A DNA stretch of 64,000 bases, taken from positions 808,001 to 872,000 of the forward strand of contig JAOTOM010005156.1 of assembly GCA_034440615.1 (NCBI GenBank), given 5' to 3'. A program made the position numbers and the translations under genes. Under the pieces are notes generated by a model. The model was not told the origin of the DNA. It made no database searches and saw nothing but the letters and a program-made list of their open reading frames with translations. Source of the DNA: Ashinkailepas kermadecensis. Its lineage: Eukaryota; Arthropoda; Thecostraca; Neolepadidae. The first letter of the stretch is position 1. The number at the start of each line of letters is the position of its first letter. This document shows positions 1 to 64,000 of this stretch, one piece after another.

Positions 1-1274
1 CGGCAGTGAAGACCGTGGCGTGTGGCGGCAGGGAGAATGTTCTTGTGACGGATCCTCTCACGAAGGCACTACCCACTCCGGTGTTTATCTTCGAGCCATC
101 CGTGTAGGTGATGAGGTGATTATGATACGTTGTGGATATATCTTCTAACGAGTGTAAGTGTAGCTCCTCTTTTGTGACATCTAGCTTTCTCATGTCCGCG
201 AGGGAAATATCGATAGAGGGAGAGATCAGCTCCCACCGAGGAGTAGACAGTTCTTCATATTGCCGAATTCCTTGCAGTCGTATTTCCATTCGTCCCAGGA
301 GCGTCCTCATTCGCACACAGTAAGGAGTTCCTCTCCTAATGTGATTACGAAGGACCGCATACATGTCACGAGCAAAAATCGCCGGATATGACGGGTGTGT
401 CGGGAACTGACGCATTTTGCAGGCGTATCGAAGACCCAGCATGTCGCGTCTCATAGACAGTGGAGGCTCATGCGCATCAGGTAGCACGCTAACCGTGGGA
501 GAAGCGCGAAATGCCCCTGTAATTATTCGCACCGCAGCATGATGTACTGGGTCAAGCGTTCGCTTTGTAGTAGCACACGCGCCATCGTATATAAAACAAG
601 CGTAGTCGAGCTTCGACCGGGTCAGACTACGATACAGCAGGTGTAGTGTCTTTCTATCAGCACCGTATGACATACGGGATACACACTTCAATATCGCAAG
701 TGCTTTAAAACATTTGTCTCGGAGTGTTTTGATGTTCTCTGTATGTAAGACGATGATCAAACTGCACACCAAGGAAACGGGCCACTGGTGCTGTAGCCAC
801 ATTTTGCCCGTACAATCTCAACGCCATGTCCGGGCAGTTACGCTTACGTCGACAGAAGTGTACTGCAGATGTCTTTGCTATAGAAAACTTGAATCCGTTT
901 GTATGTCCCCATTTTTCAAGGCGGGAAATTGCAAGCTGCAGCTGTCGCTCCATAAGATGGGTTGACGAGCTGTGCGACCAGATAGCAAAATCGTCAGCGA
1001 AAAGAGACCGTCCGATTGATAAGGGGAGTGAGTCACCGATGTCGTTTATAATAAGAGAAAAGAGAGTTGTGCTCAAGACGCTACCCTGAGGAACTCCCTC
1101 GACTTGGTGCAGCCAACCTGAAGTCTGGTTGCCTACACGCACACAAAACTGTCTGTCTGTCATGAAGTTCTTTAAAAACATGCTCAAAGCTCCACGGAGT
1201 ACATATTGATGGATCTTCAGCAGAATCCCATGTTTCCAGGCGGTGTCAAAAGCGCTCTCAATGTCGAAGAACAC
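1..1274 (-). pseudogene. I-clade LINE ORF2 fragment (RT into RNase H), 5'-truncated
   Basis: Minus-strand reverse transcriptase of an I-clade non-LTR retrotransposon. The frame at 705-1274 opens inside RT motif A (FFDIESAFDTAW), followed by GVPQGSVLS and the catalytic FADD motif, then the ARFLGVQFDHRLTYREH segment. A frameshift near 705-715 moves the rest (thumb, connection, start of RNase H with TYTDGSK near 90-110) into other frames, down to the window edge. It closely resembles ORF2 of element B at 23975-27699. The sequence breaks off at about 1275, where an older RNase H fragment of the same superfamily begins on the same strand, which fits a 5'-truncated insertion into that older copy. 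Both RT aspartates are present, but the frame is broken. Family assignment is confident; the exact subfamily is not resolved. Confidence 0.85.
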
Positions 1275-2425
1275 TATTCTTAGACTATGTCTAAGACACT
1301 ATGTCCTATTCTTAGACGGCAAAGCGCAGCTTCTTCCCATCGTTCTACCCGATGGGAGGACCACCACAGCCATAGTGTCGGCCTCAGGACGCTTAGTTTA
1401 CTGCACTTCGAACTCCAGACTTGTTGCATTTTGATCACATAAACGATGATATAGATATCTTGGAGGCAGTGATAAGAAAACGACGTGACCACTGTTGATA
1501 GCGACCTTCGCAGCCATGTCAGCAGCTTCATTACCAGCTATCCCGATGTGACTGGATATCCAGCAGAAGACAGCAATCTTATCCATTCCGCACCGTAATT
1601 ATACAACTCGTAGAATTTTGCGAATAAGTCGGTTATTCTGGTTGAAGGATTGCGTTGTTAAAATATTGTTCAAAGAGTCGGTGAAAACAACGTGCTTCGC
1701 GGACTGATCATTGCATAAAACGAACACCTTTGCAAATGGCATACAATTCAGCAGTAAAAATGTATGCATGTTTTGGTAAGCAGAAAGAGCCAGCAACGGA
1801 TCGACTGACGTAGGAACAGCCGACGCCAGACCCAGACTCGGAGCGGTTCGTGTAAGTCCGGGAGAAATCATGGCATTCGTGCATTTTTAAGGGACACCAT
1901 TCAGGGGACGAGTGGTTTAGGGGTTAGATGCTCGTCTCACAATCGAAAGATTGTGGGTTCGAATCTCACCTGTCGCTACTCTTCGCCCGCGACCAATCGG
2001 CGTGAGAGATTGGCGACGCTATATGACTCAAACGGTCGACGTGTCGTAAAACCAATAACCAACCAACCAAGGGACACCATTCGGAGCTCTGCTGCGCTTA
2101 CCTCGCATTTTTTTTAGTGGCACAAAGCAATATCGACTTGTTGTCGACAACCTGCTATGGAGGAGTACTCGAAATAACAGATAATGCGCCAGCAAAAGGG
2201 TCAGATGCGCTGACTGTGAGACGACTGATGTGACATCGATGCTCCAGGAAATACCCACGGATATGCCGGATGTTCTGGGTTCTGAGCGACCTTACATGCA
2301 TATCTGGCTGCCAATAACTTGCGGCGAGCGCAAGGGGAGGTTTATCCACCTCTGCGATAACACCGTCTGATGGTGAAGTGCGAAAGGCTCCTGTGGCAAT
2401 TCGACCGGAGATTGAACTCCGTGGG
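1275..2425 (-). pseudogene. Older I-clade LINE ORF2 fragment (post-RT region to RNase H)
   Basis: Read on the minus strand from 2425 downward, this gives ATGAFRTSPS, then a frameshifted EVDKPPLAL/ARYACK block, as found after the RT domain of element B. After the SINE insertion at 1903-2068 follow RNase H pieces: HVVFTDSLNN near 1690-1650, CWISSHIGIAGNEAADMAAK near 1570-1510, and LCRLRIGHS near 1310-1290. At least three frames are used, so it is long dead. It stops at 1275, where the younger RT copy starts. Its 5' boundary near 2425 joins a different LINE. The family call comes from motif order and similarity to the intact copy in this window. Confidence 0.75.
1903..2068 (+). mobile_element. 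tRNA-derived SINE with LINE-like tail
   Basis: A 166-bp insertion. The head has a Pol III box A-like run (TGGTTTAGGGGTTAGATG, about 1912-1929) and a box B (GGTTCGAATCTC, about 1956-1967), so it derives from a tRNA. The 3' end is CCAATAACCAACCAACC. It is flanked by a 14-bp target-site duplication, AAGGGACACCATTC, at 1889-1902 and 2069-2082. A hairpin near the tail (stem 2014-2019 with 2041-2046, 21-nt loop) mirrors the hairpin in the 3' UTR of the I-clade LINEs. A second, truncated copy lies at 31147-31258. It is not a functional tRNA gene: no acceptor stem closes around the boxes. Confidence 0.88.
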
Positions 2426-3520
2426 AGCCTTTTTTGGTGTCAATATGCTTGATACCACACCACGCAGCTGATGAGCCTTTCTGCGCTATCTTTCCGCTGA
2501 TCCCGTCCATACAGTCAGCTCTAATAGCTGAGCGAACTTGTCTGTTAAGTAATTTGTATGCGTTTCTGTGCTGCAAGTATAAACCTATATATCGCCGATG
2601 CATGACCTGTTTGGTAGCTTCGTTAGCATGAGGCGCTGTTGGTTTCCGAATTTTGATGTTTCTGAGTGGCAGGTGCTCGTCGAGAATATGTGTTAGGAAT
2701 CTTAGCAGGGTGTCTCATTTGTCAGTTACTGAGACGCGACCAGTGACCTGAGCCCAGTCGATCTCCCGAAGGTCAGGGGTCAGTTCCGGGGAAACTACTC
2801 GTCCGAAAGAACGTGACTTTATCACGGTGTTGACTGAGGCAGGCCCGTTTACTTTAATCGAACATCTTATAAATTGGTGGGGGCTGTAGTAGCAGAAACT
2901 CACTCTGGTTTTGCCGACAGAGATGGGCGAGTTTGTTATGATGGCATGAAATAAAGAGCATGTGACGAATGTAGGGCGTTTCACTGTCGTGGTAAGATAA
3001 TAGCTGCTCACGAATTCAAGCAGGTGTGTTTTGCTGGCAAGATTAACCGTGTCGGGGAGGTTGCAATTTAGATCACCTGTGAGGTAGAAAATTCCGGTAA
3101 AGTTCAGTATCAATAATTTAACCTGTCTTTAGAGCTCAGCGAAGTCGTCATTTAAGGCAGAAAGTGTGCTACTAGGAGGTTGATAGATTGCCGCCAGAAT
3201 GAAATACTTTCGGTGTTTCCCTTTGACTTTGACCCAGAGTGATTCTGGTTTGAAGCTCGAGTTTGGTGGCATAGAAACCTGCAAGACGATAATCACCACC
3301 CCACCGTAACCACTAGAGTCGGGCCGGTCCGCGCGTTTTATCTGATAACCCGGGAAGTTAATGAGGCGTGTGAGGATGCCAGGTCGCAGCCACGTCTCAG
3401 TCACCACAGCTAGGTCCACACGGTAAGAACGAAGGTCGTGCTGAAGCTCAAGTATGATAGACTGAGCATTGATGAGTTTCCGGTGTTGTTGCCCTTTGCG
3501 CTGCTGAGCCGTCACGTGGA
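2426..3520 (-). pseudogene. CR1-group LINE ORF2 fragment (endonuclease domain)
   Basis: Minus-strand remains of an apurinic-type endonuclease from a LINE distinct from the I-clade copies. Frame 3129-3515 reads DLAVVTETWL, FPGYQIKRADRPDSSGYGGV and YQPPSSTLSALNDDF, the N-terminal half of the domain. Frame 2715-3113 continues with LTGDLNCNL (the GDxN motif), a degraded ending where SDH is expected (CYYSPHQFI), and VSPELTPDLREIDWAQV. Frame 2436-2603 adds the linker before RT (RNAYKLLNRQVRSAIRAD). The RT itself is missing because an I-clade copy abuts at about 2425. The style fits the CR1/Rex/Daphne group; the exact clade is uncertain. Confidence 0.7.
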
Positions 3521-3525
3521 TTGTT

Positions 3526-4070
3526 TCACCCAGCGATCCACGTCTTCTGTCGCCCCTGGCGCCTGCTCCAGCGTGTTTTTCTCAGCGTTGTTTTCGTGAC
3601 GGGGAGGCTCTCCCAGTTCGTGCTGGTCGCCCAGGAGTGGGGAGGCTGGTGACTGGTGGGGGTGAAGTCCTCGGCGGTGATGACGTCACTGACGGGACGG
3701 CTGCGTGCGCGTTGCGAGCCGGGGTGGCCGGGGGAAGTGATGGCGGTGAATATTTCAACCAGGGCGATGGATAGCAACAGCCTGATGATATCCGTAATCA
3801 TGATGAAGATCGATAGAGCTGTAGATAGACGAAGCAGAGCACGATTGCTGGATACAGAGGAGTTTCGAGCAGCACCAAGGCGTCAATCAGCTTTGAACAT
3901 ATTACCCTCTAGCCGTTGCAGTGTCAGACAGAAGATACACCACGAGCAGTAACTGATGATCGATGCAAGGGAAGTCACTATGGATAAAGGTACCACGAGC
4001 ATGAACTGATACTTGAAGCAAGGGAAGTCACTATAGATAAAGGTCCTGTAACTTTTTCACTCACTCAGAT
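3526..4070. other. Unassigned stretch upstream of the LINE fragment
   Basis: A minus-strand ORF (3526-3801, 91 codons) lies just upstream of the LINE endonuclease and could be part of its 5' region, but shows no recognisable domain. Two copies of a short phrase (ACCACGAGCA followed by TGAT and AAGGGAAGTCACTAT) occur at 3937-3980 and 3992-4035, a ~55-bp duplication. No gene can be supported. Confidence 0.35.
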
Positions 4071-4079
4071 TTTCAGACG

Positions 4080-4540
4080 TCCAATCCTTGTGCTGTGCAG
4101 TATCCGACAGGACGACCGAGACCCACCCGTCTTCTCACGGCACCGCGCTCAGGCCAACTATACTGATACGGGGCAGGCGGCGCCTTTACACGCCCGGGAG
4201 AGAGACTCACCGCCCCGACCGCACTAGCACCGCCGACCACCCCTTGACCCCAGCCAGCCGGGTCGGCAGACACTGGGAAGAGACCCAGGCCCCCAGCCCG
4301 AGGCGACTTGTCACTTGGCCCGTATGGGGCCCTACGGGCCCGCTTGCCCTCCGGGATATCGGGACCAAAGAGGCGTGTTGCTCCCCCGTCACAACAAGCA
4401 CCGTGCGACGGGAGATTTCAGCCTCCAGGACTCCGCCAACCCCCGGGGGACGGCCCGAGGGGGCGCAACTACCCCGATAAAGCTGAGCGGACGGGTAGAC
4501 CAGGGAAAGCTGGCCTACCTGCTCGTGACATGGTAGGGGT
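4080..4540 (-). mobile_element. Isolated GC-rich 5' UTR of an I-clade LINE
   Basis: This GC-rich block matches, in reverse orientation, the 5' untranslated regions of element A (17620-18000) and element B (21700-22130). Shared phrases include GGTCCCGATATCC, CGCACGGTGCT and GGGCGGTGCTGG-like strings. No ORF1 follows downstream on the minus strand (below 4080), so only the 5' end survives. That is unusual, since LINE fragments normally keep the 3' end. The ORFs in this block are artefacts of GC richness. Confidence 0.75.
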
Positions 4541-4621
4541 TGTTGTAGGATTGAAAGAACATAAGCAGGGACGTTGACAGCGAATGGACAACGGGATGGG
4601 GAGGGAAAGGATGCACAGCTG

Positions 4622-4735
4622 GGGTCCGCGTGCTCGCCACGTACGTCACCAGCCGAAGCCGGGCCCTTGCGGAACTAGGGACCGCGTGCTCGCGAAGCAC
4701 GTCACCAGCCGAAGCTGGTACCCTTGCACGACACG
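4622..4735. repeat. Imperfect 56-bp tandem duplication
   Basis: Two units sharing CCGCGTGCTCGC and GTCACCAGCCGAAGC begin at 4626 and 4682. The second unit has diverged at its end. No function is evident. Confidence 0.7.
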
Positions 4736-4799
4736 TACAAAGGTCCACGACACGACACGTACACAGGTCTGGGGAACTTTAGACCAAGGTGCAAGTACC

Positions 4800-5690
4800 A
4801 GAAAATGTGATAAGCTGTTAACGCTGACGAATTTCGAAAGATCGTGCTCAGAGCAAGGTAAGGAGCGACAGCAACGCAATGGAAAATGCTTGCCCTCATT
4901 TTCAGAAATCTGAAGAAGCAAATTTGGAAGTTTTCCAAAGGTACTGGAATCCCCAAAATAAATATAAGAACGGGTGGAAAATCGCGACCATAATCGCATC
5001 AGAAACAAAACAAGCTGTACCAAATTACCCAAGTAAACCCCGATTCATTTGTTTGCAATTAACAAGGCAAATACAGCGTCGCTGCACTTTGCCTCCATCC
5101 CGTTATGTTAATGATTAAATCCGAACGTGGTGCATCGGTAACAAAATACCGGAGGTTTCGGCGTCAGGCCATTGTCAGGAGTATCTCGTGATGACGGTTA
5201 AGCGTAGAAATGTTGAGCATTTTGCTGATATGGCTTCGCTTTGAAACGTCGAATATTTCATCACTAATACAAATACGTTCGAACTTGATCACTAAAGTAA
5301 CAGCATGAGATAAGGAAAGTTGTGCTTATCGTGCATTAAGTTCGGCACCATCATGGAAGCTGGAGTGCAATATGATCGTTTGGTATCATATTGGCGATTT
5401 TACTTTATGATAGCCCGCATCTTAGCTCCCAGACCGCCAGCGATACGTGTACCCTCGGGAAGTCACGGGTCATATCTCGATGACATGACTTGATATTGAC
5501 CTGAAGCTCGGAACGCCATTACTAGACATAACTTGCCACTACGTTTATTCTGGTGTTTGCAAATATTATTGGACTTCAAAGCGAAATCCTCCCTGAATAT
5601 GTCGGTTTTTCATGAGCCAAACGAATATCGGAATAAGAAAATATGGGTCGATAGTGCGCTGGGTCGTCCCCAGTTTTCCCGGGTTAGTTA
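4800..5690. other. Unassigned stretch with a PLE-like ribozyme relic
   Basis: No coding region is supported. On the minus strand, 5178-5155 reads CTGACAA, a GGC/GCC mini-stem and GAAAC. This resembles the hammerhead core found in Penelope-like terminal repeats, but with an A where the conserved CUGANGA has G, so it is probably a dead relic. Confidence 0.35.
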
Positions 5691-5742
5691 GTTGTTGTGG
5701 TTTAGGGGCGCATCGACTACACAGGTCATATAGCGCCCATTT
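5690..5742 (-). mobile_element. LINE 3' tail with conserved hairpin
   Basis: On the minus strand this is the terminal 3' UTR hairpin of the I-clade LINEs: GGGCGC (5733-5738) and GCGCCC (5706-5711) enclose a 21-nt loop containing ATGACC and CAGTCGAT, followed by CTAAACCACAAC. The LINE body is not recognisable upstream (5743-5900), so this is a very short or decayed insertion. Confidence 0.7.
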
Positions 5743-5997
5743 CCAGGGTTTCAGCAGCGACATTATAATCGCGTTGTCCGGGGTCGTTCCGAGACGTTCT
5801 TCAAGCCACTGATTGTCGTAGTGAGTTCCGCTTCTGTAGAGGGTAATTTATAGGCAAACCTCTCTGATGTATATCAGTTCATATTTCATTTCTTACAGGA
5901 AACACCATGCTGTGAAACATCTACATTCGCACGCATATTTTTACTGCGTTCTGCGAGTGCTTGGCCTATGCATTTGGTCACTTCCCAGGGAGACGAT

Positions 5998-6045
5998 GGG
6001 GGCTTTAGGACGCATCGACTGCATTGATCATTTAGCCCCTGAGAG
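5998..6045 (-). mobile_element. Decayed LINE 3' tail hairpin
   Basis: Reverse-orientation relic of the same tail: CAGTCGATGC is kept, but the stem has mutated (GGGGCT against GCGTCC) and the loop is 20 nt. It is followed by TAAAGCCCCC on the minus strand. Confidence 0.55.
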
Positions 6046-6221
6046 ATGATCTAGTTCGGCCTCTCATCTTGAGCACAGACAAAGGTATCGAGGATAACTC
6101 GATAACAGAAATGCACTTGATTAGAGGCCACACTTCAGATGTCGGGGTAGATTTAGATAGCGTTCCAACGCATGCCCGCCACGACTCGCATTTAGTCGGA
6201 CAAAAGCTCTGGCCTTCTTAG

Positions 6222-6275
6222 TTATTGTGGTTTAGGGGCGCATCGACTGCATAGGTCATTTCGCGCCCATAACTC
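6222..6275 (-). mobile_element. LINE 3' tail with conserved hairpin
   Basis: Reverse orientation; a perfect 6-bp stem GGGCGC/GCGCCC (6263-6268 with 6236-6241), a 21-nt loop, then CTAAACCACAATAAC. It sits just downstream (minus sense) of the I-clade C-terminal fragment at 6417-7275 and may be the 3' end of that same copy. Confidence 0.72.
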
Positions 6276-6416
6276 AGTCATTTAAACATAAGAGCGAGTG
6301 AACGTCAGTTCGGATGAGTTATACGACGATGTCGAATCTGTTCATAATAAAACTGGTGCTGGCCATGTTTGCAGCAGCATGTTAATGACCGGTGCAAATC
6401 ACGGAAAACCCAACTT

Positions 6417-7275
6417 TCAAAGGAATTTAAAAAGCTCTCCTGATTGAACAATGTCCGACTCATCCCCTAATACTTCCCGAAGCGAGACGTCCAAGCGTCC
6501 AAAGTGACGTCTCCGTTCGTGGGCAAGCCGGGGGTACCGAGCCATACCGGTATTTCGGGAAATGAGTTGGCAGATGCTGCCGCCAAGCGTGCAGCGCAAT
6601 CACGTGGGACTCGAGTCTTGCCTCTCCCCGCCAGGGATTACTACGCAAAAGTAAATGCCTTCCTCCAAGGAAAGTGGCAGGAAAGCTGGAACTCCCATGC
6701 CCTAAACAAACTTCGATCCATCACACCAGTTTTGGCACCATGGACATCATCACTAAAAAAATGTAGGAGAGAAGAGGTTAGTCTGGCACGCTTGCGAATA
6801 GGGCACACGTATGCAACGCATGGTTACCTTTTGAGAAGGGAGGCGAAGCCACGCTGTTCCGGGTGTGGCTCACCGATGACAGTTAGACACATACTGTTTT
6901 CATGTCCCAACTTCATGGTGGAACGAAGACGTCACTTCGGGTCCAATTTCCACGAACTGTCGTTCTCTGATGTTTTAGGTGATAATTCACGGATCGTCGA
7001 GACAGGTCAAGTATATCGATACTTATCCACTGTTCAGTTTGACGTAATCTATCCCTTTAAAAAATAGACACATACCGCCAATTGTAATGTGAAAATGAGA
7101 TATGGGCGCTACATAACCAGTAGCAGTTGATGCGCCCGTAAGCCCAATCAATCAATCAATCGTGGGCAAGCCGGGGACATGATACTAAAATGTGTCGCAC
7201 TGACATTGGTACGGTGCACCTCGGGCACCGTGGTGTCTCGTCACCGCTGAGGAGATACCGGTGTGTCTCCGGCCT
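6417..7275 (-). pseudogene. I-clade LINE ORF2 C-terminus, split by a younger LINE
   Basis: Read on the minus strand, 7270-7177 gives GDETPRCPRCTVPMSVRHIL, the C-terminal Cys/His zinc-finger-like motif of I-clade ORF2. The reading continues across a 643-bp insertion at 6517-6417 with ERRRHFG, LREVLGDESDIVQSGELFKFL and then a stop. Removing the inserted LINE (6534-7160) and one copy of its TSD restores a continuous frame, which establishes the order of events. The 3' tail hairpin at 6222-6275 may belong to this copy. Confidence 0.8.
6534..7160 (+). mobile_element. 5'-truncated I-clade LINE with 16-bp TSD
   Basis: A young, short insertion flanked by CGTGGGCAAGCCGGGG at 6518-6533 and 7161-7176. 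Coding part 6534-7067: PSHTGISGNELADAAAKRAA (end of RNase H), a linker, REEVSLARLRIGHTYATHGY, the C-terminal Cys/His motif (CSGCGSPMTVRHILFSC) and ERRRHFG, then a stop after VIYPFKK. The 3' UTR has the hairpin GGGCGC/GCGCCC (7104-7109 with 7132-7137, 22-nt loop). The tail is CCCAATCAATCAATCAAT, a different tetranucleotide from the AACC tail of element B, so this is a related but separate subfamily. The surviving frame has no lesions. Confidence 0.92.
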
Positions 7276-7449
7276 TCTTAAAAGCGATCATGCTTTCTGT
7301 TGTGTCAGCGTTTGATCAATCAAACGCTCCAAAAGCCCGACGAGTTCTAATTGCTCGTCCGCACCCGCACTCTGCAGTCACCATTGTACGTGAGTGCGGC
7401 GGGGTGTGCAGGATGTTCTTAGAATGCAGTTGGTGGTAGCGTCAAGTAC

Positions 7450-8650
7450 TACCGAGGTTAGAGTCCCAAGAGGAAGTCTCCAGACTCAGCAAGAAATCTA
7501 AATTCAAGTCTGGTCCGAAATTCATTCCAGTTTTCGCTGTAGAATTTCCACCGCTGCGGCCATTCACCTAATAATTCACCTTCTCGATATTTCAGCCACA
7601 CTGGGTAATGAACACCTTTGAGAGGATTCTGGAAACAGACCATTCAAAATGCTGTACCAGCTGTGCGCTTGCAAGGCTCAAATCTAACGCAGAGGAATGC
7701 CCAGGGTGAAGCACAAAATGAGTGACGACACCTTGATTAAAGAGACTGATTCCCGTCATAAGATTGACTGCAGACACCGTTCACGGCGACTAATGCCATC
7801 GCAGACCAGGGTAAAATGATGGGTTTTCGTCAGGTGTGAGATGTCGAAACGAGTATAGTAGGATATCGAAATTTCCCGTGGAAGCGATGTCGCTGAACAT
7901 GTTGTTCCAACACATTTTTATCAAACAGCATACCCATACGTGTACTTTCTTTTGCTCGTTGCCAGATACCTAATTTGGGGATAACTATCTTAACGATAAC
8001 GATACAAAATACCCATGCTTACCAACTGATAATGTATGACAGACCACATCATATGTAATCATCTTACCTGTAATTGCGTTCAAAGATGTTTTTGTATCAT
8101 GATCTGCAATGGTGAGCATAAGCATACTACTTATCAAGGGTTAATATCGATCATCGATAATATCGATATTGTTAGAAATTAAATATGAAGACATCATAAA
8201 GACACATCAAGAAGGAAGATGTCAATACTTCTTTGGAAGGGATGCAGATTCAGTGTTCCGAAAGTGGCATATGCCAACCTATTTCACTTATAATTTATCA
8301 CTGTCGCAGCCCCTGATGGTGTGATGGGCATTAAAACCACCAAGAATCAACGCCGGCGGTGAACGCTCAGAGAGATGTGTCGTTACTTCAATCGAAGGAG
8401 AAGCCGTGCTCGGAGGGAGATGTATGAACCAGACAGTGATCACCCGGATATTAAAAATAACTCGTGTTGCCACAACCCGTGATGAGGAGCTGAGGGCGAT
8501 ATTTTTGTACAAGCACGACATGATGCACTGCTAGGAAACCCTCGCCATGTGCCACAGTAACAGTAGGAGAATGTTCATAAAACGTAGAATATCCTCTGAT
8601 GGCTCGCCGAGCATTGTGCGCGTTAGCACTGCACACGCTGAACATGGTGC
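7450..8650 (-). pseudogene. Decayed I-clade LINE endonuclease pieces
   Basis: Two minus-strand blocks. At 8521-8288: FIHLPPSTAS, PPALILGGFNAHHTIRGCDS (the GDFNAHH motif, with D changed to G). At 7777-7458: LFNQGVVTHFVLHPGHSSAL, DLSLASAQLVQHFEWSV, HYPVWLKYREGELLG and WPQRWKFY, the end of the endonuclease domain, with the same order and spacing as element B ORF2 residues ~125-235. Between them, 7800-8285 has no similarity to LINEs and is probably an AT-rich insertion. Frames are broken and the catalytic SDH segment is degraded. Confidence 0.72.
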
Positions 8651-9740
8651 GCTTTCTTCACGCTGAATATTTAATATACTAAATATTAAATATTCCGGTG
8701 GCATAAATTATGTGAGATTCGAACACGTCCAGCCACGGAGAGCTAACCAACCAGCTCTCTGCCGTGATGCTTCCCGGGACTTACCCTTGGTGATGGAAGT
8801 ACTTTGAATGTTTCTCATCAGTTCAAGATATTTTACAGTTGGCTGTCATTATCTCATGTACAGCGAGGCCAGGGAAGACTAAAATGACTGACACTACAAC
8901 ATCGCAAAATTTTTGCGTTGGTTATGCTTCAGTATACGTCTGTTGGCGGCAACCTTGACCCTGAAAGTCTATCATGAATTGTATGACCAAGCTAGTTGAT
9001 TCCGTTCACATTGCAGCTGTGCACATGGGTGCAAAATGACATTGCAGTCGGTACGCCTTTAAGCCCATATAATCAATGAATCGGTTGAGCACAGCGAAGC
9101 GAAGCTCCGACGCTTCCCGCCATATGTTCTGGCTCCAACCCGTAACAAAAATATTAAGTTCAGATTGCATACCCCTCCCCACAGACAAAAGCTATGCGTG
9201 CAAGACCTAACATGCGATAGCAATTTTAACGACCTTTTATGAGATCTCATATGAAACTGCATTTGGGATTTCAGAATTTTCAACGGTCTATGAAAAATGC
9301 CAAAAAGACATATCGTCACCATGAACACTATAATATCTACAAAAGGACAGACTAAGCCTATCCGTTGGTTTCCAGAACTCCAGATTCTCAATGGCAAGCT
9401 TTGTTTCCAGGGCTAAATTCGAAAGGCACAAGTCAAATGAAGCCATTGCAGGTCTGCAAAAATGATCGGTATTTTAGTCAGTGCAATTCACATCACGCAC
9501 CCCTGCTCAACATCTATTCTTCTAACTTGGAGGACCCCCGGAATTTCGAAACATTGCGGCTGCACACGAAGCACATGGGCCAAGGCAGACTCACATTTTG
9601 AGGAGCCGCTGGCACCGCTCATTGAGTACCTAATCGACTGCCAGATGCCTGGTGTCAAGCCGCTATCAAAAACCCGCATCCGACACCACACGCAATGAGA
9701 GATACACGACACATGCAGACACGCAATCACTGGCAGACAC
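8651..9740. other. No gene seen
   Basis: No ORF with recognisable content on either strand. The sequence is of mixed composition and is probably intron of the gene whose exon lies at 9745-9892, since that exon's splice donor points into it (minus strand). Confidence 0.4.
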
Positions 9741-9744
9741 TTAC

Positions 9745-9892
9745 CTTGCGGAGGCGTGGATAGAGGCCATGGCTGCCATACTTCTGTTCGAGATGGTCCA
9801 CGAATGCTGACCAGAGGCGAGGCAGCCGGTGGCGATTAAACAGGTCGGACGGCGTGGGACACAGGTGGCCAATGCCCACCACGTTCAGCAGC
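9745..9892 (-). CDS. Internal coding exon of an unidentified host gene
   Basis: A 148-nt minus-strand segment bounded by a good acceptor (TTTGTTCCTTCAG, ending at 9893) and a consensus donor (AAG|GTAAGT, intron starting at 9744). The segment is open in one frame for 49 codons, entering in phase 1 and leaving in phase 0. Residues read LLNVVGIGHLCPTPSDLFNR, then HRLPRLWSAFVDHLEQKYG and SHGLYPRLRK. Composition is protein-like, CpG use is moderate, and no match to any TE here is visible. I do not recognise the family. Neighbouring exons were not found in the window, so the introns would be long. This is the best host-gene candidate; function unknown. Confidence 0.68.
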
Positions 9893-10015
9893 CTGAAGGA
9901 ACAAACACCAGCTGATAATTATCTTGCATTACCTGTGATTAACAGCCCACACACAACAGCCCATCGGGACTGATAGTTTGAATACATAAGAACAATATCA
10001 GCTGTTTGCATTCAG

Positions 10016-10345
10016 CCCTGTGCATTAACACGCGCCCTGGAGGCCCTCTGAAAATTACGCGCACTGGAGGCGAATTTCGAAGAGGGGAGGGGGAGAGAGA
10101 GAGGGAGGACAATTTCGCCCATCCTAAGATCTCGTCTCCTATTAAAGCTAGAGTAACACAATTTTCAGGGTGGGTGGGTATGGTGGAGAACTACATGTGC
10201 AAATTGCATGACCTCAGGTCGATATCTTCAAGGTCAAATGAGGTAGATGTTCAATTTGGTTTGTTATTGTGTGGCTTGGTTTGAGATTGTTATGGATAGC
10301 TGTGATTGTGCTTCAATGCTCGAAAATGGGCTGCGATGTTTTGGA
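10016..10345 (+). repeat. Dispersed repeat with AGGTCA motifs, copy 1
   Basis: Matches 60672-60985 over about 310 bp: ACACGCGCCCTGGAGG, ACGCGCACTGGAGG, CCTAAGATCTCG, GATATCTTCAAGGTCAAATG and ATGATGCAATGCAGAT appear in the same order. This copy is AT-drifted relative to the other. The ORF across it is accidental. Confidence 0.75.
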
Positions 10346-11060
10346 CATGCCTAATGATGCAATGCAGATCGTTTATGCATCTGGGGTCTGGAGGTGAGAC
10401 TTTCAGATATACAATGGGAGCTAGGAACTTTGATGTTATTGGAGAGGAAAGAGATTTAGGTGTGTTAGTTTCCAATGATCTTACAACAGAAAAAAAAACA
10501 ATGTATCTCAGCCAGGAACAGGGCAATCTGAATGCTGGGAATCATTAATAGGAGTGTGAGGCATACAAGCAAGGAAGTGATTAAAATACTATACTTGGCC
10601 AATGTGCAATCCCACTGATAATGTTATGTACAGGCATGGAGCCCCTACTTAGAAAAAGATATAAATATGCTAGAAAGGGTGCGGCTCAAAGCTGATAGAC
10701 TCATCAGTGGACTAGGTAACTTAGAATATGGGGAAATAATTGTCATTAGATATGTACTCAAGTATAGGAGATTAAGGGGTGACATGATTGAAGTGTATAC
10801 AATTATTACTGGGCTAGATCAGGTCAATCTGAATGATGCCCTTCCATTTAGACTATCTCATAGGGGTCATCAATTCAGGTTAGACAAATAAAGGTGTAGG
10901 ACAGTTAAACAACAACAGGTCTTCAGTCAAAGGATTGTTGATCGGTGGAATAATCTGCTTGCTGATGTCATTGGGAATCCCTCATTGGATGTATTTAACA
11001 ATAAGGTGGACAACTTTTTTAGGTTGCAAAATCTTGTTTTTAGTTCTAAGTAGTGATGGA
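10346..11060 (+). pseudogene. Decayed CR1-like LINE, 3' end of RT ORF
   Basis: Plus-strand remnant. After short, shifted matches to the RT C-terminus (ERDLGVLVSNDLTTEKK near 10445-10500), the frame at 10667-10891 gives MLERVRLKADRLISGLGNLE, YRRLRGDMIEVYTIITGLD and RLSHRGHQFRLDK. These correspond to LERVQKRATKMVNGIGNL and YRRLRGDLIQVFK in the CR1 copy at 37549-39459. The DRWNNL and NPSLDVFNNKVD ending follows near 10940-11010. Several frameshifts and stops: an ancient copy. Confidence 0.8.
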
Positions 11061-12601
11061 TGGGGTGATATTTATGCTAAGTAGGTGTGCACTGTACAGG
11101 CCCCTTTAAGCAGGTATGGATGGGTTCTGCAAATTACTGGCAGGGCACTCAAGTCACATGTGTTATGTGAGGTTGAGTGAATAGGGCTGAATAGGTAAGG
11201 TTGATACACATTGATGGGTGTGGGGATGTTGGTGGATGTATTTTTGGGGGGAATTAGGGATGTGGCATTGATTGGGGCAGTGCCTTTTTGCCAGGGTTAT
11301 GGTATCTTCCCTTTATGGACTTATAACCTGGATGGGCCCTTGTGGTTCTTATTAAGCTTGATCTCTTTATTACTTTATGACCTGGCCACTCAATATATTT
11401 GGCCCCTAATAACTGCTGACTGGATCCACCTTTGTGAATGCCAGCATTTAGGCCATATTGCAATGTGGCAGGTCTCTACAAGATGTTGACAGGCAGCCTC
11501 CTTGCAGCACATGCTAGGCATGCAAGGAAGCAGTGTGCTCTGCCTAGAGCATTATGCATGCATCACATCTAGTGCATGCCAACAACAAATGTGAACAGCA
11601 ATGCACCCACCATGATTTGCAGCATGACATTTAGGGAGATACCAGTATCAATCTAGGTAAGTAGGAACCTGCCTAAGTGCCTGACAATTAGGCAGGGTGA
11701 TGCACCCACTGGTAGGTACTTTCTTACTTGAAGCCTGACAGGAATTTCAATTAAAAAAATATTATAGAAACATGATTCTTGAATGTGATTAAGAGTGTTG
11801 CCATTCTTCCAGGAGGAAATGCAAACTGTTTTTTGTTGTTGACATTTTAGAGACATTAAAAAACCTGGGCAATTTTTGCAGAAGGAATGCTAGGCTAGGT
11901 TTAAAAAGGTATTTTCTATTTTGCTGTGGTTGCACAGCATACATATTGTGTGTAACATCAGAGTTCATACACCATGCATATCGTGTGTAACTCTATGGGT
12001 TATGCACCATACACATGACTCTGGGTCTTACTGACCAATTCCAAACAATGGAAGCTGAGTCAGGTGAATCCTGGGCCATTGCTAACTATTGAGTGGCCAC
12101 TGGTGGTCTGATGCCATGTAGCATTATATAATATAAATATATCATAGGCATATATATGACTACATCATCACATAAATAATCACAGGTGGATGTATTTTAT
12201 TTATAAAAAAGCATTAAAAAAAACAGGGCATCCATAATTCATGTGTTGTTGTTATTTAGGCATGCTCGAAACTGCATTAAACCCATGCATTTCCTGCTGA
12301 GGGCACTAGCATGCTCACTACACATGATATTTTGGCTGGTTTTGACAATATTTTGGCACAAACACTACTAAACATACATTTGCTATGCTACCTAGAGGTG
12401 GAAATGTGTCATAATGAAATCAAGATTTGGGTATCTGTCTGTAATTACATATTTTGTTGTTAGTTTGACAGTGGAGAAATGTACTTGAAAGCTAGTAATA
12501 TTATAATATAAATATTTATGTACATTGCCACCAAATTGAGTTTATCAAAGGAATCTGTCTTCTCTATACCTTCAGTCTTCATACCTCCAGTGTTCATTCA
12601 A
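11061..12601. other. AT-rich stretch without a recognisable gene
   Basis: The first part may be the 3' UTR of the decayed CR1. A small repeat (CATACATATTGTGTGTAAC / CATGCATATCGTGTGTAAC, with TTATGCACCATAC) occurs at 11936-12010, and a related phrase (GCATATGCATGGTGCATAAC) is duplicated at 13320-13374. Nothing codes. Confidence 0.5.
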
Positions 12602-12668
12602 GTTGATTGATTGATTATTTGGGCTTAGGGGTGCATCAACTGCTACTAGTTATGTAGCACCCATATCC
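12602..12668 (-). mobile_element. LINE 3' tail, AATC type, with covarying stem
   Basis: Reverse orientation tail ending in AATAATCAATCAATCAA. The stem is GGGTGC/GCACCC (12657-12662 with 12629-12634), a compensated change from GGGCGC/GCGCCC, with a 22-nt loop as in the copy at 7104-7137. No LINE body is recognisable. Confidence 0.72.
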
Positions 12669-13417
12669 CATGTTTCACACCATTCCTCTTAGTGGCATAT
12701 TTTTGGAATGGATATACTACGTGTGACTGAGCAGTCGATATATATCTGTAATGTTGACCTGTTTGGACAATTTCTGAATTGTCACCTAAAACATGCAGTA
12801 TGACAATGTATCAAAATTGGCACTGAAGTGACACCTGCATTCCACTGTGAATATGTCAAGTAAATTAATGAAGAAAAATACCAGTATTTAGTTAAATCAT
12901 GACAACTGTATAAATATATAAATCATGAAATGATGTGGTGGTGGGGAGGATGTGGATGTGTGCAATCAAGCTTTCCACAAGCTGAAACATTTTCCATTTG
13001 GAGGGAAATTCAGCTAAAACATTTGTTGTGGTGTTGGGGTGCACCCAACCTTCACACAGAGGTTCCTTTGCCACCTGGTCAAGGTCAGGCTTTTGGAATG
13101 CAAGATCATCAATATATACAAGATATACATATGTCTTTTACATCCTTATATAATACTATGTAAACCAGTATACTATACTATACTATATATACTATGTAAA
13201 TCAGTTACATCACTCAATAGTTGGCAGTGGGCCAGGTTTCAGCCAAGTCAGTTTCCATTATCTGGGATGTAATGGTGAGACCTACTTTTGTGCCTTATGC
13301 ATAACCTGTGTGGCTACGCAGCATATGCATGGTGCATAACTTCTGGGGATAAGCATATGCATGGTGCATAACCTCTGGGGATAAGCAAAAATTCATGGTG
13401 TTGGTGGTGGTGAATTG
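12669..13417. other. No gene seen
   Basis: AT-rich, with a short TA-rich run (13090-13200) and a duplicated GCATATGCATGGTGCATAAC phrase (13320-13374). ORFs are short and unconvincing. Confidence 0.5.
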
Positions 13418-13464
13418 GAGTTTAGGGGCACATCGACATCCAGGGTCATTTTGCACCCAAATGT
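13418..13464 (-). mobile_element. LINE 3' tail hairpin, wobble-paired
   Basis: Minus-strand stem GGGTGC (13453-13458) with GTGCCC (13426-13431), closed through two G-T wobbles, and a 21-nt loop, followed by CTAAACTCCAATT. This is another isolated copy of the LINE terminal hairpin. Confidence 0.6.
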
Positions 13465-13740
13465 ATGGTGTTTAATCACAGCAATTATACTTCCAGGCTA
13501 ATGCCAATCAGTTCAGAAGTATTGAGCCTGTGTTCTCAGACATTGCCAACAAATGCAATCCTCATCCATATCAGAAATTTGTAGCTTCCAGGTAAATTTG
13601 GCATTACATTAATTCACACCTTAATTCTGCACAAACATTGACATGGTGACTGTGCAATCATTCATGGCCAATAAGTCAGAGTAGTGCAATCAGTAAATTT
13701 GTGCTTTAAGGTGTTTTCAATTTTTTGGAATACCATCTTT

Positions 13741-14160
13741 ATGCAGGTGACTAAGATGATGGGACCACTTATTTTCTGTGCAAATGCTTACTTTTCAGGT
13801 TGTGAGAAAAATCAGGCAAAAAAGTGGCTTTGAGTTAGGTAACATAGCATAGACATGTTTAAGAAAAAACATAACCAAACCCAACCTCCCTTTAAAAAAG
13901 GGGGAAAAATGTCAAGCAATTTATTTTCTGAAAACTTTAGAAATAAAAAAACTAACCCAACCTAACCTAAGCTAGGTGGCATTTGAAGAACAAATTTCTT
14001 CTTTAAAATTTTTTTAAACAAAAATGAATAATTTTCCAACTTAAAAAACCTACACTAACCTAACCTAACCCAAACCACTTGTTTGCTTTATTGAGGCAAA
14101 TGTGTAAAAACTTTTCTTGCTACCACCCTAAAACACAATAATACTGTGCAGGTAGATAGG
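13741..14160. repeat. Dispersed element with TTAGG-type runs
   Basis: Opens with GTGACTAAGATGATG, TGCAAATGCTTACTTTTCAG and GTTGTGAG, which recur at 40801-40865, followed in both places by A-rich sequence and CCTAACC-type strings. It also contains AACCTAACCTAA-like runs at 13953-13967 and 14057-14068. This is probably a MITE family whose interior carries short telomere-like repeats; the termini were not resolved. Confidence 0.6.
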
Positions 14161-14409
14161 GGAAGAGGGGGGAGGGGGCACTTAAGGCACACTTAAGGCA
14201 TTATGCAACAAATAGCTCTACTGCTGCTTCTGTATGGCTGAACCAGTAATTGTAGTGTTTACTGGACACAAAAATTAACAAGCTATCCATATTAAAACAG
14301 TTCCTTTCAATGAAAATCCTCTAACCACCTGCAAAGAGCAACTTTAAAACATAATTATTTTGTAGTGGTGTGCCATATTCTGAACACAAAAATGTTGTGC
14401 AGGATTACC

Positions 14410-14746
14410 TGGTAATCTTTACCTTTCGGCCGACACATACTGCCAAGGTGTGATTTGTAAAGAGTTGCCTATACAATGTTGCATATATTTCACATCATGG
14501 CTGAAAAATTTGCTTCGGAGGTTTCTGTTTTTCCGGTTAGGTTAGGTTAGGTTAGATTATACCATGCTATGATACATTTTGTCTATTATGCTACATTATC
14601 TTATTCTAGGTTAGGTGATAATCTTTAGACACCCAACTCCTGTGACGTCACTTCCCCGACTCCTGTGACGTCACTGTTCCCCACTGTACACCTCTTTACA
14701 AATCACTACCTTGGCAGTATGCGTCGGCCGAAAGGTAAAGATTACC
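14410..14746. mobile_element. 337-bp MITE with long TIRs and 8-bp TSD
   Basis: Terminal inverted repeats of about 60 bp: GGTAATCTTTACCTTTCGGC at 14411 and its complement ending at 14746, continuing through CATACTGCCAAGGT and GATTTGTAAAGAG with few mismatches. It is flanked by GGATTACC at 14402-14409 and 14747-14754. The interior holds GGTTAGGTTAGGTTAGGTTA and two perfect TGACGTCA palindromes (14643-14650, 14666-14673). It is non-coding and non-autonomous; the 8-bp TSD allows hAT among other superfamilies. Confidence 0.85.
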
Positions 14747-15109
14747 GGATTACCTCACTGTAGCTGTTGTGGTACTGTTGTGTAGTGCTGTGGTACAAGC
14801 TATTAGTAGCCACTAAAAAAAATGCAGGCATAATTGCACAAAAAAATTGAAAGTCACTTCCTTATGCTTTCCATAAGCCAACTGCTCTTGGAAGCCTAAA
14901 ATAGTGCCTGTGAACTTCGCAAGCTCCATACACAAAGAATAGGTGGAACTATGTGATCAGACCTTCATATTTTGGTAGACAGGCCCATCATTTATGAATA
15001 CCACCATCTTTTTGTTATTTATTCACTGAACATGAGGTGGGAGATGTCCAAAGGTAGGTGTTCAGGAAACAGAACTTGTTCCGATACCCCCCCCCCCCCT
15101 TGGTAGATA

Positions 15110-15293
15110 CCAACCTTTGCATTTGCTTGCATGAGCTGGATGATGGTTCAACATCCCACTGGTCATTATATAATAAGAAAAGCCTTGCGAAAACCTTTAA
15201 AATCAAATCTTTATTATCCGAAAGCGGAAAAACGACCCTAACCCCTACAATATCGCTCAATTTCGAGCCGAGTTCCTCCTGAATTGCCGACAT
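15110..15293 (-). CDS. Possible first exon of a small or host gene (unidentified)
   Basis: A minus-strand ORF starting at ATG 15293 reads MSAIQEELGSKLSDIVGV, RVVFPLSDNKDLILKVFARL, FLLYNDQWDVEPSSSSCK and stays open into a poly-G tract. An in-frame upstream ATG (15307) is also possible. The residue composition looks protein-like and the codons are unlike the surrounding AT-rich DNA. A weak donor (AAAG|GTTGGT) lies at about 15111. No family recognised. It faces away from another small ORF at 15461, with 168 bp between the starts. It may be a domesticated or unrecognised TE piece. Confidence 0.3.
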
Positions 15294-15460
15294 TTTCCAG
15301 GGTACCATAAAACTACTGGATAAATTGTGCCAAATCACTCGTACATGGGAAATCACTCCAAGATACGATTACTAAAGAGTAGGCGGAACAAACCACCAAA
15401 CAGCCAAAACCCTCAGAACCCCGCGCCGAATACGCACTGTGCTGCACATGAAATGCAGAA

Positions 15461-15646
15461 TTGCACAATTCAAACAAGCCGTTGGCTCGCGCCAACGTTC
15501 TCCTAAATCATGCTTCGGGCGCGGTCGAGTATTTCATTTTAATCAAGGAAAAGTCTTCAGGAAAGATATTAGTGGTTTGGATCGATGTCCCGGGAATGTC
15601 TATTTTTGCTCAGCTTGGCCGATTATTCTCCACGGAATTGAAATAA
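15461..15646 (+). CDS. Possible small coding segment (unidentified)
   Basis: A 61-codon plus-strand ORF: LARANVLLNHASGAVEYFIL, IKEKSSGKILVVWIDVPGMS, IFAQLGRLFSTELK, then a stop. The hydrophobic/charged alternation resembles a folded beta-rich segment, and the overlapping frame is poorer. It could be a terminal exon or an ORF relic; no family recognised and no convincing acceptor just upstream. Listed because of its divergent arrangement with the ORF ending at 15293. Confidence 0.25.
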   Translation: MHNSNKPLARANVLLNHASGAVEYFILIKEKSSGKILVVWIDVPGMSIFAQLGRLFSTELK

Positions 15647-15789
15647 TCCCCGATGAGCGATAATTTTGGTGAAGTTCCTCGCATCGGTTTCTATGTGTTT
15701 GTTTCTTACGTCATTTTAATGTCCGAGATCGTGCTAGTAAAACGCATCCTCGGTACATTTTAGTACGGATACGCCATAAGAAAGGAAAG

Positions 15790-17060
15790 AGATTTAAGGG
15801 CGTATTCGAAGCGACACGGACGATAAAGGCTGCGTTCTTTGTCACGTTCCGTCCAGGAATTATGTGGACTCTGACGTCATGTGTCGTTCTTTGTGCATTC
15901 CTCACGAATTCCGCGGCCAGATTTCGTGGATTCTGCGGGGAACCCGCTGACTGAAAAAATAACTGTCCAGCCCCGTTCTGTGCGGTTTCTTCCGAGATGG
16001 CGACGTACATTGGAAGTGATGTGCGGGCCAAGGAAGACATTGCAAATTCGCAAGTAATGTTGTAGAGTGGATTACGATTGGGCTAGATTGTGCGAAGATG
16101 TCACTAATGAATGCCATGTTTCCACCGGCGAGGGTTTTCTGTTGCAGCGTGGTCAAATTATCAACTGCTGAGGTGAAACAACAGTAAGCTAGACACTACC
16201 TTCAGAAACTTCTTTTTCTTATTATTTGCATCTCCACCCAGTAAACATGCCGATGTTGACACGCTGTCCGCATCTGTCGGGGCGAGCTCGACATCGGACC
16301 GCTCTCGGCCCGACATTGGCATACTGATCTGGAATATCAGCATATGTCGAGTTGAATTCGGCATATCAATAGCGGCCGGCTGACGTCGGGCCGTTGTCAG
16401 ACATCCCACTCCCCAGCCGACAGCGGGCCCCAAGCGTCCTGACAGCAGCCTGGCAGCGGTCCCACGTTGGCTGGGTTTCGGCTGCATATCGGCTTGGCGG
16501 ACATTCCACTCCTCAGCCGACAGTGGGCCACTGGCGTCCAGATAGCGGAACGACGTCGGTCCGCTGTCGGCATGTTCACTGTGCAATGACCAATGCAAAT
16601 TTCATCCCTGCCCTTGACATGCCTGTCATAGCCCGCCCAGGACATGTCTGACATTCATCTACCTAGAACACGAGCCATCTCAGAATAGTTTCGCATTTTT
16701 ATCCTTTTTATTGTTGACACCATGAGCATTAAATTAGGCATCAGTGGCCAATAACAATAAGATCATAATTGGGACATTTGTATAAATACTGGTGTTGCCA
16801 ACAAGTGATTCAACCACATTGCTTTAATGTAACAGCATGCAATGAATGCTAATCATACAAATTAGTAGGAAGGTTTGCGAACAGCGAAACAAATGGCTCA
16901 CGTAAGTAATTCGGCGCGAAGTTTCACAGAACGTTCCGTGGCTGCAGTCCACGAAATATGCAACGTCACAGTCCACGGAATCCGCGGAATGAAGGAGACA
17001 AAGAACGCACCCAAAGATTATATGCCGTGTGAGTCACAGATGACGTCATATTCGAACAAT
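15790..17060. mobile_element. Element with diverged inverted ends and GC-rich core
   Basis: The ends form a diverged inverted repeat of about 120 bp: GCGTTCTTTGTC at 15832 and its complement at 16998-17009, with further matched words outward (TATTCGAA) and inward (TTCCGCGG, CGTGGA). The core at 16240-16640 repeats CCGACAGYGGGCC, GTCGGCAT and ACATYCCACTCC in both orientations, so it is densely self-complementary. No transposase. TSD not resolved. Confidence 0.55.
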
Positions 17061-17394
17061 GCTGCTGGTTTTTAATAATTCCCTCGTAATATGTCAGTAA
17101 CCATTTTATGGAATGGGTATTTGTTGTGTCCCTATATATCCAGCAGAGCAGGTGGCGATAAGTCCCTGGTCGAGGAATCCGAGAAAAGGCATGGATTATG
17201 AAAATTGAAGAGAAGCCTCCTTCAAACGAACTAAGCACTCCCGTGTAGGTATCCATGTGCGGCGGATTTCGAGGAGTCTGATTGTGTTGCGGAGATGTGG
17301 CATGATTAGTGTTTCTAGACAAACATGAAATATGCTAATGTTTGCTTACCAATTGCCGACGATCTTCTTCGTGTACTGTTTGAATGCCTTACGG

Positions 17395-18040
17395 TCGGAG
17401 CAGTGCCTGGGAGGGCACTTGCCCCCCCCGACGAGGTACCACCTTTCCGTGGTGGGGGGGATTGAGTGCCACAATGATCCGGCGACCATCTTACCGGTGA
17501 GGAGTGAGACAAAGAGTGCCTCACTCGTCCTTCCATCCATACGCTCCCATTCCAATGCCCATCTCATCTCAACATCCATGTCCTTCACCTGGCCCTGCAA
17601 CGCCAACTCTCCCTATCATGAGCAGGTAGGACAACTTCCCCGGTCCTGCCCACCAGGGTTGACGGAGTCCTGGAGGTTGAGGTCCCCCGTCGCACGGTGC
17701 TAGTTGTGACGGGGGACCGACACACCTCTTTGGTCCCGATATCCTGGAGGGGCGGGCGGACCCGTGGGGCCTCACGCGGGCCAAGTGGCTGGTCGCCTCG
17801 GGCCGGGGACCTGGGATTCTTCCCAGTGTCTGCCGGCCCGGCCGGCTGGGGTCAAGGGGTGGGCGGTGCTGGATCCCGGTCGGGGTGGTGAGTCTCTCTC
17901 TCCCGGCCGGGCGAAGGCGCCGCCTGCCCCGTATAGTTTCTCGATCACCTGGCGTCCTCCCGTTCGCGGGATCAAGGCGTCCTCCCAGTTGAGCCCCCAG
18001 GGGATGGGGTGTCACGAGAAGCTGAACCAAACAAACTTTC
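17395..18040 (+). promoter_or_regulatory. 5' UTR of element A (LINE promoter region)
   Basis: GC-rich leader before ORF1, alignable with element B (21486-22179) in its last ~400 bp and with the reverse block at 4080-4540. It starts with a short hairpin (GTGCCTGGGAGGGCAC). I-clade LINEs carry an internal promoter in this position; that role here is inferred from the family. The start near 17395 is approximate because the TSD of element A was not found. Confidence 0.6.
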
Positions 18041-19886
18041 ATGGCAAACACAAACAAAAACACAACCCCTGGGCCTTCTCACAAGGACCAGACTGGCCAA
18101 GCACTTCCAGGGCACGGGCGCCTCACGAATTGTACTGCTCAAGCGCACACTTTCCGCACTCTTATCTTCAAGCCTTTGGAGGGACTGCCGCTTGCGACTT
18201 TGTCACCCTTTCAGCGTCATGACGGCTGTGACCGATTCGGATACATTCTGAGATGTGAGCGATTACGAGACGGTTGACTCGAGGTAGAGTTTGGACGCAG
18301 CGAGGATGCAGAGGGGGCAATGGCAGCGACAGACTTTAAGTACACGATTCGTGACCGTGAGGGGAGCCATGATGTGGCTATCCCGATATCGGTTTTCCTG
18401 CACAAAACTAAGAACTCCATGAAGGGTATTATAAACTGTTATGACCTCCTAGACGTAAGTGATGATGATATTGTTGACGGCTTGAAAGAGTTTGGAGTGA
18501 TAGAGTCTCGACGCATCAGAATTCGTAAGGGCACCACTATGGTACCAACAAATAACATCATTTTAACTTTCAACCGACCTGACCTACCACCTGATATTCG
18601 TGTGGGATATGTCAGAGTGAAGGTCCGACTTTTCATTCCAAACCCGATGAGGTGTTATCGGTGCCAGAGGTTCGGACACACGAGGCAAAATTGTAGAAAT
18701 CGCCCGCTCTGCGGCAGGTGCTCATCACCTGAACACGAAAGCCAGGACTGTAACGCGAACAAACCGTGGTGCACCAATTGTGGGAGTGATCAGATGCCGT
18801 ACACTACTTTCGACCGAGCCTGTCCGACATACATCAAGGAAAAGGAGATAGTCTGTATCAAGGTCACGAGAAACCTGTCGTTTCGTGAGGCTAGACAGGC
18901 CTACGAATCAGTTCACCCAAGGAATCAGTTCGCAACTGTTGCGAAAGGAAATAGCACCACACTTGCACCGTTGCAAACACAGCGAGGGAGTGTCGCAGAG
19001 CTCATCGCACAGCTCAGCACACTTCTCCGGTCCTTCGGCGTGGCTTGTAGCCCTCACACGCGGCGAAGCCCCTCACCATCGAAAGAGACAGCGCCCCTGA
19101 GCGGTATTGCCACTGATGCCCAACCTGCATACGAAGAACGAGCGCAGGACACCTTCGTACCTCTCGCACCTGCAGGAAGTTCCGTACACGGGAAGTCGCC
19201 CGCTATGATCCCCGCCACGGTCCCCCTGGATCCCGAGAGGGGTGTATGGCGTGAGGTACAGCGAAGAAAGCGCCCCAGCAAGTCCCCGGCTCCCCCCCTC
19301 TCGTCACCCACGTCTCAAACCCGCCAATCCACCAACGCCCAACACTCCCCAAACCACTCACGCCTCACATCCCCCTCCAACTCCATATCCACACGTCCAT
19401 CAGCACTACCCCCCTGTGCCCAAATCCTTGCCACCTACCTCTACACACCCTACCTCCAACACATCTACCAAATCCTCCTACCCTACCTCAACATCCCAGT
19501 CCATCACCCGCTCGCTCGCACAGACGTCCAGACAGCCCCCGGCGGTTGTACTGACGACCAGAGCATCTGGGGTTGAGGCACAACCCGGAGCCCCTGACTT
19601 GGGAGCCCGGGGACGTATATCCCGACGTGGGTCAATCTCTCCGGGCCCGGTGCCCGAAGGCCAATGCCCAGCAGCGACGCCTCCGCCTTCACCCACTAGC
19701 GTGATGGGACCGCCTGAAGCCCCTCCACGCCGAGCCGGACACACCCCAATATCCCCCCCGACCCCGAGCCGAACTACGAAGCGGGCCCTGCCCGGGGCGA
19801 TGTCGCCAACCGAATTCGGCAGTCCACGGTCGCGCCCACGAAGTCAAACATCTCCTGCTGTGAAATCGGGAGCAGAGCAATGTTAG
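18041..19886 (+). pseudogene. Element A ORF1 (gag-like, CCHC zinc knuckles)
   Basis: Nucleic-acid-binding ORF1 of an I-clade LINE. The start at 18041 (MANTNKNTTPGPSHKDQ) aligns with element B's MASAIQKTTPGPSRGDQ. An in-frame TGA at 18275-18277 replaces the Ser codon found in B (DG*LEVE versus DGSLEVE). The middle is intact: INCYDLLDVSDDDIVDGLKEFG, then the knuckles CYRCQRFGHTRQNC and CGRCSSPEHESQDC (C-X2-C-X4-H-X4-C) and a third Cys-rich unit at about 18773-18825. A frameshift between ~19300 and 19560 moves the Pro/Ser-rich tail (PRSRPRSQTSP) to another frame, ending at 19886. By family knowledge the protein packages LINE RNA; this copy is dead. Confidence 0.88.
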
Positions 19887-19950
19887 CTTATACCTGGTGT
19901 TGAATCATTTTAGCATCATGTATTTTATCCCCTTTTAAACTACAATTTTA

Positions 19951-21485
19951 ATGCTCCCTTTACATGGCATTTTACAGTGGAATTGTACAGGGCTTCAAAC
20001 TGGACTGCTGGACCTCCAGCCTGTCATCAGAAATTACATCCCAGCTGCAATCTGCCTCCAAGAGACGAAGTTAGCACCATACGCTCGTTGTACCATCAAA
20101 GGGTACTCTGTTTTCCGAAAAGACGTCGTGTCTAACACTGTGGCTTGCGGTGGCGTCCTCATTGCTGTGCACCACAGCTTACCTGTACATGCAATAAGTT
20201 TGCAAACTAGTCTTCAGGCTGTTGCCGCCCGTGTAAGCATGAACAAACGAGCAATTACAATTTGTTCTGTGTACCTGCCGCCTGGATGCGCTCTTCCCAC
20301 CACAGATCTCCGTATCTTAATGCTGGGACTCCCTCTCCCAGTTTTACTGTTGGGAGATTTGAATTCGCATCACACCATATGGGGATGTCTCGCCACGAAC
20401 TCACGTACCGCCTTTTAGAATCTTTCATTCACGATGAAGCTCTCTGCCTTTTAAACACAGGACCTCCGACACATATTGCTCTTCCATCCGGAAGTAAGTC
20501 TGTTTTAGACCTAAGTCTGTGCAGCCCCCAGTTGGCCCAATCTTTTACTTGGTCGGTAACCGACGACCCATTAGGCAGTGACCATTTCCCAGTATGGTTG
20601 GCTTATCAAGATAGTGTAGTTCTTGGGCCAAGACCAAGGCGATGGAATTTTAAAAAGGCTAAGTGGTGTGAGTTTGAAAATAAACTGGAGGCGACCTTCT
20701 CTTCCAGCCCCCAGAGCCTGCCCGTATCCATGGAAGATTTTACCTTTAAGGTAATCGACTGTGCTGCTGAGTGCATCCATAGAAATTATACTACCCCTCG
20801 TCGTGCCCCAGTCCCGTGGTGGACGGATGAGTGCGGGAGGGTTATCCGTGCTCGCAAGCGAGCCTTTAGAGTATTTAAACGTAACCGCACCACAGGAAAC
20901 CGTATACCGTTTCTCCGAGCTAGAGCTGTCTCCTGTCGGACATGTCTGGAGGCCAAACGAGCATATCTGCAATCATTTTTAAACACGCTAACCTATCGAA
21001 CTCCAGTTTCCCAGGTATGGACACGTATTAGGAGGATCGCGGGGAAATTCTCGTCCGCACCACTTCCTACCTTGCATGTAGGAAATTGTATCATTTCTGA
21101 CCCCTCTGAAGTCGCAAATGAGATCGGACGCGCACTATCAGAGCGTAGTCGACAGGGAAACCCGGAACCACAATTCGCGTGTCACCGACTTCGCCATGAA
21201 CGGCCCATCATAGATTTCTCAACGTCCGAGACACTCTCATACAACGCACCGTTCACCGAAACTGAGCTGATTTCCGCCATCGGCGGCCTGAGAAGTGTAT
21301 CCGAGGGTTCTGATAACGTGCATAACGATATGCTGAAACGCCTCCCTCACAGCGCGTTCCAGGTACTTTTATCAATGTTCAATCGGCTATGGGAAGATGG
21401 AGGATTTCCACCTGCATGGAGAGAAGCTATAGCGATACCGATCCTGAAGCCTGGTAAGAGTGGATCTGATCCATTGCATTATCGG
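19951..21485 (+). pseudogene. Element A ORF2, part 1 (endonuclease, start of RT)
   Basis: Begins MLPLHGILQWNCTGLQTG. The endonuclease motifs follow: CLQETK, LLGDLNSHHT, then a frameshift at about 20405, then LDLSLCSPQLAQ and PLGSDHFPVWL. The RT N-terminal part reaches AIPILKPGKSGSDPLHYR at 21485, where element B is inserted. The frame resumes at 27884 with PVALTSSICKLMERMV, so the split codons join exactly once one copy of the 13-bp TSD is ignored. Apart from the frameshift, endonuclease residues look conserved. Confidence 0.92.
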
Positions 21486-22179
21486 ACCCCCGCAGTGGGG
21501 CCAGCCTCGTTACCCGGCTGGCCAGGGAATTGGCGCTCCCTCGGGGTAACACAGCCGCTCCGATAAGGGGTGTGGAAACACGTAGGTGCTTCCGGGGACT
21601 CATGTAGTCTCCGTCGTCCATCCTTTTCTTCAAATTCCAGTATCCACCCCGTGCCAGCGACCTTTTGTATGTCTTTCATCCAACCCTGCAGCATCAACCC
21701 CTCCCTTGTCACGAGCAGATAGGCCAGCTTCCCCTGGTCTACCCTTCCGCTCAGTTTTATCGGGGTAGCCGCGCCCCCTTGGCCCGCCCCCCGGGGTTGA
21801 CGGAGTCCTGGAGGTTGAGGTCCCCCGTCGCACGGTGCTAGTTGTGACGGGGGACCAACACACCTCTTTGGTCCCGATATCCCGGAGGGGCGGGCGGGCC
21901 CGTGGGGCCTCACGCGGGCCAAGTGGCTGGTCGCCTCGGGCCGGGGGCCTGGGGTTCTCCCCAGTGTCTGCCGGCCCGGCCGGATGGGGTCAAGTGGTGG
22001 GCGGCGCTGGATCCCGGTCGGGGTGGTGAGTCTCTCTCTCCCGGCCGGGCGAAGGCGCCGCCTGCCCCGTATAGCTCCTCGGGCGCCTGGCGTTCTCCCG
22101 TCCGCGGGGCCCAGGCGTCCCCCCCCGTTGGGCCCCTGTGTGGTGGGGCGCCCGAGGAGTCGAAACCAACACACACTAC
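21486..22179 (+). promoter_or_regulatory. 5' UTR of element B
   Basis: A ~690-bp GC-rich leader. Its 3' two-thirds match element A's leader and the inverted block at 4080-4540. Its first ~200 bp differ from A except for a shared opening hairpin style. A promoter function is inferred from the position and family. Confidence 0.65.
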
Positions 22180-23876
22180 ATGGCATCCGCAATACAAAAA
22201 ACCACTCCTGGTCCCTCTCGTGGTGACCAGACCACTCGCTCAATCGGCGCTGATAGGAGCGTGACTTACTCGGGTAGCTGCGGAGACCAGGTTTCCCATA
22301 AACCCCGTATTCTTATCTTTCGCGGACAGACGAAAAATCTCGCCGCTCTTTCCCCCTTTCAAAGACGAGATGGCTGTGACCGGTTCGGGAAGATCATTCG
22401 TTGTGAGAAGTTGAGGGATGGCTCTTTGGAGGTGGAGTTCGCGTTAGCGAAAGAGGCGGCGAAAGCGTTGCAGACATCCGAGTTTGTATACGGTGTAAAA
22501 AAGGGTGATAAGAGGGTGGACGAGAGAATCCAAATAAAAATAGAACCGCACCAAACCAAGAACACATCTCGTGGTGTAATCAATTGTTATGACTTGAGGG
22601 ACGTGCCAGAGGAGGAGATTGTTGACGGGTTGAGTAAATTTGGAGTGACGGTAGCGAGAAAGATGAAGGTCAGGAAAGGCGCCGAAATGATTACGACAAA
22701 CAACATCATATTAACTTTTAACACAACAGATTTACCGTCTGAGATACAAGTGGGTTACCTGCGTGTCAAGGTCCGTGTGTTTCTTCCCAACCCGATGCGG
22801 TGTTTTAAATGCCAGAGGTATGGACACACAAACTCATTTTGCAGGAACCATCCAGCGTGTGGTAGATGCGGTTCCTCTGAACATGTCACTGAGCAGTGCA
22901 CCTCCGAGACACCCAACTGTGTGAACTGTGGGCGAGGACAGGTTCCTCATGCTTCTTTTGACCGCTCATGTCTGACTTACATCAAGGAAAAGGAAATCAT
23001 CGCAATTAAACACGCGCGGAAAATAACCTTCCGTGAGGCTAGGGACATATATGACCAGTCTCACCCTAAAACATCCTATGCGTCGAAAGTCAGAACCACC
23101 ATATCAGTCCCACACCAGATAGAGGGAAGTCAAACCAACGAACTGATCGCACAACTGTGTGCGCTCCTTCGTTCCTTCGGCGTACCTGTCGCCTCGCCAG
23201 CGACACCACAAAACCAGATGAGCGAGACCCCCTGGAGGCAGAAAAGCGCGCTGCTTCGCCGTCACCGGCCTCTGAGGTCGTGACGCCACCGTCATCAGAT
23301 ACAGCTCCGGAGAAATGGCAACGAGTTCAGCGAACCAAGAGGCCCGCCAGGCCTTCCGGTAACCACCCGGAATCCTTACCCGCCACCTTCACCGATCCCA
23401 CACCAGCCCAGTCCATCCCTGTACAATCCACGTCAACTCTCCCACCCCCACCGACCAGTTCAGGGGAGTCTGGCGTGACCTCTCGACGACTCCCGGTAGT
23501 CGCCCCTCCGGCGACCGGACCGTGTCTCTCGATCGACGTCCGCAGGGGGGCGCCCGATATGGGTGCGTCTGGTCGGGCAGCGCGGACCGGTTCCAGGGAG
23601 GCGTCGCCGAGCGTCCGAGTTGGTGAGCAGCCTTCCAGAGCGACACCTTCACCATCCCCAAGTGCCAGAGCCAGTCCCCAATGTACCCCAGAGACTGGGA
23701 GGGTCATGGGCCCGCCTCCCACTCCACCCCATGGGGGCGAGGGAGTCGCACCCTGGCCTTCCCCCGGGACGGGGCGTAAGCGAGCTCCCCCATGGACACC
23801 ATCGCCGCCCGGTGGGGAACGCCCCAGATCTCGCCCGAGGGCGTCCGTCGACACCAAGTCAGCTCGACGTTTATAG
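22180..23876 (+). pseudogene. Element B ORF1 (gag-like, CCHC zinc knuckles)
   Basis: The start at ATG 22180 is chosen because it aligns with element A's start; an in-frame upstream ATG at 22138 lies in the leader. Order: N-terminal region with LSPFQRRDGCDRFGKIIRC, EVEFALAKEAAKALQTSEF, INCYDLRDVPEEEIVDGLSK, then three knuckles, CFKCQRYGHTNSFC, CGRCGSSEHVTEQC and CVNCGRGQVPHASFDRSC (last variant), then KEKEIIAIKHARKITFREAR. A frameshift around 23190-23225 separates this from the Pro/Ser-rich tail ending KSARRL at 23874. If the shift is a sequencing error the ORF would be intact (~565 codons). It acts as the LINE RNP protein by family knowledge. Confidence 0.9.
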
Positions 23877-23974
23877 TGTACTGGCGCTGCATTTTAGCAG
23901 CTCCTTTTGTTTTAGACTCGCCCACCTGTGATATCGTCTGCGATACTTTCCATACCTATTTTAATCCGGTTTAA

Positions 23975-26900
23975 ATGGTTCAACTGCGGTCCATTTTACA
24001 ATGGAACTGTAGGGGGCTGAGAACTAGCACAGAAGACCTCCAGGTGCTCTTAAACCGCCACTGCCCGGCGGCCATCTGTTTGCAAGAAACAAAGGTGACG
24101 CCTGACTACATTTATAGCCTAAAATGTTATTCAGTCTTCCGAATGGACATGCCCTCAGACACCATTGCGCATGGTGGAGTACTGCTGGCTGTCCACCATA
24201 GTGTGGCGGCGCAGAGATTAGTGCTGCACGCCAAGCTGCAGGCCGTTGCAGTAAGAGTGAATTTTAACCGCCGTCCAATATCTATCTGCTCACTGTACTT
24301 GCCACCCGGTGCTGGGTTCCCGTGTACTGAACTACGACGCCTGATGTCCGAATTGCCCCCGCCGGTCTTAATACTAGGTGATTTTAACGCTCACCATACG
24401 GCATGGGGATGCGAGGATGTCAACTCACGGGGCCGCTGTGTGGAATCTTTTATGCACGACGCATCACTGTGCATTCTAAATACTGGAACACCGACTCATC
24501 TTACCCTGCCCTCAGGCCATACGTCTGCTCTGGACCTCAGTTTGTGCAGCCCACAACTCGCACAGTTTTTTAGCTGGTCTGCGGCCGACGACCCCCTAGG
24601 CAGTGACCATTTTCCGGTATGGCTAGATTACAGGGATGGCGCAGTACTCGGGACGCGACCATGTCGATGGAATTTTAAGAAAGCCGACTGGTCAGCATAC
24701 GAGACGCGACTAGAAGAGATTTTGTCCGCGAGGCCTGGTGCCACCCCTATGTCTGTGGAAGCACTGACCAACCTGCTCGTGCAAACCGTCACTGACTACA
24801 TCCCTCGCACTTCTGGCACTCCCCGTCGTGCGCCCGTTCCGTGGTGGACAGAGGATTGTCGTCGGGCAATTCGGGCTAGAAGGCGCGCCTACAGAGCCTT
24901 TGACCGAAGAAGTAGCACGGCGAATCTCATCGCCTTTCGGCAGGCACGAGCCAATGCTCGACGCACTATCCGGGATGCAAAGCGTGTCTCATGGAGGGAC
25001 TATGTGAGCAAGTTGAATCGCTCCACACCCATCTCACATGTCTGGTCCAGACTTAAGCGTATCGCCGGCCAGTTCAACTCCACCCCTCTACCAGTATTGC
25101 GAGTCGCCGGCAGAGACATCACCCAGCCGGTTGACGTAGCGAATGAGATGGCTCGAACAATATCGAACCGATGTCGGTGCCTTGATGACGCCTTATTCAC
25201 ACGCCACAAAGCCAGGTGCAAGAGACAGACACTGAACTTTTCCACTTCTGAGCGTACAGGTTATAACGAGCCATTCACAACGGTTGAACTGCGTTCCGCC
25301 ATTGCGACCCTTCGGAGCGTATCTGAAGGTCCGGATCAGATACACAATGATATGCTCAAACATCTTCCATCATGCACACTCGATGCCGTACTGGCAACGC
25401 TGAACCGGCTGTGGGAGAAAGGGGATTTCCCACCCACTTGGCGTGAGGCCATTATTATACCAGTTTTAAAGCCCGGAAAAGACAGCGTAGACCCGGCGAA
25501 CTACCGACCAATATCACTGACATCATCACTCTGCAAGCTAATGGAGAAGATGGTAAACGTGCGTTTGATCTGGTTTTTAGAACGACATGGCATTTTAAAC
25601 AACGCACAGTGTGGCTTTAGGAAAAACCGCAGCACCATTGACCATCTTTTAACTCTTGACACCGTGGTACGTGCAGCGTTCCAGCAAAATCGTCACGTTG
25701 GTGCAGTATTTTTCGACATTCATGGAGCATATGATACCACCTGGCGCTACGGCATCATGATGAAAGTCCTCAAGTATGGAATTCGCGGATCGATGGGCCT
25801 CTTCCTCCAGAACTTCCTGTTGAGGCGGTTTTTTCGTGTGCGGATCGGAAGTTACTTGTCAGATCGGTATCGACAAACGGAAGGGGTACCACAGGGGAGT
25901 GTGCTCAGCGTGGCGCTGTTCGCGATTATGATAAATGATATCTGCGAGTCCCTTCCACGAAATATAGGTAGATCACTGTTCGTGGATGACGTTGCGATTT
26001 GGTGCTGCACAACCAGTGCACCGTCGATGGCACGGCAGCTACAGTTGGCGGTATCAACCTTGGAGGGTGGAGCTCCAAAAACGTATTTCGGTTCTCTGTA
26101 TCAAAAACCGTTGGGATGCATTTTTGTCGACGTCGCCGAAGCTGCCCAGACCCTGCTCTGCAGCTGTACGGGGAGGCAATTCCCTTTCAGCGTGCTGCCC
26201 GATTTCTAGGAGTCATTTTTGACACTCGTCTTAGCTACAAGGAGCACTTCAAAACACTTCGGGAGAAGTGCTTTATATCACTAAACCTACTGAAAATGGT
26301 CGCGCGCACGTCCTACGGAGGAGACAGGAAAACTATGCTCCTGTTGTATCGTTCCACCATTCGTTCAAAACTGGACTACGCGTGTTTTATATACGACAGC
26401 GCATGCTCAACAAGCAAACGACCACTAGATGTGATACACCACTCGGCGCTCCGCATTGTGACCGGCGCTTTTCGCACTTCGCCTTCTGTGAGCCTACTGG
26501 CTGAAGCCCATGAGCCACCACTCTCGATCCGCCGCGAAATGCTTGGGATGCGCTACGCGTGCAAACTGCGTCAATTCCCCGGACATCCCGCTTATGCGCA
26601 GGTGTTCTCCCATCGGTTGATTGCCGCATTCGGTCGAGCGCGCATTACGCATGGCACCCCCTTCTGTGTAAGAATGCGCAGACTCTTCGAAGACAGCGAG
26701 ATTAGTTTGAGGGGAATTATGCGGGTCGGTTTTCCACAAACACCGCCTTGGCAGGTGACCCATCCAACTATAGACATGTCACTATTCGCGGTGAAGAAGG
26801 CACATACAACACAACACGATCGTCGTTCGCATGCTCTAGAGCACATAGCCTCCTTTGACGAATACGTCCCGATATATACAGACGGGTCGAAGACTGATAC

Positions 26901-27699
26901 TGGTGTTGGCAGTGCATTTGTTAGTGGTTCCCTGTCGCGATCTTTCTCTCTACCTCCCCATGCATCGGTATACACATCAGAGCTGGTTGCCATCATCAAG
27001 GCGCTCAGTTTTATTGAGGTATGTCGGGATACCGCGCATGTCATTTTTACCGATTCTCTCAGCAGTCTTGGGGCGCTACTGCAGTTTAACCCATCTGATC
27101 CCATTGTACAGGATGTTCTGCGACGTTTCACATCATTGACTGAAGCTGGGAAGACTACTACCCTCTGTTGGATTCCGAGCCACGTCGGAATCGTGGGGAA
27201 TGAGACAGCGGATGCTGCTGCGAAACGTGCAGCCCAAGCCCCATACCGGCGGTCTATGCCGCTCCCCGCGAGGGAATATCACCGTTTAATCACGACTTTT
27301 GTTTTGGAAAAATGGCAGAATAGCTGGAACAGTTTGCCGGACAACAAACTACGGACTATCAAACCATGCCTAGGAGAGTGGGCCTCGTCCCATCGTAGGA
27401 CGAGGCGAGACGAGGTCGTGCTCTGCCGCCTTCGGCTTGGGCACACTCACCCAACACACCACCATCTGCTATGTGGAGAGGATAGGCCAAACTGCCCTCG
27501 ATGTCACGCACCACTGTCAGTACGTCACGTTTTTATTTCATGTCCTCTGCTCGCCGACGATCGCAGACGCCTTTTTGGAGTCGCGTGGCCGCCGTCGCTC
27601 CGCGATCTCCTGGGTGACCACTCGCGCGCTGTAACTTCGGGACAGCTTTTTCGCTTTCTTTCAGATATCGACTTTAGAGCGATATATACATCTCACTGA
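23975..27699 (+). pseudogene. Element B ORF2 (endonuclease, RT, RNase H), one frameshift
   Basis: About 1,240 codons, the usual length for I-clade ORF2. Endonuclease (residues ~1-235): ILQWNCRGL, CLQETK, LGDFNAHHTAWGC, LDLSLCSPQ, GSDHFPVWL. RT (~480-800): NYRPISLTSSLCKLMEKMV, FFDIHGAYDTTW (motif A), EGVPQGSVLS, LFVDD (motif C, with V in place of the usual A). A single frameshift near 26066 then shifts to the frame reading FRFSVSKTVGMHFCRRRRSC. RNase H (~960-1100): YTDGSKTDTG, SELVAIIKALSF, VIFTDSLSSLGA, WIPSHVGIVGNETADAAAKR, so all four catalytic acidic/His positions are present. C-terminal Cys/His motif CPRCHAPLSVRHVFISC. Stop at 27697-27699. Nearly functional; whether the frameshift is real is open. 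Confidence 0.93.
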
Positions 27700-27870
27700 C
27701 ATGTAACACTAGAAGATCTGAATGACCGGAATGACCTGCCTGTATTCTTCAGGTTCGTGTACTACTACTCGACCGATAAGGACCATTAAGACCGTTGATA
27801 CCATCTAACATTGTTATGGGCGCTGAATGACCATCGCAGTCGATGCGCCCCTAAGCCCAAATAACCAACC
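27700..27870 (+). promoter_or_regulatory. Element B 3' UTR with terminal hairpin
   Basis: 171 nt. The terminal hairpin pairs GGGCGC (27818-27823) with GCGCCC (27845-27850) around a 21-nt loop with ATGACC and CAGTCGAT, followed by CTAAGCCCAAATAACCAACC. Such 3' structures are commonly the site where LINE RT starts; that use here is inferred. Confidence 0.8.
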
Positions 27871-29840
27871 ATTGCATTATCGGCCCGTTGCGCTCACATC
27901 GTCAATATGCAAGCTGATGGAGAGGATGGTTCACTTACGCTTGATGTGGCTTTTAGAATCCTCAAACATCTTTACAAACGCCCAGTGCGGTTTTAGGAAA
28001 AGCCGCTGTACAGTCGATCACATTGTGTCCCTGGACACAGCCATACGAACTGCGATGAAGAGCAAGCGACACATGGGTGCTGTCTTCTTCGACATTGAGG
28101 GCGCGTATAATACTGCCTGGCGCCAAGGCATTCTTTTGAAGGTTTTTAAGCACGGCATACGTGGTCACATGGGCACATTCTTGCAAAACATTTTAGCTGA
28201 TCGGTCCTTTTTCGTTCGAGTGGGCAACCAGCTCTCAGATCGATACCCACAGTTCAATGGGGTACCACAAGGTAGCGTCTCGAGCGTTCCTATGTTTGGG
28301 ATAATGATCAACGACATTGGTGATGATCTCCCAACTACGATCGGCCGATCCTTGTTTGTGGACGACTTAGCTATTTGGTGTCCGGCTTCAAAGACTTCAT
28401 CCATGGAGAGGCAACTACAGGCTGCAGTCACACGGCTTCAACGGTGGAGTGTGGCCAATGGTTTTCGCTTTTCAACTTCTAAGACTGTCTGTATTCATTT
28501 CTGTCTGCGGCGACAGTGCTGCCCAGACATGTCAATCAACCTCTACAGAGAAACTATCCCGTGTAAGACGGTGGTTCGCTTTCTTGAAGTGCAATTTGAT
28601 AGGCGACTCACATACAGAGAACATTTTAAAGTCCTGCGAGAACAATGTTTTAAGTCTATGAACATCTTGAAGTGTATATGTCGCACTACTTATGGGGCGG
28701 ACAGAAGAACCTTACTGCTTCTGTACCGATATCTAATTCGATCAAAACTTGATTACGCTAGCTTTGTATATGATTGTGCAAGCGAATCCACTAAGCGTAC
28801 CCTGGATACCATCCATCATTCGGCTCTGCGCATTGTAACTGGAGCATTCCGTACCACACCAACTGCGAGCCTCCTTGTCGAGACAAGCGAACCGTCCCTT
28901 GCCATGCGCCGTCAGATGCTTGGCATGCGATATGCTATCAAACTGGCACAGTTTCCGGCTCACCCCACATACCAGGCGGTCTTTTCACCCGACACCTTGC
29001 GTTTGTTCCACCACAGGCGGCCTCTGCACTTGGATCCGTTCTGCGTAAAAGTCCGTAGTCTACTACAAGAAAGTGGGATTACGTTACGTGGCGTCCTCCG
29101 AACAGTACCCATCAGAACCCCTCCGTGGGAGTTGATTCCCCCAAAATTGATCTGTCTGTAGCCGGGACTGGCAAGCAAAACGCTATATGCCCCGAATTAC
29201 GAGCACGAGCCATGGAGACCATTCACTCGTACGAGGGCCACACAGCCACGTACACGGATGGCTCTAAAACGGACAAGGTGTTGGTAGCGCCTTTGTATGT
29301 GGAAACTCTGTTAGAGGTTTTACACTCCCACCACATGCGTCAGTTTTTACAGCAAAATTGGTGGCAATTTCCAAGGCTCTGTCTTTTATTCAGATGGGAA
29401 ACGAGAAGTCACACCTGATCTTGTCAAACTCTCTCAGCAGCCTACAGGCACTAAAGAGATTCTACCCACCTAACTCAACTCGTACTAAACATTTTGATAC
29501 TCCTTTCTTCCCTTGCGCGGGAGGGCAAAACTGTTGTGCTGTGTTGGATCCCGAGCCACGTGGGAATCGTGGGCAATGACCTTGCTGATACAGCAGCCAA
29601 GCGCTCAGCAAATGCACAATACACGCGTCGTCTACCACTTCCTGTAAGATATTTCTACTCCAGTGTATCTGCCTATCTCTACAACAAGTGGCAACATTCC
29701 TGGGATGCTGTCATGGTGAACAAACTGAAAACAATACAACCTCGCTTGAGTGTATGGCAGTCGTGCTTGCGACGATCGAGACGCGAGGAAGTGATCCTGT
29801 GCTGTCTACGTCTAGGGCACACATATTTTTCGCATCGTTA
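27871..29840 (+). pseudogene. Element A ORF2, part 2 (RT and RNase H)
   Basis: Resumes element A after element B. RT motifs: PVALTSSICKLMERMV, FFDIEGAYNTAW, NGVPQGSVSS, LFVDDLAIW, then FRFSTSKTVCIHFCLRR and the thumb. A stop at 29159-29161 and frameshifts follow. In the RNase H, TYTDGSKT is kept. The catalytic Glu is replaced by Lys (AKLVAISKAL instead of SELVAIIKAL) and a catalytic Asp by Asn (LSNSLSSLQA instead of FTDSLSSLGA). Later WIPSHVGIVGNDLADTAAKR is intact. The frame runs to CLRLGHTYFSHRY at 29840, where a MITE is inserted. This copy is inactive independently of its frameshifts. Confidence 0.92.
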
Positions 29841-30556
29841 CAGGGGTGTCGATTTGTATCCTTTTGTGGGGGCCATGGCCCCACCAATGTTGATCTTGTC
29901 CCCCCCAATGCTGATTTGAGCCCCCCCAATAACCTATGCTATTGTATGCTGATAAGAAAGCTAAAGGGGAAAAAATGAAAAACACCATGCTAAGTAGAAA
30001 CATTGATGTTAACCAGCACATTTTGTACTGAAAAGAAACAGATTTGGATTAGATAGTGGATTGACCCTCCACATTTTGCTGAAAATGTACAATTGTGTGC
30101 AAAAACAAACAAAATAGCTGGAATTCCCTCCACTGTGGAAGTACAGCTTACATCATAAAATGTTGAGATTAGCGATGGGGATGCATTTTAAACCAGATTG
30201 TCTGAAAGAAAATATGCTAAGCAACTAAACAACAATTGCATGGTCATACTGATGTTTGTACACACCACCAATGGCAAAACCACATTAATTCCAAATTAAT
30301 TCACTTCTGCTCACATTCACATTAATTCACACTGCTCTTTTATTTATGTGACTTCACCAGTTATTGGACGATTTTCCCTGTTGGAGAGGATGCTGAATAA
30401 ACATAAACATACACATCGTCGAATACAAAATCAGAATTTCTGAGATCAGAAAATATAGTGGGCTAAATCCGATGAGTTTTTTTTCGGGGGGGGGGGGCCT
30501 AGTGCGTTGGCACTTCGGCCCCCCCCAATGTTTTTAAAAAAAAATCGACACCCCTG
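29841..30556 (+). mobile_element. hAT-like MITE (copy M1), complete, 8-bp TSD
   Basis: 716 bp with 15-bp terminal inverted repeats CAGGGGTGTCGATTT, flanked by CATCGTTA at 29833-29840 and 30557-30564. Near the left end is GGGGGCCATGGCCCCACC, near the right a G-run followed by CCTAGTGCGTTGGCACTTCG. No ORF. The 8-bp TSD and CAGNGG-type terminus are typical of hAT elements. Partial relatives lie at 30898-31300, 35815-36126, 36226-36668 and 43150-43807. Confidence 0.92.
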
Positions 30557-30889
30557 CATCGTTACCTTCTCTGTTCGGAAGAAAGACCAGCCTGTCCGCG
30601 CTGCGGCGATAACCTGTCTGTGGCCCATCTTCTCAGCACATGTCGTCACCTTGAAACGGAACGTCGTCGCTTCTTTGGAACTCCGTCGCCCACCCTAGTG
30701 GAACTACTGGGCGACGGTTCACACTATGTTGCTGAACTCTCCCCCTTCCTTTCTGCGGTTGGATTCCACGCGGTGCATTCACGCCAACAAAGGTGGCGCA
30801 CGGACGCCAAACATTTTCTGACATCGCAAAATAACTTCACCATGAAATGTCTTAGCAAACTGTGGCCCCCAGTTCCCTCATTTACTTGA
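30557..30889 (+). pseudogene. Element A ORF2, part 3 (C-terminus)
   Basis: Continues in frame from 29840 once the MITE and one TSD copy are ignored: HRYLLCSEERPACPRCGDNL, SVAHLLSTCRHLETERRRFF and LVELLGDGSHYVAELSPFLS. It ends VPSFT and a stop at 30887-30889, longer than B's C-terminus by about 30 residues, so the original stop may have been lost. No AACC tail follows directly; another MITE fragment begins at ~30898. Confidence 0.88.
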
Positions 30890-30897
30890 CGCCGATC

Positions 30898-31310
30898 ATG
30901 GGTGTCGATTTCTGAAAATCATTGGGGGGGGGGGCGAAGTACCAACGCACTAGACCCCCCCTCCCGCACAAAAAAAAACTCATCGGATTTAGCCCACTAT
31001 ATTTTCAGATCTGAGAAATTCTGATTTTTTATTCGACGATGTGTATCTTTATTCAGCATCCTCACGAACGGGGAAAATCGTCCAATCACTGGTGAAGTCA
31101 CATAATTAAAAGAGCAGTGCTCAGTACATGTCAACATAACAACTCTTGGTTGGTTATTGGTTCTACGACACGTCGACCGTTGTGTCATATAGCGTCGCCA
31201 ATCTCTCACGCCGATTGGTCGCGGGCGAAGAGTAGCGACAGGTGAGACTCGAACTCACCAACATAACAACTCTGAGTAATAGCATGCGACTGCAGTGCCA
31301 TATAGTGGGC
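30898..31310 (-). mobile_element. hAT-like MITE fragment (M2)
   Basis: Reverse-orientation relative of the right end of M1: GGGTGTCGATTT, a G-run, CCAACGCACTAG, CTCATCGGATTTAGCCCACT and TTCGACGATGTGTAT match 30556-30350 read backwards. Similarity fades around 31110. A truncated SINE is inserted at 31147-31258. Confidence 0.75.
31147..31258 (-). mobile_element. 5'-truncated SINE with 15-bp TSD
   Basis: 112 bp, same family as 1903-2068 in reverse orientation. It begins (minus sense) within box B (GGTGAGTTCGAGTCTCACC) and ends AACCAATAACCAACCAA. TSD CAACATAACAACTCT at 31132-31146 and 31259-31273. The stem CGACGC / GTGTCG is conserved. Confidence 0.9.
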
Positions 31311-31559
31311 TCGGATCTATCGTCACCGTCACCGTCACTGTTACCCTCCTCCTTACTCCACACACCAACAAACACACACCGGCCTAAATAAAAATACTTC
31401 AGCGATCAGATGCAAGCTAAAACACACCGGCATTGATGAAGCATCAGAGCACAGCAGACCTGAACGGTGATGACGATGAGTGAAAGTATTTCCTTCGTGC
31501 CTAACGTTAGGGAGGGGAATTTTTCGATTTAGTACGCCACTGCGGCTGCTCAACGTGTT

Positions 31560-32165
31560 TTTTTTCCGCAGATTGCACGATCGAGAGTAGAAAGGCCCTT
31601 CGGATAATTTTATTTCGGGACCAATTCTTAATTTTCCGGTGCTCTGGTCGATTCGATGGAGTCTCCTTGTGGTTTTTGTGGTGAAGTCTATTTTGATAAG
31701 CACCCTGCAGGCTATTTTTGGAACCCGGTACGATTCTTCTGGCTCTCGGTGCGTTTTTTCCGGTGCCAAAACAGGTTTCTTTTCCGGCGTCCGACGACTT
31801 CTTATTTTCTGGATCCTTGACGCAATTTTTCCGTCCGCAAGGTGACATTCCGGGTATATATTGGTACTTGGGAAGCCAGCTGCAACTTGTGGGGCTCCGG
31901 CACGACGTTTTGGCCCCAGTGAGATTTTCAAGAGAAGCGACGTGATTTTGTTTTGTCTAAGTGCGATTTTTGGGGGCCCCGTCGTCACTTGTTGGGATCC
32001 CTTGCGGTGGCTACGACACGTTTGTGGGGGCCCAACAAGTTTTGTGGGCTTTTGGAGCTATTGTTGAGATCCCAGATTGATTTTCCGTGTCCGGACTGTT
32101 TTTCATTTACCTTCATTTGTTGGGTGATCTCAACGAGACTTTTAGACATTGCGTGTAAAGAAAGC
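31560..32165. repeat. Degenerate short-period GATTTTTGGGG-type repeat block
   Basis: A run of loosely repeated 22-33-bp units built on GATTTT, GGGCCCC/GGGAUCCC-like and GCG-rich words. It shares an extended match with 54575-55100 (CTTAATTTTCCGGTGCT, GGTCGATTCGAT, GAGTCT, TTCCGGTGCC), so it is the same family as the core of the foldback-like element. It stays open in several frames because stops are rare, but no protein is supported. Confidence 0.7.
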
Positions 32166-32240
32166 ATACGACCTTCAATATACCAGGAGGTGCTGAGTTG
32201 ACATCAAAAGTAACGTTAAGGATTATACTTTATTGCTCAA

Positions 32241-32265
32241 CGTTTCGGCCAGGGGCCATCGTCAG
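32241..32265 (-). ncRNA. Hammerhead ribozyme core (PLE-associated)
   Basis: Minus strand from 32265: CTGACGA (fits CUGANGA), a stem II made of GGCC/GGCC around a CCT loop, then GAAAC. Stem III could form from CGTT (next to GAAA) with AACG at about 32215, followed by UUA. Stem I is not obvious. PLEs are known to carry minimal hammerhead motifs in their terminal repeats, so the identification rests on the core plus context; activity is not shown. Confidence 0.6.
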
Positions 32266-32537
32266 GAGTGATATAAAAATGTCAAGTTTAGCAATTGAAA
32301 AAAAAGCACGCGAGAAAAAAAGCGTGCAAAAGACACGTGGAATGCAGAAAAGCCTCCTCAGTGGTGCAGACACTTAAAGAAACTCCAAACCAGAAACAAA
32401 CTATGTCAAGATAGAATCCTCTGAGGAAGCCCGAGCCGATGGTCCACATACATATCGATACATACACTCACGCACATATACAGACATAGATCCAATATAA
32501 CGCGTAATACATAAAATATAATTTATGTTTATGTAAT

Positions 32538-34680
32538 TTAAGTGATATACCAAGACGTCGTTTGCGTGTTTAGTTGCGGCCGTAGATTACGTATGTGTAG
32601 AGATTCGAGGACCTTTAGATCAGCGTTGTCCCTGGCTGTTGCTAGAATTTCTACTTTGAAGTTTGTGTTAGTGTCGCTGTGTTCCATGTTGGAATGTTTG
32701 TCGATCATGTGTTCGCCTAAAGGTGTGTATGCTCTTCGAAGTCTGGCATCTCCCAAGTGCTCATTGTACCTATCCCTGATACTACGTTTGGTTTCACCGA
32801 CATAAAATATTCCAAGACAGCGGTTGCACGTTATTTTATAAACTACGTTTTTTCGCGTGCATCTACCTTTGAGCCCGTTGATACAGGTGTGGCACGTTCT
32901 TCTACCAGCAGGGCATGGCGGAATTTCCAGGGCTGAGCGGACCAGGTAAGATTTCAGCGTAGGTCCGCTAGTCCAGGCTACCCTAGCATGGTTTAGATGA
33001 GACGAACGGATGGCTGCGTTTACCTGTCGACATAGTTGGTCATCGACAAATGGAAGTCTCATGTAAACATAGTTGGGATTACTACCCGCTCGATGCCGAC
33101 GTTGCCCACTTATCCTACTCCTGTTGTGAGGGTGAACAGCACGAGCGGCGGAGTGTACCCGATGCGCTGGGTATCCGTTTTCCAGGAAAAGAGTTGTCAT
33201 CTTCGCAAGGCTCCGCTCGCATGAAATAGTATCGGAGGAGACTCGTGCTGCTCTCCTCATTTGGGATGTTAAAACGGCCTTTTTAGTAACCATCGGGTGG
33301 GCCGAATCATAGTGCAAGATGATGGGGGCTGCCATAGGTTTAAAGTACAGTTCGGTGTTGTAGCTCCCATCAGCCTGAACTACAAACAACGTATCAAGGA
33401 AAGGAATGGAACTGCTATGACCAGTGTGTTCTAAGGTGAACTTGATGCTGGAGTGTTGTTGGTTAATTTCTGCAAAGAAGTCGAGCAGAGAGGCCAAGCC
33501 ATGTGTCCAAACACCAAAAATATCGTCTATATACCTCATGTAGAGAGCTGGTTTCAAATAATACGAAGCTAAGAAGATCGACTCAAGGCGGTGCATAAAA
33601 GCAATCGCTAAAGGAGGTGCACATCGGTTACCCATAGCCACTCCTTTTGTTTGCTTGTACATGGAGTTACCGAAACGTATGAGGTTATTGCTGAAAATAT
33701 GTGTTAGTAATTTCACACAGTCCTGTACCCCAATCCCGAAAAGGCAAATGTCATCCAGATTGTCCTCGATTAGACGAATCACAGCATCTATTCCCTCCTT
33801 TATCGGAATGCTGCCATATAGATTTTTCACGTCCATGGTGAAAACAATACTGCCTTCCGGAAGTTTGGTAGGGAACGTTTCTTTCACCCTCTGTAGGTAC
33901 GACTCCGTGTTTGTCAGATGGGCGGGAACCAACGCTAGTATCTGGACCAGAATCTTGCTCAAGAACCAAGATAACTTGTCTAGGGGGTCACCACTCGCCG
34001 ACACTATAGGGCGCAGTGGAACCTCTAGTTTGTGGTTTTTGGGGAGCCCTGTATAATTCCGCTGTGCGGCTGGAATGAGGAAGGAGAGATAACACTATGT
34101 CTTTATGTAACTTCCCTGATAAAGTTTCCTTGATAATAGTACATGTTTCAATTTCGAGACGTTTGGTAGGGTTTGGTTGGGAAGAAATGCTCTGATAATC
34201 GTCCGTTATTTTACTGGCCTTTTCAATGTAATCCGTTTTGTTTAGCACGACGAATCCTTTGCATTTATCTGACGGCTTTACTATTACATTATCGTTGTTT
34301 TTCATTTCCCGAAGTACTTCCCTCTGTTTCGCATAATTGTCTGACCTTTTGTTCGATGCTTTGTTGTGATATTTATATGCTTTTAGAACTTTTGTTTTTA
34401 AATCTTTCAACTCAGATTCTAATTGAGTTGTGGCTCTCGGTGGTTGGTATGCAGGAGTGTCGGGAAACATGGGGCGAAGCTTTGAATGACCTGTGCTAGA
34501 GGTGCTTTGTGATAAGCCTGCCCGCGGTACCTGAGGTACAGTTTGCTGTTTTGTCTCCCTCACATTCCTCCACCGCAAACCATAGATCGCCCTTTCTACG
34601 CCTGATTCTGCCTTTTCCAAGCAGCTACGATCTACTTTTTGAGCTAACGCAAAATTTGGGCCTTTGTCAAGCAATCCCAA
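32538..34680 (-). pseudogene. PLE 1 reverse transcriptase with GIY-YIG endonuclease
   Basis: Frame 33988-34680 covers the region before RT: LLDKGPNFALAQKVD and NNDNVIVKPSDKCKGFVVLN. A frameshift near 34000-34080 moves to frame 32538-34004: FTMDVKNLYGSIP (motif A), GVAMGNRCAPPLAIAFM, YMRYIDDIFGVW (YIDD, motif C) and KFTLEHTGHSSSIPFLDTLF, then the linker TCHTCINGLKGRCTRKN and the GIY-YIG-type domain (NVVYKITCNRCLGIFYVGET, KRSIRDRYNEHL). The stop is at 32538. Catalytic aspartates are intact. RT plus GIY-YIG fusion is diagnostic for Penelope-like elements. One frameshift makes it a probable pseudogene unless the base call is wrong. Confidence 0.92.
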
Positions 34681-34706
34681 TATATCTGAGTCTAGAGGTA
34701 ACTTAC

Positions 34707-35591
34707 TTAGATTAGACGTGCGATTTGTACGATATTGTTCAGTGCCATCGCCGTTGGTGTCCGTACCGTGGGTGCCAGAAGTAATGCAACTACCCGAGCT
34801 TTCTCCACTGGTAGCCGCGTGGTGAAGTAAATTATTTTATCCGGGAGTGGCGTAGGTGGTTGGTACGATGAATGTGTACCTAGGTGAAGTTCGTCCTCTT
34901 GTGGTGCGCTGCGGACGGCTGCTGGCCTCACGCCGCAGTTTCTGACTCCAGAAACAACGCTGGAGATCGTCAAACACAGAGACCACCCACGCATGACCAA
35001 AGCCCACCCAAAGCTCCAAACAGTCACAACGCTGGGCACGAACACACTAAACAACGAAGCGCACCAGACCCTGTCCGCACAGCAGCGAAAATCGACAACA
35101 CTACGTGGTGAAGCACCAACATCACTACAAACAGCTGTTTTCACTGGGCCGCAGTGTTTGTCCTCCTCCGACTCCTCAGGCAAGAGATGACTGGTTTCTA
35201 GGGGTAGTGAAGTGGAGTCCCTAGAGCTCTGATTGGGCCGAAGCGTCGAACTGGAGACTTCTTCTTCCGTTGCTGCAACACTTGAGGAAACAGGAGACTC
35301 GATCTTCTGGGCATTTTCAGGCAAGCGACTTGGAAACGGTACCTGCAGGAGGGTACTTCCCGGAAGACAAGTGCTTGACAGAGTCCCGTGCCCTGGTGAG
35401 GCCAGGCCTGAGCCGCTGCTGTCTACTAGACTCTGCTTCTGAAGCGATTCAAATTTCTTGACTAACCTTTGTCTGCAAGCGCTTCTTTCATGACGAAGGA
35501 GAGAGTCGCACTGCTCCAACAACCAGCACCAATCTGGACAGCTGCAAGACAAACGCCGCCCCAAACGGCGCAGACTTCTGAAAATTCTCAA
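34707..35591 (-). pseudogene. PLE 1 N-terminal region
   Basis: A 294-codon frame upstream of the RT frames: FRSLRRLGRRLSCSCPDWCW, RHERSACRQRLVKKFESLQK near its start, which fits the basic N-terminus of PLE proteins. The central part (SSSTLRPNQSSRDSTS to GVRPAAV) looks like an insertion or low-complexity sequence, since the opposite strand is equally open. It ends NNIVQIARLI just before the next frame. Link to the RT is by position and orientation. Confidence 0.55.
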
Positions 35592-35741
35592 CCTTAAAAA
35601 AGAAACCTAACCGAGCCTAACCTAACCTAAGCTGATTTTGAATTAAAAAAAAAAATATTTTTTTGTGAACATGGTTGTAAAAAAATTTGATCCGAAACTT
35701 TTGGGTATTATTGTGCTTTAAGGTGGGAACAAGAAAAGTTG

Positions 35742-35812
35742 TATGGGCGCTGTATGACCAACGCAGTCAATGCGGCCGTAAACCCAAATAACCAACCAAC
35801 CAACCCAGAAAG
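35742..35812 (+). mobile_element. LINE 3' tail, AACC type
   Basis: Stem GGGCGC (35745-35750) with GCGGCC (35772-35777), one mismatch; 21-nt loop; tail AAACCCAAATAACCAACCAA and further CCAA units. Upstream 35592-35740 has CCTAACCTAAC and A-runs but no LINE coding sequence. Confidence 0.7.
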
Positions 35813-35814
35813 AT

Positions 35815-36126
35815 GTAAGCTGTACTTCCACAGTGGAGGGAATTCCAGCTATTTTGTTTGTTTTTGCACACAATTTTACATTTTTTTCAGCAAAAGGTGG
35901 AGTCAGTCCACTATCTAATCCAAATCTGTTTCTATTCAGTACAAAATGTGCTGGTTAACATCAATGTTTCTACTTAGCATGGTGTTTTTCATTTTTTCCC
36001 TTTAGCTTTCTTATCAGCATAAAATAGCATAGGTTATTGGGGGGCCCAAATCAACATGGGGGGGGGGGCAAGATCAACCTTGGTGGGGCCATAGCCCCCA
36101 CAAAAGGATACAAATCGACGCCCCTG
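35815..36126 (-). mobile_element. hAT-like MITE fragment (M3)
   Basis: Reverse-orientation left part of the M1 family, ending in AAATCGACGCCCCTG. Shares GTACTTCCACAGTGGAGGGAA and CATTTTGTACTGAAAAGAAA-type strings with M1. The inner end abuts a LINE tail. Confidence 0.8.
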
Positions 36127-36218
36127 CATACATGCATGATTTTGCACTTATCAAAATTTAATTTAATTTGACATTTTTTGGACCACTTCACAAGCTCTTC
36201 TAAGTCTTTCTCTAGCAT
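36127..36218 (-). pseudogene. Short CR1 RT fragment
   Basis: Matches the CR1 copy at about 38236-38325: CATGCATGATTTTGCACTTA versus CATGCATGACTTTGCACTTA, and TCTAAGTCTTTCT. It corresponds to the FNFDKCKVMHVG segment of RT. It is trapped between two MITE pieces. Confidence 0.7.
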
Positions 36219-36225
36219 GTACCTA

Positions 36226-36668
36226 GGTGCCTAGGTACCAGGCAAGTATCAAGCTTATAGTGTGATGAGTGGGCTGTTGAGGTTAATTATAGTTTGTATA
36301 TCCACACTCTCAATGATAACTGATTGTTGTTCACGGGACTGGATTGTATGCAAGTTTGACAATGACAATTGGTTTTTGTGCACACCATTTTGAATTTTGT
36401 AGCAAAAGGTGGAGAGTCAGTCCACTATCTAACCCAAATCTATTTTTTCATTACAAAATGTGCTGGTTAACATCAACTACATTTTATATGTATGGTGTTT
36501 TTCTTCAACTACATCATGGTGTTTTTCTTCTTTTTTCCTTCAACATTTTTATCAGATAAAAATAGCATATGTTATTGGGGGGGGCAAATCAACATTGGGG
36601 GAGGGGGGTCCAAGATCAACATTGGTGGGGCTCTGGCCCCCACAAAAGGATACAAATCGACGCCCCTG
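36226..36668 (-). mobile_element. hAT-like MITE (M4)
   Basis: Reverse orientation; ends in ACAAATCGACGCCCCTG. Its inner part (GTACCTAGGT, GGGCTGTTGAGG, TTCACGGGACTGG, GCAAGTTTGACAATGAC) matches M5 at 43150-43310. No ORF of note. Confidence 0.75.
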
Positions 36669-36821
36669 CCATCTAGATATTAGGGGATGTCCCCATCCTA
36701 GCCCCGCCTTCAGCGCCTAAAATATCACACAAACTATAAAGTAAAATTCCATTTACGTAAACGTCCACATGCCTGCACCTTGATCGCAAACGCCCGCTTT
36801 TATAGTCAGACATATAACGTA

Positions 36822-37540
36822 CTCATAAAGTCATAAAGTATTCAGGCTTACTAAGAGCCACAGGGGCCCATCTGGGTTAAGCCTCTCTAGAGAAGGTACT
36901 AGAAATGTACATACTCCCACCCAAATCAATCCCTTATCCCAAGTTCCTAGGAAGCTATATATCCCAGCCTATCTAGCACCACTCACTTGCTACCGCATAA
37001 CACCCTCAACAATCACAAGCTCCTCCCATCATACCCATCGTGCCACCATAGACAATCTCATCAGCATCACATCCCGAAGGAAGGTGCCGAATCCACTGCT
37101 AGGCACATCCCACACAAATTCATAAAGCATTCAGACTTAATAAGAGACTCACTTGCTATTGCATAATACACTCAACCATTACAAACTCCTCCCATCATAC
37201 CCATCGTGCCACCATAGACAATCTCATCAGCATCACATCCCGAAGGAAGGTGCCGAATCCACTGCTAGGCACATCCCACACAAATTCATAAAGCGTTCAG
37301 ACTTAATAAGAGACTCACTTGCTATTGCATAATACACTCAACAATTACAAACTCCTCCCATCATACCCATTGTCCTACCATAGACAATCTCAGAAGTATC
37401 ACATCCCGAAGGAAGGTGCTGAATCCATTGCTAGGTACACCCTATATAAAGTTATAAAGCGTTTAGACTTAATAAGAGACTCACTTGCTATTGCATAACA
37501 CACTCAACAATTACAAACTCCTCCCAACTCCCAACTCCTC
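36822..37540. repeat. ~166-bp tandem repeat at a LINE 3' end
   Basis: About 4 units: the phrase ACAAACTCCTCCCATCATACC (or close variant) recurs near 37013, 37180, 37346 and, truncated, 37511. GAGACTCACTTGCTATTGCA and TCACATCCCGAAGGAAGGTG repeat in register. It lies directly downstream (minus sense) of the CR1 stop codon, so it is probably the CR1 3' UTR expanded in tandem. Confidence 0.85.
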
Positions 37541-37548
37541 CCTGTCGA

Positions 37549-40165
37549 TCAACCCTCCCTGGAATACGGAAAAACAATCCCCCTATTCTTATAATGATTG
37601 TCTATGCCGTTTTTAAAGATGTTCAGTGTGTTGCTACTGACAATGGTTCCTGGCAGCTGGTTCCAGTGTTCTACTACCCTGTTGGTGAAGAAAGACTGTC
37701 TTAACCTTGTCCTGCTGTGATTAACTTTAATTTTGAATTGATGACCTCTAATTGCATCATTTCTGTTAAATTCAAACATTTCCCTGAGATATCCCTGTTC
37801 CTGACCAGGAACAAATTTAAAAACTTGGATGAGATCTCCTCTCAGCCTTCTATATCTAAGTGAAAACATATTCAATTTCTTCAGTCTTTCCTCATATGCC
37901 AGGTTGCCTATACCATTAACCATTTTCGTTGCCCTCTTTTGTACTCTCTCTAAAAGCCAACAATCTTTCTCATAACTAGGGGACCAAGCTTGGACACAGT
38001 ATTCCAAATGTGGCCTGACATAAGCACAGTAAAGCTTCCTGATGACCTCCTCACTTTTATATGACACATTCCTCTGTATTGCCCCAAGCATTCTTGGTGC
38101 CTTCTTCCTGGCTTCTTTGGTCTGTTCTGATGCCCCCAATTTTGTGTTCAAAATAACACCTAAGTCCTTCTCCTGCTGAGTCACAGATAGTACTTGGCCA
38201 CCCATCAAGTATGGAGCCTTCATATGCTGCCTACCTACATGCATGACTTTGCACTTATCAAAATTAAACTTCATTTGCAATTTTTCGGACCACTTTACTA
38301 GCTCGTCTAAGTCTTTCTGCAGCAAAACCTGCTCATTGTGCCCTGTTATTGCCCTAAAGATCTTCAAATCATCCGCAAATTTCAAAACCTTACTGCTTAG
38401 GCCACATTCAATGCTATTCAAATATATAATGAACAATAGTGGCCCCAGTACCGACCCCTGGGGGACTCCACTAAGAACATTTTGCCATGATGACTTTGTA
38501 CCATTTAGCATCACTCTCTGCTGTCTATCTGAAAGCCACAACTCTATCCATTTTAGGATGCTACCTGCAATACCATGGACCTGAAGCTGCATCATTAACC
38601 GTTTATGGGGTACCTTGTCAAAGGCCTTACTAAAGTAAAGATATGCTACATCAACCTGATTTCCCTGATCAGATTGTTCTGTAGCAAAATTCAAAAAGTC
38701 CAAGAGATTTGTGAGACACGATCGCCCTTTTCTAAACCCATGTTGAGTATCTTGAATCAATTTGTTTCCTTCCAGAAAACTAACTATTCTATCCTTGATA
38801 ATTGATTCGAGTACCTTGCAGACTAGGGATGTGAGGCTTACTGGCCTATAGTTTTCAACTTTCCCTCGTTCTCCTTTCTTGAAAATAGGAACTACATTTG
38901 CCCTTTTCCAATCTGTTGGAATTTCATTTTGCGGAACTGATCTACAAAATATTATACTAAGTGGAATTGCCACTTCCTTTTCAGCTTCCCGCAATACACT
39001 AGCATAAATTCCATCGGGTCCTGCCACCTTGTTTGGCTTTATTTTTCTGATATACTTGAAAACAATATCACTATCAATGAAATCAACATTGTGTATTTGA
39101 TCACCTGTCACTGAACTGTGGTTCACGGTTCGCAGATTAGTCACATCCTCCACTGTAAACACTGATTTAAACTGCTTGCTCAGCTCCTCAACCATCTCAC
39201 CATCCTCACTCAATATAGTCCCATTTACTTCCAGTGGACCAATTGTGCTTGAAACTTTACTTAGCTTGTAGAAACTAAAGAACTTTTTACTATCCCCATT
39301 ACAGTTCCTAGCCAAATCCAATTCTTTTGCTCGCTTTGCTGCTCTGATTTTCTGCTTCACAGCATCTCTAGATTTTTGATACGACCTAAGATTTACGATA
39401 TTTGAAGCTTCCTTAAATACTCTAAATGCACCTTTCTTAGCCTTAATTGCTTTCATCACATCTGGTGTAAGTCATGCTGGCTTTTCTACCCTACTTTTGC
39501 GCCTTTGCTTTTTGGGGGACATGTCTAATCTGAATTTCCCTCAAGTAGGATTTGAACTTTTCCCACATTTCACAGGCATTTAAATCAAAGAATTCTTCTT
39601 CCCATTTGATGGCACTTAAAGCCTCTCTCATGCAGTCAAAGTCTGCCCTGTTAAAATTTGGAATCTTTGCCAAATTATCCTTGATTGCCCCTGATACCTG
39701 TGCCTTGAATCTCACTATGTTATGGTCACTTCTTCCCAGAGTTTCTCCGACAGTCAAGTCTTGAACTAAATCACTTAAATCTGAGAAGACAAGGTCCAAG
39801 AATGAGCCCTGCCTGGTTGGTTCCGTTACAAACTGGTGTAAGAACAAGTCCTCTTCAAGGCATTTCCTAAACAGTTTACATGATGGGGAGCCAACACCAA
39901 CATTTTCATATCCTCTTAGATTAAAGTCACCAAGAATAAGGCATTTCCTCTGAAAGTTTCTACTGATTTCCTCACAAATCACCTTATCGAGCTCCAGTTG
40001 CTGAGAATGTGGCAAGGTTCCTCATCGATACAAAGCTCCTATCCTCAGTTTATTGCTGTTGCCTTTTCCCACAGCAACATCAAGCCAAATGGACTCCACA
40101 CACACATTTTTTACCCCATCTGCTACTTTTTGAGGTTTGAAGACGAACTTTGGTGTACCATTTAA
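37549..40165 (-). pseudogene. CR1-clade LINE ORF2 (endonuclease and RT)
   Basis: From 40165 downward: endonuclease C-terminal half (VESIWLDVAVGKGNSNKLRI, stop, then LILGDFNLRGYEN, SFLDLVFSDLSDL, GRSDHNIVRFKAQ in frame 39491-40015). After a frameshift and a TGA near 39475 where Trp is expected, the RT frame runs 39459-37549: IKPNKVAGPDGIYASVLREA, VENYRPVSLTSLVCKVLE, QHGFRKGRSCLTNLL, LSGVPQGSVLGPLLF and KFADDLKIF. Motif A reads AYLYFSKAFDKVPH: the catalytic Asp of the usual LDFSKAFD has become Tyr, so RT activity would be lost. The typical CR1 ending (VVEHWNQLPGTIVSSNTLNI) and stop are present. The endonuclease N-terminus and any ORF1 are missing. Confidence 0.93.
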
Positions 40166-40796
40166 AATAATTGTATGTTTGCGGCGTTTAATAATGGTGT
40201 TTTTGCGGCGTACGAGACATTGGTCTTGTCAAGGCTATTTCTTGTATAGCATTGGTCTTGTATGACTAAGGTTTGCTTAAAAGTCATGTGAGCCATAGCT
40301 CTGGGTACTAATACTAAAGGTACAACGGAATCTAGTAGGTTTTCTAGTTCCAGCCCTAGTGACGTACCATGAATATGCGAGATTTCTGGTAGGATCTACT
40401 AGGATTTTGGTATATACGGTGACGTCACGTAAATGTTCCTAATACGTTTTAAAACCTGGCTTAGATTCATCTGTGGCGCAGCGAAGACATCAGAGTGTTG
40501 TTGTGGTTGGGCATACGGTGTTTCTGATCGTTGGCATGGGAAATCGAAATATGAGGCTGATGAATATTGTTTTGATTCCTAGGTTATTGAACATGCTCCT
40601 AAGTTTGGTGCATAATTTCTTCAGTTCATAGGATGCAACAACCCTCAACCTGTTATCGTTCATAACCCTTAAAGTTTCACCAATTGAAATTGAAACCATA
40701 GCTGGATTTGCCAAATATGAACCTAGGCTTACCGATAAATTTATGCCGTAATGTGTTTTATGAATCCTTGGAATTTATCATTCCAATTATATGTTT
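40166..40796. other. No gene seen
   Basis: Contains a duplicated phrase (TTTGCGGCGT at 40172-40210) and two short GACATTGGTCTTGTC / GCATTGGTCTTGTA repeats. ORFs are unconvincing. Confidence 0.45.
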
Positions 40797-40975
40797 ATGA
40801 AGGTGACTAAGATGATGCGACCATTCATTTTTCGGTGCAAATGCTTACTTTTCAGGTTGTGAGCAAAATAACACCAAAAAGGGATTCCATTTAGGTAGCA
40901 TAAGATAAAAATAAATGTTTTTTTTAAAATGCAGTATAGCCTAGCACAACCTATCCTAACCTTTTGATGGAAATA
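40797..40975. repeat. Dispersed element related to 13741-14160
   Basis: Shares GGTGACTAAGATGATG, TGCAAATGCTTACTTTTCAG and GTTGTGAG plus a CCTAACC-type end with the copy at 13.7 kb. Confidence 0.65.
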
Positions 40976-41469
40976 TCCTCATTTCCATCTATGATGTTAT
41001 TGTCAACGCAATTTGCTTGTGAATTATATGCATAATTAATGCCATTTTCTTACTGAAGGGCATATGCATTGGAGCATTCTTTCTGCATGGTCACATCCTA
41101 GACTGTAAATCTTAGTAACTTGAGGTGCACTGTGTGCATCAGCTGGTTCACAGAGACCCATGACCCCTAAAGGAAAAGGCACACTGAGTGCACTTGGAAG
41201 AAAAATTGGACCAACTGCAGTGCAAAGAATGCTATTAAGAAGAGGATTGGTGGCGATTCATGCCTAAAAAGATGAATAAAGCACTAAGCCACCTCTTTTT
41301 ATGACAAGTAAGGTGCATTTTTTTTCTGGGATAGCAAATAATTTCAGCATTTGGTAGGAATACCTGGTAGCAATGTTGGAGAACAGCATTAATTATGTCC
41401 GTGGTCTTTTCTTTGGAACATGTCTGTGTGTATTATTACCAATATTATAAGCTTTAGTGGACTGGATAT

Positions 41470-41778
41470 TCAATTTCAGGTCAATTTCAATTGCAGTTTC
41501 ATCAGTTCATGGAGGGGGTTGGTCACCTTGTGGCCTCACTCTGGGATGCACTCATGGTCAGTGCTAACGACAGGCCTTCAAGGCTGGTGCAGGGTAAAAG
41601 GCAAGCTTTTTATCCAGATATCTCCAAATATTTGCTTGAAAACCAAGGAATCCAAAACTTTAAGCTGCAGTGTTTTGAAGTTGTGGGAGCAACTGCTCCT
41701 ACTGTTCACACCACGTTCCCTTCCCCAACAACAGAAACACCTATATTTCATGGACTGTATTTTACATTGGAGGTCTAA
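41470..41778 (+). CDS. ORF of unknown origin
   Basis: An open plus-strand frame reading QFHQFMEGVGHLVASLWDAL, MVSANDRPSRLVQGKRQAFY, PDISKYLLENQGIQNFKLQC and stopping at 41776. Two possible acceptors precede it (TTCAATTTCAG at ~41480 and CAATTGCAG at ~41497). No family recognised. It could be an exon or a DNA-transposon remnant; composition is mildly protein-like. Confidence 0.3.
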   Translation, partial: SISGQFQLQFHQFMEGVGHLVASLWDALMVSANDRPSRLVQGKRQAFYPDISKYLLENQGIQNFKLQCFEVVGATAPTVHTTFPSPTTETPIFHGLYFTLEV

Positions 41779-41835
41779 GCCCCTTTCAGTGATTAAGGCT
41801 CAAAGTTCACACATCCCAGATAGAGTAACGTGGAC

Positions 41836-42606
<771 letters not shown>

Positions 42607-43149
42607 ACCGAGTGGGGAGGAATTATGTTGCAACAGTTATCTCTTTCTTGCTCCTACCCCTCCTTCCCAGCCGTGATCTTCAGTTGGCCTGTCTCATCAC
42701 ACTGCTACTACCCGTGGCGCCGCGCGATTCCTGCGGCGCTCGACATGATTGCAGTCAGCGCGGGTCCGAGCAAAAAGTCATGGTGTTAGATAAAAATAAG
42801 GACATATTCGTGGACAGGATTCTTCAAGCTTCTAAATAAACCCGATTTTGTCCCATTTTAAGGATATTTAAGATCGGTAATGTCGTGTGGAAAACACGGA
42901 AGTTTGGCTGGAGCGCCTACGGGACTGAGCAATTGTCCAGCCCATGTGACGTCACTGGTTGCCAAACGATATTGGAGGGCCACGCCATAGCTTTCTTTTT
43001 TATTCTTTTAGGAATACCAATTATAATGCAGCGGCCATGCAGCTTCTTGCTGACTTTTCTCTGTCATGGTATCATAAGCTGGCAGATTTGCCCACACATG
43101 GCTCTCGTTTTTCCCCATATCAATATTGAATGCATGCATTGTCATTGGG
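42607..43149. other. No gene seen
   Basis: Short ORFs only, no recognisable content. A TGACGTCA motif sits at 42948-42955. Confidence 0.4.
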
Positions 43150-43807
43150 CATGTAGGTAGGTACCTAGGTAAATATCAAGCTGATGGTGTGATAGGTGGG
43201 CTGCTGAAGATAATTATAGTTTGCATATCCACAATCTCAATGGTGATTGTCATTGTTGTTCACTGGACAATGCAAGTTTGACAATGACTGGAAATTAAGA
43301 ATGGATTTTTTCCTGTTTAAGCTCATATGCGTGTGGTTTTGCCATTGGTGGTGTGTACAAACATCAGTATGACAATCCAATTGCTGTTTTGTGCCTTAAC
43401 ATTTTTTAAAAAGACAATCTGGTTTAAAATGCATCATCAGCGAATCTTAACATTTTATGCTGTAAGTTTTCCTTGCACAGTGGAGGGAAATCTAGCTATT
43501 TTGTTTTTTTGCACATAATTTTGAATTGTGTAGCAAAAGTTGGATACTCAGTCCACTATCTAATCCAAATCTGTTCTTTTTCAGTACAAAATGTGCTGAT
43601 TAACATCAACTAAGTTTTATATGTACCTAACACAGTGTTTTTCTTCTTTTTTTCCTTTAGCTTTTTATCAGCATAAAAATAGCATGGGTTATTGGGGGGG
43701 GGGGGCCCAAATCAACATTGGGGGGGCAAGATCAGCATGGGTGGGGGGGCAAGATCAGCATTGGGGGGGGCATGGCCCCCGCAAAAGGATACAAATCGAC
43801 GCCTCTG
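43150..43807 (-). mobile_element. hAT-like MITE (M5)
   Basis: Reverse orientation; ends GATACAAATCGACGCCTCTG, with the G-rich/GGGGGGCATGGCCCCCGC block preceding it. It contains both the M4-like inner part and the M3-like part, so it is a longer relative. No transposase. Confidence 0.8.
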
Positions 43808-43856
43808 TGTGGCACTATTTGGTTCATTAGTATTTTTTGACGATATTATTTTGATG

Positions 43857-44560
43857 TTTCAGTGCTTCTGAAAATCCTGAGTCAGCAGCAGAGCACACTG
43901 AAGACAGTTATGTTCACTAGCCTGATGATGATGTTCTGCTTGAACCTAAGGATGCTGAGGCTGGTCCCAATCCCAGCTGGCCATCACCAACACAGGGTGC
44001 CATGAAGAAGCAGTTGGAGCTACTTCAGCAGGAGCTCAGCAAGTTTCATGGTGCATTGATTGTGGCAAAGGGCACTGCCGCTAGGGAGATGGTGAACATG
44101 CTCAAAAATCTCAGACGAAAAAAACCAGCCGCCGGTGGTGTTCTTACCAGTCGAACTGCTGCATTGGTGTCGCTCCGGCCGTGTCATGCCAGACGCCGGT
44201 GCGACCGGAGGCCGGGTCGTTAGCCGATTTCCCAAGCTCGGCTCTCGACCGACCCAGCGGTACTAGCCGGGAGGCGTCGACCGGCAACGCAGGTGACCTG
44301 CCGTGCTTCAGAAGCGGCTGTGACTCGGTCCTGGAGAGGACAGAGCTGGTCGGAGGAAAATTGGGCGGTGGACCTGAGATCGTCTATCTGCAACAGCTGG
44401 GTGCGCAGGAGACGGTCGCGACAGAGCTATCTGAGGGCGAGCAGCAGGCTGCTCGATATGGCATGGCCTATGTCGCCGGCTACCACGGCGCCAAGTGCGC
44501 AAAGAGGAACCTGATGTACCGGGCTCTATCTGCTCTACAAGAGACGTGCAGAGGATGAGG
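43857..44560 (+). pseudogene. Possible exon or transposase-like remnant
   Basis: Follows a good acceptor (ATTATTTTGATGTTTCAG, ending ~43861). The reading is SENPESAAEHTEDSYVH, a TAG at 43918, then PDDDVLLEPKDAEAGPNPSW, GAMKKQLELLQQELSKFHGA and TAAREMVNMLKNLRRKK, a likely coiled coil. A later frame (44181-44558) has ARYGMAYVAGYHGAKCAKRN, which recalls the YVAGY segment seen in THAP/P-element-type transposases. That recall is weak. Frames change at least once. It may be a decayed DNA transposase or a domesticated gene fragment. Confidence 0.35.
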
Positions 44561-44667
44561 TGCTGGTAGCCGCCGAGTGGATCAGGCCGCTGAGTGTCGG
44601 TGCACCCCCCATTCCGCCCCCCCCGGGGAAGGGAGGCCCCACCCAGTTCGAGGTCGTGTTTTGCGCC

Positions 44668-45283
44668 TTGCATGCTGGCAAAGGAGTAGTGCGTCGGACC
44701 CCTAAACAGGCGATGAATAAGCTTAGTCGGGCTCCTGGGGTTACCAAAGGCCTAGCCTAGTTGCTGCAGGAGAGGTGGCCGAGTGTCAGCATTGAGCCCC
44801 TGGCGCTCTACAGCCAACTGCGCTAGCTGACGCAGCGCGCAGAACAGCTGAGGAGCGCTTGCAGAAGGCTGACATGCTCTCTGTAACTGACCCCGTCAAG
44901 ACACCAGAAACCCGACGGAGATTTGTAAGGCGGTCGCGTATCTGCACGGACCGTTGCATACGTATAATGGTGGACGTGGCTTGCTGCTGGCAAAGGGTAG
45001 TGCGTCGGACCCTAAACAGGCGATGAATAAGCTTAGTCGGGCTCCTGGGGTTACCAAGGCCTAGCCTAGTTGCTGCAGGAGAGGTGGCCGAGTGTCAGCA
45101 TGAGCCCTGGCGCTCTACAGCCAACTGCGCTAGCTGACGCAGCGCGCAGAACAGTGAGGAGCGCTTGCAGAAGGCTGACATGCTCTCTGTAACTGACCCC
45201 GTCAAGACACCAGAAACCCGACGGAGATTTGTAAGGCGGTCGCGTATCTGCACGGACCGTTGCATACGTATAATGGTGGACGA
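44668..45283. repeat. Near-identical ~305-bp tandem duplication
   Basis: Copy 1 at 44668-44974 and copy 2 at ~44978-45283 share the whole sequence from TGCTGGCAAAGG to ATAATGGTGGACG. Nearly every difference is a single missing base in copy 2 (for example GGACCCCT to GGACCCT, CCAAAGG to CCAAGG, CATTGAGCCCC to CATGAGCCC, CAGCTGAGG to CAGTGAGG). This looks more like an unpolished assembly overlap than biological divergence. Confidence 0.85.
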
Positions 45284-45317
45284 TGCGGACGACACGGTTT
45301 TCCCTCCCCAGTGCGAT

Positions 45318-45319
<2 letters not shown>

Positions 45320-45376
<57 letters not shown>

Positions 45377-45415
45377 AACATATATATATGCAAACATATA
45401 TATACAAACATATAA

Positions 45416-45461
<46 letters not shown>
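45320..45461. repeat. (TA)n microsatellite
   Basis: Two TA runs separated by CAAACATATATA-type units. The Tyr-Ile ORFs are spurious. Confidence 0.97.
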
Positions 45462-45464
<3 letters not shown>

Positions 45465-46439
45465 ACAAGTGCTTACACCACCCCATTCCGTTCGGGAAGT
45501 GGCAACCTTCTAGAGCCAAATTGGTTGAAGTCTGACTAATTTGAATTTTATACTATGAACTGAAACAAATCGTAACCCCCCGCCGCTTCCACGATGCGTG
45601 GTCCTCTCGACCAAAATGTATGGGTCTAAGCCAAACGCGCGTCACCAGTGCGAGGGGAAAGCACGAGAAGAAAAATTGAGACCTCTGCAGCTCCCCCCCC
45701 CTCCACACACACACACACCCTGGGCTGCCTATATTTAGCATGGGAGTCGATAAGGATCGAATGATAGCCCTCTCGCAGCCTCTACCATTTGGGAGCAAGG
45801 GTGGCAGGATCTAGTTTGGTGATGAGGTAAGCACTCATTTTGGACTCGCTATTTAAGAGAGGAATACGCTATGCTTATGGCATCAGTCATGCATCGTCGA
45901 TGCATCCACCATGGTTTGCGGAACGGCAACCATGGTGGTGGTTGCCCCATCCCCCTCCCCAGGATACTCTTACTTCAAACGGGAGTAAATATGGACCGCT
46001 CGATATAGCCCCTTTGAAAGCAGTTCTAGCGTCCCGCTATGCTGGCACCTACACGGATCGCGGATACACGGAAAATCCACATGCACTGAATACCCTCCCC
46101 CCCCCACACACGGAAAATCCACGAAATAATAATATTGGAATATTCACTATCCGCGCATGCATACATACATACGTAGCTTTAAATTCCTCCACAGATTGGT
46201 TGTAAGATCACCGTTGCATGCCATGTGTGTGAATAGACTAGGGCATGCAAATAATTGTTGTGTTTGACGGCCTAGTTCAAGTAAAATAAGAGCTAATTAC
46301 ATGTATCTATTTCAAGAACATATCAGGAAAGCATTTTTGAACAACAATCAGGTAGTTCCTAGTCTCTAGAACCTTTCGTTTTAGTTCCATTAAGTTTTGT
46401 AACACTGCACCTCGCGCATCCCGTGCTAAGGCAATGGGA
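45462..46439. other. No gene seen
   Basis: Short ORFs without recognisable content. Two CCCCCC / CACACA runs and a duplicated CACGGAAAATCCAC (46068-46120). Confidence 0.4.
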
Positions 46440-46619
46440 GTTTTTCAAGCTACAGACGATTTACAGGCATGGGATTATTTTAATTTAGCACTTATCATTT
46501 GTTGTCTTCAAACACAGGTCACGAGACATAAATCATACAGCACTTCGCATGCGCTGACACCGAATAAGCCAAATAGTGAAAAACAGTAAATTGGAAACGG
46601 CCAAATAAGTACGACAGGA

Positions 46620-47466
46620 TGTTTAACCTATCCTTTTTCAACATGTTCAATAATCAGTTCCACTACAACACTTGCAACTTTGAAATTACCAGAAACACCA
46701 TTGATATTCTCACGTGTGGCAATATACGCGGATTCCACCGTCTTCCGATACCCCTTCCAATGTCCACCACTAAGATGCTCCTTTCCAATTTTGGAGATGG
46801 CCTACTTCATTGGCATGCGCCACCATAGCATTAGAAAGTCTATGGTATCTGAGGTCTGAACGATATTCCCAAAGTCTAGCCACTATCATCCCCGTTTCCC
46901 CATAGTAACCTTTCCCACATCCTCATGTGCAAATAATTTTGTAGATTATGTTTTTTTTTCGTTCACGTTGCGGACGTCACGTTTCTTGACTATGTCTTTG
47001 ATTTTGGCCCCTGCTGAGAAACTGATGTTAATTTTGTCTTTTGTGAATCGGGAGATGGTGACTGCTCCCTGTGATTCCGGTACTGATATGCACCTTTTGT
47101 CAAAACTCATTGCGTGGCCTTTTTCATGCACATCACCTTTTCCGCTTTTTGGCGCAACTTCACTATCAGACCTCTGGATACTTCAGCAACTTGAAAGACT
47201 CCTTGATGAAAAACAATTCTTCTGCGAGATACTCAGAACTGCAGATTCGATAAGCCCTTAAGAAAAAAACCCAATAAGGACCACTGTTCTTGTTTCATGG
47301 CTGTGACCCGAGAAGTAGTACAAACTATAGATTTTGTTAGTGGGCTTTCTGTACACTGAAAATGTGCATCTGCTGTCACAGCGATTGATCAGTGTGTCCA
47401 AGAAAGGAATCGCGGCCTCATTATCTTTTTCTTTTTCTAACGTGAATTGAATCGATGGATGTACAG
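46620..47466 (-). pseudogene. PLE 2 RT C-terminus and GIY-YIG endonuclease
   Basis: Read from 47466 downward: VHPSIQFTLEKEKDNEAAIP, FLDTLINR, FSVYRKPTNK (end of RT), a diverged linker, KINISFSAGAKIKDIVKKRD, then the GIY-YIG-type domain CGKGYYGETGMIVARLWEYR and HANEVGHL, and the C-terminus VASVVVELIIEHVEKG with a stop near 46620. A stop just before the CGKGYYGET motif and several frame changes make it a pseudogene. Confidence 0.85.
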
Positions 47467-47757
47467 TAGGGTGTGTCGCCTGAACGGTTTTTCTTATGCA
47501 TAGTGAAATTATCGTGCAGATCACCTAAAAAAACCCTGTGGTCGAAACCAAATCGAAATCAAACAATAAACAAAATATGCGACAGGCCGATAAAGAAACA
47601 AATTTGCCGGGCGCCCGGCGTTGAAGTCTCCAGTGATGGCGCTCCGTTGCGATTGGCATCTAACACCACGCGTCGGCCGCCGTCGGAGCGCCGCCGCGGC
47701 GCTGTGACGAAAAAGGCGGCAGTCGGTGCTGTGGATGACTTATGAATGGATTCTGGT
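47467..47757 (+). repeat. Left terminal inverted repeat of the DNA transposon
   Basis: About 290 bp, including GGGCGCCCGGCGTTGAAGTC and CGGAGCGCCGCCGCGGCGCT. Few mismatches against the right TIR in the inner 257 bp; the outer ~34 bp are diverged except for the terminal AGGGTGTGTC. Confidence 0.92.
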
Positions 47758-48316
47758 AATTCAAAAACAGATCAGGGGAGCCGGGATATATCTGATTGTA
47801 AAGATTAAACTTCACTGAAGGACTGATCGCTCCACTTTCCTTTGTCTGTGCTCTACCTTTCACAGTGCTATGAATCATCATTCGAATAAATTGCGTACGC
47901 ACTAACGACACAAAATAGCTTCGCATGCCATACATCCCTGTTTTATTAGTCAATCCAAGTCTCCTGTTCCTTTTCGTTACTCAAGTTTCAAGGGAAACTG
48001 GGATTATCAGCAGTAGGGACAACCTATTAACGAGGGCGACACGAGCCGGCGGCGATCGTCGCATGGCGCGGGGGAGGGGCTGGGATGGGGCGGGAGACGG
48101 CCGGCGCACGGTGAGGGTAGAGAACACAAAGAGCGAGACAGGGCAGGGGAGGGGAGGGGGAGACAGGGGAGGGGAGGGCCGCCGAGACAAGGCAGTCGGC
48201 GGCGGAGACCCGGCGGGACGGCCCGAAAAAGAGTGGTTTGGTGTCTGCAAGTTGTGCCCACTGCCTGTGAAGTGTGATATTACCTGCGTCGGTGTGATCG
48301 GGGTAAGAGTTCGAAC

Positions 48317-50501
48317 ATGAAGACCCGCGCTTCCACCAAAGGGCTTTTGGTTCCTTCTGAACTAAAAACAAACCGACTGCCCACGAGAATTGACGTTCTG
48401 AATTACTTGAGTAAAGTGAATAGAGACTCATGCGTTGCGAACAAAAGGTTGAAAGAGAGGCTAGCACCCCATATAAAGTTTGTCGCGGAAAGTGTGATGA
48501 AAATGTGGTGCTGCGAAGGAATACCAATTGTTGGGAGGGCCCGAGTCGAACATATGGTTCGAGAATGCCGCGATCGCTACTTGCGATACATGCAAACTGC
48601 TGGAAAGAAGTCGGCATCACCAGGTGTACGTCCGTCCGGTGATGAGTGGTTTGGAAAATTGTTTGATATAGCCCGCTGCAAATGTGCTGATATCGATAGC
48701 TGCAAATGTGCGATGGCCGACAAAGTGCCACGAATGGAGTTTCCCTTTGTCCAAGACCAGAGAGGACCTCGCCAAATGCAAATCGGCACCGCAGATATCC
48801 GCGAAACCACTCGTCGACGCGCCATGGACGAAAGGAGGCGTCTGACCGCCGAGAGAGTCACATCACCACAACCGGGACCTTCTGGAATGGCCCAGCTAGA
48901 TTCTAATTCAGACCAAGATTCCGCCACAGATTCATCATCGCTCACATCTGTAGTCAATGAGTCAGAGTATATGGTGAACAGTAACACAGACGAACTGCTA
49001 AATACGGCTCTAGCAGCAGATCGGTACGGAGTGTCTAATCGTGCGTGTGCTGCGATCATAAACGGTTTCCAAGTGGACATTGGTCGGATCACTTCTGACG
49101 ATATGGACTGCATAGTGGATAGCAAAAAAAGTATGGCAAGCAAGGGATCGGATTAGAAGAGAGGTAGTAGCCCAGAGCCATGAGGATCATGCAGGTCGTG
49201 TATCTGGTCTCTACTTCGACGGTAGAAAAGACGACACGCTTATGACAGCCAGATCAAAGAAGACGGAAGAGCACATTGTGGTTGTATCCGAGCCAGACAG
49301 TGCATATTTAGGACATTTTACCCCACAGACTGGGAAAGCGGAGGACATTTTTCAGGACCTGAACGCCGTGGCATACGAGTTTGGTGCGGATGTTTCTGTG
49401 CTTGGCTGTGACGGCACGAGAGTTTATACTGGCCAAAAAGGTGGTGTTATCCGTTTGTTTGAGCTCGGACAAAAACGCCCCGTCCACTGGTTTGTGTGCC
49501 AACTTCATGCAAATGAACTTAATCTTCGTGCAGTATTTAGCCAGTTAGATGGAGTCACAACAGGACCTAAGTCGTTTAGTGGGCTGATTGGCCGGGCTGC
49601 TGCAGGCGCAGTAGAAACCTTGCCAGTGGTCGATTTTGAGCCAATCGATGGCGGAAATGTTTCAGAAATGACGCAGGAGATTCTCAGTGACCTAAGTTCA
49701 GATCAGGCTATTCTGTACAGTCTGGCTCGTAGTGTCCAGACGGGTTGTATATCAGATAGAACTGCGAAAATGAAGATCGGTCCACTAAACCACTCCAGGT
49801 GGCTGACTCTGGCGGCGCGAATTCTCCGGCTCTACATATCAACCGAACAGCCATCAGACAGTCTGAGAATGCTAGCGGAGTTCATCGTGTGCCACTATAC
49901 TCCCATGTGGTTCTGCATCAAGAAGAACTGGAAATGTTCTGACGGTCCTGGCAATGCGCTGCACAGCGTGCAACTTCTCAAAAGTTTGCGACCTGAGATA
50001 GCGGCCATGGTGCAGCCGGTAATACAGCGCAACAGCTACTGGTGTCACCCTGAGGCAGTACTGCTAGCAATGGCAGCGGGCCAAGATCAAGCCACACGGG
50101 AAAGGGCGGTCACTCAAATCCAGCAGTGTCGCAGAACTCAAGTCGATAGTGATACTGACGAAGTGCGGAAGTTCAAGCTTCCAAAAGTGAATATGGGGGC
50201 AAACAGCATCATGGAGCTGATTGATTGGTGTAATGAGGCGATAACCGAGCCGCCCTTGACGCAACAACTGTCCGATGATGACTTACTAGACATCATCGCG
50301 AGTCCTCTCGAAGTACCGCCATACCCCGTGCACAGTCAGACGGTGGAACGGATGGTGAAAGTGGTGACCGAGGCGTCTTTGAAGGTAATTGGTGAAGAGG
50401 CCCGCCACGGTTACATTGTGGCGAAGTTGAAACACAGGTCAGCAATGCCAGTGCTCAGCAGCAAAAAGGATTTCATGTCGGGTTTTCTGTCGAGCATGTA
50501 G
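48317..50501 (+). pseudogene. Transposase of the long-TIR element, one frameshift
   Basis: Two frames, 48317-49156 and 49242-50501, belong together. Upstream of 49242 the second frame already reads VVAQSHEDHAGRVSGLYFDG and GRKDDTL, and it joins the first frame at an A7 run (49124-49130); one extra base explains the break, giving ~727 residues. N-terminal half: SKVNRDSCVANKRLKERLAP, a helical region with VAESVMKMWCCEGIPIVG, and a Cys pair cluster (CKCADIDSCKC). C-terminal half: SVLGCDGTRVYTGQKGGVIR, HWFVCQLHANELNLR and LNHSRWLTLAARILRLY, consistent with an RNase H-like fold (candidate acidic residues in CDGT and HANE). I recall similar unnamed proteins in invertebrates but cannot name the superfamily. 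Flanked by TIRs, so transposase by context. Confidence 0.82.
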
Positions 50502-50912
50502 ACAAGTAGTACAGTTATAAAATGATAGTTCGTACAAAAAATGTGGCCGCTCGTACAAAAGGTGACGTCGCTGTATGCCCGTCTCCTTCGGTTGTAGTGG
50601 AACGGAGCATGATGCCGATTTCGCCTGGTCTATTTGTCATAACAATAAGATATCAAGTGTCTCAGAATGATTTAATTGGTCTTCGATGTAAACAGACGAG
50701 GAATTTTGAAGATGTTCAAGCTTTCAAAAGTGAAAATATTAGCATTATACGCCGATAGATCTACTGATTGAAAATGGAACGAACAAGCGACGTAAAGTGA
50801 ACCTTTCTTTCATGCGTCAGATATCCAGGCAACTTATTAAGCGACTGGTGCTTATCAAAAGCCTTTTACCCCACTAAACACTTTCATTGAGTTTTATTAA
50901 TGAGCTTCATCA

Positions 50913-51217
50913 CCAGAATCCATTCATCAGTCATCCACAGCACCGACTGCCGCCTTTTTCGTCACAGCGCCGCGGCGGCGCTCCGACGGTGGCCGGACGC
51001 GTGGTGTTAGATGCCAATCGCAACGAAGCGCCATCACTGGAGACTTCAACGCCGGGCGCCCGGCAAATTTGTTTCTTTATCGGCCTGTCGCATATTTTGT
51101 TTATTGTTTGATTTCGATTTGGTTTCGACCACAGGTTTTTTTTAGGTGATCTGCACGATAATTTCACTAAGCAAAGTGCAATTTCCAAAAAAAGGTCCTT
51201 CGTGACACACCCTAAAT
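50913..51217 (-). repeat. Right terminal inverted repeat of the DNA transposon
   Basis: Inverse of 47467-47757. The outer ~45 bp contain poly-T/poly-A-rich divergence and a few extra bases next to the TSD. Confidence 0.9.
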
Positions 51218-51330
51218 TGTACAGCGTTAATATTTGTGTTGACCGCATCGAGATCAGTATCTTGATCAACAATCTCCAATACGTCATTTACGTATCTCAG
51301 CCAAAGGGAGTTTGGGCCAATCCATTTGGG
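51218..51330 (-). pseudogene. PLE 2 RT motif C fragment
   Basis: Minus strand: WIGPNSLWLRYVNDVLEIVD, QDTDLDAVNTNINAV. The catalytic motif is YVND rather than YVDD, so the second Asp pair member is lost. RT sequence before this point is absent: at 51331 the opposite-strand 3' end of another PLE copy begins. Confidence 0.82.
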
Positions 51331-51705
51331 GCCGTATATTGCCACACGTCAGAATATCAATGGTGTTTCTGGTAGCTTCAAAATTGCAAGTGTTGTAGCG
51401 GAACTGATTGTGGATGGAACATGTTGAAAAAGGATAGGTTAAACATCACTCTCGTACTTATTTGGTCGTTACCAATTTACTGTTTTTCATTATTTAGTTT
51501 ATTCGGTGTCAGCGCATGCGAAGTGCTGTATGATTTATGTCTCGTTACTTGTGTTTGAAGAAAAAAAATGGCAAGTGCTAAATATTTCCATGCCTGTAAA
51601 TCATCGGTAGTTTGAGAAAGGCGTATGCCGAAACGTTGCTAATAAAGTTATTCTCCCATTACTCTGTGATCTCACAATTTGTCATTCCATTCTAACTAGC
51701 ACAAG

Positions 51706-51707
<2 letters not shown>
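51331..51707 (+). mobile_element. Plus-oriented PLE 3' end with ribozyme-like relic
   Basis: Codes for IATRQNINGVSGSFKIASVV (PLE C-terminus) and a stop near 51420, then a 3' UTR. At 51610-51645 a GGC/GCC mini-stem followed by GAAACGTTGC and AATAAAG resembles the PLE hammerhead core, but the CUGANGA box has decayed to TTGAGAAA. Confidence 0.75.

Positions 51708-51752
<45 letters not shown>
51708..51752. repeat. (AT)n microsatellite
   Basis: A ~44-bp AT repeat at the border between PLE 2 and the foldback-like element. Confidence 0.95.
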
Positions 51753-51755
<3 letters not shown>

Positions 51756-53449
51756 TGGCGTCGCCACGAAATTCTTCCAGGGGGGGGGGGGGGCAATGTT
51801 GATAGGGGGCCTCCTGCTCCCCGAAAGGGGGCCTTCACTGTGTTAGGGCCTCCTATTGCTTTTTAGGCTCTTAGTATTGTTCCAGAATGGGAACATGATT
51901 TCATATTGATGTCTTGTTTGTTCTTGGCATGGTGCATCATTTACGCAAAGCGCAATAGCAAGAATCTTTTTTTTATCGCTGAGAACTGAGCCATACCAGG
52001 GTATAAATAAGCAAATGTGGATATATACGTCAGTGCCAAAACAAACCAATATCTTTATGCTTTATCGACGAGAAGAATCTTCCCGCTGGCCTCTAGATTG
52101 TAGCGAGCTGGTGGGGCTCGTGCTGAGCATATCTTAAAGATATCTCCCATTGATCAACCCACTTCTATGTCCACCAAGTTTAACTGAATATAGCTAGGTT
52201 CATCACTACTGTTAGTCATTCCCACCAGCTTGATCTCATAAACAAGCTTAAACGATCATTTCTCAGTCCCAGGACGACAATTTCGCGAAAGTGACAACGA
52301 GAAGTGGATTGAATTGGTCTTCTGATCGTCATCTTAGGGATTTATTATTTTTTTTTATAACATTTGATGCTGGCTGCAAGGCACTTGGCACAGAAGCTAA
52401 AATAATAAATCCTCCGCGAATAAATTCACGGCAAGAACAAGCATTGAACAACAATGCATCAATGGCAATGCATCAATGTAACAATGACAATGCATAAATA
52501 ATGCAAAACCTTCGAATTCCACGCCGTCACGCCCATGGTTATCGCTGTGTTGTGCCGTTTTGTAAATTATGTCGTTGAGAAGGTATTGCAGCTGGGAAGC
52601 TCTAATCATGCAGGCTGTAATCACAGAAGACAACTTTGTAGGAAGAAAATACATTTTAAAACATCATTCCTCCCATTTCATATGGGGCATCGGTGTTGTT
52701 TTGTATGCTTGTGAGGGGGAATTTGCTCCCGCAATGTTGGCTTTGCTCCATGGGCGTAAGTTTCTGAAAAGTATTGGGGGACCAGTGACGCACCTATATT
52801 TGCGTTAAGGGGAGGGCGGGCAAACGTATTTGGAGGGGTCCAACTACTCAATAAAGTCTTCCGATTTCGAACACTATTTTTTCAAAGGGGACCTTTTTAA
52901 GTAAAATAATTAGTGATCAACTGAATTATCCTGTGGAGGGGCCTAATCTACCACTACCGTTTCTGATTCGTCGGATTTCAACCCTAGCTCCCCCACCCTG
53001 TTCGAATGTATTCTTTTGGTATCCCTTGATAAGTCACCTCGCACTGCTGAAATTACACCTACACAAATCACTTTAAAATGTAAAATTTGCCAATTTCAGA
53101 CATTCCAGTTCATAGTGCCCGGTCGCCACGACGCCAACGTCAGTGCACGTGCACACCCAGATTGCGCATTCGGCGCATTCGCCACACTTCGTGCGATGTT
53201 ACGGATTCTGCTGGGCCTCCTACGCTTTGCTAATTGCTGCCACATGATAGACTTGCGCCATATCTGACGTGATAAAATGCCTCGTATGGGCGTTCGCTGC
53301 GAAGATTCGATTATTAAATTCGATCATCAGTTTCCTACTTCCAATATTTTATGGTGAAGAAATGCGAATACCCGCTGGGCTTTGATGCACCTCATATCTT
53401 TGATTAAACATGCTTCCAGGTTGGCTACCGAACCGAGGCCCTGCCTGAG

Positions 53450-55210
53450 TGTATTTCTTTGGACCCGTTTCGTATTTCTTCGTCTACGGAGGTGTCTTAT
53501 GGCTCCAATCCATTTTTGGCAGAAGCCCAACGCATTTTCGAAATCCCTGCTCGTTTCCAGGCCCTTGTGCGGTCGTATGGCCCCTGTATGCCTTGAGAGC
53601 TTCCGGTGTTTTTTTTCTTCTTCTTTTTTTAGAGTTCCCGGTATATATAGTTATGGCTACAACGCATGTTTTCGGGCCCTGTCGCTTTTTGCGAGACTGG
53701 GCTTTGGAGGGCCAGTCGCGTTTTCGGTCCCCGTTGTGCTCTTAGGGTCCCGCTGTTTTTGGGGGCTTCTGACGCACATTTGTGGGGCCCCAGTACGATT
53801 TTGGGGTTTCGGTGCGATTTTCCTGGGTCCTACCGCGACTTATCGCGCACAGGCGCGTGGTCCCGGGACCCAACGCCAGTTATCTGGGCTCAACGCGATT
53901 TTTGTGGATCTCTTCTGAATTTTTTTAAATTCCGAATCCCGGCCTGATTTATCGAGTCCCTGGCGCCATGTTTTTGCATCTCACCTCGATTTTCTTCGAG
54001 CTCCGGTATGTTTTTCGATGCCGTACGCGATTTGTCAAGGCATCTGATGACATGTTCGGTGCTCCAGAACCATCGTCCTCACCCGGACTTTTTTTGGAAT
54101 CCCTCCTTATTTTGGAGGGCTCCGGCTTTATTTTTCGGATACCGATGCGACTTTGGGGGTCACACGGTGCCTATTTGGGGCCCTAGACGCCAATTGTTGG
54201 CAGCCCCGACGTTAATTTTTTATGCCCAGACCAAATTTTTGGTACTAGCGATGGGAATTGTGGGTCCGAGCGCGAAATTTGGTGGGACCGGTTCGAGTTT
54301 GCGGGGCGCGTTGTACTTAGCTGTGACCCCAACGCGATCTTGGCGGTTCCTGTTGGAGATTTTCGTGCCTCGGAGCGAATTTTCTGGGGCCCGCCGTATT
54401 TACTTGGAGCCCCTACGCGAATTCTGGTGGACGGACACGAATTTTTGTGGCCCCAGCGCGACTTTTGGGGACCTTGGCTCAATTCTTGGGAGCATATCCC
54501 TCTTAGGAGGGAGGGGACATTTGCCCCCTTGATATGTCACTGCGGCCACCGAAGGACTTTTTTTTTCAGCCGATGGCACCTTTCGGAGTATAAATGCCCT
54601 CAGAGTTATTTTTTTCCGGACCTGTTCTTAATTTTCCGGTGCTGGGGTCGATTCGATCGAGTCTCGGTGTGAACTTTTGGACATCGAGTACTATTTTTTT
54701 ATAGGTCCTTATGTGATATTTTTGGGTCCTGGTGCGGCTCTTCGGTCTCCAGGTGCGATTTTTTTCGGTGCCCTGACACGTTGTTTTCCAGTGTCCAACG
54801 GGTTTTGGGGGCACTTGGACCCGATTTTTTTGGGGCGCAGAGTGACATTCCGGTTGATAATTGATTTTTGGGGCAGCTGCAACCTTTGGGGTCCAGGCGC
54901 GACCTTTTTGGTCTCCAGTGAGATTTTCAAGGGCTGCGACGCGACTTTTTTTAGTCCAATGTACTCTTGTGTCCCGACGTCATTTGCTTGGATCCCTAGC
55001 GCGAGTTTTAGCGACGTCGACACTTTGTGGGTGTCCAGTACGATTTGGATGCTTTTGGTGTCATTGTTGGGGCCCCAGAGTGATTATCCATGTCCGGATT
55101 GTTTTTCGTTGCCCCGGCTTCATTTGTGTCCCAATGATACTGTTGGGGAACGGTACGACCTATCGTGCCCCTAGCGTGATTTTCATGGTCCGGGCGTGAA
55201 CTTTTGGTAC
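53450..55210. repeat. Degenerate GCGATTTTTGGGG-type repeat
   Basis: Units of roughly 22-33 bp combining GCGAYTTTTGGGG, GGGGCCCC/GGGTCCC and TTTTTCGG words, with no two units alike. The first ~250 bp belong to the left arm. Same family as 31560-32165. Long open frames on both strands come from scarcity of stops, not from coding. Confidence 0.8.
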
Positions 55211-55249
55211 CCCTAGGCTAAAGTGATTTTCAAGTACCCCGGCACGACT

Positions 55250-57080
55250 CCTGCCATTTCAGGGGCTTCTTGCAAATTATAGACCTCCTCTCGCGTCTTA
55301 GGGGTCTCGTCTCATTTCCTGGAGCCTCTTTACTGGTTTTGGGCGTCTTTTCGTGCGTCCTACCCTCCTCCATATTCAATGGTCCTCCTCTCCCGTTTTG
55401 GAGGGCCTCCTCCCACATCCTGGGCCCCTTTAACATGGCACGGGGCTTCCTCTCATGTTCCAGGGGAATCCTCTGTGAAATTAGGGGCCTCCTGCCACGC
55501 CTCGTGGGCATCCTCCTTTGTCATCGCAAAGCTTACCCGTCTTGAGGGGATCTTCAATTTTGGAAACCTCGCCTCCTTCCATACCTGCTACCTACCACTG
55601 CCATCTTAAGGGCCTTCTCTCATTTCCTGGGAATTCCTTCCGGTCGTCGGGGCCTCATTCGGCCCTGGAGACCTCCTACTCCATCTCGAGGGACTCCTCT
55701 CGAGTCCGGCAGGGGCCTCCTTTTCTCTTCTAGAGGCTTTCTTTTTCAAATTAGGGGCCTCCTCTCACGTCTTCGGGGCCTCCTGCTTCTGCGTTTTGAT
55801 TCTATCTTTGCCCATTTTAAGGGTGGTCTCTTATCTCCTGGTGGACTCCTGTTCTCCTTCAGGTGCCTCCTCTTCCAAATTACAAGCAACCTTTCCTATC
55901 TCAGTTCCCTTGTTATTTTCCGGGGACCCTCTTACCCGTCTTGGAGCATTCTTTCTCGCCTGGGAGCCATCCCTCTTATCTAATGGCCTTTCTCTCCTAT
56001 TTAGGGGCCTCGTCGTTCATCATGGGGTCTCATTTCCAATCTTTTGTCGTCCTCTTCCGAATTAGGTGTCTTCTGCCACGTTTCTGGATCATCCTTTTCT
56101 ATCTTGGTGGAACCTTATCCGTTTTGGGGCCTGTTTTTGCGTCGCCGAAACCTCATTTCATATCCACTGGCTTTCTCTTCAGTCTTAGGGCCTCCTCTCA
56201 TTTCCTGGGGCCTCCTTTCCCGTATTGGCGACTCCTTTGCAATCCTGGGGCCCCCTTTCCAGTATTGGCGCCTCCTTTGCAATCCTGGGGCCTCCTTTGC
56301 AATCCTGGGTGCCTCCTTTGCAATCCTGTGGGCCTCCTTTGCAATCATGGGCATCCTTTGCAATCCTGGAGGCCTCCTTTGCAATCCTGGGGACCTCCTC
56401 TGCAATCCTGGGGGCCTCCTTTGCACTCCTGGGGGCCTCCTTTACAATCCTGGGGACCTCCTTTGCAATCTTGGGGGCCTCCGTGACAATTGTTGGCACT
56501 CTCTTGTTTTCCGTGGCCTCCTATCCTCTCCCAGGTGACTCCTTTTTCAAATTAGGGGCCTCCTCTCACGTCTTGGAGGCCTCCTCACCTGTGTTTGAAG
56601 CCTCATTATCAAAAGCCTTAGCAGGGTGCTTTTGTGCCATAGTCCAAAATCTTCTCTCCTTTCAAAATATTGGCCTCATCTGGCTGGTCTCAGTGGCCTT
56701 CTCTCATTCCTGCGGAGACCTTCTTACCCATTTTGGGGCTCCCTCTTGCGTCTGGAGAAATATCTCCTATCATCCCTTATTTTCTATTGTAGGGGCCTCC
56801 TCTTCCATCTTGGGGGCCTCGTTTTCCAAATTAAGAATATCCTGCCACCCATCGGAAGCCTTCTTGTCTAACCTGGGTGGCTTCCTGTCCGTCTGGGTGG
56901 CATCCTTTTCGTCCTGGGACCTCCTTCCAATCTCTGTCCTACGTCTCTTATTAGGACCTGATTAGATTTCGCGGGAGCCTCGTTTCCAGTCTTGGGGTCT
57001 CCTTGACAGCACGATCTTCTGTCTCGTCGGCCTCCTTGCTCACCTTTTTCCTGTGCATTTCCGGATAGGGGCCTCCTCAA
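55250..57080. repeat. Degenerate GGGGCCTCCT-type repeat
   Basis: GGGGCCTCCT (and variants) recurs every ~20-35 bp. In 56215-56490 it becomes regular: about ten units of GGGGCCTCCTTTGCAATCCT, 21-28 bp apart. Encodes artefactual Gly-Ala-Ser-Phe-Ala-Ile-Leu repeats in one frame. Confidence 0.88.
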
Positions 57081-59199
57081 ATTTCATGGGGGGGGTGGCA
57101 GTCTCACGGCAGGAGGGGCGACTGCCCCTTCTGCCCCCCGGTGGCGATGCCCGTGGCACAGAGTCTCGCAAAAAGCGACAGGGCCTTAAAACATGCGTTG
57201 CAGCCCTAAATAAACACGCCGGGAGCTCTAAAGGAAATACACCGGAAGTTCTCATGGCACACAGGGGCCATGCAACCGCACAAGGGCCTGAAAAAAAGAG
57301 TCTGGGGACACAAAAAGCAACATGGTCCCAAAACGAACAAAAAGACCGGGGACTAAATAAACCAATCAGGATCTTTGAAAACGCCCCGACACCTAACAAA
57401 TCATCGGTGCACAAAAAAGCACCAAACCTTAAAACGAGCAGGGGTTTCGAATATGTGTTGGGCCCCTAACGAAAATGGATTGGCGCCCTAAGACACATCC
57501 GTAGGCGAAGAAAGACGGAACGGGTCCAAAAAGAACACTGAGGCAGGGCCTCGGTTCGGTAGCCAATCTGGGAGCATATTTGATCAAAGATATGAGGTGC
57601 ATCAAAGCTAAGCGGGTATCCGCATTTTTAATCACCATAAGATGTGGGAAGTAGGGAACTAATGATCGAACTTAATTAATCGAATTTTCGCAGGGAACGC
57701 CCATACGAAGCATTCCATCACGTCAAATATTGCCCAAGTCTATCATGTGGCAGCAATTAGCAAAACGTAGGAGGCCTAGCAGAAACCGTAGCATCGCACG
57801 AAGTGTGGCGAATGCGCCGAATGCGCAAGATGGGTGTGCACGTGCACGAACTTTGGCATCGTGGCGACCGGGCGTTATGAACTGGAATGTCTGAAATTGG
57901 GAAATTATACATTTTAAAGTGATTTGCACAGGTGTAATTTCAGCGGTGTGAGGTGGCTTATCAAGGGGTGCCAAAAGAGCACATTAGGACAGGGTGGGGG
58001 AGTTAGGGTTGAAATCGAACGAATCAGAAACGATAGTGGTAGATTAGGCCTCTCCACAGGACAATTCAATTGGTCACTAATTATTTTATTGAAAAAGGTC
58101 CCCTTTGGAAAAAAATAGTGGTCGAAATCCGAGGACATTTTTAAAGGGGTAGGTGAACCAGCTCCAAATGCGTTTGCCCCCTCCCCTTGACTCAAATATA
58201 GGTACGCCACTGGTCCCCCAATAATTTTCAGAAGCATACGCCCATGGGGCAAAGCCAACATTGAGGGGACAAATTCCCCCTCACAAGCACACAAAACGAC
58301 ACCGATACCCCATATAAAATGGCAGGAATGATGTTTTTAAATGCATTTTCTTCATACAAACTTGTCTTCTGTAATTACAGCCTGCATGATTAGAGCTTCC
58401 CAGTTTCAATACCTTTTCAACGACGTCATTTACAAAACGGTACAACATAGAGAAAACCATGGTCGTGGCGGCGTGGAATTTGAAGGTTTTGCGTTATTTA
58501 TGCATTGCCATTGTTACATTGTTGCATTGTCACTTATGCATTGTTGTTCAATGCTTGTTCTTGCCGTGAAATTATTCGCTGATGATTTATTATCTTAGCT
58601 TGCGTGCCAGGTGCCTTGCAGCCAGCACCAAATGTTATAAAAATAAATAAATCCCTAAGATGGCGATCAGAAAACCAACTCAAACCACATCTCGTTGTCA
58701 CCTTCGCGAAATTGTAGTCCTAGGACTGAGAAACGATCGTTTAAGCTTGCTTATGACATCAAACTGGTGGGAATGACTGATGAACAGTACTGATGAATCT
58801 AACTATATTCTGTTAGACTTGGTGGACATAGAAATGGTTTGATCAATGGGAAATATCTTTAAGATATGCTCAGCACCAGCCCCGCCAGCTCGTTGCAATC
58901 TAGAGGCCAGCGGGAAGATTCTTTTGGTCCAAAAAGCATTAAGACATTTGTTTGTTGTGGCACTTAGGTATTTATCCACATATTACTTATTTATACTTTG
59001 GTGTGGCTCAGTTCTCAGCGAGATAAAAAAATTGCTATTGCGTTTTGCGTAAATGATGCACCATGCCAAGAGCAAACAAGACATCAATATGAAATCATGT
59101 TTCCCATTCAGGAACCATACTAACAGCCTAAAAAACAATAGGAGGCCCCCTTTCAACATTGCCCCCCCCCCCTGGAAGTATTTCGTGACGACGCCACTG

Positions 59200-59760
59200 C
59201 CAGAGTAAACGGGTGGACGTCACTAGTTCCACTAGTTCCGACGGGACCATCGGCGGGGCCATCGGTACTCGGCGCTCTGCAAACTGCGGGCTCCGATCGC
59301 AGCCCGCAGTTTTTTGCTTTTTGTCGCATGCCCATTTCTATTTCATATTGCGGGGGGGTGGGGCAAATGCTTTGGAATGGAAAAAATTGGAAGGGCAAAG
59401 TTTAACAATGGGGGGGGCATATACCCCCCCAAAAGTATACAAAACAACACCCCTGGGCAGGGGCACAATACATGTAGGCAATGGCAGGCCCAAGTGGACG
59501 GGGGACACACTCCATAGGGGGGAAGTCAGCATTGAGGGGGCACTGGCCCCGTCCAAGGTATATAAAACACATTCTTGTCCATGGGTGTTGATTTTTAATA
59601 TCATTGGGAGGGGGAGGGGCGAAATACATCAAGGCAAAGGGCAGATCAAAATGGATGGGGGCACACTTCATAGGCTCCCATGTTAGCAATTTAAGTTATC
59701 GGGGGGGCAAAGCCACCACTGAGTAGGCAGTTGCCCCTTCAAAAGTATAAAAACAACACA
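59200..59760. repeat. Nest of hAT-like terminal fragments
   Basis: Repeated blocks of G-run, GGCACTGGCCCC-type palindrome, GTATAYAAAAC and AACACCC occur near 59410, 59540 and 59700, each like the end of the M1 family. Individual boundaries could not be set. Confidence 0.5.
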
Positions 59761-60671
59761 AGCCCATGGCTGTGAAGAGAAGAGCTGAGCTGGAAGGGGC
59801 TTTTCTGAAAAGAAAGGGCCCCCCACCCCCCCCCCTCCCCCCCCTTTTTTGAACAATGAAAGCGCCAAAATATAATAAATATTAACCTGGGAGACAAAAA
59901 TCCAAAATATAATATTGCAGGCCTTTGGCAATTCATCGGCGTCACCGCATACCTTACATTCACAAATGTAAGTCCTGCAAGATTTGACGTATGCCTGGAC
60001 CGCGGCGGGCCGCGACGGCGTTCAAGGTTGTCCCGCTGCCGACGACACTTCGGTGGTAGTTCGGTGGTAGGAGCCCATTTTGACCGCCGGTTCCGTGGAC
60101 AGGGCCCAGCACATTGACTTCTATATATAACTAGACGGCCGACTCGCAGTGCGCCGCACGCTCCGCGTCCTATTCCGGCCGGTCCCGGCTGGAGCAGCGG
60201 TATATGGGCAAAAGATTGAGCGTGCCGCCCTCTACCATACATTTTGGCCCTGGAATGAAATGTTGTAAAAATGAAAAGTTGTGGGTAGATTTTGATAAAA
60301 AGTAGTGCAAAATGATGAGCAGATAGAAATGGAAAAACATCGTGTAAAATATTGTAATTGTGCTTTTGGGGCCTAACTTCTATCATAGTTTTGCCAACTT
60401 TGTGCGGTATTCGGCATGTGTACCCCATGAAATTAAGACCCCGGATATCCGATAAACGCTAGCGAAGTAACGCTGGGAATGTTTGCTGTTGACAGCATAT
60501 GTGTACTGCGTGTGCACCCTATATCCTAATCAGGGTCATATCCAGGAATTGTCATTGGAGAGGGGTATTTGTCTGGGGGCGCCATTTCTCAGGAGGTGCA
60601 CCCTGCGAAAATACCTGAAGGGGCGCCTTCGGCCGAAAATCCGTTTAGCAGAGGAGGGCAGGGCCTATTTT
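59761..60671. other. No gene seen; a TATA-containing CpG-rich patch
   Basis: A 229-codon minus ORF (59739-60428) lacks any protein-like signature. At 60118-60190 a TATATATAAC box is followed by a CpG-rich stretch, promoter-like but without a gene to match. Confidence 0.35.
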
Positions 60672-61612
60672 AACATGTTAACACGCGCCCTGGAGGGCCT
60701 CTGAGAATTACGCGCACTGGAGGGGGGGGGGCGGATTCCGCCCCCCCTAAGATCTCGGCTCCTAGTAAAGCTGGAGGAACGAAATTCGCAGGGTGGATGG
60801 GCACGGTAGTGAACTCTATTGTGGACAATTTTCGTGACCTTAGGTCAATATCTTCAAGGTCAAATGAGGTCAGATTGGCAAAATTTTCGGTTTTGCGTGG
60901 CTTGGCTTGTCATCGTTATGGATCGCTGTGATTGTGTTTAAATGCTCAAAAATGGGCATCAATGATGTTTTGGACATTACTAATGATGCAATGCAGATGC
61001 TAGACCCAACATTTGACCTCAGGTCACCTATATAGCACCACTTTATCAGGTCAGTTACCTGTTCCAGTTACCGGAACCGGCCGCCCGCCCGACTGCTCCG
61101 TCGGGCAGCTCGGAGCAATCGGCTTCGTGAAGAAGGGAGTAAAGTACATGAATAAAGTATGGAAACGCAATGACGAACAGTACAAATGACAACCAGTAGT
61201 GCATTTATGGCAACATTCCAGTTGATCAAGTTTGGTTCCATTAACCTGTCATGAACTTGACCTGACTTGACCTTGGTGACCTAACATGACCTTGAAACTA
61301 TACAGCATATCAATATGCATCAAACAAGTCGCTAGTGTTGCCTAGAACACTTCCCTTTTGTCAGTACACTGGAAGCGCATCAGCGCCGATTTTTTTGGTC
61401 TGGCGCTATAACATTTTTTTACTTTAGCGGCCCCTAACTTGAAAAATCGTCGGCCGATTTCCATTTTTCTTCCTTGAAACGCCGCGCCGTTCATTTCTAA
61501 GCAGGTACACCGAAAATCGCGTATATCGACCGGTAAAATCTGCAGTTATTTGCGAAAAACCGGAGGGGTGGGCGGATTTCGCCCCCCCCCCTCCAGTGCG
61601 CGTGTTAACTGG
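60672..61612. repeat. Dispersed repeat with AGGTCA motifs, copy 2
   Basis: First ~310 bp match 10016-10345. The start (GTTAACACGCGCCCTGGAGG, 60676) recurs inverted at 61612 (complement of GTTAACACGCGCACTGGAGG), so the unit may be a ~935-bp element with inverted ends. TSD not resolved. Confidence 0.65.
60828..61292. promoter_or_regulatory. Cluster of nuclear-receptor-type half-sites (AGGTCA)
   Basis: TGACCTTAGGTCA and TGACCTCAGGTCA (61013-61025) are everted repeats with 1-bp spacers. At 61258-61292 four TGACCT half-sites stand in direct repeat with spacers of 4, 3 and 4 bp. AGGTCA is the general nuclear-receptor half-site; any binding is inference. Confidence 0.5.
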
Positions 61613-62208
61613 GGTGGAAGCTTCCACCCTAGTCGCCCAGATTTCCACCCCAGTCGTCGAGACTTTCCACCCCAGTGAGGGCCCATGCTGAAGGATCTTT
61701 CTGAGAACCTGGCTGCCTCAGAAGTCGTTGGAACCATCAGAAACCTACATTTTTTTGTACTTGATCCGTACAATCAATGAGCCATCCAAGGCTCACTGTG
61801 ATATTTTTTTATCACTTTGATGTATTAAAGCACAGTACCTACACCATTGTGTATGCACTTACACTCGCAACGCTGTAGATACCCGTAAGTTTTGCACGGT
61901 ACCACGCCGAGCCTCGCCGAGCATGGTATTTTATTACAAAATCCTTCGCGAGGAGGTGCGTAATAAAAACAAGCGCATGCCTCTCAAATTCATCCGTGCG
62001 GCGTGCCGCTGTGATCCTGCGAGTGAATTATATGCGCGCCCTATGCTCATTCATTTGCGTTGCCGGTGCCGCAGGAGAGGTGTCGGTGGCTGCTAGTTGC
62101 TACGTTTGCTGTGGAATCAAATACAGCAGCGAAAGTAGTGTGTGGGAGTTTCCATTGAAATTATTTCACTTACAAGTTACATAAAGACTGCATATACAAG
62201 TACTAACA

Positions 62209-62322
62209 ATGGAAGGATCGGGGCCCGTTAAAAAGAAACGTAAGACGTCAGGGGCGCAGGTCCAAAAACTGGGAGTCGGCAGCCCGGTCTTGTTCTACTC
62301 CATCAATCCTTCAATTTTTCAA
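62209..62322 (+). CDS. Candidate first coding exon with basic NLS-like cluster
   Basis: ATG at 62209 in a good context (ACAATGG) opens 38 codons: MEGSGPVKKKRKTSGAQVQK then LGVGSPVLFYSINPSIFQ. It ends in phase 0 at a strong donor (CAA|GTAAGT, intron from 62323). Read-through meets a stop at 62356-62358. The KKKRK cluster would suit a nuclear protein. The upstream 200 bp is CpG-containing and lacks TE similarity; no acceptor is needed for a first exon. Family not recognised. The rest of the gene would lie beyond 64000. Confidence 0.5.
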
Positions 62323-62610
62323 GTAAGTACCAGTCGACGATGCCCTGGGTCTAGCAAATAAGTTCACAGTCCAGTTCTGCGGGGGAGGGGATCCAAGATA
62401 ATTCTCAACATTCGGGACAAATTCACCCTGTGGCGCCTGAAAGCTACCGGTAACATTGGGCAAGTCCTAAGTATTTCGTTCATGAAATGACGATACTGAC
62501 ACAAAATTAAAATCCTTTCCTTCACTGCACCGAAATACAAAGCAAATGTAATGGAACTCTCACATTTCGTTGATCGCTAATTGACTAGTTTGTAGGCCTG
62601 CATCCTCCGG

Positions 62611-63073
62611 CTCCCAGCAGCCTTCAGCCTCTGCCCGTCCTGCTGGTGACGGCTCCCAGCAGCCGTCAGCCTCTGTCCGTCCTGCTGGTGCCGGCTCCCA
62701 GCAGCCGTCAGCCTCTGCCCGTCCTGCTGGTGACGGCTCCCAGCAGCCGTCAGCCTCTGTCCGTCCTGCTGGTGCCGGCTCCCAGCAGCCGTCAGCCTCT
62801 GCCCGTCCTGCTGGTGACGGCTCCCAGCAGCCGTCAGCCTCTGTCCGTCCTGCTGGTGACGGCTCCCAGCAGCCGTCAGCCTCTGTCCGTCCTGCTGGTG
62901 AACGGCTCCCAGCAGCCGTCATCCTCTGCCCGTCCTGCTGGTGACGGCTCCCAGCAGTCGTCAGCCTCTGCCCGTCCTGCTGGTGACGGCTCCCAGCAGC
63001 CGTCAGCCTCTGTCCGTCCTGCTGGTGACGGCTCCCAGCAGCCGTCAGCCTCTGCCCGTCCTGCTGGTGACGG
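62611..63073. repeat. 42-bp minisatellite, 11 units
   Basis: Units start at 62611, 62653, 62695, 62737, 62779, 62821, 62863, 62906, 62948, 62990 and 63032: CTCCCAGCAGCCGTCAGCCT followed by CTGYCCGTCCTGCTGGTGMC and GG. Unit 7 has one extra A (62901 region), making 43 bp. The first five units alternate T/C and C/A at two sites, hinting at an 84-bp higher-order unit. 42 is a multiple of three, so several frames are open; it probably lies in the intron after the exon at 62209. Confidence 0.95.
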
Positions 63074-63433
63074 CTCCACGCCCGCTCTCAGTCACTGTAC
63101 TGGGAAGTACACACCTATATACCATATAACTGTACCGTTGCGGCGCTCTTAAACCAAAAGCATAATCATCATAAGCAAGGGTGTCGCCACGAGGTGGAAA
63201 CAGGTGAGGGGGATGTGAAGGAGTTTTGAAGTCAATTCTTTCTATGCAACGCCCATAGGCGTAAAGCTTAACCCGCGGACGTCCGGGGGGGGGGGCAGAT
63301 ATCTGCCCCCCCCTGCGGTTTTTCCTACTTTGCCGCCATACTAATCGGGTTAGCAAAGCCAAACCTCGCATGGCTGCTCATTGGTCTTTTCCGCATATCC
63401 TCAGAAATTTTTGACCCTGGGTCATCTCAAGTC

Positions 63434-63922
63434 AGGTCACCAGGTCAGGCGAAGTGACCTAACGTTCCTCCGAGTTCTAGGTGCCATCACTCCCACAATA
63501 CTTGGGCGATTGATTTCAAACTTATATCACGTCATGATCTTATCAGGGTCTATAATATGTATATCACGGTTTTTTCGTAGCGTTGACCTGAGGTCAGGTC
63601 GTGGCCATGGCTTACACATTATAGGCCGATGGAAAAATATACAAATGTTTCCTGGTTACATATTTGCTCTCGGAATGACTTCCAACCGTTATGGCGTGTA
63701 GTTGGAAGCTATTCGCAATGCTATCGCTGACATTTTTGCTCAGTGGCCCCACCAAGGTCAGCTGAGGTCACCTGAAATCACTAGCACATTTCTGCGCACT
63801 ATATCGCAATGCATTGAGCTAGAAGGCTGAAATTACCGTCATTGTGCCTGTATCGCCAAGACGTGTCGATTTATATATTACATGACCTCCCTACTCTACC
63901 CCATGACCTTGACCTGAGGTCA
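63434..63922. promoter_or_regulatory. Second cluster of AGGTCA half-sites
   Basis: AGGTCA at 63434 and 63442 (direct repeat, 2-bp spacer), TGACCT at 63455, everted pairs TGACCTGAGGTCA at 63584-63596 and 63910-63922, direct repeat with 4-bp spacer at 63755/63765, and TGACCT at 63883 and 63904. No ORF of interest overlaps. Confidence 0.5.
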
Positions 63923-64000
63923 TTGTTTCGGTGACACATCTGTTGGCCTGACCTTAAATTACACACCGTATGTCGATAGCACATTTCAAGGGCTGTCGAA

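Follow-up and report, generated by a model that had tools for sequence, protein, structure and literature searches.

A probable hAT-superfamily transposon with unequal ends in the genome of Ashinkailepas kermadecensis

The element, its insertion site and its target-site duplication

The stretch of 64,000 nucleotides that was analysed (contig JAOTOM010005156.1 of Ashinkailepas kermadecensis; 'the window') carries a DNA transposon of 3,748 bp (47467-51214), which contains one coding region on the plus strand (48317-50501). The features of the element are collected in Table 1. When the element and one target copy are removed in silico, the flanking minus-strand frame is continuous (NINAV/HPSIQFT), so that the boundaries given in the initial annotation, which had already called a DNA transposon here, hold. 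The interrupted frame (around 47258-47460 and 51225-51345, minus strand; labelled 'PLE' in that annotation) reads RYVND; reverse transcriptases often have YVDD. The window element is a broken copy that sits inside what is presumably an older mobile element.

Table 1. Positions of the element's features within the window (residue numbers refer to the uninterrupted protein P0002)
Feature	Position	Strand	Remark
Left target-site duplication ATGTACAG, 8 bp	47459..47466	.	
Whole element	47467..51214	+	starts TAGGGTGTGTC, ends GACACACCCTA; shared by sister copies
Left 11-bp terminal repeat TAGGGTGTGTC	47467..47477	+	
Left spacer, 23 bp	47478..47500	+	
Long subterminal inverted repeat, left arm	47497..47760	+	
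Left subterminal block TAGTGAAATTATCGTG	47501..47516	+	proposed transposase binding site
Transposase, first part: N-terminal helices and CxCx5CxC	48317..49130	+	frame broken at A-run 49124-49130
CxCx5CxC cluster	48677..48709	+	Cys121, 123, 129, 131: 83, 82, 83, 83 of 83
Transposase, second part: RNase H-like core and large helical insertion	49131..50501	+	
Presumed first catalytic Asp D301 (YFDGRKD)	49218..49220	+	83/83 aligned sequences
Presumed second catalytic Asp D365 (CDGT)	49410..49412	+	83/83 aligned sequences
Tyr codon replacing Asn (N370)	49425..49427	+	Asn in 83/83 aligned sequences
CxxH motif C394, H397	49497..49508	+	83/83 aligned sequences
RW motif R494 W495	49797..49802	+	83/83 aligned sequences
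Presumed catalytic Glu E677 (TVER)	50346..50348	+	83/83 aligned sequences
Long subterminal inverted repeat, right arm	50909..51173	-	
Right-end subterminal block	51154..51169	-	
Right spacer, 34 bp	51170..51203	-	33-35 bp in sister copies
Right 11-bp terminal repeat	51204..51214	-	
AA junction change (2 bp) and right target-site copy TTGTACAG	51215..51224	.	

The ends had been described as terminal inverted repeats (TIRs) of 0.29 kb. Long repeats are indeed present, but not as a single block: an 11-bp terminus is followed by a spacer of 23 bp or 34 bp and only then by a repeat of around 265 bp, the two arms of which are identical in 257 of 265 aligned columns. In L061-L063 the arms measured 269-331 bp.

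The organism's own 908-Mb genome contained at least 94 matches to the second transposase piece and at least 40 to the left end. We examined 30 left-end and 30 right-end loci of the window's family (family A), of which 29 left and 29 right ends were readable; both ends could be read in 20 copies. The target-site duplication (TSD) was exactly 8 bp in 11 of these 20 copies and exact at any other length between 4 and 12 bp in none, while pairing the left flank of one copy with the right flank of another gave 8-bp agreement in 3 of 821 cases. For families B, C and D, with transposases around 60%, 56% and 50% identical to that of the window (53% for C4231 of family B), 12 copies were picked by hand and both ends were read in 11, the one with a single end (C3702) being dropped. 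An 8-bp TSD was found in 6 of these 11 copies (window excluded) and in 3 of 5 copies of family E. The target pattern nTnnnnAn fitted 30 of 38 sites (one per copy), against 132 of 1,392 8-mers from the flanks.

The window itself belongs to the nine copies out of 20 with inexact TSDs. Its junctions read ATGTACAG/TAGGG...CCCTA/AA/TTGTACAG, i.e. an 8-bp duplication altered at one junction, and the 7-bp duplication TGTACAG reported initially must be corrected accordingly; the search for further copies with the same ends and a 7-bp TSD, proposed at that time, recovered the ends with a TSD of 8 bp. Inspection by eye of the other eight inexact copies revealed few-base differences beside the transposon end in five and no clear duplication in three. 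A few bases were gained or lost beside the end in the window (51215-51216) and in L041/L027, L039/L023, L036/L011, L051/L025 and L049/L022, and an AT insertion adjoining the end was readable in three inexact copies (window, L051 and L036).

The predicted transposase and its classification

The window protein was compared with P0002, a natural uninterrupted protein of 727 amino acids that is 99% identical to the second transposase piece, and motif conservation was scored over 83 aligned sequences. The split at the A-run in a protein of around 727 residues, as initially described, was found again; the qualification 'near-intact' was generous, considering the Tyr at a position where all 83 sequences have Asn. 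The predicted model has an RNase H-like DDE core with a large helical insertion between the second Asp and the Glu, and the three acidic residues (D301, D365 and E677) occur in 83 of 83 sequences, so that the model and the alignment agree with the fold and the acidic residues that had been suggested for checking, the catalytic role of the latter being presumed. According to Foldseek the predicted catalytic half is Hermes-like, insertion included (PDB 6dww, 4d1q, 8sjd), with Hermes aligned over 336 residues; the IS256-type ISCth4 came third, over 268 residues (E 1.3e-5).

Of the two motifs that had been called distinctive, one contains what is presumably the second catalytic Asp (CDGT..N), and the other is the CxxH that hAT and MULE transposases have in common. 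In all 83 sequences the CxxH and a Trp follow the second Asp and the Glu lies far downstream, as is characteristic of hAT. The distance from the second Asp to the His is 32 residues and to the Glu 302-317, and the Trp of the RW motif precedes the Glu by 172-190 residues, which implies that most of the helical part comes after the Trp, as in Hermes. Two further Trp residues are invariant: W531 and W637, the latter 40 residues before E677. The catalytic residues of Hermes include D248 and E572. The corresponding His and Trp are listed as H268 and W319 (PMC5225508).

Profile searches gave a different picture. No Pfam family matched the two window pieces at E<=5, and among 15 relatives only five had matches, all weak, below the cut-off and unrelated to transposases; the profile check against transposase families proposed initially thus found no Pfam match in these sequences. 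PF05699 (hAT dimerisation) was absent from the two pieces and the 15 relatives. Pfam KDZ did not match them either, which speaks against membership of KDZ/Zisupton. An hhalign comparison with 26 sequences of one canonical hAT group yielded a probability of 0.1%, and a profile search of PDB sequences did not recover Hermes, to which no sequence similarity was detected. The genome also contains many canonical hAT-type sequences, with at least 150 matches each to PF05699 and DUF4371.

The initial annotation could not match the protein to a named superfamily. Based on the 8-bp nTnnnnAn sites, the TAGGGTG/CACCCTA termini (families B and C differ by one base at one end, TAGGTTG and TAGGCTG), the Hermes-like model and the motif spacing, we consider it highly likely that the element is a cut-and-paste DNA transposon of the hAT superfamily, the hATm family being the best candidate. 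The absence of PF05699 matches, the blank comparison with one canonical hAT group, the failure of the PDB profile search to recover Hermes, the closeness of ISCth4 to Hermes, the long inverted repeats and the lack of a recognised BED finger in the N-terminal part count against hAT.

The hATm assignment is based on the termini and the long TIRs. In hAT elements TIRs are usually 10-25 bp and long inverted repeats are unusual (PMC3942097). hATm was proposed as a fourth hAT family with more than 74 Repbase entries, TAGGGTG/CACCCTA termini, TSDs of 8 or 9 bp and, in two members, TIRs of 417 and 575 bp (PMC6004678). The present family shares the termini, the 8-bp TSD, repeats of hundreds of base pairs (here around 265 bp of subterminal repeat plus the 11-bp end) and an arthropod host. 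It differs in that PF05699, stated for hATm-6, is unmatched here, and in its unequal spacers, which the available part of the hATm account does not mention. Judged from this published description rather than from hATm sequences, membership is very probable, not proven. With Hermes the family has in common the predicted fold of the catalytic half with its insertion, the 8-bp nTnnnnAn target and unequal left and right ends (from the account in PMC10368747); Hermes has a BED finger and 17-bp TIRs; the present family shows a CxC cluster, termini of 11 bp and, in subterminal position, long inverted repeats.

The same data could describe a superfamily of its own, a sister lineage that would share the fold and the target chemistry of hAT but would have an N-terminal DNA-binding domain of its own and no hAT sequence signature. 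The missing Pfam and profile matches fit this, and so does the N-terminal part: its model has no clear PDB match, and its conserved Cys residues form CxCx5CxC in place of a BED-like pattern, with no His conserved in 80% or more of the 83 sequences. The target pattern and the order of the motifs are nevertheless those of hAT, and hATm, characterised by identical termini and likewise long TIRs, groups within hAT in the phylogeny of those who described it (PMC6004678), which makes a separate superfamily improbable.

From the TIR length the initial annotation had suggested a 'MULE-like life style', while regarding the matter as unsettled. The element is MULE-like only in its long inverted repeats and the size of its TSD: MULEs have TIRs above 100 bp and TSDs of 8-10 bp, and share the CxxH and the Trp with hAT (in the description of PMC5225508). 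An IS256-like catalytic core would agree with the rank of ISCth4, which is of the MULE-related IS256 type, and the invariant W637, 40 residues before E677, can be counted in favour of a MULE as well. In Muta1 (D283, H307, W401 and E419), however, the Trp lies 18 residues before the Glu and the Asp-Glu distance is 136, far below the spacings found here, and Muta1 is described as having no target sequence preference (PMC5225508), as opposed to the strong pattern observed. Together with the longer Hermes alignment and the lack of a match to Pfam MULE (PF10551) in the window pieces and 15 relatives, this leaves the MULE reading with hardly any credibility, motif spacing and target sites being of the hAT type. 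A P-superfamily (Galileo-like) or hAT7 element with a true 7-bp TSD, the length given for hAT7 in PMC12730594, would suit only the window copy, which shares just 7 bp exactly, and is already contradicted by the 8-bp TSDs of the sister copies, next to the absence of P-type and THAP Pfam matches in the window pieces and 15 relatives, so that its likelihood is negligible.

Age and movement of the copies

Over the interior of 2.97 kb, 29 other copies are 97.9-99.7% identical to that of the window in their main aligned pieces (25 were aligned over the full or nearly full length and four partially). A stop-free open frame of 739-740 amino acids is present in 9 of the 94 matches listed. The family thus appears to be young and recently active, and the uninterrupted young copies make present activity plausible.

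Among 27 readable copies out of 30, only the window copy and L002 have the Tyr at the invariant Asn, and both share the frame break in the A-run. The length of this run was changed in six of 29 readable copies (out of 30), window included, and a substitution within the run makes L006 the seventh altered copy. Considering that the window copy and L002 share their defects but differ in their right flanks, a defective copy was apparently mobilised, presumably in trans by the transposase of other copies. Two further run-length variants, L005 and L015, sit in exact 8-bp TSDs. Alternatively, slippage at the A-run may have allowed read-through.

Unequal ends and a possible pairing rule

In family A the left spacer was 23 bp in 29 of 29 ends read (30 loci), and the right one 34 bp in 14, 33 bp in 13 and 35 bp in two of 29 ends read (30 loci), with the variation located in a T-run. 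Spacers of 23 bp at one side and 34 bp at the other were found in 12 of 12 copies (the 11 of families B-D and the window). The block at the inner end of the spacer is easily recognised in families A-C; that of D is degenerate, and its pattern was fitted after the ends were seen. Family E has a different block, with spacers of 25 and 14 bp in four of five copies and of 23 and 14 bp in one.

The sequences of the spacers are less constant than their lengths. Family C spacers resemble those of other families no better than shuffled sequences do. Among families A, B and D there is a weak similarity (P 0.0035 to 0.084), which may reflect common descent. When the remaining part of the inverted repeat was aligned, the families had little in common. 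A constant length despite changed sequence suggests that the blocks may be held on the same helix face, one turn apart, although descent with few indels would be a plain alternative. In family C (L062, L080, L083) the long-spacer end opens with two similar tandem 11-bp units, and the extra turn may therefore stem from a duplication of the terminal repeat. Relative to the gene, the long spacer is on the 3' side in families A and C but on the 5' side in B, D and E. This varying orientation (L061-L063, L076-L101) looks as if the interior had been flipped and suggests inversion by recombination between the long inverted repeats.

Other hAT elements offer partial parallels. Maize Ac/Ds has 11-bp ends (C/TAGGGATGAAA) and an 8-bp TSD, but its subterminal 200 bp are described as carrying hexamer repeats, not a long inverted repeat (in the account of PMC3260210). 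Herves has 11-bp TIRs and a common subterminal motif at differing distances from the two ends, which are bound unequally, although that motif is another one (according to PMC3143072).

The following course of transposition can be proposed. The transposase, with its RNase H-like core (presumed D301, D365 and E677) and hAT-type helical insertion, would recognise the 11-bp terminus together with the subterminal block and would bring together one end with the short spacer and one with the long spacer. The element would then be cut out, probably via hairpins on the flanks; Hermes, in which excision proceeds through flank hairpins, serves as the model here. Finally, the excised element would be joined across an 8-bp nTnnnnAn target. 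The more specific idea, that the family pairs only unequal ends, one with the block 23 bp from the 11-bp terminus and one with the block about a turn further (34 bp), comparable to the 12/23 rule of RAG/Transib but within a hAT fold, with a novel CxC DNA-binding domain at the N-terminus as the reader of the spacing, is put forward tentatively and is rather unlikely to be right in full. Its odds are reduced by the similarity, although weak, between the spacers of families A, B and D and by the fitted block of family D. Among the papers that literature searches listed, none announced such a rule for hAT in its title or abstract opening.

The present data provide structural and target-site grounds for placing a large family of transposases to which no Pfam model could be assigned. 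The layout of its ends also makes end pairing directly testable: should synapsis require a short spacer at one end and a long spacer at the other, the hAT-type enzyme would obey the kind of rule that RAG follows in V(D)J recombination.
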